NCBI GenBank assembly: GCA_016874035.1
Contig: VGVM01000015.1
Coordinates: 1-46,568, forward strand
Direction: 5' to 3'
DNA from: Gemmatimonadota bacterium
GTDB lineage: Bacteria > Gemmatimonadota > Gemmatimonadetes > Gemmatimonadales > Gemmatimonadaceae
Length of the DNA stretch: 46,568 nucleotides
Part shown: piece after piece, positions 1 through 46,568 of the stretch
How the letters are laid out: the number at the start of each line of letters is the position of its first letter
Numbering within the stretch: the first letter of the stretch is position 1
Translations under genes and position numbers: made by a program
The notes under the pieces: generated by a model
What the model saw: the letters and a program-made list of their open reading frames with translations, nothing else
Told to the model about the DNA's origin: nothing
Database searches by the model: none

Positions 1-826
1 CGGCGACCACCGCAAGCTCAGTGGCGGGCGCGATGAACCGCGACCGTGTAGTCACGTTCAGCGTCACCGGTCCGCGGGCAAGGGCATCCACGAGTCGCCG
101 GCGCGCATCGGACGAGAGTGCAATGCCCCACGCACGCCGCGCCGTGTCGTGCGGAATGCTCGTGAACTGGATGGACCGCGTGTTGCGTTCAGGTTGCGTG
201 TAGGCGGGCATGGAGTACGCGAGCACGCCAAGCGCGCCGCGTCGCACGACGGCCTCCGTGAACAGCTGGCTCAGTCGGCCATCCGCCATGACGAACTTGC
301 CGCGCAGGTCGAGTGAATCCAGCGCGGCCGCAGTGACCGCGGGCACTCGCACCAGTTGCGCCGTGACGCCGCCTGCCGGCGTCGAGAACGAGTTGGTCGC
401 CAGCATGTTGCGGTTGGTGGCGAACTCGAGGACCGTGCCGCCGTTGAGGCGAACGACCGCGTCCACCGGCTCCCACGCCGGGTTCGCCATCGGGTAGCGT
501 TCCACGCGGTACGTCAGCCGGTCGGTCGGGCGGGCCCTCGATTGCTCGACATAACCGGCCGCATCGAGGCGCTGCACGACGTGCGCGATGCTCGAGTCGA
601 AGCCGGGATTCCCCGGCCATCGCACAAAGCGATCCATGTACGCAACGGTTTCCTTCGCGCGGTCCCCCGAAAGCACGCCGCGGACCGCCTTGAAGATCGG
701 TTCAGCGGCGGTAGATGCCGCCGAGGCGGGTTGGGCTGCGGCCGCACGGGGTGCCTGCGCGTCGGATGTTGCCGGAACCGCCAGCGCCACGGCCGCGAAG
801 AGCGCGGCGGTTTGGAACATTCGCAT
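1..826 (-). CDS. secreted M28-type peptidase with PA domain, N-terminal part (runs off window)
   Basis: The reading frame is open from an ATG at 826 (a second ATG lies at 820) to the window edge, giving about 275 residues. The start MRMFQTAALFAAVALAVPATSDAQ is an obvious signal peptide ending at an A-x-A-like site. It is followed by an Ala/Pro linker, a helical segment (AVRGVLSGDRAKETVAYMDR...) and a beta-rich region containing LRGKFVMADG and RRGALGVLAY, which look like a protease-associated (PA) domain. This layout is common in secreted M28 zinc aminopeptidase-like proteins. The metal-binding catalytic domain would lie beyond position 1, so the peptidase call rests on the N-terminal layout alone. 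The start codon directly abuts the stop of the preceding gene (827-829), so the two are probably co-translated. Confidence 0.6.
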   Translation of the reverse strand, partial: MRMFQTAALFAAVALAVPATSDAQAPRAAAAQPASAASTAAEPIFKAVRGVLSGDRAKETVAYMDRFVRWPGNPGFDSSIAHVVQRLDAAGYVEQSRARPTDRLTYRVERYPMANPAWEPVDAVVRLNGGTVLEFATNRNMLATNSFSTPAGGVTAQLVRVPAVTAAALDSLDLRGKFVMADGRLSQLFTEAVVRRGALGVLAYSMPAYTQPERNTRSIQFTSIPHDTARRAWGIALSSDARRRLVDALARGPVTLNVTTRSRFIAPATELAVVA

Positions 827-1345
827 CTATATGATCCGTGGGTCGTAGATGAGCACGGCCGTTGAACGGCGCGAGATCCGCCCGTTGCGGTAGTCAAACG
901 GAATGGTGATCGAGCGACCGGCTGCGGTGCCGTTCAGGATGCGGAGCCCATCGCCCCCGCGCTTGGGGTCCGGCACGAATCGCACCGACTGCCCGTCGCG
1001 CACCCACGCGCCAAACACCACCATGCGCTGGATCGGCTCGGTCGAGGTGCGCTGACCCTTGGCCGCCAAGGTCTGCCGGTAGCGGAGGGCCGCGCGGAAC
1101 TCGCCGTTCTTGTTCAGCGTCAGCACGAGCTCATTGAACTCGATGAGGTACTGCGTGCCCTGGTCATCCGTGGCGAGGTCGGCGACGGGGAGGCGCTTGC
1201 CGTCGAGCCGCGACGAAACAAACGAACCGGTGACAAGCCCGGTGTCGGCGGCGGGGCGGGGGGCTGGACGGGCGGCCGGCTGGGCCGCGGCCGGGGCCGC
1301 GACAATAAAGGCCAAGGCAAACATCAGGAGTCGGCGGCCATGCAT
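827..1345 (-). CDS. secreted protein of unknown function
   Basis: This 172-residue protein starts with a clear signal peptide (MHGRRLLMFALAFIVAAPAAAQ) followed by a Pro/Ala linker. The mature part is about 140 residues of mostly beta character: TGSFVSSRLDGKRLPV, YLIEFNELVLTLNKNGEFRAALRY, then MVVFGAWVRDGQSVRFVPDP and TAVLIYDP. This could be a small lipocalin-like or beta-sandwich fold, but I recognise no family. It is the first gene of a minus-strand unit with the peptidase gene that starts at 826. A TATCTT hexamer at 1353-1358 lies seven bases upstream of the ATG with no Shine-Dalgarno sequence between, so the mRNA may be leaderless. The gene is divergent from the catabolic operon that starts at 1459. 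Confidence 0.75.
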   Translation of the reverse strand: MHGRRLLMFALAFIVAAPAAAQPAARPAPRPAADTGLVTGSFVSSRLDGKRLPVADLATDDQGTQYLIEFNELVLTLNKNGEFRAALRYRQTLAAKGQRTSTEPIQRMVVFGAWVRDGQSVRFVPDPKRGGDGLRILNGTAAGRSITIPFDYRNGRISRRSTAVLIYDPRII

Positions 1346-1400
1346 GCATCGGAAGATATCCGCGTGCCGGCCGGGGGTGCCGCCGCACCCGGACAGGGAA

Positions 1401-1418
1401 TACTTGATATTTGAAGTA
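1401..1418. promoter_or_regulatory. candidate MarR operator (imperfect 18-bp palindrome)
   Basis: TACTTGATATTTGAAGTA is an inverted repeat with perfect outer arms (TACTT/AAGTA) and 14 of 18 positions symmetric. It lies in an AT-rich patch of a GC-rich region and overlaps the -35 hexamer of the operon promoter. Size, symmetry and position fit a MarR-family repressor site, and a MarR gene lies inside the operon. Binding is inferred. Confidence 0.45.
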
Positions 1419-1432
1419 ATCTTTCGTATCGT
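1404..1432 (+). promoter_or_regulatory. sigma-70-type promoter of the catabolic operon
   Basis: The sequence is TTGATA (1404-1409), a 17-bp spacer, then TATCGT (1427-1432). Transcription would begin near 1440, leaving a leader of about 20 bases with a G-rich Shine-Dalgarno-like run (1450-1454) just before the ATG at 1459. It is the only good promoter I see ahead of the ten-gene run. Confidence 0.5.
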
Positions 1433-1458
1433 CAGGGACCTGCGGAAACGGGGGTTGG

Positions 1459-3828
1459 ATGCGGACGCTGGTGCTCGGCGGCGGTCCCGGAGGCCTCTAC
1501 GCGGCGCTGTTGCTCAAGCGCCGCGACCCGCGCGCGCAGGTGACCGTGTACGAGCGCAACCGCCCGGACGACACCTTCGGCTGGGGCGTGGTCCTGTCCG
1601 ACCTCACGGTCGCGAACCTCAGGGCCGCCGACCCTGAGAGCGGTGAGGCGATCGGCGCCGCGCTCCACCACTGGGACGACATCGCGGTGCACTTCGGCGG
1701 CCGCGTCATCCGGTCCGGCGGGCACGGGTTCAGCGGGATCGGGCGGCGCGAGATGCTGAGGATGCTGCAGGACCGCTGCCGGGCACTGGGCGTCGAGCTC
1801 GTGTTCGAGCGGGAGCGCAGCGCGGGCGACCTGGAAACGCTGGTCGCCCAGCACGGCGCCGATCTCGTGATCGCGGCCGACGGAATCCACAGCGGCGTGC
1901 GCGAGCGTTTCGCCGAGGTCTTCAAGCCGAATGTTGATGTGCGTCGCTGCCGGTATGTCTGGCTGGGCACGCCGCGCCGGTTCGATGCCTTCACCTTTGC
2001 GTTCGCCGAGACGCCGCATGGCTGGTTCCAGGCGCACGCGTACCAGTTCGATGCCGACACCAGCACGTTCATCGTCGAGACGCCTTGGGAGGTATGGGAG
2101 CGCGCCGGGCTCGGCGCGATGCCCGGGACCGAGGCGATCGCCTACTGCGAGAAGCTCTTTGCGAACGTGCTGGAGGGCGCACCGCTGCGCAGCAATGCGG
2201 CGCACCAGCGCGGGTCCGACCAGTGGGCGCGCTTTCCCCGGATTCGCTGCGAATCGTGGGTGCACGCGCTCGACGCGGCCGGCCGGAAGGTGCCGGTGGT
2301 GCTGCTCGGCGACGCGGCGCACACGGCCCACTTCTCGATCGGTTCGGGGAGCAAGCTTGCGCTGGAGGACGCCATCGCGCTCGATGTCGCATTGGCGCGC
2401 GACGGCGGGCCGACGGACGCGGCGCTGGCGCGCTACCAGGCCGAACGGAGCGTCGAAGTCCTCAAGCTGCAGAATGCGGCCCGCAACTCGACGGAGTGGT
2501 TCGAGCACGTGGACCGGTACGCCCGGCTCGCGCCTCAACAGCTCGCGTATTCGCTGCTTACGCGGTCGCAGCGGATCTCGCACGAGAACCTCCGTGTGCG
2601 CGACGGCGAGTATGTCGGGGCGTTCGAACGCTGGTTCGCGCAGCAGGCCGGCATGCCGATCGCGGCCGATGCGCCCGCACCGCCGACCATCTTCACGCCG
2701 CTGACCGTCCGCGATGTCCGGCTCGCCAACCGCGTCGTGGTGTCGCCGATGGCGCAGTACAGCGCGGGGAACGACGGCGCGCCGACCGACTGGCACTTCG
2801 TGCACCTCGGCGCACGCGCGGCGGGCGGCGCGGGCCTCGTGTTTACGGAGATGACCTGCGTCGCGCCGGACGCACGGATCACGCCCTGGTGTCCGGGCCT
2901 CTGGAACGACGCGCATGCGGACGCGTGGGCGCGAATCGTACGGTTCGTCCACACGCAAACGAGCGCGAAGATCGGGATGCAGCTTGGACACGCGGGCGCG
3001 AAGGGCGCGACGAAGAAGATGTGGGAGGGCATTGACGAGCCGCTGCCATCCGGCGGGTGGCCGTTGATCGCGCCGTCAGCCGCGCAATACCTGCCCGGCG
3101 TGTCGCAGGAAGCGCGCGCGATGACAGCAGCGGACATGGAACGCGTGACTGAGGAGTTCGCGGCGGCGACCCGGCTCGCGGTCCGCGCCGGATTCGACTG
3201 GCTCGAACTCCACTGCGCGCACGGGTACCTGCTCTCGGCGTTCCTCTCGCCGCTGACGAACCGGCGCACGGACGAGTTCGGCGGCGCACTGGAGAATCGG
3301 CTGCGGTTCCCGCTGAAGGTGTTTGCCGCGATGCGCGCGGCATGGCCTGCGGGCCTGCCGATGTCAGTGCGCATCTCGGCGCACGATTGGGCGCCGGGCG
3401 GCAACACGGATGATGACGCGGTCGCGATCGCACGCGCGTTCCGTGAAGCCGGGGCGGACATGATTGACGTGTCGGCGGGGCAAGTGGTGCACGATGAGCG
3501 TCCGGTGTTCGGTCGGATGTGGCAGACGCCGTTCGCGGACCGCGTACGCCAGGAAGCGGGAATCCGCACCATAGCGGTCGGTGCGATCACCGATGCGGAT
3601 CAGGCAACGGGAATCATTGCGTCCGGGCGCGCAGACCTGGTCGCGATCGGACGGCCGCACCTGGTGAACCCGGCGTGGACTCTTACCGAGGCCGCGCGAC
3701 TCGGGTACCACGGCGGTGTCTGGCCTGACCAGTACCTTCCGGGCAAGGCGCAACTGGAGCGATTGATCGCGCGCGAACGCGCGGCGGCGCAGCCGATGGC
3801 GGGGCCGCCAAGGGGAGAGCTGACATGA
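1459..3828 (+). CDS. 2-aminobenzoyl-CoA monooxygenase/reductase-like fusion (bifunctional salicylyl-CoA 5-hydroxylase/oxidoreductase family)
   Basis: This 789-residue protein fuses two flavoenzymes. Residues 1 to about 390 form a class A FAD monooxygenase, with the dinucleotide motif GGGPGG (7-12), a DGIHSGVR motif near 140 and LLGDAAHTAH near 283. From about residue 409 (IFTPLTVRDVRLANR) it is an old-yellow-enzyme reductase with HCAHGYLLSAFLSP near 584 and NRRTDEFGG. This architecture and length match 2-aminobenzoyl-CoA monooxygenase/reductase of Azoarcus evansii, which hydroxylates the CoA-activated ring and then reduces it without oxygenolytic cleavage. Annotation pipelines often call the family salicylyl-CoA 5-hydroxylase/oxidoreductase. 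It heads the operon, and its stop overlaps the next start (ATGA). The aminobenzoyl-CoA substrate is preferred because a CoA ligase and a Rid protein follow and no gentisate dioxygenase is present. Confidence 0.85.
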   Translation: MRTLVLGGGPGGLYAALLLKRRDPRAQVTVYERNRPDDTFGWGVVLSDLTVANLRAADPESGEAIGAALHHWDDIAVHFGGRVIRSGGHGFSGIGRREMLRMLQDRCRALGVELVFERERSAGDLETLVAQHGADLVIAADGIHSGVRERFAEVFKPNVDVRRCRYVWLGTPRRFDAFTFAFAETPHGWFQAHAYQFDADTSTFIVETPWEVWERAGLGAMPGTEAIAYCEKLFANVLEGAPLRSNAAHQRGSDQWARFPRIRCESWVHALDAAGRKVPVVLLGDAAHTAHFSIGSGSKLALEDAIALDVALARDGGPTDAALARYQAERSVEVLKLQNAARNSTEWFEHVDRYARLAPQQLAYSLLTRSQRISHENLRVRDGEYVGAFERWFAQQAGMPIAADAPAPPTIFTPLTVRDVRLANRVVVSPMAQYSAGNDGAPTDWHFVHLGARAAGGAGLVFTEMTCVAPDARITPWCPGLWNDAHADAWARIVRFVHTQTSAKIGMQLGHAGAKGATKKMWEGIDEPLPSGGWPLIAPSAAQYLPGVSQEARAMTAADMERVTEEFAAATRLAVRAGFDWLELHCAHGYLLSAFLSPLTNRRTDEFGGALENRLRFPLKVFAAMRAAWPAGLPMSVRISAHDWAPGGNTDDDAVAIARAFREAGADMIDVSAGQVVHDERPVFGRMWQTPFADRVRQEAGIRTIAVGAITDADQATGIIASGRADLVAIGRPHLVNPAWTLTEAARLGYHGGVWPDQYLPGKAQLERLIARERAAAQPMAGPPRGELT

Positions 3829-4583
3829 CGGCGCGGCACGTACTCGTCACGGGCGCAAATCGCGGGATCGGCGAGGGCATTGCGCGTGCGTTCGCCGCGA
3901 ACGGTGCCTCGGTGTCGCTGCTGGTGCGCGATGCGGCGCGCGGCGAGGCCGTCGCGGCCGGCATGCCCGGTCGCCACGGCGTCGTGGTTGCCGATGTCAC
4001 CGATGCGGCCGCCGTAGGCCGCGCGGTTGCTGCCGCAGTTGCCGCTCGTGGTCCGGTTGACGTCCTGGTGAACAATGCGGGGAGCGCCGACTCGGCGCCG
4101 TTCCTCAAGACGTCGCCGGAACGATTTGCCAAGTTGTTTGCCGAACACCTGCTCGGCGCGGTTCATACGGCGCAGGCCGTCCTGCCGGGCATGGTGCAGC
4201 GGCGTGCGGGGTGCATCGTGAACGTGGCGAGTACGGCGGGCCTCGATGGAGCGGCCTACGTGAGCGCCTATGTGTCGGCAAAGCACGCGCTGGTTGGCCT
4301 CACGCGCGCGCTCGCGGTGGAGTTCGGGGAAACGGGAGTGACGGTGCATGCGGTTTGTCCGGGGTACGTGGACACGGAACTCGTGCGCGCGGCGGTGGAG
4401 CGCGTCGCGGCGAAAACCGCGCGTAGCGTTGCGGAGTCACTCATAAGCTTCCTGGCCAGCGCGAAGCAGTCGCGGCTGCTCAGCGTGCACGAGGTTGCGG
4501 CAGCCGTTGTCGAGCTGGCTTCGGATGCGCGTCGCGCGCCGAACGGGCAGGTCGTCCGGCTGGACGGGAGCGAGCGCCGATGA
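3825..4583 (+). CDS. SDR family NAD(P)-dependent oxidoreductase
   Basis: This 252-residue classical short-chain dehydrogenase has the cofactor motif TGANRGIG (residues 6-13), NNAG near 83 and the catalytic Ser, Tyr and Lys in NVASTAGLDGAAYVSAYVSAK (YVSAK is the YxxxK pair). Family length is normal. Within this operon it most likely oxidises a 3-hydroxyacyl-CoA or alicyclic hydroxyl intermediate formed after the ring has been reduced and hydrated. It overlaps the upstream and downstream genes by ATGA junctions, so it is translated in step with them. The substrate cannot be read from the sequence. Confidence 0.85.
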   Translation: MTARHVLVTGANRGIGEGIARAFAANGASVSLLVRDAARGEAVAAGMPGRHGVVVADVTDAAAVGRAVAAAVAARGPVDVLVNNAGSADSAPFLKTSPERFAKLFAEHLLGAVHTAQAVLPGMVQRRAGCIVNVASTAGLDGAAYVSAYVSAKHALVGLTRALAVEFGETGVTVHAVCPGYVDTELVRAAVERVAAKTARSVAESLISFLASAKQSRLLSVHEVAAAVVELASDARRAPNGQVVRLDGSERR

Positions 4584-5086
4584 CCAGCCGCACGGCAGCG
4601 CCTCGCCAGGTACGTCGCCCGTCGCGATCGCAAGCGGCCGGGCGCGACCATCTCTCGCTCCGTGTCTGGCTGCGCCTGTTCAGCTGCTCCACGCTGGTGG
4701 CCGCGCGTGTGTCGAGCGCACTCAAGCGGGAGTTCGGTTCATCGCTCGCGCGGTTCGACGTACTCTCCCAGTTATACCGCGAGCCGGAGGGGCTCCGGAT
4801 GGGCGAACTGTCCACGCGAACGCTGACCACGGGCGGCAATATCACGTGGCTGGTCGGCGCGCTGGAGCAGGATGGGTACGTGACGCGCTCGACCGCGAGC
4901 GAGGACCGCCGGGCATCTCGCGTGTCGCTCACCGCCGCCGGGCGCAGGCACTTTGCGTTGATGGCGCAGGCGCACGAACGATGGATCGTTGAGATGTTCT
5001 CCGCGCTGAGCGCCGCTGAGCAACGCGCGATGTACGAAGCGCTGGGTACGGCAAAGCAGGGCATGACTTCTGCGAGGATTCCGTGA
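4580..5086 (+). CDS. MarR family transcriptional regulator
   Basis: This 168-residue protein has a winged-helix core: the recognition helix region [20 protein letters not shown] is followed by the wing [24 protein letters not shown], typical of MarR. The basic N-terminal 30 residues are an extension. MarR proteins inside aryl-CoA catabolic operons (for example BadR and CouR types) are usually repressors released by an aryl-CoA intermediate. An autoregulatory loop here is inferred, with the palindrome at 1401-1418 as the proposed site. It overlaps both neighbours. Confidence 0.9.
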
Positions 5087-5934
5087 TGACCGCTGCTGAT
5101 CCGATGTCCGCGATGCGTCGCCCGATGGCCGGGTACACGGCGAACCATTTCCGGTGGGAAACCGCCGCCGATGGCCGCGTGGGCGTCGTGACGCTCTCGC
5201 GCCCCGAGCGCAAGAATCCGCTCACGTTCGAGTCATACGCGGAGCTGCGCGACCTCTTCCGGGACCTCCCCTACGCATCCGACCTCCGCGCGGTCGTCAT
5301 CACCGGGGACGGCGGCAACTTCTGCTCCGGCGGTGATGTCCATGAGATCATCGCGCCGCTGACCAAGATGGCGACGCCGGAACTCCTGGCGTTCACGCGC
5401 ATGACGGGCGATGTCGTGAAGGCGATGCGCGCGTGCCCGCAGCCGATCATCGCAGCCGTGGACGGCGTGTGCGCGGGGGCGGGCGCGATGCTCGCGCTCG
5501 CGTCGGACATGCGGATCGGCACACCAGATGCGCGCACCGCGTTCCTGTTCTCACGGGTCGGACTCGCCGGGTGCGACATGGGGGCCTGCGCGCTCCTGCC
5601 GCGCGTGATCGGGCAGGGTCGGGCGGCAGAGCTACTGTTCACCGGACGGGCGATGAGCGCCGACGAGGGTGAGCGCTGGGGTTTCTTCAACGCAGTCGTG
5701 CCGCGCGACGGGCTGAAGGCCGAAGCGCTGAAGCGGGCGTCCGAGCTGGCAGCGGGGCCGGGCTTTGCACACGGCATGACAAAGACGATGCTGCAGCAGG
5801 AGTGGAGCGTGTCCGTGGAGCAGGCGATCGAGATGGAGGCGCAGGCGCAAGCGCTGTGCATGCAGACCGGAGACTTTCGGCGCGCGTATGAGGCGTTTGC
5901 CGCAAAAGCGACGCCCGTGTTCCAGGGAAACTGA
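5083..5934 (+). CDS. crotonase-family protein lacking the hydratase glutamates
   Basis: This 283-residue protein (GTG start at 5083, or ATG at 5086, both overlapping the MarR stop) has the crotonase fold: [17 protein letters not shown], an oxyanion-hole stretch [12 protein letters not shown] and [22 protein letters not shown]. In true enoyl-CoA hydratases two glutamates follow in GGGCELA and PE-type motifs. Here the aligned segments read GAGAMLALA and [14 protein letters not shown], without either glutamate but with an aspartate. It is therefore unlikely to be a simple hydratase. Ring hydrolysis, isomerisation or C-C cleavage of an alicyclic beta-oxo-acyl-CoA are plausible alternatives. The operon context supports a ring-processing step. 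Confidence 0.8.
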
Positions 5935-5936
5935 TC

Positions 5937-7142
5937 GTGGCAAATAAGCACCTGGACTGGCCGTTCCTCGAAGACTCGCACCGCACGCTCGGTGCGGCGG
6001 TGACGGCTTGGCTGCGGGGACTCCCCCCGGCAGCGGCCGCCGCGGGAGTGTCGCCGGCCGACCCAACGAGCGCCGACGCGGCGTGTCGCTCATGGGTGCG
6101 CCAACTCGGCGCTGCGGGGTTCCTGCGGTCCGCGGTGCCGGCCCCATGGGGTGGGGCCCACGCGCGCATCGAGTCACGTGCGCTGTGCGTGCTCCGCGAG
6201 GCCCTCGCCGAGCACGACGCGCTGGCTGATTTCGCGTTCGCGATGCAGGGGCTTGGCTCCGGTGCGATCGCGCTCGAGGGGAACGAGGATCAGCGGCGAC
6301 ACTGGCTGCCCAAGGTCGCCGACGGCAGCGCCATCGCGGCGTTCGCGCTTTCGGAACCGGCGTGCGGGTCGGATGCCGCGGCGCTAACCGCGACCGGCGT
6401 ACGGGATGGCGATGGTTGGCGGCTCGACGGCGAGAAGACCTGGATCTCGAACGGCGGCATCGCCGACTTCTACTGCGTGTTCGTTCGCACCGAACCCGAT
6501 GCACGGCCGGCCAAGGGGATTACCGCGTTCCTCGTGCCGGCCGACGCAAAGGGACTCATGGTGCACGAGCGAATCGGCGTGATGTCGCCGCACCCGCTGG
6601 CGACGATCCGGCTCAACGGCTGCCGGCTGCCCGATGCCGCGCGGATCGGCGCGCCCGGGACGGGGTTCGCGTTGGCGATGCGGACGCTCGACATCTTCCG
6701 TGTGTCAGTGGCTGCTGCGGCGACGGGTTTTGCCCGGCGCGCGCTGGCCGACACGCTACGGCATGCGCAGGATCGCGCGATGTTCGGCGCGACGCTGGCC
6801 GCGCAGCCGCTCGCGCAGGCCATCCTGGGCGACATGGCGACGGACGTGGATGCGGCCGCCCTGCTGACCTACCGCGCCGCGTGGGAGCGAGACACCAGCG
6901 ATGCGCGCGTGACCAAGTCGGCCGCGATGGCGAAGCTCGGCGCAACGGAGATCGCCCAGCGCGTGATTGACATGGCCGTGCAGCTGCATGGGGCGCGCGG
7001 CGTGGTCTATGGCAGTGTCGTTGAACGACTGTACCGCGATATCCGCGCGCTGAGGATCTACGAAGGCGCGACCGAGGTGCAGCGGATGCTGGTCGGGCGC
7101 GAGGCGGTGGCGGAGCTTCGCACCGAGCCGAAGGAATCGTGA
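5937..7142 (+). CDS. acyl-CoA dehydrogenase
   Basis: This 401-residue flavoprotein has the family signatures ALSEPACGSDAAAL, EKTWISNGG and, near the C terminus, IYEGATEVQRMLVGRE, in which the YEG tripeptide usually carries the catalytic base. Length is typical of short/medium-chain enzymes. It would introduce a double bond into a CoA thioester during the beta-oxidation-like part of the pathway, passing electrons to ETF (not encoded here). The start is GTG two bases after the previous stop; a four-base gap follows before the ligase gene. Confidence 0.88.
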   Translation: MANKHLDWPFLEDSHRTLGAAVTAWLRGLPPAAAAAGVSPADPTSADAACRSWVRQLGAAGFLRSAVPAPWGGAHARIESRALCVLREALAEHDALADFAFAMQGLGSGAIALEGNEDQRRHWLPKVADGSAIAAFALSEPACGSDAAALTATGVRDGDGWRLDGEKTWISNGGIADFYCVFVRTEPDARPAKGITAFLVPADAKGLMVHERIGVMSPHPLATIRLNGCRLPDAARIGAPGTGFALAMRTLDIFRVSVAAAATGFARRALADTLRHAQDRAMFGATLAAQPLAQAILGDMATDVDAAALLTYRAAWERDTSDARVTKSAAMAKLGATEIAQRVIDMAVQLHGARGVVYGSVVERLYRDIRALRIYEGATEVQRMLVGREAVAELRTEPKES

Positions 7143-7146
7143 CGCC

Positions 7147-8790
7147 ATGAGCACGACCATGCACGCCACAGGGCATCGCGACGGGTGGGCCCGGGCACAG
7201 TTGCCCCCGGTGGCCGAGTGGCCGGTCATGCCGCTCACCGGCGTGTACGCCGCGCCGGCGCGCCAGAACGCCGCGGTCGCGCTGTTGGACCATATGATCG
7301 CCAGTGGGCGAGGCAACGCGGTCGCGCTTGTCACGCAGCGTGGCGATGGGGCGTGGGTGGAGACGCGGTACGCCGAGTTGCAGCGGCAGGTGGACGCGAT
7401 CGCCCACGTGCTGGTGAACGACATGGGGCTCGTGAGCGGGAACCGCGTGTTGTTGCGTGGCTTCAACGGGACATGGCTGGCTGCCGCGTGGTTGGCAACG
7501 CTGAAAGCCGGCATGGTCGCGGTGACCACGATGCCGCTGCTCCGCGCCGGCGAGCTGCGGGTGATCATCGAGCGCGCGTCGTGCAACGGCGCTCTTTGTG
7601 ACGTGCGGCTGGCTACGGAACTTCAGGCGGCCGCGGCAGGCACGCCCGTGGCCGATGCGCTCATGTTGTGGGGCAACGGTGACGGCCTCGAGGCCGCCAT
7701 GGCGAAGCACGCCGCGCCGTTCCCCGCGTGCGACACCGCGAGCGACGACGTCGCGCTGATTGCGTTCACGTCGGGCACCACTGGCGTGCCCAAGGGTTGC
7801 ATGCACTTCCATCGGGATGTCATGGCCATGTGCCACGGCTTCTCCGTCCAGGTGCTCGACCTGCGCGCGGACGACCGCTGCATTGGCACGCCGCCGCTGG
7901 CGTTCACCTTCGGGCTCGGCGGGCTTATCTGTTTTCCGTTCGCGGTCGGCGCGAGCACGGTGCTGTTGGAACGCGTGACGCCGGAATCATTGCTTGAAGC
8001 GATCGCCGCCACGCGGGCGACCGTGACGTTCACTGCGCCGACGTTTTATCGGCAGATGGGCCTGGCGATCCGGAACGCGCCGGGCCGGTTCGAAACCGGA
8101 TCGCTGCGTGAGAGCGTGTCCGCCGGCGAGGCGCTGCCCGACGTGACTCGGACGCTCTGGCGCGAAACCACGGGCATCGAGATGCTCGATGGCATCGGCG
8201 CGACGGAACTGATCCACATCTTCATTGCGGCTCGTGGCGCGGACGTGCGCCAAGGGGCGATCGGTCGCGCGGTGCCGGGCTACGAGATTGCCGTGCTCGA
8301 TGACGCGCTTGAACGCTTGCCGGTTGGGGAGATCGGCCGGCTTGCGGTGCGAGGGCCGACGGGCTGCCGGTACCTCAATGACGCTCGCCAACGCGGCTAC
8401 GTGCAGGGCGGCTGGAACCTCACCGGCGATGCCTGCTCCATGGACGCAGACGGCTACGTCTTCTTCAAGGCGCGCACCGATGACCTGATCGTCTCGGCCG
8501 GCTACAACATCGGCGCTCCGGAGGTCGAGGCCGCCGTGATGATGCATGCGGCCGTGGCGGAGTGCGCGGTTGTGGGGGTACCGGATGACGACCGCGGACA
8601 GGCGGTCAAGGCGTTCGTCGTGCTCAAGCCCGGGCGAACGGCGAGCGACACGCTCGCGAAGGAAATCCAGGACCACGTGAAGGCGACGATCGCGCCGTAC
8701 AAGTATCCGCGACACGTCGCATTTGTTGATGCGCTGCCGAAGACCGACACCGGCAAGCTGCAGCGCTTCCGACTCAAGGAGGGCAAGTGA
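7147..8790 (+). CDS. aryl-CoA ligase, 2-aminobenzoate/benzoate-CoA ligase type
   Basis: This 547-residue ANL-superfamily enzyme has the P-loop FTSGTTGVPKGCMHFHRDV (residues about 203-221), MLDGIGATELIH as motif A5, NLTGDACSMDADGY as A7, and the C-terminal catalytic lysine in KTDTGKLQRFRLKEGK. The sequence after the P-loop (MHFHRDVMAMCHGF) is characteristic of the benzoate and 2-aminobenzoate CoA ligase branch rather than fatty-acyl ligases. It would activate the aromatic acid with ATP and CoA and so supply the fused monooxygenase/reductase at 1459. It overlaps the Rid-family gene. Confidence 0.85.
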   Translation: MSTTMHATGHRDGWARAQLPPVAEWPVMPLTGVYAAPARQNAAVALLDHMIASGRGNAVALVTQRGDGAWVETRYAELQRQVDAIAHVLVNDMGLVSGNRVLLRGFNGTWLAAAWLATLKAGMVAVTTMPLLRAGELRVIIERASCNGALCDVRLATELQAAAAGTPVADALMLWGNGDGLEAAMAKHAAPFPACDTASDDVALIAFTSGTTGVPKGCMHFHRDVMAMCHGFSVQVLDLRADDRCIGTPPLAFTFGLGGLICFPFAVGASTVLLERVTPESLLEAIAATRATVTFTAPTFYRQMGLAIRNAPGRFETGSLRESVSAGEALPDVTRTLWRETTGIEMLDGIGATELIHIFIAARGADVRQGAIGRAVPGYEIAVLDDALERLPVGEIGRLAVRGPTGCRYLNDARQRGYVQGGWNLTGDACSMDADGYVFFKARTDDLIVSAGYNIGAPEVEAAVMMHAAVAECAVVGVPDDDRGQAVKAFVVLKPGRTASDTLAKEIQDHVKATIAPYKYPRHVAFVDALPKTDTGKLQRFRLKEGK

Positions 8791-9218
8791 TGCATCGGAT
8801 CCTACAGCCGGCAGATTGGAAACCGCCGCGCGGGTACTCGAACGGCGTCGAGGCGCACGGCCGCCAGGTGTTCGTCGCCGGGCAAATCGGCTGGAACGCG
8901 GCGGCGGAGCTCGTGTCGGATGATCTCGTCGCGCAGACTGCGCAGGCGCTGCGCAATGTCGTGGCGATCGTGGCCGAGGCAGGCGGGCGGCCGGAGCACA
9001 TCGTGCGGCTGACGTGGTATGTGACGAGTCGCGATGCTTACGTGGCGGCCGCGAAGCCGATCGGCGCTGTGTACCGCGAGATCATGGGGCGGCACTTCCC
9101 GGCGATGAGCGCGGTAGAGGTGACGGCGCTCGTGGAGAAGGGCGCCAAGGTCGAGATCGAGGCGACGGCAGTGATCCCGGATGGCCATGCGGCGGGTGGA
9201 CCGGCCGCCATCGATTGA
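8787..9218 (+). CDS. RidA/YjgF family protein lacking the RidA arginine
   Basis: This 143-residue single-domain Rid protein (GTG at 8787 or ATG at 8790) contains VFVAGQIGW and AQALRNVVAIVAEAGGRPEHIVRLTWYV. In canonical RidA the active-site arginine sits in V-A-R-L-P-K before a conserved EIEA. Here the stretch is EVTALVEKGAKVEIEATAV, so Arg is replaced by Ala while the downstream Glu remains. That places it among the other Rid subgroups. The fused enzyme is expected to yield an enamine (2-amino-5-oxocyclohexene-carboxyl-CoA), and a Rid protein is a natural candidate for hydrolysing it to the ketone and ammonia. That role is an inference weakened by the missing arginine. Confidence 0.85.
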   Translation: MMHRILQPADWKPPRGYSNGVEAHGRQVFVAGQIGWNAAAELVSDDLVAQTAQALRNVVAIVAEAGGRPEHIVRLTWYVTSRDAYVAAAKPIGAVYREIMGRHFPAMSAVEVTALVEKGAKVEIEATAVIPDGHAAGGPAAID

Positions 9219-9223
9219 ACGCC

Positions 9224-10012
9224 ATGAGTTTCAACTTCCACGACCTGGCCATCACCGATGCCGGCGACGGCGTACGCGTGATCACGCTGACCCGCAACGC
9301 GGTGAAGAATGCGCTGCGCCACCAGACGATGGTGGAGCTCGCGGACGCGCTCGGGTCGCTGGATAGCGATTCGCATGTGCGCTGCGTGGTGATTACCGGC
9401 GGTCCAAGCGTGTTCGCGGCGGGCGCTGACCTCGCAGAGATGCTCGAACTCGATGGGCCAGCCCTGGAGCAGCACCCGCGGACGTTGGCGTGGCGGCGAA
9501 TCTGGGAAGTCGGCTGTCCCATAGTCGCAGCCGTCGAGGGCTGGGCGCTCGGCGGCGGCTGCGAGCTGGCGCTGAGCTGCGACGTGGTGATCGCCGGCGA
9601 CGGCGCGAGGTTTGGGCAGCCGGAAATCACGCTCGGTTGGATGCCGGGGGCGGGCGGAACGCAGCGCCTGGCGCGGAGTGCGGGGAAGTCCGTCGCGATG
9701 CAGATGGTGTTGACTGGCGATGCGATTGATGCCGCGGCAGCGCAGCGGGCGGGAATCGTGTCGGAGGTTGTCGCGGCCGGCAGCGCCCTGGCGCGTGCAG
9801 TCGCCGTGGCAGCGCGGATCGCGGCACACCCGCGCGGCGCCACACGGGCCGCGAAGGCCGCCGTGCAGCGCGCCTTTGAGACGCCGTTGCGCGACGGGCT
9901 GCGCGACGAGCACGCCGGGTTCAGGACCCTGGCCTCCTCGGACGAACGCAACACGCATATTCGCGAGGCGATCACGCGCTCCCGCGCGAAGAGTCGCCGC
10001 AACTCCCAATAA
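9224..10012 (+). CDS. enoyl-CoA hydratase/isomerase family protein
   Basis: This 262-residue crotonase starts at the ATG at 9224, five bases after the Rid stop; an earlier in-frame extension would overlap the Rid gene and has no signal. Motifs are SVFAAGADLAEM (oxyanion hole), EGWALGGGCELALSCD and GARFGQPEITLGWMPGAGGTQRL. Both catalytic glutamates of enoyl-CoA hydratases are present (in GGGCEL and GQPEI), so it can be a true hydratase, in contrast to the crotonase at 5083. It likely adds water to an unsaturated CoA thioester produced by the acyl-CoA dehydrogenase. Confidence 0.88.
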   Translation: MSFNFHDLAITDAGDGVRVITLTRNAVKNALRHQTMVELADALGSLDSDSHVRCVVITGGPSVFAAGADLAEMLELDGPALEQHPRTLAWRRIWEVGCPIVAAVEGWALGGGCELALSCDVVIAGDGARFGQPEITLGWMPGAGGTQRLARSAGKSVAMQMVLTGDAIDAAAAQRAGIVSEVVAAGSALARAVAVAARIAAHPRGATRAAKAAVQRAFETPLRDGLRDEHAGFRTLASSDERNTHIREAITRSRAKSRRNSQ

Positions 10013-10025
10013 TGGGGCTGACCTG

Positions 10026-10478
10026 ATGAGCACGAGACCCGACGCCCTCGCCGACGCACCTCCGCCGAACGCGTTCGAAGTGCGCGAGCGCATACGGTGG
10101 GCCGACAGCGACCCGATGGGCATCATTTTCTACGGCGCCTACCTGCGGTTGATCGGCGTCGCCGAAAGCGAGATGTTCCGTGCCTGCGGGATCCCGGCGC
10201 ACGAGCTGCGGCTGACGCGGGGCGTGTGGATCCCGCGAAAGGCACTGCAGCTCGAGTTCCACTCGGCGGCGCAACTGGAAGAGGAGGTCATCGTGCAGGC
10301 GTGGTTTGGGCGCGTCGGGAAGACCGCACTGACGATGCGGTTCGAGTTCTACCGCGCATCGGACCGCGCGCACCGCGCGAGTGGCGCGCTCACGGTCGTG
10401 AGCGTGGAACGGGAGAGCATGACGCCGCGTCCGATCCCGGATGACCTGCGGGCGCTGCTGGCCAAGTTCGCGGCGTAG
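10026..10478 (+). CDS. hotdog-fold acyl-CoA thioesterase (4HBT type)
   Basis: This 150-residue protein starts at ATG 10026, 13 bases after the hydratase stop. The segment RIRWADSDPMGIIFYGAYLRLIGVAESE is the 4-hydroxybenzoyl-CoA thioesterase signature, with the aspartate of the DP(M/A)G motif and a downstream Glu. Length fits single-hotdog enzymes. Thioesterases in aryl-CoA clusters usually act as a safety valve, releasing CoA from stalled or non-productive aromatic thioesters. That role is inferred here. Confidence 0.85.
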   Translation: MSTRPDALADAPPPNAFEVRERIRWADSDPMGIIFYGAYLRLIGVAESEMFRACGIPAHELRLTRGVWIPRKALQLEFHSAAQLEEEVIVQAWFGRVGKTALTMRFEFYRASDRAHRASGALTVVSVERESMTPRPIPDDLRALLAKFAA

Positions 10479-10487
10479 CGGCCGACC

Positions 10488-12191
10488 ATGAGGACCGGTA
10501 TGAGGGGCCTGCTCACGGTTGCTTGCGGGGCGTTTCTGTGTGCGGGGCCGAGTCTTGCACAGGCGCCGGATCGCATCTTCGTAAATGGACGCGTCTGGAC
10601 CGCCGAGGACGCCCCACGCGGCGGCGCCCCGGTCGCTTCGCCGAGTGCGATCGCAATCCGCGGCGACCGGATCGTTGCCATCGGCACCGATGCCCAGGTG
10701 CGCGCGCTCGCCGGGGCGGCGACGCAACTCACGGACCTCGGCGGGCGGCGCGTCGTGCCGGGATTCAACGACGCGCATTGGCACTTCCCGATCAGTCGCG
10801 GAGCGGACCTCGATGGGTCCGGATCGGTGGATGAGATCATCCGCCGCCTTCGCGCGCACGCGGCGGGCCTGCCGGCGGGGAGCTGGGTGACCGGCCGCGG
10901 CTGGACGCCATCAGACTTCCCGATGAACGCGGCGCATCGCCGGCACCTCGACAACGTGTTCCCCGACCGGCCGGTTGTACTCACCGACCGCGATGGGCAT
11001 CAGGCGCTGGCAAACTCCCGCGCGCTGGCGATGGCGAACGTCGGTCGCGACGCGATTGACCCGGCGAACGGTCGCATCGAGCGCGACCCTGAGGGTGAGC
11101 CCACCGGTGTGCTGAAGGAGTCGGCCGCGGGATTGGTCCGCCGGCTCGTGCCCCCACCGTCGGCCGATGAAGTGTACGCGGCGCTGCTCAGCGAGATGGG
11201 TAAGGCAGCGGCGTTCGGGATCACGTCCGTGCAGAACGCGTCAGGTGGCGGCCTGAGCGGCAACGAATCGCGCGCGCTTGCGCGCGCGGTGCGCGAGGGT
11301 GCGATGCGCGTGCGCTGGCGTGCGGCGGTGCCGTTCGCCAAGACCGCGACCACGGCGCAGCTCGCGTCGTACGTCGCGTTGCGCGACACGGCATCGAGCC
11401 CATACCTGAGATTTGGCATTGCGAAGGGCATGCTCGACGGCACGGTGGACGCCCTGACCGCCGCCATGTTCGAGCCCTACGAGGGCACACGCGAACGCGG
11501 GCTCCCCATGTGGGAGCAGGATGAACTCAACCGCATGGTCGCGAAGTACGACAGTGCGGGAATCCAGGTCGAGCTGCACGCGATCGGCGACCGCGCGATC
11601 CGGATGGCGCTCGATGCCTACCAGTTCGCCGCGCGCGTCAACCGCACCACCGGCCGGCGGCACCGGATCGAGCACATCGAGGTGCCGGCACTGGCGGACC
11701 TCCCGCGGTTCCGAGAACTGGGCGTGGTCGCGAGCACTCAGGCGATGTTCGCCTCACCCGATGCAACCACGCTGAACAACTACGCGCCGCTGCTCGGGCC
11801 TGAGCGCGCGAGCCGCTCGAACTCGTTCAAGCTCTTCGATGACGCCGGCGCGGTCCAGGCGTTCGGCAGCGACTATCCCGTGTTCACGATGAACGTGCTT
11901 GCGGGCCTCTGGGCCGCAGTGACGCGCACGACACCTGACGGCGCGCCGGCGGGTGGCTGGTACCCGGCAGGCAAGATCGGGATCGAGGCCGCGCTCCGGC
12001 ACTTCACTCGCGATGGGGCGTACGCCGAGTTCGCCGAGCGCGACAAGGGAACGCTGGGTGTCGGCAAGTACGCGGACTTTGTCGTACTCTCCGACGATAT
12101 CGTCACGGGCGGGGACGTCGCGCTCAAGAACGCGCGCGTACTGCTCACCGTACTCGGCGGGAAAGAGACCTACCGGGCGCGCGGGTACTGA
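10488..12191 (+). CDS. exported amidohydrolase, YtcJ/N-substituted formamide deformylase-like
   Basis: This 567-residue protein carries a signal peptide (MRTGMRGLLTVACGAFLCAGPSLAQ; an alternative start at 10500 also retains it). Metal-dependent hydrolase motifs are GFNDAHWHF (HxH), RDGHQALANSRAL, ELHAIGDRAIRMALDAYQ, RHRIEHIEV and GSDYPVFTMN. This is the Amidohydro_3/YtcJ group, which includes N-substituted formamide deformylase. It lies nine bases after the thioesterase gene and is the last operon member, so it may free anthranilate from an N-formyl or N-acyl form in the periplasm. That substrate is a guess; many YtcJ-like proteins have no known function. Confidence 0.8.
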   Translation: MRTGMRGLLTVACGAFLCAGPSLAQAPDRIFVNGRVWTAEDAPRGGAPVASPSAIAIRGDRIVAIGTDAQVRALAGAATQLTDLGGRRVVPGFNDAHWHFPISRGADLDGSGSVDEIIRRLRAHAAGLPAGSWVTGRGWTPSDFPMNAAHRRHLDNVFPDRPVVLTDRDGHQALANSRALAMANVGRDAIDPANGRIERDPEGEPTGVLKESAAGLVRRLVPPPSADEVYAALLSEMGKAAAFGITSVQNASGGGLSGNESRALARAVREGAMRVRWRAAVPFAKTATTAQLASYVALRDTASSPYLRFGIAKGMLDGTVDALTAAMFEPYEGTRERGLPMWEQDELNRMVAKYDSAGIQVELHAIGDRAIRMALDAYQFAARVNRTTGRRHRIEHIEVPALADLPRFRELGVVASTQAMFASPDATTLNNYAPLLGPERASRSNSFKLFDDAGAVQAFGSDYPVFTMNVLAGLWAAVTRTTPDGAPAGGWYPAGKIGIEAALRHFTRDGAYAEFAERDKGTLGVGKYADFVVLSDDIVTGGDVALKNARVLLTVLGGKETYRARGY

Positions 12192-12193
12192 CC

Positions 12194-12214
12194 GGCGCTA
12201 CGGCGCCACTTTTG
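12194..12214 (+). terminator. intrinsic terminator-like hairpin after the catabolic operon
   Basis: GGCGC (12194-12198), loop TACG, GCGCC (12203-12207), then a T-rich stretch ACTTTTGTT. The stem is short, but this is the only hairpin with a T tract in the tight convergent junction. It overlaps the end of the lipoprotein gene on the other strand. Confidence 0.4.
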
Positions 12215-12647
12215 TTGCGTACACGCGGCCGCCGGCCGCGCGCGAAGCCGCCGTGGCTGCGGCTGCCCGGGTGGCGCAGTCGGCGACCCCCGCGGTTTCA
12301 GGCGAGCAGCCGACCACGGTCGGGAACCACTCCGCGCCGACAGCCGGCGCAAGCGGATCCAGCGAGATCATGACGCCTCGCAGCCGGTTCGTGGGCCGGC
12401 ACGAAAACGCGAGGCGGCCCGGAAGCGTGCCGCGTTCCATCGCCGTGCACCGGGCATTGTCGAGGTCCACCGTCACACCTTCGGCGGTGAGCCGCAACAT
12501 GCCGGTCATGCGCAGGTTGCCGTCGGTCGCGACCAGCGAATACGCCTCGTCCGCGCCTGGCGCGCTTGGGATGGGGCTGGGTGTCGGAGCGGCGCGGCTG
12601 CATCCGGCGACCGCGACGATCATGAGAAGAACGCAGTTTGCCCGCAT
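12198..12647 (-). CDS. small lipoprotein of unknown function
   Basis: The ATG at 12647 gives a 149-residue protein starting MRANCVLLMIVAVAGC, a short lipoprotein signal with a V-A-G-C lipobox. A longer form from 12680 would bury this signal behind 11 extra residues and is less likely. The mature part has a Pro/Ser linker, a segment resembling DGNLRMTGMLRLTAEGVTVDLDNARC and a C-terminal Ala-rich helix. Four further cysteines could form two disulfides in the periplasm. No family is recognised. It follows the LemA gene by 36 bases on the same strand. Confidence 0.65.
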   Translation of the reverse strand: MRANCVLLMIVAVAGCSRAAPTPSPIPSAPGADEAYSLVATDGNLRMTGMLRLTAEGVTVDLDNARCTAMERGTLPGRLAFSCRPTNRLRGVMISLDPLAPAVGAEWFPTVVGCSPETAGVADCATRAAAATAASRAAGGRVYATKVAP

Positions 12648-12683
12648 CGTTTCGCCTCGCACGGAATGTTGTCCGTGCACCGC

Positions 12684-13253
12684 CTACACCGTCACGCGCG
12701 GCACGACGCGCTCCGCGTCGCTCGCCAGTTCGAAGAACGCGGGGTCGTACGCCACCAAGCCGAACGTCCGCGCGATGATCAGCGCCGGGAACGCGTCGCG
12801 GAGCGCGCGCCAGTCCCGGATGTTCCCGTTGTAGAGGCGGCGCACGGCGGCGATCCGGTCCTCGGTGTCGGCAAGCTGTCGTTGGAGGTCGGCGTAGCGC
12901 TGATCGGCCTTGAGCGCCGGGTACGCCTCGCCAATCGCAAACACGCCACGCAGGCCCCGCATCAGTTCGGTCTCCTTCGCGGCAAGCCCTTCCGACGGTC
13001 CACGGGCCATCGCGGCGACGGCCGCGTTGCGGGCCTTCACCACCGCGTCGAACGTGGCCCGTTCGTGCTCCGCGTATCCGCGGACCACGTTGACCAGGTT
13101 TGGGATCAACTCGTGCCGTCGCTTGAGCTCGACGTCAATCCCGCTGGCCGAACTCTTGATGTGCTCGCGGAGCGCGATGAAATGGTTGTACGTGACGACC
13201 GCCCAGATCAGCGGCACCAGCGCAGCCCCGATTACGAAGACGATCGGATCCAT
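12684..13253 (-). CDS. lemA: LemA family membrane-anchored protein
   Basis: The ATG at 13253 gives 189 residues starting MDPIVFVIGAALVPLIWAVVTYNHF, one N-terminal membrane helix with its tail outside. Then comes the LemA signature: NHFIALREHIKSSASGIDVELKRRHELIPNLVNVVRGYAEHE, followed by long helices and the YNGNIRDWRALRDAFPALIIARTFGLVAYDPAFFEL motif. LemA proteins form an elongated four-helix bundle whose function is unsettled. The start overlaps the stop of the 44-codon ORF upstream by one base (TGATG). Longer in-frame starts would overlap that ORF and add an unrelated leader. Confidence 0.9.
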   Translation of the reverse strand: MDPIVFVIGAALVPLIWAVVTYNHFIALREHIKSSASGIDVELKRRHELIPNLVNVVRGYAEHERATFDAVVKARNAAVAAMARGPSEGLAAKETELMRGLRGVFAIGEAYPALKADQRYADLQRQLADTEDRIAAVRRLYNGNIRDWRALRDAFPALIIARTFGLVAYDPAFFELASDAERVVPRVTV

Positions 13254-13387
13254 CAGTCGCTGTGGCTCCAGCCGGTCGAGTTGAGTTCGTTCCTGAGGTG
13301 GTCCGGCCAGCACTGCAGGAAGCGCTCGGCCCAGCCGAGCGCGGCGCGGTAGTCATCCGGAGATGCGGGATAGCGTACACCGGTCAC
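13253..13387 (-). CDS. small ORF (44 residues) between DUF gene and lemA
   Basis: A GTG at 13387 opens a 44-codon frame (VTGVRYPASPDDYRAALGWAE, RFLQCWPDHLRNELNSTGWSHSD) ending TGA at 13255-13253. It overlaps the upstream gene by a GTGA junction and the lemA start by TGATG, the same coupling seen between neighbouring genes here. The residue composition is protein-like (one Cys, several Trp, mixed helix-forming residues) rather than the Arg/Ala/Pro-rich pattern of out-of-frame translations in this genome. It fills an otherwise unexplained 130-base gap. No signal peptide or membrane helix is visible and no family is recognised. Confidence 0.55.
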   Translation of the reverse strand: MTGVRYPASPDDYRAALGWAERFLQCWPDHLRNELNSTGWSHSD

Positions 13388-13983
13388 GACGCATTCGCGC
13401 GATCGATGTGGAAGCCGTATTTGTCCTGCGACATGAGGTACTCCATCATGCGCGGGTGGATCACGGCGTAGGCGAATCGCTTGTCCGCGCTCTTCACCAT
13501 GAACCGCCGGCTGAACTCGGCGGATTCGAAGTCAATATCGTCGAACCCCATGGCGTCGCCCAGCTTGTCGAGCAGGTGCTCGGTGCGGATCTCCATGTTC
13601 GGGATGCCGCGCCACGGAAGCGTGAGGAGCAGGTAGCTGTGGGCGTGGCTCGACTGGTTCTTGCCGCTGCCGGTGACATAGTGGAAGTCGCCCATGTACA
13701 CCTGGCAATCGAGCCCCGCGAGTTCGCGGCTGCCCTCGATCCGATTGCGCGTCTTCTTCGAGTGCCCGCGGTCGAACCATCGGTGCAGGCGGTTGGTCAC
13801 GAAGTCGCCGCCGCCATCGCGGTCATACGAGAAGCCGAGCGACGCGGCAAAGCGGGTGAGGGCTTCGCGCCGTTGTTTGTCCGCGCGGTATGCAAGTACC
13901 GCGACAACGATGACGAGCGCGGCGATCGCAAAGAACATCAAGCCCGACATCACGTCGGAGTCCTGCAGGACCCGGGCGAGCAT
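13384..13983 (-). CDS. membrane-anchored protein of unknown function
   Basis: This protein has 199 residues from ATG 13983, or 188 from ATG 13950, the latter preceded by an AGGA run. A single membrane helix (LMFFAIAALVIVVAVLAY) is followed by a charged cytoplasmic domain: FAASLGFSYDRDGGGDFV, HRWFDRGHSKKTRNRIEGS, YLLLTLPWRGIPNMEIRTEHLLDKLGDAMGF and FAYAVIHPRMMEYLM. Proteins of this layout often sit beside LemA genes. It begins nine bases after the dnaE2 stop, so it may be read from the same transcript. I do not recognise a named family. Confidence 0.75.
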   Translation of the reverse strand: MLARVLQDSDVMSGLMFFAIAALVIVVAVLAYRADKQRREALTRFAASLGFSYDRDGGGDFVTNRLHRWFDRGHSKKTRNRIEGSRELAGLDCQVYMGDFHYVTGSGKNQSSHAHSYLLLTLPWRGIPNMEIRTEHLLDKLGDAMGFDDIDFESAEFSRRFMVKSADKRFAYAVIHPRMMEYLMSQDKYGFHIDRANAS

Positions 13984-13992
13984 GGATGAAAC

Positions 13993-16900
13993 TTACCGAA
14001 AATCCCTCGACTGCTGCGTGAGCGCCTCCGCCTCCAGCGCCTCGAACTCATGGCCGACCACGGAGAGGGCGTTGCCCTCGCGGCCAATGTGTCCGTGCAC
14101 CAGGACGTACTGCGCCCGCTTGACCACCTCCTCGTTCGGCGCGACGTCATCCTTCCGCACCACGACGTTGATGAACCCGTACTCGTCCTCGAGCAGCAGG
14201 AACAACACGCCGTTGGCCGTGTAGGGCCGTTGGCGGATCACCACGAGCCCGGCCACCGACACATTCGCGCGGTTCGGCATGCGAGTGATCTCGCGGCTGT
14301 CCTTCACCCCGTCGCGCGCGAGGCGCTCCCGGTACGCCTGCATCGGGTGGCCGTTCACCGTGATGCCCGTCGCGTAGTAGTCGAGTTGCACGAGCTCGTC
14401 GCGGGTGAGCGGCGCGACGTCATGCGGCACCACGCGGGCTGGGGCGAGCGGCAGCGTGTCGTTGACCGCGCGGAGGGCTTCCCACGCCGCCTTGCGCCGG
14501 TCGGGTTCCCACGCATGGAACGCGCCGGCCTGCGCGAGGAGGTTCACCTCGGCGCGCGTCAGCCGGGCGCGCGAGGTGACGTCGGCGATGCTCGTGAACG
14601 GCGCGGCGGCCCGTGCCCCACGCAGCGATTCCAGGGCGCGTGCGCTGACGCCGCGCACGAACCGCCACCCGATGCGCAGCGCAGGGTGCGGGTCGTTCGC
14701 ACGCGTTCCTTCGCGCACGAACCGGCGCTGCACACGCGCGCGTTCCGGCGTGAGCGGCGACGCGGGCTCCACCGTGCACTCCCAGTCGCCGCGGGCGAGG
14801 CAGGGCGGGCGCACTTCCACGCCGTGCCGCTTCGCATCGTGAATCAGCGTGGCCGGTGAATAGAAGCCCATGGGCCAGGCATTGAGCAACCCAAGGTAGA
14901 ACTCGGTGGGGTAGTGCACCTTGAGCCACGCGGTCGCGTACGCGATGAGCGCGAAGCTCCACGCGTGCGACTCGGGGAACCCGTAGTTCGCGAAGCTCCG
15001 CAGGTCCTCGCAGACCTGTTGCGCGACCTCGGGGCGTACGCGCGGCGTGATGTCGTGGTCAATCATCCGCACGCGCAGCCGCTCGAGCGCGGCGATCAGG
15101 CGCGGCTCCTTCCGGATGTTGCCCATCGTGCGCCGCAGTTCATCCGCTTCCGCGCCGGTGTAGCCGCCGAGCGCCATCGCGACGGCCATGGCTTGTTCCT
15201 GGAAGATCGGGATGCCTTGTGTGCGGCGCGCGATGGGTTCGAGCGCCGGGTGCGCATACACGGGTTGCTCCTGCCCACGCCGACGGCGTGTGTATGGCCT
15301 CACGAACTTGGCCTGGATCGGGCCCGGACGAATCAGCGCCACCTGCACGACGATGTCATAGAGGCGATCGGGCTTGGTGTGCACGATGCTGGCGATCTGT
15401 GCGCGACTCTCGATCTGGAACGTGCCGATCGTCTCGCCGCGCGAGATGAGGTCGTAGGTGGGTGCGTCGTCCGTGGGGAGTCCGTACATCTGCGGCCGCT
15501 TCCCGGTGCGCACCTCGATGGCGTCGAACGCGCGCCGCAGCATCGCAAGCCCGCCGAGCCCGAGGAAGTCGAACTTGGGCACGCCGATCGCATCGAGGTC
15601 GTCCTTGTCGAACTGGACGATCGTCCGGCCCATGTTGGTCTGTTCGATGGGCAGCCAATCGCCCAGCGGCGCGCCGGAGAGCACGAAGCCGCCGACGTGC
15701 GTGGCGCGGAGCCGCGGCAGGCGATCGAACCCGCGGATCGTGCGGAGCAGCGCCTGCACGCGTGGCTTGGCGATGTCGAGCCCGGCCTGCGTGGCGTAGC
15801 GCTCCTGCATCTGCACGGCGGCGTCGAGCGGGTCGTAGCGGTGCAGGCGCTTGGAAATGGATGTCGCGACGTCCATCGGGTAGCCGAACGCGCGCATGGA
15901 GTCCTGCACGGCGTTGGGCGCGCGGTAGGTCTGCACGATGCAGGCGATCGCGGCGTGCGGGCGTGCGTATTTCGTGTACATGTAGTCGAGCACTTCCTCG
16001 CGCCGGTCGTGCTCGAAATCCACGTCAATGTCCGGCGCCTCGGCCTTGCCGTCCACGCGCACTTCGGAGAGGAAACGCTCGAAGAGCAGCCCGTGCTTGA
16101 TCGGGTCCACGGCCGTGATGCCGAGGCAGTACACGACGGCCGAGTTCGCCGCGCTGCCGCGTCCCTGGCAGAGGATGCGGCGCTCGCGTGCGAAGCGCAC
16201 CGCGTCCCACATGACGAGGAAGAACCCCGCGAAACCGAGCTGCTTGATCGTGGCCAACTCGTGCTCGAGTTGGCGCCGCTGCGGTTCCGTGAGTGTCGCG
16301 CCCCAGCGTTCGCGCGCGCCGTCGTACACGCGCGCGCGGAGGAAGCTGTTCGTATCGCCGTCGGTTGCGCCGGGAAAATCGGGGAGCGGCGGGCGCATCC
16401 AGGCGAGGTCGAACTGGCACTCGCTCGCGATGCGCGTGGCCTCGTGCAGCCCGGACTCGCAGCCGCTCCAGCGACGCCGCAGGAGCTCGGGCGCGAGCAG
16501 TCGCCATTCACCGTTCGGGTGCAGCACGCCGGCGCGATGCGCGTCGTCTATCGTCATCTCATGGCGCAGCGCCGTGAGGCAATCGTGGACGAGGCGCGAT
16601 GTGTCGTCCACGTAGCGTGGGTCCTGTGCGGCAACCCAGGGCACGCGCGCGCGGCCCGCGAGGCGAATGAGCTCCGCGGCGAGCGCGGCTTCGTGGCCGT
16701 CCACATGATGCAGCTGGACTTCGACCGCGAGCCGGTCGCCGAACACGTCGCGCCACTCGGCGAGCTGGCGGTCCGCGAAGCGCTCCGCGCGGCGGGACGG
16801 GCTCAGCGTGGCTGCCGGCGTCGCGCTTCGGGATGGTTCCGGCGCGCACGCGCGATCGAACCAGTCATCACGGATCAACGAGGCGAGCATGCCCGACGCG

Positions 16901-17322
16901 GGCCCGGTGAGCAGGTGCAGGCCTTCGGCGCGTTCGGCGAGCTGTGCCCACGTGATGTTCGGCTGGCCGCGGCGCTCGCCGGCAGCGGTTTTCTCCCAGG
17001 TCTTCCAGGTACCGACGCGCGAGGCGGTGACCAGCGCGGCGAGGTTGCGGTAGCCCGTGGCGTTCCGGGCGAGCAGCGCGATAGGGCGGCCGTCCATGTT
17101 GAGCTCGGCGCCGGCGATTGCGCGGATGCCGCGGATCTTCGCCATCGCCGCCGCGCGAACTACACCGCCCAGGTCCGCCATGTCCGTGATGCCGATGGAC
17201 TCGTAGCCAAGGTCCGCCGCGCGCTCGATCAGGGCCTCGGGGGTGACCGCCCCATCATTAAAGGAGAAGGCCGTGTGGGCGCGAAGTTCGGCGGGGCGGA
17301 AGTCGGGTGTGCTGGCGGGCAT
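13993..17322 (-). CDS. dnaE2: error-prone DNA polymerase III alpha subunit DnaE2
   Basis: The ATG at 17322 gives 1109 residues starting MPASTPDFRPAELRAHTAFSF; an in-frame ATG further upstream lies inside the promoter box and is rejected. The PHP domain at the N terminus is degenerate: the metal-site histidines are replaced in ELRAHTAF and ITDMADLGG, as is usual in DnaE2. The polymerase aspartates are in APDIDVDFEHDR (about residues 429-440) and KFDFLGLGG (about 582). A helix-hairpin-helix region and the OB fold (ANVSVAGLVVIRQRPYTANG) follow. With ImuA and ImuB it forms the mutasome for translesion synthesis in damaged cells. It is read from its own promoter box rather than directly after imuB. 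Confidence 0.93.
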   Translation of the reverse strand: MPASTPDFRPAELRAHTAFSFNDGAVTPEALIERAADLGYESIGITDMADLGGVVRAAAMAKIRGIRAIAGAELNMDGRPIALLARNATGYRNLAALVTASRVGTWKTWEKTAAGERRGQPNITWAQLAERAEGLHLLTGPASGMLASLIRDDWFDRACAPEPSRSATPAATLSPSRRAERFADRQLAEWRDVFGDRLAVEVQLHHVDGHEAALAAELIRLAGRARVPWVAAQDPRYVDDTSRLVHDCLTALRHEMTIDDAHRAGVLHPNGEWRLLAPELLRRRWSGCESGLHEATRIASECQFDLAWMRPPLPDFPGATDGDTNSFLRARVYDGARERWGATLTEPQRRQLEHELATIKQLGFAGFFLVMWDAVRFARERRILCQGRGSAANSAVVYCLGITAVDPIKHGLLFERFLSEVRVDGKAEAPDIDVDFEHDRREEVLDYMYTKYARPHAAIACIVQTYRAPNAVQDSMRAFGYPMDVATSISKRLHRYDPLDAAVQMQERYATQAGLDIAKPRVQALLRTIRGFDRLPRLRATHVGGFVLSGAPLGDWLPIEQTNMGRTIVQFDKDDLDAIGVPKFDFLGLGGLAMLRRAFDAIEVRTGKRPQMYGLPTDDAPTYDLISRGETIGTFQIESRAQIASIVHTKPDRLYDIVVQVALIRPGPIQAKFVRPYTRRRRGQEQPVYAHPALEPIARRTQGIPIFQEQAMAVAMALGGYTGAEADELRRTMGNIRKEPRLIAALERLRVRMIDHDITPRVRPEVAQQVCEDLRSFANYGFPESHAWSFALIAYATAWLKVHYPTEFYLGLLNAWPMGFYSPATLIHDAKRHGVEVRPPCLARGDWECTVEPASPLTPERARVQRRFVREGTRANDPHPALRIGWRFVRGVSARALESLRGARAAAPFTSIADVTSRARLTRAEVNLLAQAGAFHAWEPDRRKAAWEALRAVNDTLPLAPARVVPHDVAPLTRDELVQLDYYATGITVNGHPMQAYRERLARDGVKDSREITRMPNRANVSVAGLVVIRQRPYTANGVLFLLLEDEYGFINVVVRKDDVAPNEEVVKRAQYVLVHGHIGREGNALSVVGHEFEALEAEALTQQSRDFR

Positions 17323-17351
17323 CGGCGGCAGGAGCAGGGGAGGAAAACATA

Positions 17352-17367
17352 CCGAAGAAAACCCGAA
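17352..17367 (-). promoter_or_regulatory. candidate SOS operator of dnaE2 (direct repeat TTCGG-N6-TTCGG)
   Basis: On the coding strand the sequence is TTCGGGTTTTCTTCGG followed by TATGTT. The same element, with matching flanks, stands before imuA (22133-22148). It lies 30 bases upstream of the dnaE2 start, just ahead of a -10-like TATGTT. The two pentamers repeat with an 11-bp period, one helical turn. Confidence 0.6.
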
Positions 17368-17380
17368 GCACAAGGGGAAA

Positions 17381-17406
17381 CGAAAGGGCCCGCGAGGGCC
17401 CTTTCG
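17381..17406 (-). terminator. terminator hairpin between the inserted gene block and dnaE2
   Basis: A perfect 11-bp stem CGAAAGGGCCC / GGGCCCTTTCG with a four-base GCGA loop is followed on the minus strand by TTTCCCCTT. It would stop transcription arriving from the gene at 17482-18102 just before the dnaE2 promoter box. Confidence 0.7.
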
Positions 17407-17481
17407 CAGCCGGGCTCAACTCGCGCGCACGTACACGCAGCCGAGTTGCTGCGACCTGATGGCCGCGAACACACCGGACGG

Positions 17482-18102
17482 TTATAGGATGACGCCGGGA
17501 ATCAGCGCCTTCTTCGCGGCCGCCTTCGCCGCCATTTCGGTGGACTTGTCCCGCGCCTGGGACTTCGGGACGACGTCGAGGTTCAACGCCAGCTCGCACG
17601 CGAGCGCGATCCCGCCGGCGGCGATGAACTGCGGAATCGAGAGGCCGTCGAACTGCGGCGGCAGGCCTGCCTTCGCGTCAAGCAGCGCGGGGTTCTTCGT
17701 CGTCGGCTTGCCGTCGGCCGGACTCGTGACGTTGTGCTCCTTGCCGATGCCGAAACCGTCCCAGTACTGCTGGTTCATCGCCATGTGAACCGCGTGGTGC
17801 CTCAACACGAGCACCATGGCGATGTCCTTGGCCGGGACCTTCGCCATGTCGGCGAGCTGTCGTTTCACGATCCCGGTGCGCCAGGCGCCGTAGCCGCTTT
17901 CGATCTCCGGCACGTCCATGATCACCTTCTGCTTGCCGGCGGACACGCGTGACGTCCACGTCATGTCGTAGTCCTCGGCCGCGGCGCCGACGGCAGCCGC
18001 CATGGCTTCGGGGGGAAGATCGGCAATCGAGAGCGGCGCGGCGCTGAACAGCAGCGCTCCCGTGCCCAGGCCTTCGACGAACTCGCGGCGTGTGGCGGTC
18101 AT
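17482..18102 (-). CDS. Tat-exported protein, possibly DsrE-like
   Basis: This 206-residue protein starts with a twin-arginine signal: TRREFVEGLGTGALLFSAAPL. The mature part contains MTWTSRVSAGKQKVIMDVPEI, a block VKRQLADMAKVPAKDIAMVLVLRHHAVHMAMNQQYWDGFGIGKEH, and a hydrophobic C-terminal segment FIAAGGIALACELALNLDVVPKSQARD. The VLRHxAxxxAMN pattern resembles Tat-exported proteins of the DsrE-like superfamily, but the match is from memory and uncertain. The hairpin at 17381-17406 ends its transcript. It is the last of four genes placed between imuB and dnaE2. Confidence 0.65.
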   Translation of the reverse strand: MTATRREFVEGLGTGALLFSAAPLSIADLPPEAMAAAVGAAAEDYDMTWTSRVSAGKQKVIMDVPEIESGYGAWRTGIVKRQLADMAKVPAKDIAMVLVLRHHAVHMAMNQQYWDGFGIGKEHNVTSPADGKPTTKNPALLDAKAGLPPQFDGLSIPQFIAAGGIALACELALNLDVVPKSQARDKSTEMAAKAAAKKALIPGVIL

Positions 18103-18185
18103 GCAGTCCTCCGGGGGGAAGGGTCGGGGTTACCGAATACCTAGTCCCATCATGGGGTGCCGGTTCCCGAACGCCAGCGGCTCGG

Positions 18186-18938
18186 TCAGGGCGCCCGAGT
18201 CGCGACGAACCCCCGGATGGCCGTGATCGCGTCGCGCTTCACCCAGATGCCGACGCGTCCGGTGAGGGCGGTGTCGAGCGTGTGCCGGACGGCGATCGTC
18301 GTGTCGCCCGCAATGTGCCCGCTCACCTCGCGCCCGTTGATCGTCACGACGAGCTCATGCCACGCCGTGCGGTCGAGCTGCTTGTGCACGTCGCCATGCT
18401 TGATCACTTCGCGCGCGCCGTTCACGAACTTCCACAGCGCGACGTTGCCGTCCTTGGTGTTGTAGCGGAGGTAGTGGTACTCGCCGTTCGGCTGCATGCC
18501 GAAGATGATCCCGGCATTCTGGTCCGACGCGCCGCCGAGCAGCTTGAACTCGGTGCGGATCGTGCCGCTGGAGAACGTGTCAACTGCAGGTGCGACCGCG
18601 ACCGGAAACGCGTTCTCCGTGGTCCAGGTCCGGAGCAGCGTCGAATCGGCCACGCCGAAGAGCGGCGTGATGATCGGCTCGAGGTCGGCGGGCGCCGTCG
18701 TGCCGGACCACGCTTCACCGTTCACGACGAGCGCGGGGCCGTCCACGGTGGTGTCGAGCCAGCGGCCTGTGAGTCCGACGAGCGTGGGAACAGGATACGG
18801 CGGGGGCGATTCGCTGGTCGGGGTCGCGGCGTTCTCGCCGCACGCGACAGTGGCCGACAGCGCCGCGGCAAGCGCAGTCACGGTGAGCGCCGCGGCTCGG
18901 CGGGACATCGTGGCACGGCGACGCAATCTGGTGGTCAC
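18186..18938 (-). CDS. exported concanavalin-like (DUF1080/LamG-type) protein
   Basis: This protein has 250 residues from 18938, or 240 from an internal Met (MSRRAAALTVTALAAALSATVACGE). The latter gives a compact signal with a cysteine that could be lipidated, though the box T-V-A-C is not ideal. The mature domain reads TIRTEFKLLGGASDQNAGIIFGMQPNGEYHYLRYNTKDGNVALWKF and later WHELVVTINGREVSGHIAGDT, TGRVGIWVKRDAIT. These are the strands of the 3-keto-disaccharide hydrolase/DUF1080 jelly-roll fold, which often binds carbohydrate. No catalytic residue can be assigned. It ends 83 bases before the Tat-exported gene and starts 7 bases after the small membrane gene's stop. Confidence 0.65.
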   Translation of the reverse strand: MTTRLRRRATMSRRAAALTVTALAAALSATVACGENAATPTSESPPPYPVPTLVGLTGRWLDTTVDGPALVVNGEAWSGTTAPADLEPIITPLFGVADSTLLRTWTTENAFPVAVAPAVDTFSSGTIRTEFKLLGGASDQNAGIIFGMQPNGEYHYLRYNTKDGNVALWKFVNGAREVIKHGDVHKQLDRTAWHELVVTINGREVSGHIAGDTTIAVRHTLDTALTGRVGIWVKRDAITAIRGFVATRAP

Positions 18939-18945
18939 GGCGGAG

Positions 18946-19236
18946 TTACCTCGTGGTTCGGGAGAACGCGGCGGCGATCAACGCCCCAGCGGCAGGCAGT
19001 ACGGCTAGCGACCAGAGTCCGAGGAACCCGCGCAGTCGGTCGGTGTCGCTCCACTCGACCGGCGACATCACGCCGACAATCGTCGCCGCCACGCCGGCAA
19101 CGCAGTGCCCGACGATCGCGCCCCAGAACGCGCGCTGCGAGCGCTCGCTCGCACGGCGGATGCGGTGGCCCCAGGCCAGGAGGATGATCGGCACGATGAG
19201 CAGTCCGATGAGGAAGACCGCGATGCCTGGTGTCAT
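18946..19236 (-). CDS. small integral membrane protein
   Basis: This 96-residue protein has three predicted membrane helices: GIAVFLIGLLIVPIILLAWG, FWGAIVGHCVAGVAATIVGVM and LWSLAVLPAAGALIAAAF. The loops are short and charged (RIRRASERSQR, EWSDTDRLRG). It overlaps the end of the PepSY-type gene (ATGA-like junction, 19233-19236) and so is probably translated with it. No family is recognised. Confidence 0.7.
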   Translation of the reverse strand: MTPGIAVFLIGLLIVPIILLAWGHRIRRASERSQRAFWGAIVGHCVAGVAATIVGVMSPVEWSDTDRLRGFLGLWSLAVLPAAGALIAAAFSRTTR

Positions 19237-19814
19237 GCGGCCTCCTCGTCCCGGGCCTTGCCGGCCCCAGGACCACGAATGAGTCGCGGCGCCAGCCAGA
19301 GCCAGTAGCCGGTGACCAGCGTGACGATGAGTGCGACGGCGCCGAAGTCGGAGAGCAGCACGAACGGCTGGCCGCCGAAGATCTCGCCCGAGTGGAGCTT
19401 CTCGAGGAACACGTCGCCACGTGGCCCGACATGCAGGATGGCCGCCGTGTTGATGTCCACGGTGACCTCGGTGGAGGCGGCGTCACGCAGGCGGACCTTC
19501 ACGAGCCCGTCGCGTGGGCGCACATCCATGCGGTCAATCAACGCGGGGTGCGCGGTGTCGCCGGGCGTCCAGCCGTCGCGAGTGCCCTCAGGGGCGGCCG
19601 CGAGCGCGGCCGCCGCAATCCGCTCGAGGGAAACCGTCGTGTTGAACGACCCGGTCGGCGCGTGATCCACTTCGGGCATCAAGCCGAGGCCACGCTTGTG
19701 GTTCAGCAGGATTCCGGTCACGGAAACCGCGAGGAGCACGACCGTGGAGGCGACCCCCAGCCAGAGGTGCGCGTAGAACGCGACGCGGCTGAGTTTTCGA
19801 CGGGGCTGCGACAT
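19233..19814 (-). CDS. PepSY-associated transmembrane protein
   Basis: The ATG at 19814 gives 193 residues (MSQPRRKLSRVAFYAHLWLGV). The first helix (AHLWLGVASTVVLLAVSVTGILLNHKRG) is the PepSY-TM start: a His in the helix, then a G-x-L-L-N-H motif. The periplasmic part contains VDINTAAILHVGPRGDVFLEKLHSGEIFGG, a typical LHxG motif, followed by a second helix (VLLSDFGAVALIVTLVTGYWLWLAP). Such proteins are often found with iron or siderophore reduction and thiol chemistry. It heads a four-gene block placed 64 bases after the imuB stop, with no clear promoter of its own. Confidence 0.8.
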   Translation of the reverse strand: MSQPRRKLSRVAFYAHLWLGVASTVVLLAVSVTGILLNHKRGLGLMPEVDHAPTGSFNTTVSLERIAAAALAAAPEGTRDGWTPGDTAHPALIDRMDVRPRDGLVKVRLRDAASTEVTVDINTAAILHVGPRGDVFLEKLHSGEIFGGQPFVLLSDFGAVALIVTLVTGYWLWLAPRLIRGPGAGKARDEEAA

Positions 19815-19878
19815 GGATGAGACTACAAGTCCGCGCAATCCTTGGCCAGTCTCGCGCGTGCCCCGCGATTACTGCCGC

Positions 19879-21366
19879 CTAATCCCACCATCCGTGCAGG
19901 TACCACTGCCGGTTCGCTACGGCAGCTGCTGTTTTCGCGCGTGGCGCCGCATCGCGATACAGCCACACCAGGCGCCCATCCCGCGTGATGCAACGGAAGT
20001 ATTCGCGCGCATAGGCCGTATCGCCTTCCCAGTGGCGGCCCGAAATCCGCTCCGGTCCCGCCGCCTGCACGATCTCATGCCAGCCGTCCTCATCACGGTA
20101 GCGCACAGGCGCGGCGTGATCGCGGCGGGGCACGGTCTCGACGGAGATCGCGCACGGCGTCGGCGAGAGCTGGAGCGAGAGGTGCGGGGTGAAGCGCGGT
20201 GCGGGGGGCGTGGACGGCGCGGGTGTCACGGTTGCTGTCTCGCGCACGACGGCCGGCAGCGTCGTGAACCGGACGGTGTGGCGTGGCGTATCGGTCATCA
20301 GCGCTCCTGCATACCGCGGCGCCACCACCTTCGCCGGTTCCTGTGCGACCCAGGTGGTGCGTTCGTCGAGCAGCGGATGTGCGGAGTTCTGCGGAGCTAC
20401 CACCACGGGGCCCTGATCTTCCACCAGTCGCGCGACGGCATCCTCGGTGGCCTGCACACTGGCGAGGCCGCGGTCGAACAGGTCAGCCTGCGGCGCTTCG
20501 CGCGCGGCGACCCGCGAGGCGTGCAGCGTGATCCCCGTGACGGCGGCGTGGAGCTTCATCGCGTCCACGCGCGTGCGGATCAACCGGAACCAGGTGCGGC
20601 GGTTCACCGTGGGGCGCGAGGCACGCACGACCTCGACATGGCTTTGCCGGTTCGTGAGCGCGAACTCGACCGTGACCTCGCGCGCGCCTTCACCGCGCGC
20701 GGCGAGCGTGGCGGTCACGCGCTCGAGCAGCGTGTTGATGACGAACAACAGTCGCGCGGGATCCTTGAGCGCATACTCCACCCAATCCAGCGATGCGTGC
20801 GGCAGCTCGGCGGGCGGTGGCGCAAACAGGAGGCGTGGATCATCCGCGCGCGCCAGCCGCCAGAGTGGCAACGCGGGGGCGCCGAGTCGTACCTCGACGG
20901 ATTCCTGCGTGAGCGCGGCGAGTTCGCCGCAGGTGGAAACGCCGATCCCGAACAGCAGCGGTCGGAGGCGTGGATCGGGGCCAAGCGCTTCGAGCGGGAA
21001 GAGCGCCACATACGCGCGATCGTTGCCGGTGGGCACGAGGGTGACCGCGCGATCGCCGAACCGCGCGGCGAGTTCCGCCGCGACGGGCACGCGCGCGAGT
21101 CCGGCGCGCACACCCGGGACACCTCGATGCGCGAGCAGCGCAATCAGGTCGGCGGCGAGTTCGGCTTGGCCATGGAGCGAAAACCCGCGCACATCGGCCC
21201 AGATCACCGGATGGGCAGGCGCTCCACCTGGTGCTCCGCCTGACGCCCCGCCGCTCGGCCCGCTTATCGCGATGCGCGGCGCCCGTGCGAGGAGCGCGGC
21301 CGCGAGCTCGGGGCGGGGAGGAGCGCCGGGGCGCCAGTCAGGGTGGGAGAGGCAGAGGATGGTCAT
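19879..21366 (-). CDS. imuB: ImuB, catalytically inactive Y-family polymerase homologue
   Basis: This 495-residue protein (ATG 21366, preceded by GGGAG) shows the Y-family layout without its catalytic acidic residues: the N terminus reads MTILCLSHPDWRPG where active enzymes have DxD-type residues, and WADVRGFSLHG replaces the second motif. A clamp-binding-like QADLF lies at residues 293-297. The C terminus (REYFRCITRDGRLVWLYRD, then WYLHGWWD) is the conserved ImuB tail. ImuB is a hub that links the beta clamp, ImuA and DnaE2. A low-complexity GGASGGAPGGAP segment near residue 40 is unusual. The imuA stop is 17 bases upstream. Confidence 0.9.
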   Translation of the reverse strand: MTILCLSHPDWRPGAPPRPELAAALLARAPRIAISGPSGGASGGAPGGAPAHPVIWADVRGFSLHGQAELAADLIALLAHRGVPGVRAGLARVPVAAELAARFGDRAVTLVPTGNDRAYVALFPLEALGPDPRLRPLLFGIGVSTCGELAALTQESVEVRLGAPALPLWRLARADDPRLLFAPPPAELPHASLDWVEYALKDPARLLFVINTLLERVTATLAARGEGAREVTVEFALTNRQSHVEVVRASRPTVNRRTWFRLIRTRVDAMKLHAAVTGITLHASRVAAREAPQADLFDRGLASVQATEDAVARLVEDQGPVVVAPQNSAHPLLDERTTWVAQEPAKVVAPRYAGALMTDTPRHTVRFTTLPAVVRETATVTPAPSTPPAPRFTPHLSLQLSPTPCAISVETVPRRDHAAPVRYRDEDGWHEIVQAAGPERISGRHWEGDTAYAREYFRCITRDGRLVWLYRDAAPRAKTAAAVANRQWYLHGWWD

Positions 21367-21383
21367 GCGGCATTGCTCCCATG

Positions 21384-22118
21384 TCAGACCGGATTCACCC
21401 GCCGCCGCGAGCGCTGGTTCCCCGACTTCGACGCACCCGGCTTGCCCCGCCGATCCACAAGGCCGGGGTCGAGCGCGAGGCGAAGCTCATGCGACGCCAC
21501 GGGCAGCGCGAAGCGCACCCGCCGGTTCCAGCCGAGCGAGCGGATGTCGGCGTGAAGCTGCACGTCGCGCGCGGCGGCCATCCCGCCGAAAGGATCCTCG
21601 CGCCACTGCCACGCCTCCGCGTCAATCCGCACCTCGAGTCGCAGCGCGGCCATGTTCGCTTGTGCGGTGAGCGCGACGAACGCGCCGCCACCCTCGTGCG
21701 CGGCGCGCACGAGGCGCACGGTGTCGGCATCGGCGAGCGCGACGCCGGCGAGCACCACGAGGCGAAACCCTCCGCAGCGGAGGAGCAGGTCCGCGGCCGC
21801 TACGGCCTGACGGTCACCGCGCGGCCGCACGAGCAGCGGGCCTTCGGTCCAGAACGCGCCGGCCGTGGTCAGCGCGCCATCAATCCACGCCGCGCGATCG
21901 CCGGCATCTATCGTTGCGGCGCAGGCCGCGCGCAGGATCGCGGTCGCACCGCCCAGGGGTTCGCAGGCCGTGAGCTTGCCGAGCGGGAACCCACCGTTCG
22001 GAAGCGCCCGGTCGAGCACGGGAATCCCCGTGGCAACGGGGAGCACCGTGCGCTGCGCCGCCGGGATAGCAGACGGGAACTTTTCGGCGATGAGGGCACG
22101 AAGCGCAGCGATGGACAC
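21384..22118 (-). CDS. imuA: ImuA, RecA-like mutasome protein with a degenerate Walker A
   Basis: This 244-residue protein starts with GTG at 22118 (SIAALRALIAEKFPS). GIPVLDRALPNGGFPLGKLTACE is the ImuA/SulA-like start of the RecA core. The following loop reads EPLGGATAIL, with no Lys-Thr/Ser pair where the Walker A P-loop would be, so ATP binding is doubtful. The C-terminal 20 residues (KPGASKSGNQRSRRRVNPV) are strongly basic and may bind DNA. It is the first gene of the imuA-imuB unit, directly under the direct-repeat box at 22133-22148. A TATGAT hexamer is six bases before the GTG and no Shine-Dalgarno sequence is seen. Confidence 0.88.
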   Translation of the reverse strand: MSIAALRALIAEKFPSAIPAAQRTVLPVATGIPVLDRALPNGGFPLGKLTACEPLGGATAILRAACAATIDAGDRAAWIDGALTTAGAFWTEGPLLVRPRGDRQAVAAADLLLRCGGFRLVVLAGVALADADTVRLVRAAHEGGGAFVALTAQANMAALRLEVRIDAEAWQWREDPFGGMAAARDVQLHADIRSLGWNRRVRFALPVASHELRLALDPGLVDRRGKPGASKSGNQRSRRRVNPV

Positions 22119-22132
22119 AGGGAAATCATATA

Positions 22133-22148
22133 CCGAACAAAAGCCGAA
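22133..22148 (-). promoter_or_regulatory. candidate SOS operator of imuA-imuB (direct repeat TTCGG-N6-TTCGG)
   Basis: On the coding strand the sequence is TTCGGCTTTTGTTCGG followed by TATATGAT, which supplies the -10 hexamer. The dnaE2 box (17352-17367) differs only at the two bases bordering the central TTTT, and both share an upstream CCCCTT and a downstream TAT. A repressor here would cover the spacer between -35 and -10. Confidence 0.6.
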
Positions 22149-22189
22149 AGTAAGGGGTAAAAAGAACCCACCTCCTCGACGGCGAATCC

Positions 22190-22897
22190 CTACGGCTTGA
22201 AGTCCCTGAGGTTGATCTGGAGGCCCGTCGAAAGCGTTCCACCTGAGAAGGAAAGCTCACGCGGAATCTTGGTGGGCATCGCCGAAGCACCCCATTGGAG
22301 ACTATGGAACTCGCGGAAGTGATACGCGTACTCGACGCGCACGAGCGCGCGGTCGCTCCCAACCGCCAAGCCCACCTTTGCGCCCATCTGGAGCGCCTTA
22401 GGTGCGCCACTGTACACGGAGACCTGCGAAGTCTGGATCCCCGAAATTGCCTGCAAGTTCTGGATGTCGATGATGCCCGATTGGATGCCGATGAACGGTG
22501 TGGCGAACGGGATGTACCCGGAGAACGAGAGGTAAGACCCGACTGAGGGCAACTCTCGTGCAACACCGCGAAGTTCGAAATCGCGGTCGTTCGACTTGAG
22601 GGCCGAGAACTGACTGTAACCGAGCGCCAACTCAAGGATCATCCACTTCGTGGCGGTTGTGTCGACCCCTTTCTCTATCGTGTAGGTCTCGGTGCTGTCC
22701 ACATAGAGCACGGCGCCCGAGGGGTCGCGGCGGATCGTACGCGTTGCACCAGAAACCTTCCGGACCGACGGGACTGATTCGGCGCCGTTCCGCTTGATTT
22801 CTCGCACGCGCCAAAGGATCTCGAATCCTATGGACGTACTGCTCGAGCAGTCGCGATGCGCATACGGGTTGTGCGCCAGCCGGCACGTGGATTGCAA
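22190..22897 (-). CDS. outer-membrane-like protein of unknown function, possibly frameshifted at its N terminus
   Basis: The frame is 235 residues from a TTG at 22897. It alternates polar and hydrophobic residues and ends FSGGTLSTGLQINLRDFKP, and the glycine-rich turns (GYSQFSALKSNDRDFELRGVARELPSVGSYLSFSGYIPFA) suggest an eight-to-ten-strand beta barrel. It lacks a signal peptide in frame. A convincing signal (MRLRRPALALLLVALVATSA) starts at ATG 22956 in another frame and runs into a stop. A one- or two-base indel in about 22895-22940 would join them. Base composition is clearly less GC-rich than its neighbours, which hints at acquisition. No family is recognised. Confidence 0.6.
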   Translation of the reverse strand: MQSTCRLAHNPYAHRDCSSSTSIGFEILWRVREIKRNGAESVPSVRKVSGATRTIRRDPSGAVLYVDSTETYTIEKGVDTTATKWMILELALGYSQFSALKSNDRDFELRGVARELPSVGSYLSFSGYIPFATPFIGIQSGIIDIQNLQAISGIQTSQVSVYSGAPKALQMGAKVGLAVGSDRALVRVEYAYHFREFHSLQWGASAMPTKIPRELSFSGGTLSTGLQINLRDFKP

Positions 22898-23043
22898 GCG
22901 GAGGTGGCCACGAGCGCCACCAGCAGCAGGGCAAGTGCAGGTCGGCGGAGTCTCATGCCCCGATGTTACTCAGGCGCGGGGAAATGGGTAGTGTGGTTGG
23001 TTTTCGATAACGCATTCGGTGCAGTCAACGCGGATCGTTCGGC

Positions 23044-24570
23044 ATGCTCGCAGCCGTTCGTTCCGCAGCCGTCGTCGGCATTGACGCGATAGACATCACC
23101 GTCGAGGTGGATGTCGTGCCCGGCCTGCCGTCGTGGACCATCGTCGGGCTGGCCTCGAGCGCCGTGCGCGAAGCGCGCGAACGCGTGACCGCGGCGCTCG
23201 CCAACTCAGGCTTCGATGTGCCCTCGCGGCGTGTGACGGTGAACCTCTCCCCGGCGGATGTGCGCAAGGACGGGACGTCGTTCGACCTGCCGATCGCGTT
23301 GGCGCTGCTCGCGGCGACGGGGACGCTTCCGGTCGAGTCGCTCAACGGAATAGTCGTGGCGGGCGAACTCGGCCTCGACGGCACGATCCGCCCGATCCGC
23401 GGCACGCTTTCGCTCGCGCGCGCGGCATCCCGGAGCGATGCGATGCTGCTCGTGCCGCGGGCGAACGTGCCCGAGGCGCGACTCGCGCCGTCGTGCACGG
23501 TGGTCGCGGCCGATACGCTGACACCGCTGGTGGTCGCGCTCAGGAGTGGGACGCTGCAGGAACTGGAGCACGGCGAAGCGCCCGATCCACCGCTGCCATC
23601 GAACGATCGAGGCGCTGTGGCTACCGCCGACGGACTCGACTTCGCCGATGTCGCCGGCCAGGCCGCAGCGAAACGCGCGCTCGAAATCGCGGCGGCCGGC
23701 GGGCACAACGTCCTGATGATCGGGCCGCCAGGCACGGGGAAAACCATGCTCGCGCGGCGCCTCACGTCCATCCTGCCGCCACTCACCGAGGATGAACTGC
23801 TCGAAGTCGTGGCGGTGCATTCGGTCGGCGGGCTCGTGGTGCCCGGGACGATTCCTTCGGCGACGCCGCCGTTTCGCGCGCCGCACCACACGATCTCGCA
23901 AGCGGGGCTGATCGGCGGCGGGCCGGGGCCGCGGCCGGGTGAGGTCTCACTCGCGCATCGCGGCGTGCTCTTCCTCGATGAGCTGCTCGAACTGCCGCGC
24001 TACATCCTCGACGCGATGCGTCAACCGCTAGAGGACGGGCGCGTGGTGATTGCACGTGCGGCGCACGCCGTGGCGTTCCCCGCGCGCTTCCAGCTCGTCG
24101 CGGCGGCGAACCCCTGCAAGTGTGGCCATGCGATGAGCACCGACGGACGCTGCCAGTGCAGTGCGACGGATATCGAGCGGTATCGCTCGCGACTCTCGGG
24201 TCCACTCGCGGATCGCATTGACCTGCATGTGCATGTCGGCGCAGTGGAGATCTCGACACTCGGCGCTGCCGCGACGTCGGAACCGTCGGCCGCGATGCGG
24301 GGCCGCGTGCTGGCGGCGCGCGAGATCCAGCGCGGACGTTACCGAAAGCCGGCCCACCGGAATGCGGACGCGGCCGGGCGCTGGTTGCTCACGCACGGCG
24401 CGTTCGCCCCGGACGCGAAGTCCCAGCTCGCGGCTGCATCGGAACGGCTGATGCTCTCGGCGCGCGCCTATCACCGCGTGCTGCGCGTCGCGCGCACGAT
24501 CGCGGACCTCGACGCCGAGGAAACGGTCGGTGCGACCGCCGTCGCCGAGGCGCTGCAGTATCGCGGGTGA
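23044..24570 (+). CDS. comM: ComM/YifB family Mg-chelatase-like AAA+ ATPase
   Basis: This 508-residue protein opens with the ComM N-terminal domain (VEVDVVPGLPSWTIVGLASSAVREARERV, FDVPSRRVTVNLSPADVRKDGTSFDLPIAL). The AAA+ core has Walker A IGPPGTGKTML (about residue 226), Walker B VLFLDELLEL and a zinc-like cluster CKCGHAM...CQC. The C-terminal lid contains RAYHRVLRVARTIADLD. ComM is a helicase-like motor that extends branch migration of incoming single-stranded DNA during natural transformation, and it is also widespread in non-competent species. It is divergent from the barrel-like gene and convergent with the anti-sigma gene, 7 bases apart. Confidence 0.92.
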   Translation: MLAAVRSAAVVGIDAIDITVEVDVVPGLPSWTIVGLASSAVREARERVTAALANSGFDVPSRRVTVNLSPADVRKDGTSFDLPIALALLAATGTLPVESLNGIVVAGELGLDGTIRPIRGTLSLARAASRSDAMLLVPRANVPEARLAPSCTVVAADTLTPLVVALRSGTLQELEHGEAPDPPLPSNDRGAVATADGLDFADVAGQAAAKRALEIAAAGGHNVLMIGPPGTGKTMLARRLTSILPPLTEDELLEVVAVHSVGGLVVPGTIPSATPPFRAPHHTISQAGLIGGGPGPRPGEVSLAHRGVLFLDELLELPRYILDAMRQPLEDGRVVIARAAHAVAFPARFQLVAAANPCKCGHAMSTDGRCQCSATDIERYRSRLSGPLADRIDLHVHVGAVEISTLGAAATSEPSAAMRGRVLAAREIQRGRYRKPAHRNADAAGRWLLTHGAFAPDAKSQLAAASERLMLSARAYHRVLRVARTIADLDAEETVGATAVAEALQYRG

Positions 24571-24577
24571 GCTCGCG

Positions 24578-25633
24578 CTACGGGGCGGGGCAGGCCGTTC
24601 GCAGTGCGCGCGCGAACGGCGCGCCGGCGCCGCGCGGGATGAGCGTGTCGCCGACGATCGAGAACGCCAGCCGTGCCCGACGGTCCGCGGCTCCGGCAGC
24701 GGGCGTCGCCACGGGCGCCTCGATTGCAGACGTTGCGTCCGTCCGCACCACACGCACGACTGCGCCACCGCCAACCGGCGCATAGCACTCCAGCGCGGGC
24801 GGCGCCGCGGCCTTCGCGAGCGTGGACTGCTGCGCCGCTGCAAGCCGCGGCGGCACGCCCGTTTCGCGTTCCCGTGTGAGGGTGCTGTCCGGTGCGCGAG
24901 CGATTCGCTCCGAGCGCTCCTCCCGCGCCGCCCCGAGCATCGTCGGAACGGGAGCTGCGGCTGCCGAAGGTGCGGCCTGACGCACGCCGGTCGCGCTAAT
25001 CGCGCCGGTCGTGCTAACCGCACCGGTCGTGCTCACTGCGCCGGCCGCGCCGGAACCCGCACTCGAAGCCGCAGCCCGAGCCGCGTCCGCCGTCGCTGCG
25101 TCAGCGAGCATACGCTTTGCCTCCGGTGCGTCTCGTCGCTGCGCCTCGTTCCTTGACGCCGCGTCCCTTGACGGCGCGGGCCCGCTCTGCTCGCGCGCCG
25201 GAGTCGGCGCCGTGGCCGCCATCGCCGCCGAGCCCTGCGAATCCGCAACGGGTTCTGCGAGTTTCTTCGGCGCGTCACCCGCGGCGAAGCTCGAGGCCTC
25301 AGGCGGTGCATCGCGGAGGACAACCGCCGTCCCGATCACCACCACGAGCGCCGCCGCGGCGCGCCACGTCCACCACTCTGCACCGCGCGCCGGCCGGATC
25401 GCGCGCGACTCCGCCTGCGGCACGACACCCGCAGGCACATGGTCGAGCAATCCGACGATCCGCTCACTCGCCGCGATCAACCCGCGCGCCTCCGCCGCCG
25501 CTGCGGCCCACGCCGCGTCGTCGCGCACCAATTGTTCGATCCGTGCGGCTTCCGCGGCCGGCAACTCGCCGTCGAGCCACGCGTGGATGAGTCCTTCGTC
25601 CGGCGGTCCGTGATTCCTGTCAGGATGCGACAT
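24578..25633 (-). CDS. membrane anti-sigma factor with low-complexity exterior
   Basis: The ATG at 25633 gives 351 residues (MSHPDRNHGPPDEGLIHAWL); the start lies inside the end of the sigma factor gene. The first 60 residues (LIHAWLDGELPAAEAARIEQL) form a short anti-sigma-type helix bundle without the HxxxCxxC zinc motif. One membrane helix follows (WTWRAAAALVVVIGTAVVL, near residue 100). The outer part is a 170-residue Ala/Ser/Thr/Pro-rich tail including a tandem GAVSTT repeat. A small C-terminal domain with a single Cys (ALECYAPVGGGAVVRVVRTDAT) ends it. Position after an ECF sigma gene makes the role as its membrane antagonist likely. Confidence 0.75.
   Translation of the reverse strand: MSHPDRNHGPPDEGLIHAWLDGELPAAEAARIEQLVRDDAAWAAAAAEARGLIAASERIVGLLDHVPAGVVPQAESRAIRPARGAEWWTWRAAAALVVVIGTAVVLRDAPPEASSFAAGDAPKKLAEPVADSQGSAAMAATAPTPAREQSGPAPSRDAASRNEAQRRDAPEAKRMLADAATADAARAAASSAGSGAAGAVSTTGAVSTTGAISATGVRQAAPSAAAAPVPTMLGAAREERSERIARAPDSTLTRERETGVPPRLAAAQQSTLAKAAAPPALECYAPVGGGAVVRVVRTDATSAIEAPVATPAAGAADRRARLAFSIVGDTLIPRGAGAPFARALRTACPAP
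24984..25051 (-). repeat. 18-bp tandem repeat inside the anti-sigma gene
   Basis: Three full 18-bp units (24984-25001, 25002-25019, 25020-25037; consensus near GCGCCGGTCGTGCTAACC on the plus strand) and a partial fourth encode the hexapeptide AVSTTG or close variants. The unit is a multiple of three, so copy-number change would keep the frame. Confidence 0.8.
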
Positions 25634-26189
25634 GCGCGTCCCCCGTGTTTCCAGTTCTTCCCGTGTTGGCATCGGCGAGACCGGACTTCCCGGTTCGCAG
25701 TGCATCAAACGTCTCCGCCAGGCGCCGGCGTGCGCGCGACAGCGTCGTTCCCACTGACGACTTCTCGATGCCGAGGATGCCGGCGATCTCGTCGTAGTCG
25801 AGTCCTTCGGCCTTGAGCAACAGGGCCTGCCGGTCGCGTTCGGCGATCGAGTCGAGCGCGCGGCGCGCCATCGCCATCTCGTGCGCACGCTCGGGCGTCA
25901 TCTCCTCGCCGGTGTCCGGCCCGGACGATTCCCGTTCCCGCTCTTCCGCCGCCAACAACTGCAGGTGACTGCGCTGGCGGATCGACTTCCGGGCTTCGTC
26001 GCGCACCAGGTTGTTCGCCACGGCGAACAGCCATGAGCGTTCGTTCGATGTCGGCGGCTGCCGCAGCGCGCGCACAAAGGTCTCCTGCGCCACTTCTTCC
26101 GCCCAATCGCGGTCGCCGAGCCGCCTCGTCAGGTAACGCACGAGCGTTGCGTGGTAGGTCCTGAAGAGACGGTCGGCTTCCGCGGTCAT
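25620..26189 (-). CDS. ECF (sigma-70 family) RNA polymerase sigma factor
   Basis: This 189-residue protein has region 2 (LFRTYHATLVRYLTRRLGDRDWAEEVAQETFVRAL, then SWLFAVANNLVRDEARK) and region 4 (LDSIAERDRQALLLKAEGLDYDEIAGILGIEKSSVGTTLSRARRRL) separated by a charged linker of about 35 residues. This is the minimal ECF architecture. The C-terminal 20 residues are unstructured. The anti-sigma gene start lies within its last codons. A VIT/vWA gene precedes it, with the ECF-like promoter at 28601-28629. Confidence 0.92.
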   Translation of the reverse strand: MTAEADRLFRTYHATLVRYLTRRLGDRDWAEEVAQETFVRALRQPPTSNERSWLFAVANNLVRDEARKSIRQRSHLQLLAAEERERESSGPDTGEEMTPERAHEMAMARRALDSIAERDRQALLLKAEGLDYDEIAGILGIEKSSVGTTLSRARRRLAETFDALRTGKSGLADANTGRTGNTGDAHVAS

Positions 26190-26207
26190 CGGGCGCTGGC
26201 TACTCGC

Positions 26208-28574
26208 TCACCACTCGCGGGCGATCGCCGTGATCGCCGCTGCGTCGAGCGATGTTGCGCCATCGGGGGCGAGCACGAGCGTGACCGTGCGGCCATGGAT
26301 GCGCACTCGGTCGCCGATGGCAAAGATCTCCTTGAGTTCCGGGACTTCCCGCATCAATGCAAAGTATGCGTCCGAGAACGGCTTGACCGTGACCGTGCGG
26401 CCGGCACCCTGCGCGCGCGAGTCGGTCCACACGCCGTTGTCGAGCCGGAACGTCCGCGAGCCGGCAAAACGCTGCGTGGATTCCTTCTCCTCGTTCTTGG
26501 CGACATCGGCAAGCGACTTGGCGGCGCGCTGGTCGGAGCTTTGGCGCGCGGCTTCAAACCGGGAGCGCTCGGCCAAGGCAGGTGCGGCGGCGACCGGCGC
26601 ATTCGCCACCGTGCCCGTTCCGGCAACAGCGCCCATGACACTGGTACTGCTCGGTGCTGAACCCAGGTCGCGTCGTGCCACGCCGCCAGTGTTCACCTGC
26701 ATGCCCGGCTCAACCACCAGGTAGGACGTAAGCTCGGTCGGGATGCCGAAGCGCTCGCCGAGCTGGCGGAGTTCACCATCGAGTTCCGGGTTGCCACCCG
26801 TGCGGCGGCGCTCGGCGCTCAGCCAACCGATGCGCTGCACGGCCCAGAGTCGCGCGACAAACGCGTTATCCGAGCGGTTGGAAGGGGCGTCCGCCCGGCT
26901 GGTCCACCGTACCGGGCCGTCCGGCCCGCGCCCTTCGACGGTGATCGCCGCGCCGGACCGGGCGCCGCTGTACCGTGCAAGCACCACCAGGTCCTGGCCT
27001 GCGAAGAGGTCCAGCGCGCCCTGTGGCTGCACGGCGTGCAGGCGCACGCCGTCCACACGAATCGTCAGGTCCGTGGCAACGGGCGCGGTCAGTCGCTCGG
27101 AGACCACGCTCACCGCGCGCTCCACCGATTCGTTCGGGCGCACGTAGCTCGCCGTGCCGCGGCCCTGCAGCGCGAGTTGTTCGAGTAGCTGCGCGTTGAC
27201 GTCCGCGCCGATGCCGAAGGTGAACACGCGCCGTTCGCCGCGCCGGGAGGCCGCGTGCTCGGCGATTCGCGCCGGCTGGGTCTCGCCGACCGTCGGCGCG
27301 CCATCGGTGAGGAACAGCACGATGCCGATCCGCCCACGTGGTGTGTGGGCATCCAGCGCCGCGCTCAACGCGCCGTCAATGTTCGTACCGCCCGAGGCGC
27401 GCAGCCCGTCCACGAACTCGCGCGCGTCGCGGAGTCGGTCCGAGGTCGCGGCGCTCCATCCATCGCGGAAATCGCGCACGTCGCTCGAGAATGCGATGAT
27501 GCGGAAGCGATCCGTCGGGGCGAGCGCCTCGAGGAACTGGCGGCCCGCGGCGCGCGCTTGCTCCATCTTCGTGCCCGACATCGAGCCCGACACATCCAGC
27601 ACGAACGTCAGGTCGCGCGGGGTGGATGACTCCGGGCGCGCAGGCGGGGCGATGGTGATGAGCGCGTAGCCATCCTCGCCGCGCGGCCGGTGCGCGGTGA
27701 ACGAAACGGTCGCCTCGCGCGCACGGCGTACGGGGACCAGGACAGTCATCGGTTCGATGGCGTTGGCCGCGCTCACCTGGATCATGTTCGGCCAGCGCGG
27801 ACGCCCGAACTGCTCGGTGTTACGGAAGTCCCTGGACTCGAGGCGGTGCGTCGGCGAGTAGGCGTCGCCGAGTGTTTCGCCCGCAGCGTCGCGGGGGTAG
27901 CTGAGGTCGAAGCGGTCGCCATTGCGCGTTCCGCCGGCCCGGACGCGCCCGGGCCAGTCGAGTCGCAGGGCGTCGCCTTCGCGTTCGATGACCGCGCGGA
28001 AACGCACCACGACACGCTTCTCCTCGCCCGGTTGAATCGGGAAGATCCGCGTGCGGAGCAGGTCGTGGCCCATCCACTCGACCAGCGCGGGGTCCTTCAG
28101 CTTGCGCACAATCTCTTCATACACCGCGCGGGCCTTCTCGGCGCGCATCGTCTCGCCGGCGACCATTTCGCCGTTGATGGACAGCTCGAGTCCCTCGAAC
28201 GCGGCGCCTTTCGGCAGCGGGAGCAGGTAGTCCACCTCGGCGGGGCGCCCGCCGCGGTTGATGTAGCGCTCGTCAATCTCGTAGCGCACGATCCGGCCAT
28301 CGAGCGTCGCGGTCACCCGCGTCTGTGTGCGCTCGGCGGCGACATCAACGATTGGCATCGGCCGCGGGCAGCCGCGATCCCAGTCGCAGGGATTCGGAGG
28401 GCAGGGCGGGACGATGCACTGCACGGGTCGGCCCTGCGCAAACGCAAGACTCGCCGCGCTCGCCAGGGTGGCGGTCGCCGAGAGGGCAAGGAGCACCGCG
28501 GCTGCGAGGCCGTTGACCGCACCCCAGAAAGGCGCGGGACTGGGGCGCGGGCGAACAAGGATTCGGATCCACAT
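26208..28574 (-). CDS. exported VIT and von Willebrand factor A domain protein
   Basis: The ATG at 28574, preceded by GGAG, gives 788 residues (MWIRILVRPRPSPAPFWGAV...). A hydrophobic signal-anchor (AAAVLLALSATATLASAASLAFAQ) is followed by a Cys/Pro-rich stretch (CIVPPCPPNPCDWDRGCPRP). The VIT domain (about 75-220) contains VDYLLPLPKGAAFEGLELSINGEMVAGE and PGEEKRVVVRFRA. The vWA domain (about 330-500) has the MIDAS motif DVSGSMS and TDGAPTVGETQ. The C-terminal third is variable and Ser/Ala-rich. Such proteins resemble inter-alpha-trypsin inhibitor heavy chains and are thought to bind partner proteins outside the cytoplasm. Co-occurrence with an ECF pair suggests an envelope signalling role, by inference. 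Confidence 0.88.
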   Translation of the reverse strand: MWIRILVRPRPSPAPFWGAVNGLAAAVLLALSATATLASAASLAFAQGRPVQCIVPPCPPNPCDWDRGCPRPMPIVDVAAERTQTRVTATLDGRIVRYEIDERYINRGGRPAEVDYLLPLPKGAAFEGLELSINGEMVAGETMRAEKARAVYEEIVRKLKDPALVEWMGHDLLRTRIFPIQPGEEKRVVVRFRAVIEREGDALRLDWPGRVRAGGTRNGDRFDLSYPRDAAGETLGDAYSPTHRLESRDFRNTEQFGRPRWPNMIQVSAANAIEPMTVLVPVRRAREATVSFTAHRPRGEDGYALITIAPPARPESSTPRDLTFVLDVSGSMSGTKMEQARAAGRQFLEALAPTDRFRIIAFSSDVRDFRDGWSAATSDRLRDAREFVDGLRASGGTNIDGALSAALDAHTPRGRIGIVLFLTDGAPTVGETQPARIAEHAASRRGERRVFTFGIGADVNAQLLEQLALQGRGTASYVRPNESVERAVSVVSERLTAPVATDLTIRVDGVRLHAVQPQGALDLFAGQDLVVLARYSGARSGAAITVEGRGPDGPVRWTSRADAPSNRSDNAFVARLWAVQRIGWLSAERRRTGGNPELDGELRQLGERFGIPTELTSYLVVEPGMQVNTGGVARRDLGSAPSSTSVMGAVAGTGTVANAPVAAAPALAERSRFEAARQSSDQRAAKSLADVAKNEEKESTQRFAGSRTFRLDNGVWTDSRAQGAGRTVTVKPFSDAYFALMREVPELKEIFAIGDRVRIHGRTVTLVLAPDGATSLDAAAITAIAREW

Positions 28575-28600
28575 GGGACGATCTCCGGCTTGGGTTGCCA

Positions 28601-28629
28601 AGGAGACGTCACAGTCCGAAAAACTTGCA
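28601..28629 (-). promoter_or_regulatory. ECF-type promoter ahead of the VIT/vWA-sigma-antisigma operon
   Basis: On the minus strand TGCAAG (28629-28624), a 15-bp spacer, then CGTC (28608-28605). The CGTC -10 and the TGCAA-type -35 are typical of ECF promoters. The ECF gene lies downstream in the same operon, so positive autoregulation is the simple reading. It stands about 30 bases upstream of the VIT/vWA start. Confidence 0.4.
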
Positions 28630-28664
28630 CACGGGCTATGGCTTCGCCCGGCGCCCCACGGCGG

Positions 28665-30647
28665 CTACCGTCCCCGGCGCATCCCCACGTGGAAGACCCG
28701 ACCCGGCGCGCCGAACCGGATCACCTCTTCGTACCGCGCATTGAGCAGGTTCTCCACTCGCAGCGTCAGCGCCATGCTCGGCCGCCGCGGGATCAGGAGC
28801 GATAGGGCGAAATCCGCCCGCACGTAGGCCGGCAACTTCACCGCCGCAACCGGAAACGCGGCGAAATCCCGGTCCGTGCGCTCCCCAACTCGCGTCACGA
28901 CGAGCCGCAGTTCATCGCTGGCGATCAGCGCGCGGGCGCCGCTCCCGGTGGCCTGGTTCCCCGGTGCCGCTCGCCAGCCCAGGCTCGCACTCGCCGTGTG
29001 GCGCGGCCGGCGCATGAGCGGGTCGCCGCGGCGGAAGCTCGCGCCGGTCGAGGTGTCGAACCCGGCGGCGGTCACGCGCGTGTCGAGGAACGTGTAGGAG
29101 CCGGTCAACGACGTCGTCGCCGTGGCGGCAGCGGTCGCGGTGAGTTCCACGCCATTCGCGCGTGCGCCGGCAACATTGAAGTAGTTCGGCGCGCCGGGCG
29201 AAGGCGCGGTGGACGAATACTGGATGATGTCGCGGAACTGCTGGCCGAACGCGGTCGCGACAAGCGCGAGGCGCCCTCCAGCTGTCGCCTGATCCAGCGT
29301 TACCTCGACGCTCTGCGCACGCTCGGGCTTGAGCCCGGGGTTCCCGGTGACGAAGCCGGTCGCGAAGTTCTCGAAGAACGACGGTGCCTTGAACGCGTTG
29401 CCCGCGCTCGCGCGGAGGCGCGTATGACGGCCCGCGATCCAGCCGAGCGACGCGCGCGTGGTGCCGAAGGCATCGAACGCGCTGCTCATGTCGCGACGCG
29501 CGCCGAGCGCGAACGACAGCCGCGGCGTCGCATCGCCGGCAAGCTGCGCGTACAGCCCCGTGGTGTGTCGCGCCGCTTCGAAGGCGCCGTCCGAGTCGCC
29601 GTACTCACTGAGCGACCGCGACGTGGACCGTTCGCGTTCGCGTGTGACGTCTGCACCGAGGCTCAGCGTACGGCGCGGCGCCAGCGCAACATTGGCGCGA
29701 AGCTCGCCGCGCCGCAGCGTGCGCGTCGCGCGCGAGTAGAACCCGTAGAACCCGAACGTGTCGGCAGGGAAGTCGGCGCCGTCATTGGTGCGCGGGTAGT
29801 ACTCGTTCGACTGAAGCGCCCCGCGCAGCTCGACGCGGTTCGACACCCGTCGGCCCATATCAACCGAGGCCGTGAACCGATGATCCGATTGCTCGGCGTT
29901 GCTGTCCGCCACCGTACCGTCGTAGTCGGTCGGGTACTGGTACTGGCTGGCCGTCCAGCGCGCGGCGAACCGGAGATCGGTCCGGGTATCCGGCACGAGG
30001 GCCAACGATCCACTCAGTGCATCCGAGCGGAATCGGTTATTGAACGGGAGCACACCCTTGGTGCGATCCAGCGCGCCGTCGAGCGAGGCGCTCCACCGCT
30101 CGCGCGTCGTGGTGTAGCCCATCGCGCGCGAGGACGACCCGCGGGTGCCGCGAGTCATGGCGCTCCGCCAGCCGTCGCGAGCGCCCAGCCCCCGCGTGAA
30201 GATCTGGACTACGCCGCTGACGGCGTCCGAACCGTACAGCACGCTCGCCGGTCCCCGCACGATCTCGATGCGTTCGATGTTGGAGGCAGGAATCGTCGCC
30301 AGGTCCACGAACCCGCCGGCGTCGTTCACCGGGACGCCGTCCACGAGCACGCGCACATAGTTGCTGTTCCCGCCGCGCAGGAACAGCGAGGTCTGCGAAC
30401 CGGTCGAGCCGCTGCCAACCAGGTGCACGCCCGCGACGGCGCGCAGCGCGTCGGGCAGACGCGTGACGCCGAGCATGCGCAGCGACTCGCCGGAGATGAC
30501 AGTCGCTGAACCGAGCGGCGCCGCGAGGGGCGTCGTCAGGCGCAGGGCAGTGATCGTGGCCGGTGCGAGTGAATCCACCGAGGTTTGTGCCTCAGCCGTC
30601 GCTCCCACGACGACGGCGCTGGCGACCAGCAGATACCGGAAAAACAT
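28665..30647 (-). CDS. btuB: TonB-dependent vitamin B12 receptor
   Basis: This 660-residue protein has a signal peptide (MFFRYLLVASAVVVGATAEAQ), a plug domain (residues about 30-150: ATVISGESLRMLGVTRLPDALRAVAGVHLV, SLFLRGGNSNYVRVLVDGVPVND, IERIEIVRGPASVLYGSDAVSGVVQIFTR) and a barrel with many outward loops ending GAPGRVFHVGMRRGR. Plug motifs and length match BtuB. Assignment to cobalamin is supported by the riboswitch upstream (30759-30924), so the gene should be shut off when B12 is plentiful. An AGGAG sequence precedes the ATG. No ABC transporter genes for B12 are in the window. Confidence 0.9.
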   Translation of the reverse strand: MFFRYLLVASAVVVGATAEAQTSVDSLAPATITALRLTTPLAAPLGSATVISGESLRMLGVTRLPDALRAVAGVHLVGSGSTGSQTSLFLRGGNSNYVRVLVDGVPVNDAGGFVDLATIPASNIERIEIVRGPASVLYGSDAVSGVVQIFTRGLGARDGWRSAMTRGTRGSSSRAMGYTTTRERWSASLDGALDRTKGVLPFNNRFRSDALSGSLALVPDTRTDLRFAARWTASQYQYPTDYDGTVADSNAEQSDHRFTASVDMGRRVSNRVELRGALQSNEYYPRTNDGADFPADTFGFYGFYSRATRTLRRGELRANVALAPRRTLSLGADVTRERERSTSRSLSEYGDSDGAFEAARHTTGLYAQLAGDATPRLSFALGARRDMSSAFDAFGTTRASLGWIAGRHTRLRASAGNAFKAPSFFENFATGFVTGNPGLKPERAQSVEVTLDQATAGGRLALVATAFGQQFRDIIQYSSTAPSPGAPNYFNVAGARANGVELTATAAATATTSLTGSYTFLDTRVTAAGFDTSTGASFRRGDPLMRRPRHTASASLGWRAAPGNQATGSGARALIASDELRLVVTRVGERTDRDFAAFPVAAVKLPAYVRADFALSLLIPRRPSMALTLRVENLLNARYEEVIRFGAPGRVFHVGMRRGR

Positions 30648-30720
30648 GAAGGCTCCTGGTCCCGGAGGACGGAGCCCGTAACGCGTCTCGGTGGTGGGCC
30701 GGAGCGCCCACTCAGCGTAC

Positions 30721-30760
30721 GCGCCACCGGTCCTCCCCCGAGGATCCGAAAGTGTGGCGC
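30721..30760 (-). promoter_or_regulatory. expression-platform hairpin of the cobalamin riboswitch
   Basis: A stem GCGCCAC...GTGGCGC closes an inner TCCTC/GGAGGA helix with a GGG loop; it spans exactly 30721-30760. Its outer end shares bases 30759-30760 with the 3' strand of the aptamer's P1, so the two helices compete. A second small hairpin (GTGGGC/GCCCAC, 30694-30711) lies between it and btuB. There is no U tract, so control may be on translation or by Rho. Confidence 0.5.
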
Positions 30761-30924
30761 GAGCGTGAGTCGTCTCCTGGCTTGGGACCGCTACACCTGC
30801 CTTCCCGACGCGGGTTGCGCGTCAGTGGCCTGCATTGGTGCAGCCTCTACTGTATTGCTGTCCCTCACAGTGGCGGGGCCGCGCCGGATTGTGTGATGCA
30901 CCGGCTTCCGTGTCCCGCGCTCGC
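30759..30924 (-). ncRNA. cobalamin riboswitch aptamer
   Basis: Read on the minus strand: GCGAGCG (P1 5' strand), GGGACACGGAAGCCGGTG, then the core AATCCGGCGCGGCCCCGCC and ACTGT (core GCCACTGT at 30867-30874), a variable arm, then AGCCAGGAGACG, the B12-box-like 3' core. It closes with CGCTCGC pairing to the first stem. These conserved blocks are in the right order and spacing for an AdoCbl-type riboswitch. It lies between the kinase gene and btuB, in the btuB direction. Confidence 0.92.
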
Positions 30925-31005
30925 AAATCGATTGTGCGGGAAGCGTAATGGGCACGCGAGCCCGGCGCAAACCACTGGCGTGGCGGCGCGATCGCGCCGG
31001 CGCAG

Positions 31006-32859
31006 CTACTTGTCGAGTGGCGCGAGCGCGTCGAGCGTACCAGCCGCGGCGACGCCGGTCCGTACCAGCAGCAGGCCCTGCCGCGCTTCCTCGGTCAATC
31101 GCGCAATGCGTTCCTGCGCAGGCCCGACCTCCGCGCGTGCGCGAGCAAGCGCATCCGCCGCCGGGCCCGGACCGGCCTCCGCGATCGCCCTGTCCAGCTC
31201 ACGTTCGCGCGCACGAAGCGCTTCGGCACGCTGCGCCAGCGTCAGCAATGCCGCCCGCAGCCGCTCGACATGTCGGCGCTCATGTCGTGCGACCTTCTGG
31301 CCCACTTCGCCAAGCAGCAGGTCCATCGCGGCTGCCGCGCCACGCGGCGCTTGCGTGACCGTTCCGGAGGTGGCGAGCCGGAACATCGCCGGGCCAAGCC
31401 AGCCCGCGAGCAGGCGCAGCGCAGGTGTCGGTTTCGCGTCATCGCTCACGGGACGGCTCGCGCCCCGGCGCATCGCGGCCCAGTAGGCCAGCGGCAGGAT
31501 GCTGATGATGTTGACTGCGGTCGCGGCGAGGATGATCGCCAGTCCGGCGTTGCGCCCGATTGCGCGGGCCTCGCCCAGTTTCGTGAGCAGCAGGATCGCC
31601 CCGACGAATACGCCGGCCCCGATCGCGAACGACACGAGCGCGATCCAGCCGGCGCGCCGCACCGCTTCGGGCGACGGTGGCGCACCAAGCTGGCGGGCCT
31701 CCTCGGCCCGCGCCCGCGCGTCGAGCGCGATCGCCTCGCTGACGTCCACCCACCGGTAGCCGAGTGAGGCCAGCCGGCGCACGCGGAAAAACAGCGCGGC
31801 CGTCGAACCGGCGACCGTCGCCAGTCCCGCCGTGCTGACCGCAATGATTGACGGGAGTCCGACCTTTGCGGTGGCAAGGAGGATCGCCAGGATCACGGCC
31901 ATGAAGCGAATGACGGCGCCGAGCTCACCGTCCGCCGCGCGAATGAAGTCGCGGAGGGGGGCCGGGATCTCACCGGCGACACCACCGGCGCCGCTCAGCT
32001 GCTCCGCCACCTCGCCGCCGGTCTGCGGTCGCGCGGATGGATCCTTGGCGAGCAGCTGGTCCACGACCTTGGCCAACGCGCCGGGCGTACCGGGACGAAG
32101 CGACGCCACCGGCGCGGGCACTTCGGTCAAGTGCTTGGTAAGCAGCACCTGCGCGCTGGTCGCCTCGAATGGGAGTCGGCCGGCCAGTGCCTGGTACGCC
32201 ATCACGCCGAGCGAATAGAGGTCGCTGCGTCCGTCCACTTCCTCGCCCGCGGCCTGCTCGGGACTCATGTACGCCGCCGTACCGACCACATGCCCGACCT
32301 GCGTCAGGCGGGTCGCAGCCGGGCGACCGCCATCGCGCCCGCCGGCGGCGTCCAGCGCCCGCGCGATCCCGAAGTCCATCACGTACGCGCGACCCGTCCC
32401 TTGCTCGAGCAGCACGTTGTCCGGCTTGATGTCGCGGTGGACCACTCCGTTGCCGTGCGCGTAGGCCAGGGCCCACGCCGTCTGCTGCAGGATCGTCGTG
32501 ACTTCGGCGGGCGCGAGGTTGCCCGCACGCGCGATGCGCTGCGCCAAGGACTCACCCGCGATGAACCCCATGACATAGAAGACCGCGTCCGGGTGTTCCT
32601 CGACGCTGTACACCGGGACGATGTTCGGGTGGGAAAGGCGTGCGGCCAGCCGCGCCTCGCGCAGGAACCGCTCCCGGAGCAGCGGCTCCGCGACGAGCTC
32701 CTGCGGCAGCAACTTGATCGCCACGCGCCGATCCAGCGACAGGTCCCGCGCGAGGTACACGATCCCCATGCCGCCGCGGCCGAGCTCGCGCTCGACCGTG
32801 TACCGGCCCTGTAGGCGCGCACGGAGGCGCGCGGAGTCGTGATCGGTGTCGGCAGTCAC
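31006..32859 (-). CDS. transmembrane serine/threonine protein kinase (PknB type)
   Basis: The GTG at 32859 gives 617 residues (TADTDHDSARLRARLQGRY). The kinase domain spans about 20-290: glycine loop GRGGMG (27-32), Lys49 in AIKLL, HRDIKPDN (Asp143), DFG (162-164), SPEQ and DLYSLGVMAY. Membrane helices follow near 310-355 (VIRFMAVILAILLATAKVGL, IIAVSTAGLATVAGSTAALFF), WIALVSFAIGAGVFVGAILLL and LAIILAATAVNIISILPLAYW. The C terminus is a charged coiled coil (HERRHVERLRAALLTLAQRAEALRARERELDRAIAEA). There is no PASTA or other sensor domain. A longer in-frame start would overlap larE on the other strand and lacks domain features. Confidence 0.92.
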   Translation of the reverse strand: MTADTDHDSARLRARLQGRYTVERELGRGGMGIVYLARDLSLDRRVAIKLLPQELVAEPLLRERFLREARLAARLSHPNIVPVYSVEEHPDAVFYVMGFIAGESLAQRIARAGNLAPAEVTTILQQTAWALAYAHGNGVVHRDIKPDNVLLEQGTGRAYVMDFGIARALDAAGGRDGGRPAATRLTQVGHVVGTAAYMSPEQAAGEEVDGRSDLYSLGVMAYQALAGRLPFEATSAQVLLTKHLTEVPAPVASLRPGTPGALAKVVDQLLAKDPSARPQTGGEVAEQLSGAGGVAGEIPAPLRDFIRAADGELGAVIRFMAVILAILLATAKVGLPSIIAVSTAGLATVAGSTAALFFRVRRLASLGYRWVDVSEAIALDARARAEEARQLGAPPSPEAVRRAGWIALVSFAIGAGVFVGAILLLTKLGEARAIGRNAGLAIILAATAVNIISILPLAYWAAMRRGASRPVSDDAKPTPALRLLAGWLGPAMFRLATSGTVTQAPRGAAAAMDLLLGEVGQKVARHERRHVERLRAALLTLAQRAEALRARERELDRAIAEAGPGPAADALARARAEVGPAQERIARLTEEARQGLLLVRTGVAAAGTLDALAPLDK

Positions 32860-32890
32860 GGGCGGGAATGAAACGGCGTGCGGCGAATGG

Positions 32891-32896
32891 TACTTT
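32891..32896 (+). promoter_or_regulatory. -10 hexamer directly before larE (leaderless start)
   Basis: TACTTT fits TAnnnT and ends six bases before the GTG at 32903, leaving no room for a Shine-Dalgarno sequence. The divergent kinase start is only 43 bases from the larE start. Confidence 0.35.
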
Positions 32897-32902
32897 CCGG
32901 GC

Positions 32903-33748
32903 GTGACTATTGCGACACCGGCCCGCGAACGCGCCCTGGCCGATTGGCTCCGCGCCCACGCGCCGGTCCTGATCGGGTTCAGCGGCGGCGTGGACTCATC
33001 GTACCTCGCCGCCGTTGCCGTGCGAACGCTGGGGGCCGCACAGGTGCTCGGCGTGATCGGGCGCAGCGAGTCGTACCCGCTCGCGCAGTGGGAAAACGCC
33101 CGGCGTGTTGCCGCGGCCATCGGGCTGGCGATCGAGGAAGTGCCGACCGACGAGCTCAGCGATCCGCGCTACGCGGCGAATCCATCGGATCGCTGCTACT
33201 TCTGCAAGCAGGAACTTTGGACGAAACTCCGCCCGATCGCCGAGCGTCATGGCTTCGTGAGCATCGTGGACGGCACGAACGCGGACGATGTGCGCGGGCA
33301 CCGACCTGGCATGCGAGCCGCTGCGGAACTGGGCGTCGCGTCGCCCCTGGCGATCGTCGGGATGACGAAAGCCGAGATTCGCGAACGCTCGCAGGCCTCG
33401 GGCCTCGAGACCTGGGACCAGCCGTCCTCTCCATGCCTCAGCTCGCGGCTGCCGACGGGCGTCGCGGTCACGCCACTGCGCCTTGCCAGGGTAGGGAACG
33501 CCGAGGCGGCGCTGCGGGCGATCGGCGTGCGCGGCGACCTGCGGGTCCGGTATCACGGCAGCACCGCCCGCGTGGAAATGACCGAACCGCAACTCGCGGC
33601 GTGGCGCACGGGCGATGGTCGGCGCCGGTTGCGAGACGCTGTCACGAACGCCGGCTTCGACCGTGTTGAGCTCGACCTCCGCGGGTTTCGCTCCGGCATG
33701 GCGAACGCGGAGGCGAACGCCGAACTCCTCGACGTCTTGGAGGCCTGA
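32903..33748 (+). CDS. larE: ATP-dependent sulfur transferase LarE
   Basis: GTG 32903 gives 281 residues (MTIATPARERALADWLRAHA). The PP-loop GFSGGVDSS (25-33) activates a carboxylate with ATP. Conserved blocks are DRCYFCKQELW (Cys98, Cys101), VDGTNADDVRGHRPGM and SSPCLSSRLPTG (Cys178). In Lactiplantibacillus LarE the cysteine of the last motif donates its sulfur to the nickel-pincer cofactor and is consumed; family members with three such cysteines can hold an iron-sulfur cluster instead, which the CxxC plus Cys178 here would allow. No larB, larC or larA is in the window. A start at 32846 would extend across the kinase start and is less likely. Confidence 0.88.
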   Translation: MTIATPARERALADWLRAHAPVLIGFSGGVDSSYLAAVAVRTLGAAQVLGVIGRSESYPLAQWENARRVAAAIGLAIEEVPTDELSDPRYAANPSDRCYFCKQELWTKLRPIAERHGFVSIVDGTNADDVRGHRPGMRAAAELGVASPLAIVGMTKAEIRERSQASGLETWDQPSSPCLSSRLPTGVAVTPLRLARVGNAEAALRAIGVRGDLRVRYHGSTARVEMTEPQLAAWRTGDGRRRLRDAVTNAGFDRVELDLRGFRSGMANAEANAELLDVLEA

Positions 33749-34407
33749 TGTTCGGCTGCCTGAGGCGCCTCATCCTCCTGTTCGTGCTCGTGTGCCTGGG
33801 CGCGGCGGCGTGGTTCACGCGCGATCGGTGGGAGCCGATCGTGCGCGAGAAGATCGGCGCGCGCCCGCGCGCGGTGGCCGCGCCACCGCAATGGGAGCCC
33901 GTGACGCCCGCCGGCGTGCAGGCCGTTTCGGCGGCCATCGCGACGTTCCGTCGCCCGAACGGCCCGGCTTTCCAGGGGGTGCGCGCCGGCGACTTCGCCG
34001 CGTTCGCGCTCTGGAACGTGCTTCGTGGCTGGAGCACGGGACCCGGCGGCATCGAAGCGCGCGCCGACTCCGATGCGCTGCTGCTGCGTGCGACGCTGCG
34101 CATCAGCGACCCGACCTTGCTCGACGCCGCTGGCCCGCTCGGCAACATGCTGAAGGGCGACCAGCCCATCGAGATTGAGGGCCGCGTGGTCGTGCTCGAT
34201 GCAGGGCGCGCGGAGTACCGCGTGTCGCGCATGACCGCGGGGCAGTTGAAGCTGCCGTCTGCGGCGATCGGCGTGCTGCTCAAGCGCTGGGTCCCGGCGG
34301 GCAGCGCGACGTCCGCTCGCAATGCGTTCCCGCTCAACCTCGGTCCCGAGATCGCGGACGTGCGGATCCGCGCGGGTGAGGTCACGCTCTACACGGGGGC
34401 GCGATGA
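33748..34407 (+). CDS. membrane-anchored protein of unknown function
   Basis: This 219-residue protein begins with a signal-anchor (MFGCLRRLILLFVLVCLGAAAWF). The outer domain of about 190 residues contains LRISDPTLLDAAGPLGNMLKGDQPIEIEGRVVVLDAGRAEYRVSRMTAGQLKLPSAAIGVLLKRWV. The alternating strands and the final RIRAGEVTLYTG suggest an AsmA- or LEA-like beta domain, but I recognise no family. It overlaps the larE stop by one base (TGATG) and the response-regulator start by ATGA, so it belongs to a tightly coupled unit. Confidence 0.75.
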   Translation: MFGCLRRLILLFVLVCLGAAAWFTRDRWEPIVREKIGARPRAVAAPPQWEPVTPAGVQAVSAAIATFRRPNGPAFQGVRAGDFAAFALWNVLRGWSTGPGGIEARADSDALLLRATLRISDPTLLDAAGPLGNMLKGDQPIEIEGRVVVLDAGRAEYRVSRMTAGQLKLPSAAIGVLLKRWVPAGSATSARNAFPLNLGPEIADVRIRAGEVTLYTGAR

Positions 34408-35768
34408 GCCGCCGGATCCTGGTCGTGGACGACGAGCAGGGGATCCGCGCCGCGCTCACGCAACTGCTCGAGTACGAGGGCTACGACGTGCGGACGGCGT
34501 TGGGCGGGACCGAGGCGCTGGCCGTTGCGGCCGATTGGAGGCCGCAGCTGATCTTCCTCGACGTGAAGATGGCCGGCATGGACGGCATCGAGACGCTGCG
34601 CCGCCTGCGCGAGCGCGATCCGGCCGCGACCGTCGTCATGATCAGCGGCCATGCCACGATCAAGACAGCCGTCGAAGCCACGCAGCTCGGCGCCTACGAC
34701 ATCCTTGAAAAGCCGCTCGACACCGATCGCATCCTCGTCACGCTCCGCAACGCGCTCGGCCGCGTTGACCTCAGTGAGGAGAACGCGAACCTTCGCGCAC
34801 GGCTCGACCTGCGATTCGAGATCGTCGGCGAGTCCGGCGCGATCCGCGAGCTCATCGGGCAGATCGAGCGCGTGGCGTCCACGCCGGCGCGCGTGCTGAT
34901 CACGGGCGAGAACGGCACGGGCAAGGAATTGGTGGCACGCGCCCTCCACAAGGGTTCCTCACGGGCCAAGAAGCCGTTCATCGAGGTCAACTGTGCGGCA
35001 ATCCCGTCCGAGCTGATCGAAAGCGAACTGTTCGGGCACATGAAGGGCTCGTTCACGGGGGCGGTCGCCGACCGCCCGGGCAAGTTCGAGCAGGCCGACG
35101 GCGGTACGCTGTTCCTCGACGAGATCGGCGACATGTCGCTCGCCGCGCAGGCGAAGGTGCTGCGCGTGCTCCAGGAGGGAGAAGTCACGCGGATCGGTGG
35201 CGCGAAGCCGCGGCGCGTGGATGTGCGCGTGCTGGCGGCGACGAACAAGCGCCTCGAGGACGAGATCGCCGGCGGTCGGTTCCGCGAGGATCTTTTCTAC
35301 CGGCTCAACGTGGTGCCGCTGCACGTACCGCCGCTGCGCGAGCGCCGGGCGGACATCCCGCTCCTCGTCCGCCACTTCCTCGCACAACTGGCGCAGGCCG
35401 GCGCGCCGACGACGGTCGTGGCCGAGGACGCGATGGCCCGCCTGTCCTCGCTCGACTGGCCCGGCAACGTGCGCGAACTGCGCAACACGATCGAGCGTCT
35501 CATGATCCTCGCGGCCGGGCCGCAGGTATCCGTCGCCGATGTGGACCGGTTGGCCGGCGCGCGCGTGCCCGATCCCGCCGGCGCGACCGCGAGTTACGCC
35601 GCCCGCACGTTCGAGGAGTTCAAGCTCGCCGCCGAGAAGTCGTTCCTCGTCGTCAAGCTGCGGGAACACGGGTGGAACGTCACCGAGACGGCGCGCGCGC
35701 TCGACATGCCCCGTTCGAACCTGTACAAGAAGATCGAACGGCATGGACTCGACCGGGAGCGTCAATGA
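34404..35768 (+). CDS. sigma-54-dependent response regulator, NtrX-like
   Basis: This 454-residue protein has three parts. The receiver (1-120) has acidic Asp9/Asp10, phospho-acceptor Asp53 in FLDVKM, Ser81 and Lys103 in ILEKPL. The AAA+ domain (about 138-370) has Walker A GENGTGKE (168-175), GSFTGA (215-220) in place of the usual GAFTGA loop, Walker B LFLDEIGD and the arginine-finger region DLFYRLNVVPLHVPPLRER. The Fis-type helix-turn-helix is NVTETARALDMPRSNLYKKIE. The layout resembles NtrX. No histidine kinase is nearby, so it is an orphan in the window. It sits between two membrane-protein genes with ATGA overlaps. Confidence 0.92.
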   Translation: MSRRILVVDDEQGIRAALTQLLEYEGYDVRTALGGTEALAVAADWRPQLIFLDVKMAGMDGIETLRRLRERDPAATVVMISGHATIKTAVEATQLGAYDILEKPLDTDRILVTLRNALGRVDLSEENANLRARLDLRFEIVGESGAIRELIGQIERVASTPARVLITGENGTGKELVARALHKGSSRAKKPFIEVNCAAIPSELIESELFGHMKGSFTGAVADRPGKFEQADGGTLFLDEIGDMSLAAQAKVLRVLQEGEVTRIGGAKPRRVDVRVLAATNKRLEDEIAGGRFREDLFYRLNVVPLHVPPLRERRADIPLLVRHFLAQLAQAGAPTTVVAEDAMARLSSLDWPGNVRELRNTIERLMILAAGPQVSVADVDRLAGARVPDPAGATASYAARTFEEFKLAAEKSFLVVKLREHGWNVTETARALDMPRSNLYKKIERHGLDRERQ

Positions 35769-36205
35769 GCGATCGCAACTGGGAAGCCGAGCTCAAGAAG
35801 ATTGACCGGGCCATGGAGGGCGTGGCGGACGAAGCCATGTTCCCCACGAAGGGCGCAGCGCCGGCCGCCGCGAAGGCCGCGGCCGACTCGCAGCGAACCA
35901 CGACGTCGCTGGGGGTGTTCGCGCGGCTGGCGCTCGCCGTGACACTCGGTATCGCGATCGGCTTCTGGCCCTACGCCGCCAAGTGCGGTTTCGGCCTCAC
36001 GATGTACCTCGCGTCCGTCGCGATCGTCATCACTGCCGGCGTCTGGAGCGCGCTCTGGACTTGGCGGCACCGCTCGGCGAGGGAACACATGCTGTCGTTG
36101 CTGCTCGTGCTGTGGGGCCTGGTACTCGGCGCGCGCGACGTGCTGCCTCGCACCGGCTACGCGGTACCCACGGCGGATCATCCGGCTACCTGGACCTGTT
36201 CGTAA
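35765..36205 (+). CDS. small membrane protein of unknown function
   Basis: ATG 35765, overlapping the response-regulator stop (ATGA), gives 146 residues: a charged cytoplasmic head (MSDRNWEAELKKIDRAMEGVADEAMFP) and about three membrane helices (FARLALAVTLGIAIGFWPY, LTMYLASVAIVITAGVWSALW, MLSLLLVLWGLVLGARDVL). A short tail follows with ADHPATWTCS. No family is recognised. It ends the unit that began with larE, 12 bases before the aldehyde dehydrogenase. Confidence 0.7.
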   Translation: MSDRNWEAELKKIDRAMEGVADEAMFPTKGAAPAAAKAAADSQRTTTSLGVFARLALAVTLGIAIGFWPYAAKCGFGLTMYLASVAIVITAGVWSALWTWRHRSAREHMLSLLLVLWGLVLGARDVLPRTGYAVPTADHPATWTCS

Positions 36206-36217
36206 CTCTATTCCCAA

Positions 36218-37696
36218 ATGAAAACCTGGCAGAACTTCATCGGCGGGCAGTGGGTGGCGCCACGCAGCGGCCGTTACCGCGACAACGTGAATCCCGCGGA
36301 TACGCGGGACGTGATCGGGCGTTTCCCCGACTCCAACTCGGACGACGTGAAGCTGGCGGTCGCGTCGGCCCTGCGGGGATTCGCGCTGTGGAAGCGCACG
36401 CCGGCGCCGGCGCGCGGCGATGTGCTGCGCCGCGTCGGGGACCTGCTTTCGCAGCGCAAGGAAGAGCTCGCCGACCTGATGACCCGCGAGATGGGGAAGC
36501 CGCTCGCCGAGACGCGCGGCGATGTGCAGGAAGGCATTGATACGGCGTATTACGCCGCGACCGAAGGCCGCCGCCTGTTCGGGCACACGGTGCCGAGCGA
36601 ACTCGCGAGCAAGTGGGCGATGAGCTTCCGCCGCCCGATCGGTGTCGCAGGCCTGATCACGCCGTTCAACTTCCCGCTGGCGATCCCCACCTGGAAGGCG
36701 TTTCCGGCGCTCCTCTGCGGGAACGCCGTCGTCCTGAAGCCGGGCGAAGACGTCCCGCACACCGCGACCGTGCTCGTGGAGATCCTGCTCGCGGCCGGCC
36801 TGCCGCCGGAGGTGATCCAGCTGGTGCACGGGGGCGGCGAAGCGGGCGCGGCGCTCGTGTCGCACCCCGAGGTCGCGTTGGTCTCGTTCACCGGTTCGAC
36901 CGAAACGGGCTCGCTGGTCGGCGAGACCTGCGGACGCATGCATAAGCGCCTGTCGCTCGAAATGGGCGGCAAGAACGCCATGATCGTGCTCGATGACGCG
37001 GACCTGGACCTCGCGCTCGACGGCCTCCTGTGGGGCGCGTTCGGGACCACCGGGCAACGCTGCACCGCGACCAGCCGGCTCATCGCGCAGGACGGCGTGC
37101 ACGATGAGCTGGTGGCGATGCTCGTGAAGCGGGCCGGCGCGCTGAAGCTCGGCGACGGCCGCGCCGGCGGAACCGACGTCGGACCGCTCGTGAACGGCGA
37201 CGCGGTCGCCAAGGTGGACCGGTACGTCGCCATCGGCGAGTCGGAGTGCGACCTCGCGCTCGGCGGGGGTCGCGCCAACGGCAGCGCCCTGGAGCACGGC
37301 TACTTCTACCAGCCGACAATCTTCACCAACGTCGCCGCGGGTTCGCGGCTCGAGCAGGAGGAGATCTTCGGCCCCGTGCTGTCGGTGGTGCGCGTGAAGG
37401 ACGCCGACGAGGCGTTCCGCGTGAACAACGGGGTGCGATACGGGTTGTCGTCGTCGCTGTACACGCGCGATGTCGGCCTCGCGTTCCGCGCGCTCAACGA
37501 ACTCGACAACGGCATCACCTACATCAATGCCCCCACGATCGGCGCCGAGGCGCACATGCCGTTCGGCGGCGTGAAGCAGACCGGGAACGGCCACCGGGAG
37601 GGCGGGTGGGAGGTGTTTGACTTCTACTCGGAAACCAAGGTCGGCTACGTGGACTACAGCGGCCGGCTGCAGCGCGCGCAGATCGACAACTACTGA
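36218..37696 (+). CDS. aldehyde dehydrogenase family protein
   Basis: This 492-residue NAD(P)-dependent ALDH has the cofactor loop FTGSTETGSLVG, general base Glu in LSLEMGGKN (near 247), catalytic Cys in GTTGQRCTATSR (near 281) and EEIFGPVLSVVRV. Full-length with no gaps. The substrate is not evident; the N-terminal WVAPRSGRYRDNVNPADTRDVIGRFPDS and the C-terminal PFGGVKQTGNGHREGG fit the broad semialdehyde/ALDH7-like branch. It starts 12 bases after the preceding gene but has an independent end, and lepB has its own promoter. Confidence 0.9.
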   Translation: MKTWQNFIGGQWVAPRSGRYRDNVNPADTRDVIGRFPDSNSDDVKLAVASALRGFALWKRTPAPARGDVLRRVGDLLSQRKEELADLMTREMGKPLAETRGDVQEGIDTAYYAATEGRRLFGHTVPSELASKWAMSFRRPIGVAGLITPFNFPLAIPTWKAFPALLCGNAVVLKPGEDVPHTATVLVEILLAAGLPPEVIQLVHGGGEAGAALVSHPEVALVSFTGSTETGSLVGETCGRMHKRLSLEMGGKNAMIVLDDADLDLALDGLLWGAFGTTGQRCTATSRLIAQDGVHDELVAMLVKRAGALKLGDGRAGGTDVGPLVNGDAVAKVDRYVAIGESECDLALGGGRANGSALEHGYFYQPTIFTNVAAGSRLEQEEIFGPVLSVVRVKDADEAFRVNNGVRYGLSSSLYTRDVGLAFRALNELDNGITYINAPTIGAEAHMPFGGVKQTGNGHREGGWEVFDFYSETKVGYVDYSGRLQRAQIDNY

Positions 37697-37721
37697 CCCG
37701 TACGCGTTGGCGGAAGTTCCC

Positions 37722-37750
37722 TTGCTGGCGTCCCCGCGCCGGGGTTAAAT
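37722..37750 (+). promoter_or_regulatory. promoter of the lepB-sigma operon
   Basis: TTGCTG (37722-37727), a 17-bp spacer, TTAAAT (37745-37750). Transcription would start about seven bases on, at or just before the GTG at 37758, so the message may be leaderless. The spacer contains a CCCCG/CGGGG mini-hairpin that may also end the upstream transcript. Confidence 0.45.
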
Positions 37751-38573
37751 GAATGGGGTGACCGAACCCGCCGAATCCGTTCCCACGCCCGCCCAGCCCA
37801 ACGCCGCGAATCCAGGCGACGCGGCAGCCGGCACCGGCGCGGACATCGGCGGCGGGGCAGCCGTTCCGCGCCGCGCGCTCTGGCGGCGTGTCGGGCGCGG
37901 GCTGTTCGAGTGGGCCAAGTCGGCGTCGCTCGCCGTCATCCTGTTCTTCGTCCTCCGCGCGTTCCTGGTCGAGGCCTTCAAGATCCCGAGCGGCTCGATG
38001 GAGCGCACGCTCCTCGTCGGCGACTTCCTGCTCGTGAACAAGCTCGTGTACGGCGCCGAAGTGCCGTTCACCGGCAAGCGCCTCCCGGCGTTCCGCACCC
38101 CGCAGCAGGGCGACATCCTGGTGTTCCAGTGGCCGAACGACCTCGAGAAGAACCTCGTGAAACGCCTCGTCGGCGTCCCCGGGGACACGCTGGCGATGCG
38201 GGGCGGTGTGCTCCTACGCAATGGCGTCGAGCAGGACGAGCCGTTCATCAAGCACGTTGAACCGAACTACGATCCCTCCAGCGTGGAATTCGATTGGCAA
38301 GGGAGCTTTTTGGTACGGACAGCAGGGGCCGCCCAGGCGTATCATGCAACGCGCGACAACTGGGGGCCGATCGTGGTACCGCCGCAACAGTATTTCGTGC
38401 TGGGCGACAACCGGGACAACTCGTACGACAGCCGCTACTGGGGCTTCGTGCCGGACTCGCTCGTGCGCGGGCGACCGCTGCTGGTGTACTACTCGTACGT
38501 CCCGGACAGCGCCGATGCGCTGGACTGGGTGAAGCGCGTGCGCTGGCATCGCCTCTTCAGTCGGATTGATTGA
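37749..38573 (+). CDS. lepB: signal peptidase I
   Basis: The frame is 274 residues from ATG 37749; a GTG at 37758 is the start predicted by the promoter and loses only three residues. A Pro/Ala-rich cytoplasmic head is followed by the membrane helix SLAVILFFVLRAFLVEAF, the catalytic Ser83 in IPSGSMERTLLVGDFLLVNK and the general base Lys138 in KRLVGVPGDT. The GDNRDNSYDSRYWGFVPDSLVRGRPLLVYYS block is the C-terminal signature. It removes signal peptides from exported proteins at the periplasmic face of the inner membrane. The sigma gene follows directly (1-base gap). Confidence 0.93.
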   Translation: MNGVTEPAESVPTPAQPNAANPGDAAAGTGADIGGGAAVPRRALWRRVGRGLFEWAKSASLAVILFFVLRAFLVEAFKIPSGSMERTLLVGDFLLVNKLVYGAEVPFTGKRLPAFRTPQQGDILVFQWPNDLEKNLVKRLVGVPGDTLAMRGGVLLRNGVEQDEPFIKHVEPNYDPSSVEFDWQGSFLVRTAGAAQAYHATRDNWGPIVVPPQQYFVLGDNRDNSYDSRYWGFVPDSLVRGRPLLVYYSYVPDSADALDWVKRVRWHRLFSRID

Positions 38574-38574
38574 G

Positions 38575-39435
38575 ATGTCGAGCGCTTCGCAACGGCGCCA
38601 CCTCGCCTTCGAGGAGGGGTCGCTCGACCAATACCTGAAGGACATCAGCGCCTATCCGCTCATCACGAAGGAGCGCGAAGTCGAGCTGGCGCTGCGGATC
38701 CGGGAGGGGGACCAGGAAGCGCTCGATACGCTCGTGCGCTCGAACCTCCGCTTCGTCGTATCGGTCGCGAAGAAGTACCAGAACCAGGGCGTCTCGCTCA
38801 GCGACCTGATCAACGAGGGCAACCTCGGCCTCATTCGCGCGGCCCACAAGTTCGACGAAACCCGCGGCATCAAGTTCATCTCGTACGCCGTGTGGTGGAT
38901 CAAGCAGGCCATCCTCCAGGCGCTCGCGGACCAGAGCCGGATCGTCCGGGTGCCCGTGAACCGCGCGGGCGCGCTGCACCGGATCGGCAAGCGGGCGAGC
39001 GCGCTCCTGCAGGAATACGGCCGCGAGGCGACGCCGGCGGAGATCGCCGACGGCATGGAGCTGACGGAAGAGGAAGTCCAGGAGACCATCGCGGTCACGC
39101 AGGCGCACATCTCGCTGGACGCGCCGATCTCGCCCGGTGAAGAGGCGACCCTGATTGACCACCTGCCGGACTCCACGCACGCCGGCCCGGACGAAGAACT
39201 GTTCGGGAAGGCCATGACGCAGTCGGTGCGCGAGGCCCTCGCCGGCCTCAAGGAACGCGAGGCCACCATCCTCACGATGTACTTCGGGCTCGACGGCAAC
39301 GACGCCATGACCTTGGAGGACATCGGCGCCGCGCTCAACATCACCCGCGAACGCGTCCGCCAGATCAAGGAAAAGGCCCTCTCGCGGCTCCGGCACGTCT
39401 CGCGCGCCCGCGCACTGGAGTCGTTCCTCGGCTAG
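38575..39435 (+). CDS. rpoD: RNA polymerase sigma factor, RpoD/SigA type lacking region 1.1
   Basis: The ATG at 38575 gives 286 residues. It has region 1.2 (SLDQYLKDISAYPLITKEREVELALRIREGD), region 2 (RSNLRFVVSVAKKYQNQGVSLSDLINEGNLGLIRAAHKFDETRGIKFISYAVWWIKQAI), region 3 and region 4 (MTLEDIGAALNITRERVRQIKEKALSRLRH). Length and sequence closely resemble the short Bacteroidota primary sigma factor, which also lacks region 1.1. It could be the housekeeping factor or a group 2 paralogue; only the whole genome can settle that. It is downstream of lepB in the same transcript. Confidence 0.88.
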   Translation: MSSASQRRHLAFEEGSLDQYLKDISAYPLITKEREVELALRIREGDQEALDTLVRSNLRFVVSVAKKYQNQGVSLSDLINEGNLGLIRAAHKFDETRGIKFISYAVWWIKQAILQALADQSRIVRVPVNRAGALHRIGKRASALLQEYGREATPAEIADGMELTEEEVQETIAVTQAHISLDAPISPGEEATLIDHLPDSTHAGPDEELFGKAMTQSVREALAGLKEREATILTMYFGLDGNDAMTLEDIGAALNITRERVRQIKEKALSRLRHVSRARALESFLG

Positions 39436-39438
39436 CTT
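39433..39438 (+). promoter_or_regulatory. -10-like hexamer six bases before yajQ
   Basis: TAGCTT fits TAnnnT and is followed by GGCCCC and the ATG at 39445, with no Shine-Dalgarno sequence. It also overlaps the last codons and stop of the sigma gene. It suggests an additional leaderless start for yajQ. Confidence 0.3.
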
Positions 39439-39444
39439 GGCCCC

Positions 39445-39945
39445 ATGGCCAAGGACGCATCTTTTGACGTCTCGACCGGCGTCAACCTGCAGGAAGTGGA
39501 CAACGCGGTGAACCAGGCGACCAAGGAGGTCGCCCAGCGTTACGATTTCAAGGACGCCAAGGTCACCATCGAGTTCAAGCGTGCCGAGGGCGTCATCGCC
39601 CTCTCCGCCGACAGCGATATGCGCATGCGCGCCCTCTTCGACGTCGTCCAGGCGAAGCTGATCAAGCGTGGCGTGCCGGTGAAGAACCTCGATGTCGGCG
39701 AGGTCACGCCGGCCGGCGGCGACATCCTCAAGCGGACGGTCACGCTCAAGCAGGCCCTCGATTCCGATACTGCGAAGAAGGTCGCCGCGGCGGTCAAGGA
39801 ACAGAAGTTCAAGAAGGTGACCTGCTCGATCCAGGCCGATCAGGTGCGCGTGTCCGCGCCGTCGCGCGACGAACTGCAGGCCGTCATCCAGTTCCTCCGC
39901 GCCAGCGATTACGGCGTCGAGTTGCAGTTCGGAAACTATCGGTGA
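39445..39945 (+). CDS. yajQ: YajQ family nucleotide-binding protein
   Basis: This 166-residue protein begins MAKDASFDVSTGVNLQEVDNAVNQATKEVAQRYDFKDAKVTIEF, diagnostic of YajQ. Two ferredoxin-like halves are visible, the second with KRGVPVKNLDVGEVTPAGGDILKRTVTLKQ and the final RASDYGVELQFGNYR. Family members bind nucleotides and, in Xanthomonas, cyclic-di-GMP to control transcription factors. No c-di-GMP enzymes are in the window. The rimO gene begins inside its stop (GTGA). Confidence 0.95.
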   Translation: MAKDASFDVSTGVNLQEVDNAVNQATKEVAQRYDFKDAKVTIEFKRAEGVIALSADSDMRMRALFDVVQAKLIKRGVPVKNLDVGEVTPAGGDILKRTVTLKQALDSDTAKKVAAAVKEQKFKKVTCSIQADQVRVSAPSRDELQAVIQFLRASDYGVELQFGNYR

Positions 39946-41321
39946 CCAAGCGCAGTCCCGGCGACCAGCCGACCTTCGCGCTCATCACGCTCGGCTGCGA
40001 CAAGAACACCGTGGACTCCGAGCGCTACATCGGCGCGCTCGTCGAGCACGGCGCCGAGCATGTGCCGGACCCCAGGTCCGCCGACATCGTCATCGTGAAC
40101 ACCTGCGGCTTCATAGACGCCGCCAAGCAGGAGTCCATTGACGCAATCATCGGCGCGTCGAAGGCGAAGGCCCGGGGCAAGGTGGGCGCAGTCGTCGCGG
40201 TCGGCTGCATGGTCCAGCGGCATGAGGCGGAGCTGCGCGAGGCCATCCCCGAGGTGGACCTGCTCCTCGGCGCGGCCGAGTGCGATCAGCTGGTCCCCCG
40301 ACTGATTGACCAGGGTTTGCTCGGCCCGAGCGAAGCCCTGCACCCGGGGACGCGCGTGTATGCCGGTTCGTCGCCGCACGTGCGGTACCTCAAGCTCAGC
40401 GAGGGCTGCGATCACGGCTGCGCGTTCTGCGCGATCCCGCTGATGCGTGGCCGACATCGCTCATTTGCGCTCGCGGATGTCGTCCGCGAAGCGCAGCTGC
40501 TCGAGCTGCAGGGCGCGCGCGAGGTGAACCTCGTCGCGCAGGACCTGGCGCATTACGGGCGCGATCGCCGCGACGGCGTCGGCTTGCCCGAGGCGCTCGA
40601 GGCGCTCGTCCGTGAGACGACGATCCCGTGGATCCGGCTCATGTACCTGTATTCGGCGGGCATTACGCCGCGCCTGCTCGAGGTCATTGCGCGCGAACCG
40701 CGGATCGTGCCGTACCTCGACATGCCAATCCAGCACGCATCGGATCCCGTGCTGAAGCGCATGCGCCGACCGGAGCGCCAGCAGACCATCCGCGACAAGG
40801 TGGCGCGTTTCCGCGCGGCCGTGCCCGGCGTCGCGATCCGAACGACGTGCATCGTCGGGTTCCCGGGCGAAACCGACGCCGATTTCACGCAACTGATCGA
40901 CTTCCTGGAAGAGACGCGGTTCGACCGTGTTGGCGCGTTCACCTATTCGCCACAGGAAGGCACGCGCGCCGCCGAACTCGCGGACGACGTCCCGGATTCC
41001 GTGAAGGCCGAACGACTCGAGCACCTCACGTCGGTCCAGCGCGGGATCACCGAGTCGCGATATGAGGAACGTGTCGGCACGGTGGCGACGGCGCTCGCCG
41101 ACGGCGGCCGCAAGGCGCGGCTGCCTTGGCAGGCGGACGACATTGACGGCATCACGACGCTCGACCGCGCACTCAAGCCGGGAACCCTCGCGACGGTCGA
41201 GGTCACGGGAACCGATGAGTACGACTTCACCGCCCGGGTGATCACGGTGCTGGCGGAACCGGTGGCGGCCGCCCCGAACCGCGCATTGCCGCTCGCACCC
41301 GTGGGCGCGTTCGGGCGGTGA
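39942..41321 (+). CDS. rimO: ribosomal protein S12 methylthiotransferase RimO
   Basis: This 459-residue radical-SAM enzyme starts with GTG overlapping yajQ. The N-terminal MTTase domain carries the auxiliary-cluster cysteines in LGCDKNTVDSERY, VNTCGFIDAAKQESI and VAVGCMVQRH. The SAM cluster is CDHGCAFCAIPLMRG (CxxxCxxC), followed by VNLVAQDLAHYG and PIQHASDPVLKRMRR. The C-terminal TRAM domain ends near TGTDEYDFTARVI. It adds a methylthio group to an aspartate of ribosomal protein uS12. The short Pro/Ala tail after TRAM is unremarkable. Confidence 0.95.
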   Translation: MTKRSPGDQPTFALITLGCDKNTVDSERYIGALVEHGAEHVPDPRSADIVIVNTCGFIDAAKQESIDAIIGASKAKARGKVGAVVAVGCMVQRHEAELREAIPEVDLLLGAAECDQLVPRLIDQGLLGPSEALHPGTRVYAGSSPHVRYLKLSEGCDHGCAFCAIPLMRGRHRSFALADVVREAQLLELQGAREVNLVAQDLAHYGRDRRDGVGLPEALEALVRETTIPWIRLMYLYSAGITPRLLEVIAREPRIVPYLDMPIQHASDPVLKRMRRPERQQTIRDKVARFRAAVPGVAIRTTCIVGFPGETDADFTQLIDFLEETRFDRVGAFTYSPQEGTRAAELADDVPDSVKAERLEHLTSVQRGITESRYEERVGTVATALADGGRKARLPWQADDIDGITTLDRALKPGTLATVEVTGTDEYDFTARVITVLAEPVAAAPNRALPLAPVGAFGR

Positions 41322-42712
41322 ATCGGCGTCACCTGCTGACGGTTGGCGCCGGCTCGGCGCTCCTCGCGGTCGCCGCCTGCGTCACACGACGGGTGCCGGA
41401 CCCCGGGCCGCCGGTGATCAGCTTCCCGGAGACCGCGCGCAACGCGCGCGACTCGGCCGGCCGCGCGACGCGCCCGGGTGCCGAAGTCCCGCCGCGGCTC
41501 CCGCCCGATACCGCGCCTGACCGCGCCCGCGACGGCGACTACGATGTCCGCGTCGCGCTGGACCCGGCGACACCTGTCGCGGTGATCGGTTCGACCGGCG
41601 CGTGGCGACTGTTCGACTGGGACGGCTCGGTGCTGGTGAGAGGGCGCGCGGGCGAGGCGTGGACAATCGAGCGGCAGGGAAATCGCGTACGGGCCGTTTC
41701 GCGCAATCGCTCGGCGACGGCGTGGGTTACGGGTGGCTTGGTCGCGCGGACCGATGGGGCGGGCGCGCTCGTCACCGTCGGGGCAAGGCGCTATCGCGGG
41801 TCGGTGCGCGCGATCCCCACCGACTCCGGCATCGCGGTCGTGAATGTGCTTGCGGTGGAGGAATACCTGCGCGGTGTGGTCCCGCTCGAGATCGGCGTTG
41901 CGCGCCAGGCGAGCGACCAGGCCGCGGTGGAAGCGCAGGCGATCGCCGCGCGCAGTTACACGTGGGTGCGGCTTGCTGCGGCGGGGCGCGGCGGCAGCAG
42001 GGCCGCGCATTACGACATGCTGGCGGGTGTGGGCGACCAGGTGTACGGCGGCGCCGATGCCGAGCGTGCCGACACCGATCGCGCGATCCGGGCAACGGTC
42101 GGCCTCACGCTCAAGTTCGGTGGCCGGGTCGTGGATGCGCCGTATTCATCGGCCTGCGGCGGGTCCACCGCGGCGCCGGATGAAGTCTGGCGGACCGGCG
42201 CCTCGACGTACCTCCGCCGCGTGAGCGACCGCATTCCGGGCGCGGCGGACCGCTACTACTGCGACATCGCACCGCGATTCTCCTGGACGCGCACATTCAC
42301 CGGCGCGGAGCTGGAATCCGCGGTGCGGGCGTATCTCCACCAGTATTCGAGCGCGCCGCAGGGCGGGGCAGGCCGCGTGCGGGGTATCTCAATAGATGCG
42401 CGCACACCGAGCGGGCGAGTCGCCGCCACCTCGTTCGTGACCGAACGCGGGACGTACACGGTCCGCGCCAACGATGTGCGGTCGGTACTGCGCGCGCCCG
42501 GTGGTGAGATCCTGAACAGCACGTATTTTTCGTTGCAGACCGAGGTCGGACGCGATGGCACGCTGCAGCGCGTCGTCCTCACGGGCAACGGCTACGGGCA
42601 CGGCGTCGGCATGTGCCAGTGGGGCGCGATCGGCCGCGCCCGCGCCGGCCAGACCGCCCGCGCTATCCTCGCCGCGTATTTCCCGGGCACGACCGTCGGC
42701 CCTGCGCAGTGA
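41318..42712 (+). CDS. SpoIID/LytB domain lipoprotein
   Basis: GTG 41318 (overlapping rimO) gives 464 residues with a lipoprotein signal (MNRRHLLTVGAGSALLAVAAC; Cys21 after VAA). A Pro/Arg-rich linker and a small beta domain (VRVALDPATPVAVIGSTGAWRLFDWDGSVLV) precede the SpoIID core from about residue 170: VNVLAVEEYLRGVVPLEIG, AVEAQAIAARSYTWVR, YSSACGGSTAAPDEVW and GNGYGHGVGMCQWGAIGRARAG. SpoIID proteins are lytic transglycosylases acting on glycan strands without stem peptides. Here, in a non-sporulating diderm, it probably works on cell-wall remodelling in the periplasm. Confidence 0.9.
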   Translation: MNRRHLLTVGAGSALLAVAACVTRRVPDPGPPVISFPETARNARDSAGRATRPGAEVPPRLPPDTAPDRARDGDYDVRVALDPATPVAVIGSTGAWRLFDWDGSVLVRGRAGEAWTIERQGNRVRAVSRNRSATAWVTGGLVARTDGAGALVTVGARRYRGSVRAIPTDSGIAVVNVLAVEEYLRGVVPLEIGVARQASDQAAVEAQAIAARSYTWVRLAAAGRGGSRAAHYDMLAGVGDQVYGGADAERADTDRAIRATVGLTLKFGGRVVDAPYSSACGGSTAAPDEVWRTGASTYLRRVSDRIPGAADRYYCDIAPRFSWTRTFTGAELESAVRAYLHQYSSAPQGGAGRVRGISIDARTPSGRVAATSFVTERGTYTVRANDVRSVLRAPGGEILNSTYFSLQTEVGRDGTLQRVVLTGNGYGHGVGMCQWGAIGRARAGQTARAILAAYFPGTTVGPAQ

Positions 42713-42716
42713 TCCC

Positions 42717-44012
42717 GTGACCGCCCAACGACGCCTCCTCGCTGTCCTCCTCTGCCTCGCGCTGGGCCGCCCCGGTTCCGCGCAGGCGAGTCCGCAGGCA
42801 CCCATGCCCGCGCGAGTGCCTTCAAGCGTGCCCGCCGAGGATTCCGTCCGCGTCTCGGTGCTCACGTTCGGGCCGGGCGAAATGCTGTTCGATCGCTTCG
42901 GGCACATGGCGATCCGTGTGCGCGATTCCCGCACTGGGCTCGATTCGGCGTACAACTGGGGCATGTACGACTTCAACTCGCCGAACTTCATCGGGCGCTT
43001 CCTGACCGGCGAGACGCAGTACTGGATGGCGGGTTTCCCGACCGCGCTGTTCGTTGACTACTACCGCCGAGCCGAACGCTCCGTGTGGGAACAGGACCTC
43101 GCGCTCGATCGCGTGACGGCCGACTCGCTCGTGGCGTTCCTCCGCTGGAACGCGCAACCGGCCAACAAGTTCTATCGCTACGACTACTACCTCGACAACT
43201 GTGCGACGCGCGTGCGCGACGTGCTCGACCAGATACTCGGCGGCGGGCTGAAGGCACAGATCACCGGCCCCGGCGACGGACGGACCTGGCGCGATGAAAC
43301 GCTGCGGCTCGCGGCGGCGTTTCCGTCCATCGGGCTCGGCATGACCTTCGCTCTGGGGCGTCCCGCGGATGTCCCGCTTACCAAGTGGGAGATGGCCTTC
43401 ATCCCCATGCACCTGCGCGACCAGCTCCGCAGCGTGCGGGTGGGAGAAGGCACAGGGGCGCGGCCGCTCGTGGTCGCCGAGCGCGCGCTGGTCGAGAACG
43501 ACAAGTACAAGGAACAGGCGCACTTCGCGCGCTCGCGGTTCGAGCAGTTCGGTCCGTTCAACAACTTCCTGGTCTTGCTTTACCTGCTGGGCTTTGCCGC
43601 CGTTGGCCTGGGCGCATTGCGCCCGCGCCCGTGGGCGAGGTGGGGGTCCGCCGTGCTCATTTCCGGCTGGCACCTCTTCGCCGGGCTCGCCGGCACACTC
43701 GTGCTGCTCGCCGGCACCATGACACGCCACACCTTCATGGCGCAGAACCCCTCTGTGTTGCTCGGCACCCCCGTGTCACTGTTGTTGGTCCTACTCATTC
43801 CGCTCGCATTCCGCAGGAACGCCTCGGAGCGCACGCGGAAGGCCGCCACCGCGGCCGCCGTGTTTGCCGCGATCGCCGCGCTCTCCACGTTCGGCTTCGC
43901 GCTCGCCGGGCTTGGCACCAGCGGCATTGCCGCCGTGGTGGTCGGGACCATCATGCACGTCGCGGTTTTGCTCGCCACCATGCTGCACATCCACTACCGG
44001 CAGCCCGCATGA
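42717..44012 (+). CDS. DUF4105/Lnb-like periplasmic-domain membrane protein
   Basis: The GTG at 42717, four bases after the SpoIID stop, gives 431 residues with a signal peptide (TAQRRLLAVLLCLALGRPGSAQA). The soluble domain contains VLTFGPGEMLFDRFGHMAIRVRD (His63), YNWGMYDFNSPNFIGRFLTGETQYWMAG and FYRYDYYLDNCATRVRDVLDQ (Cys162); these are the conserved His and Cys blocks of DUF4105. Then come about five membrane helices (285-425). DUF4105 is the N-terminal periplasmic domain of Lnb, recently linked in Bacteroides to N-acylation of lipoproteins in place of Lnt. The His/Cys pair would be catalytic. Functional transfer to this phylum is inferred. Confidence 0.8.
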   Translation: MTAQRRLLAVLLCLALGRPGSAQASPQAPMPARVPSSVPAEDSVRVSVLTFGPGEMLFDRFGHMAIRVRDSRTGLDSAYNWGMYDFNSPNFIGRFLTGETQYWMAGFPTALFVDYYRRAERSVWEQDLALDRVTADSLVAFLRWNAQPANKFYRYDYYLDNCATRVRDVLDQILGGGLKAQITGPGDGRTWRDETLRLAAAFPSIGLGMTFALGRPADVPLTKWEMAFIPMHLRDQLRSVRVGEGTGARPLVVAERALVENDKYKEQAHFARSRFEQFGPFNNFLVLLYLLGFAAVGLGALRPRPWARWGSAVLISGWHLFAGLAGTLVLLAGTMTRHTFMAQNPSVLLGTPVSLLLVLLIPLAFRRNASERTRKAATAAAVFAAIAALSTFGFALAGLGTSGIAAVVVGTIMHVAVLLATMLHIHYRQPA

Positions 44013-44019
44013 CCGCCGC

Positions 44020-45945
44020 ATGACCACGGTCGGCATTGACGTCGGCGGCACGTACACCGACCTCGCAGCCATCGGCAGCGATGGCCGCGTCACCACGCGG
44101 AAGGTGCTGAGCACGCCGCGTGACCAGAGCGAGGGTGTCGCGGCGTCACTCGATGCGCTCGGCTCGGCGAAGGCCGAAGTCACCCGCATCGCGCATGGGA
44201 CAACGGTGGTGACGAACCTGCTGCTCGAGCGCACAGGCGCGCGCGTCGCGCTCTGCGCCACTGCCGACGCCGCCGACCTCCTCGAGCTGCGCCGCCAGGA
44301 GCGAGCGGGACTCTACGACCTGTCGCGCCAGCATCCCGCGCCGCTCGCTGCACAGGCCGATGTCATTCCCGTAAACGAGCGCATCGGCCCCGAGGGCATT
44401 CGCGCGCCACTGACACCGGAAGAGTGCACGCGAGTCGCCGAGGCCATTGCGGCCGTGGCACCGGATATCGTGGTGGTCTCGCTGCTGCACGCCTACGCGA
44501 ACCGCGCACACGAGCAACAGCTCGCCGCGGCGATCGCGCGGCGGAATCCCAAGGTGGACGTCGTGTGCGGTGGCGATGTGCTCCCCGAGATCCGCGAGTA
44601 CGAACGCACGACCACGGCGGTCGCCGAAGGCTACGCGCGGCCCCGCGTGCGTACGTACCTGAGTCACCTCACGTCGCGCCTTGCTGAACGTGGGCTGCCG
44701 GCGCCCGGCGTGATGACCAGTGGCGGCGGCATGCTTCCCGCCGACGCGGCCGCCACACGTGCGGCGTCGCTTGCGCTCTCTGGCCCTGCCGGGGGCGTGG
44801 TGGGCACGGCTGCCGTCCTCCGCGCACTGGGGATCGCCGATGCGCTCGCGATTGACATCGGCGGCACCAGCGCCGATGCCGGCCTCGTGCTCGGCGGCCA
44901 ACCGCTGGTCGAGCCCGGCGGTTCCGTTGCGGGTGTGCCGATCTCGCTCCCGCGCGTGCTGGTCGAGACGGTGAGCGCCGGCGGCGGGAGCATCGCCTGG
45001 ATAGACGACGGCGGCGCGCTGCGCGTCGGCCCGCGCAGCGCGGGCGCCGTTCCGGGTCCGGTCGCGTTTGGGCGCGGCGGTACCGAGCCCACGGTGACCG
45101 ACGCCCACATCGTGCTCGGCCGGCTCGATGCCGCCACGCTCTCAGGCGGCGTGACGCTGCAGCCGGAGGCGGCGCGAGCCGCCGTTGCCGCGCTCGCCAG
45201 GAAGCTCGGCGCCACGCCCGAACGCACGGCCGCGGCGATCATCGCCATCGCGGATGCCTCGATGGCGCGCGCGCTGCGGCGCGTGAGCGTCGAACGCGGC
45301 ATTGACCCGCGTCGCTGCGCGCTCGTCGGCTTTGGGGGCGGTGGTCCGCTCCACGCGTGCGGGCTCGCCGAGTTGCTTGGCATGACCCGCGTGATCGTGC
45401 CGCCGCACGCCGGTGTGCTGAGCGCGCTGGGCTTGGCGATCGCGCCGGAACGCCGCGAGGCGGCGACCAGCGTCATGCGCGCCGCCGGGTCGCTCGCGCG
45501 GCGCGATCTTGACCGCCTCGTCGCCGACCTCGCGCAGCGCGCGGCCTCCGCAATGGGCAAGCATCGCGTCGAGGCGCGCGCGCGTGTGCGCTACGAAGGG
45601 CAGGGGTACGAACTCGATGTTCCCGTGAAGCGGGGCGACAGTGGCGATGCCATCGCGCGCCGTTTTGCCACGGTTCACAACGCCCGCTACGGATTCACGA
45701 TGACGCGTGATGTGGAAGTCGTCGCCATGCGCGTGGCGGCGATCGGCCCGGAAACGCGCGTGAAGTTCGGCCCGCGTGCCGCGCCGCGGAAAGCGAAAGC
45801 CGCTGCGGGCACGAGGCAGCCGAAGCAGCGGCCAGCTGTTCGCGGCCCGCACGTGGTCACGCTCGACGATGCGACCATGGTCGTCTCGCGCGGCTGGACG
45901 GCGACCCCGCTGCCGATCGGCGGCTGGATGGTCGAGCGCACATGA
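44020..45945 (+). CDS. hydantoinase/oxoprolinase family protein, subunit A
   Basis: The ATG at 44020, 7 bases after the preceding stop, gives 641 residues. The N terminus TTVGIDVGGTYTDLAAIGSDG is the acetate/sugar-kinase-like ATP loop of HyuA. It is followed by IAHGTTVVTNLLLERTGARVAL, GPAGGVVGTAAVL, AIDIGGTSADAGLV and VGFGGGGPLHACGLAELLGMTRVIVPPHAGVLSALG. These ATP-dependent amidohydrolases open cyclic amides such as hydantoins or 5-oxoproline, or carboxylate ketones, with subunit B. The gene overlaps subunit B by four bases. The substrate cannot be told. Confidence 0.9.
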   Translation: MTTVGIDVGGTYTDLAAIGSDGRVTTRKVLSTPRDQSEGVAASLDALGSAKAEVTRIAHGTTVVTNLLLERTGARVALCATADAADLLELRRQERAGLYDLSRQHPAPLAAQADVIPVNERIGPEGIRAPLTPEECTRVAEAIAAVAPDIVVVSLLHAYANRAHEQQLAAAIARRNPKVDVVCGGDVLPEIREYERTTTAVAEGYARPRVRTYLSHLTSRLAERGLPAPGVMTSGGGMLPADAAATRAASLALSGPAGGVVGTAAVLRALGIADALAIDIGGTSADAGLVLGGQPLVEPGGSVAGVPISLPRVLVETVSAGGGSIAWIDDGGALRVGPRSAGAVPGPVAFGRGGTEPTVTDAHIVLGRLDAATLSGGVTLQPEAARAAVAALARKLGATPERTAAAIIAIADASMARALRRVSVERGIDPRRCALVGFGGGGPLHACGLAELLGMTRVIVPPHAGVLSALGLAIAPERREAATSVMRAAGSLARRDLDRLVADLAQRAASAMGKHRVEARARVRYEGQGYELDVPVKRGDSGDAIARRFATVHNARYGFTMTRDVEVVAMRVAAIGPETRVKFGPRAAPRKAKAAAGTRQPKQRPAVRGPHVVTLDDATMVVSRGWTATPLPIGGWMVERT

Positions 45946-46568
45946 CTCGCAAGTCATTCGATCCACTCGCACTCTCGGTCATGTCCAACGCGGTCGCCAT
46001 GATCGCTGAGGAGATGGGGACCGTGCTCGAGCGCGGGTCGCTGTCGCCGAACATCCGCGAGCGGCGCGATGCATCGTCGGCGATCTTCGATGCGTCGGGC
46101 CGGATGATCGCCCAGGCCGCGCACATCCCGGTGCACCTCGGCGCGATGCCGGAGTCCGTGCGCGCCGTCATCGCGCGAAAGCCGCAGCCGGGCGATCTCT
46201 TCCTGCTCAACAGCCCGTTCGACGGCGGTTCGCACCTCCCCGACCTCACCATGGTTGAGGCGATCTCCTCAGTCCCAACTCGAACGCGTGCCGCGCAACG
46301 CGGAACGCGAACCGTTAGTAGCCGTTCAATCATCGGCTTCTCCGCCGTCCGCGCCCACCACGCCGACGTCGGCGGCATGAGCCCCGGTTCGATGCCGCAG
46401 GGTGCGTCCGAACTCGTGCAGGAAGGCATCCACCTGCCGCCCGTGCGCCTCGCGCCCGGTGGCGTGCTCGATGAGGCGCTGCTCGAGTTGATCCTCGCGA
46501 ACGTGCGAACGCCGGCCGAGCGGCGCGGCGACCTCGACGCCCAGCGCGGCGGCTGCGCTGCCGGCGCG
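45942..46568 (+). CDS. hydantoinase/oxoprolinase family protein, subunit B (N-terminal part, runs off window)
   Basis: ATG 45942 (ATGA overlap with subunit A) opens 209 residues reaching the window edge. It begins TRKSFDPLALSVMSNAVAMIAEEMGTVLERGSLSPNIRERRDASSAIFDASGRMIAQAAHIPVHLGAMPES, typical HyuB, and has the PGDLFLLNSPFDGGSHLPDLTMV and RAHHADVGGMSPGSMP motifs. Between TMV and the IIGF strand there is an unusual extra segment (EAISSVPTRTRAAQRGTRTVSSRS) of about 14-18 residues, Arg/Thr/Ser-rich, with different base composition. Most relatives have a short turn there. The frame stays open. Confidence 0.88.
   Translation, partial: MTRKSFDPLALSVMSNAVAMIAEEMGTVLERGSLSPNIRERRDASSAIFDASGRMIAQAAHIPVHLGAMPESVRAVIARKPQPGDLFLLNSPFDGGSHLPDLTMVEAISSVPTRTRAAQRGTRTVSSRSIIGFSAVRAHHADVGGMSPGSMPQGASELVQEGIHLPPVRLAPGGVLDEALLELILANVRTPAERRGDLDAQRGGCAAGA
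46285..46309 (+). repeat. imperfect hairpin within the extra segment of subunit B
   Basis: CGCGTGCCGC (46285-46294), loop GCAAC, GCGGAACGCG (46300-46309): nine of ten pairs match. The neighbouring AACGCGGAACGCGAACCG has a near-repeated unit ACGCGGA/ACGCGAA. It could be a small mobile palindromic element inserted in frame. Confidence 0.4.

Follow-up and report, generated by a model that had tools for sequence, protein, structure and literature searches.

The window, that is, the whole stretch of 46,568 nucleotides that was analysed, is contig 15 of a 3.08-Mb draft genome of a Gemmatimonadota bacterium (99.54% complete, 3.24% contaminated). It carries a candidate lipoprotein N-acyltransferase gene of the Lnb type between the gene for a SpoIID/LytB-type lipoprotein and a hydantoinase-A-like gene (Table 1). 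Translation from the GTG at 42717 gives 431 residues ending at a stop at 44012, with the histidine at 63 and the cysteine at 162; a longer mechanical open reading frame from 42555 would overlap the SpoIID gene by 158 bases, and the start at 42717 gives what appears, by our reading, to be a typical signal peptide. The SpoIID/LytB lipoprotein gene and the Lnb gene are probably co-translated. The former, with its lipobox, also adjoins the acyltransferase site in most genomes of the family to which the window belongs (f1) and of its sister family, the other large one of the same order (f2); Gemmatimonadota are not known as spore formers. An earlier note on this DNA had seen several lipoproteins nearby, and this holds for the adjoining SpoIID/LytB protein but only loosely for the others, which are two candidates picked by eye at 12198-12680 and 18186-18938, 24-30 kb away.

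Table 1. Features of the candidate Lnb gene and its neighbours (positions in the window).
Feature	Position	Strand	Remarks
rimO, conserved upstream flank of the slot	39942..41321	+	from the translation and the position in relatives' gene arrays
SpoIID/LytB-type lipoprotein, directly upstream, flank of the slot	41318..42712	+	lipobox LAVAAC
Candidate Lnb-like lipoprotein N-acyltransferase gene	42717..44012	+	431 aa; GTG start 4 bases past the stop of the upstream gene
His63 codon, putative catalytic histidine	42903..42905	+	kept in 120/121 Lnb of the wider set
Cys162 codon, putative catalytic cysteine, within a D-N-C motif	43200..43202	+	kept in 121/121 Lnb of the wider set
Predicted C-terminal five-helix membrane domain, residues 279-426	43551..43994	+	AlphaFold2 model, pLDDT mostly >90
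Hydantoinase-A-like gene (hyuA), downstream flank of the slot in many relatives	43993..45945	+	from the translation and relatives' arrays

The gene occupies a chromosomal slot whose order is conserved in the fetched loci: rimO, optionally hemL, SpoIID, optionally a gene of cluster c17, Gfo/Idh, a variable gene X, and then hyuA/hyuB or prfA/hemK (Gfo/Idh, SpoIID, aminotransferase, LolA and Lnt named by Pfam; rimO, hemL, prfA, hemK and hyu by our reading). In the window, Lnb takes the X position and the array lacks Gfo/Idh. Cluster c17 (for example L112:4451-5173), found between SpoIID and Gfo/Idh in many slots, has no Pfam match and a secreted-like start. In three further families (f5, f7 and f9; L110-L117, L122, L269 and others) the slot adjoins ftsK and lolA, so that genes for lipoprotein acylation and for the lipoprotein carrier are neighbours there.

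Profile searches relate the protein to DUF4105/Lnb. Lnb_N (PF13387) scores 81 bits over residues 42-175, above its curated cut-off of 22.2, and the Lnb transmembrane model (PF25221) matches weakly, at 20.2 bits, below its cut-off of 25.2. The NCBIfam Lnb model (NF051878) aligns along most of its length (residues 38-386 with model positions 23-361 of 394) at 206.7 bits (E 5e-61), a score far beyond chance, though below the equivalog cut-off of 550, which marks the protein as a distant branch relative to Bacteroides Lnb. Among the aligned members, PF13387 was found in 35/35 and PF25221 in 31/35 at E 0.001, and His63 and Cys162 are invariant in 35/35 and 79/79 aligned sequences. The LNT_N and nitrilase domains of Lnt (TIGR00546) were absent from the window protein in Pfam and NCBIfam profile searches. 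A scan of named genomes gave 494 relatives, and 75 of the 80 that were kept bear Gemmatimonad- names, with two from Nitrospirota and one from Nevskia; the assignment of the genome to Gemmatimonadota is based on these relatives.

An AlphaFold2 model built with 79 sequences (mean pLDDT 90.0, pTM 0.85) starts with an N-terminal helix, continues with a mixed alpha/beta domain and has, from residue 279 on, five long helical elements of the membrane type. By this prediction the topology would be of the Lnb type, with a signal peptide, a periplasmic Lnb_N domain and five C-terminal helices. The open reading frame with its two numbered residues, the match to DUF4105/Lnb, this topology and the occurrence of such a protein outside Bacteroidota had all been proposed in the earlier note, and all four were borne out, the topology at the level of prediction. 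The alpha/beta domain resembles TseH (6v98; Z 11.0, rmsd 3.4, 152 residues) and a cysteine peptidase of B. cereus (3kw0; Z 9.1, rmsd 2.8, 135 residues), with matches covering about residues 40-263 of the window protein, while the other rows of the fold comparison are mostly helices that match the membrane part and have little meaning. Foldseek alone ranked 6v98 first at E 0.039 and gave nothing under E 0.001, and the search for a solved chain related by sequence found none (best E 0.8, unrelated). DUF4105 has been grouped with TseH, Tox-Act1, YiiX and LRAT in a permuted NlpC/P60 group (PMC12994826, in the part of the text available), so fold and family agree. Those proteins are toxins, hydrolases or eukaryotic enzymes, and the available part of the same paper describes no five-helix domain of the Lnb type for them. 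The NlpC/P60 fold also suggested a peptidoglycan hydrolase, which was dropped in view of the predicted five-helix membrane anchor and of the lipid substrates assigned to the permuted branch in that part of the text (PMC12994826).

In the genome that holds the window, the lnt profile search gave no match over the cut-off of 132.9 bits. The sole match, at 48.7 bits, is a soluble 306-aa nitrilase followed by an agmatine-deiminase-like gene (both names from our reading of the translations) and was rejected as a hidden lnt. An intact lnt, the observation named beforehand as counting against an Lnb function, was thus not found in this search. Addition of the third acyl chain to lipoproteins belongs to the textbook picture of the Gram-negative cell. 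This genome is without Lnt yet retains the enzymes of the earlier steps: two lspA genes score over the cut-off (L130, L131), and lgt is an open frame of 284 aa with 84.8 bits, below the cut-off of 118.9. A lolA homologue is also present over its cut-off.

The distribution of the two enzymes was surveyed in 200 Gemmatimonadota genomes, each at least 90% complete. Lnb_N was detected in 136 of them and the full-length Lnb model in 134; none of the 200 reaches the equivalog cut-off of the latter, so that the equivalence to Bacteroides Lnb is one that we infer. A gene for Lnt over its cut-off is present in 97. Combining the full-length Lnb model with Lnt, 98 genomes have Lnb only, 61 Lnt only, 36 both and 5 neither, a split between Lnb-only and both that hinges on the lnt cut-off, as three genomes (G148, G185, G098) have sub-cut-off, diverged Lnt-like genes in the slot. 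Within f1 the counts are 55 Lnb only, 14 Lnt only, 2 both and 2 neither (Fisher p 3.7e-11), and within f2 they are 23, 15, 1 and 1, respectively (p 6e-9), so that Lnb and Lnt occur together in just 3/113 genomes of these two families. Family f5 shows no exclusion: among its 50 genomes, 11 have Lnb only, 9 Lnt only, 29 both and 1 neither (Fisher p 0.42). Over-cut-off lnt also occurs in two Nitrospirota genomes that carry an Lnb relative, and this co-occurrence, like that in f5, indicates that Lnb is not always a substitute for an absent Lnt. Two of the five genomes with neither enzyme can be accounted for, as in G060 the end of an Lnb gene lies next to Gfo/Idh where the contig breaks off, and G115 has a diverged full-length Lnt in the slot; the other three (G187, G129, G058) have no Lnb or Lnt over threshold.

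Several observations accompany these counts. In related f5 genomes the slot contains Lnt-like genes that have diverged strongly (G098, L346; G115, L345; G148, L343; G185, L344), and in G098, G148 and G185 Lnb is located elsewhere. A genome of the window's own genus (G165; L118, L119) has Lnb in the slot plus an intact, very divergent Lnt elsewhere, which may stem from transfer or from contamination. In G123 (L297), counted as having both enzymes, the lnt match covers only positions 160-394 of the model, within a frame of 369 aa that lacks the N-terminal membrane domain. Beside the full-length Lnb, some Gemmatimonadota (L003-L020, L022, L023 and others) encode a second PF13387 protein, often shorter and higher-scoring, which is unmatched by the full-length Lnb model and may form a separate subfamily without a membrane domain.

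Slot positions could be read for 121 of the 134 genomes with Lnb and for 85 of the 97 with Lnt. In f1 and f2 together, lnt is the X gene in 29/29 Lnt-only genomes, and of the 78 Lnb-only genomes, 71 have Lnb as X, 3 have it in place but inverted and 4 have it elsewhere, a class that includes G064, whose Lnb and Gfo/Idh genes both sit at contig ends. Both genes stand in tandem in the slot of nine genomes (G155 in f1 and eight in f5), always in the order Lnb then Lnt. A search with a Gfo/Idh profile in 30 chosen genomes, most of which lack both enzymes or have Lnb outside the slot, located the slot in 19. It is empty in 8 of these (G030, G049, G050, G051, G068, G080, G140, G198), where prfA comes next after Gfo/Idh, about 20 to 1250 bases on, and nothing in between matches Lnb or Lnt; each of the 8 encodes Lnb elsewhere and gives no lnt match over the cut-off. 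Among the remaining 11, six show neither enzyme nor prfA in the available flank, three lie at a contig edge, and the slots of G060 and G041 show a piece of Lnb and an Lnt, respectively. Rare co-occurrence in f1 and f2, the shared slot and its emptiness in these 8 genomes with Lnb at another locus are together strong comparative evidence that Lnb and Lnt would share one job.

How many independent events underlie this pattern was examined on a FastTree phylogeny of concatenated slot-flank markers from 135 genomes across f1-f5, each represented by at least three of them; as neighbours of the slot, they could have travelled along with it. On this tree, 4 changes explain the Lnb/Lnt state in f1 and f2, so fewer events underlie the pattern than the small Fisher p values suggest, and five independent pairs gave 4 in the opposite direction, 0 in the same direction and 1 equal (p 0.125). 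The pattern of exclusion is clear, but the independent switches are few. The Lnt tree, with G098 and sequences shorter than 350 residues set aside, fits the families without a single change beyond the minimum (8 of 8), which suggests that lnt is an old resident of the slot, its loss accompanying the presence of Lnb. The Lnb tree is nearly minimal, with 11 changes against 6 and many open forks. Both genes have probably been long resident and been lost reciprocally, perhaps starting from an ancient tandem.

The Glu, Lys and Cys columns of Lnt, which we take to be its catalytic triad, are intact in 31/31 Lnt examined from both-enzyme genomes of all families, and the His/Cys pair of Lnb is intact in 23/23. 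Relaxed constraint was sought within f5, with G123 and G098 left out of the residue comparison, and was not detected on either side: deviations at 54 conserved columns of Lnt do not differ with the presence of Lnb (p 0.19), and Lnb shows no difference when Lnt is present (p 0.15). Decay of one enzyme beside the other is not supported, though four genomes (G098, G115, G148, G185) carry a diverged, sub-cut-off lnt in the slot. A tentative reading, to which about one chance in three might be given, is that two unrelated third-acyl enzymes are kept as a lasting pair, perhaps dividing lipoproteins or acyl donors between them, and that one-enzyme lineages, that of the window among them, have lost one member of the old tandem. 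It is based on f5, in which 29/50 genomes have both, with catalytic residues intact where examined and 8 with the Lnb-Lnt tandem.

Altogether, the window protein is most probably the lipoprotein N-acyltransferase of its own organism, a reading that is given a probability of roughly 0.85. Its signal peptide would place the permuted NlpC/P60 (papain-like) domain in the periplasm, and the five C-terminal helices would anchor the protein in the inner membrane. His63 would activate Cys162, which would take a fatty acyl chain off a membrane phospholipid as a thioester, a route suggested by the fold and by the conserved His63/Cys162 pair. The chain would then pass to the free alpha-amino group of the lipid-modified cysteine left by Lgt and LspA, after which LolA would carry the triacylated protein to the outer membrane. 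Lnb would in this way replace Lnt, which is encoded at the same place in related bacteria. The earlier proposal of a third-acyl enzyme can thus be retained for the organism itself, for which homology, fold, absence of lnt, near-exclusion and slot all speak. As "the enzyme of the phylum" it is too broad, given that Lnt is present in about half of the genomes (97/200), that 36/200 have both enzymes and that one family retains the two together.

Another lipid-acting role within the permuted NlpC/P60 group, such as that of a phospholipase or a lysophospholipid acyltransferase, is improbable, at somewhat less than one chance in ten; third acylation would then be absent from Lnb-only genomes or achieved by other means. 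The superfamily does include phospholipases and other acyltransferases (PMC12994826, in the part of the text available), the fold matches are TseH and the B. cereus enzyme and not a known N-acyltransferase, and both enzymes coexist in the 36 genomes counted above. On this account, however, the near-exclusion, the slot shared in two families and the empty lnt slots with Lnb elsewhere would be unexpected, as would the rarity of genomes with neither enzyme, two of which have an explanation. Even less probable is that the slot is a site where envelope genes come and go, shared by Lnb and Lnt by chance and with no common function. Its flanks do vary, with hyuA/hyuB or prfA/hemK downstream and hemL and c17 optional, and among the positions read in all families Lnb lies in the slot in 85/121 genomes and elsewhere in 36/121 (lnt in 79/85). 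Against this, the f1 and f2 loci fetched show Lnb, Lnt or both after SpoIID or Gfo/Idh, and the Lnt tree follows the families at the minimum number of changes. Least probable of all is a modification of the lipoprotein N-terminus other than that made by Lnt, for example N-acetylation, which is reported to take place extracellularly on lipoproteins in Bacillus (PMC12345273, available in part), or chain transfer from the lipoprotein itself, since Bacteroides Lnb, the closest characterised relative, is credited with the third acyl chain in the accessible parts of PMC13103446 and PMC12994826 and the slot exchange with Lnt suits full N-acylation.

The preferred reading, an N-acyltransferase of the Lnb type, therefore draws on likeness to two known enzymes. 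With Bacteroides Lnb (DUF4105; PF13387 plus PF25221; NF051878), compared through Pfam and NCBIfam models and through statements in the available parts of citing papers, the protein shares a periplasmic Lnb_N domain with His and Cys, a genome without lnt and, as predicted by the model, a five-helix membrane domain; the Gemmatimonadota Lnb differs in that it alternates with Lnt and sometimes accompanies it, and in its rimO-SpoIID-hyuA/prfA context. With Lnt (TIGR00546; LNT_N plus CN_hydrolase) it shares the presumed job and, in related genomes, the chromosomal slot, but Lnt is an unrelated nitrilase-type enzyme with a Glu-Lys-Cys triad, whose columns are conserved. That DUF4105 is Lnb, and that Lnt displaces it in three genomic contexts, has already been published, together with a DUF4105 clade that is primarily Bacteroides plus a Firmicutes-rich branch (PMC12994826, in the part of the text available), and an earlier survey had guessed at a role in transport or resistance (PMC10318531, likewise available in part). 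No report on a Gemmatimonadota apolipoprotein N-acyltransferase or on Gemmatimonas lipoprotein Lnt was found in the literature searched, with subscription papers outside its scope. Lnb itself and its displacement by Lnt are already known, and the Gemmatimonadota case appears undescribed in that literature, as far as the accessible texts go.

The alternation of the classical enzyme and an unrelated one at a single slot, with tandems in some lineages and both missing almost nowhere, supports the function of Lnb from an independent, genomic side. For annotators, it means that absence of lnt need not imply diacylated lipoproteins. Gemmatimonadota also offer a natural system for asking why two enzymes of one step are kept or exchanged, and if they do form a lasting pair in some lineages, Lnb and Lnt may serve different lipoproteins or acyl donors.
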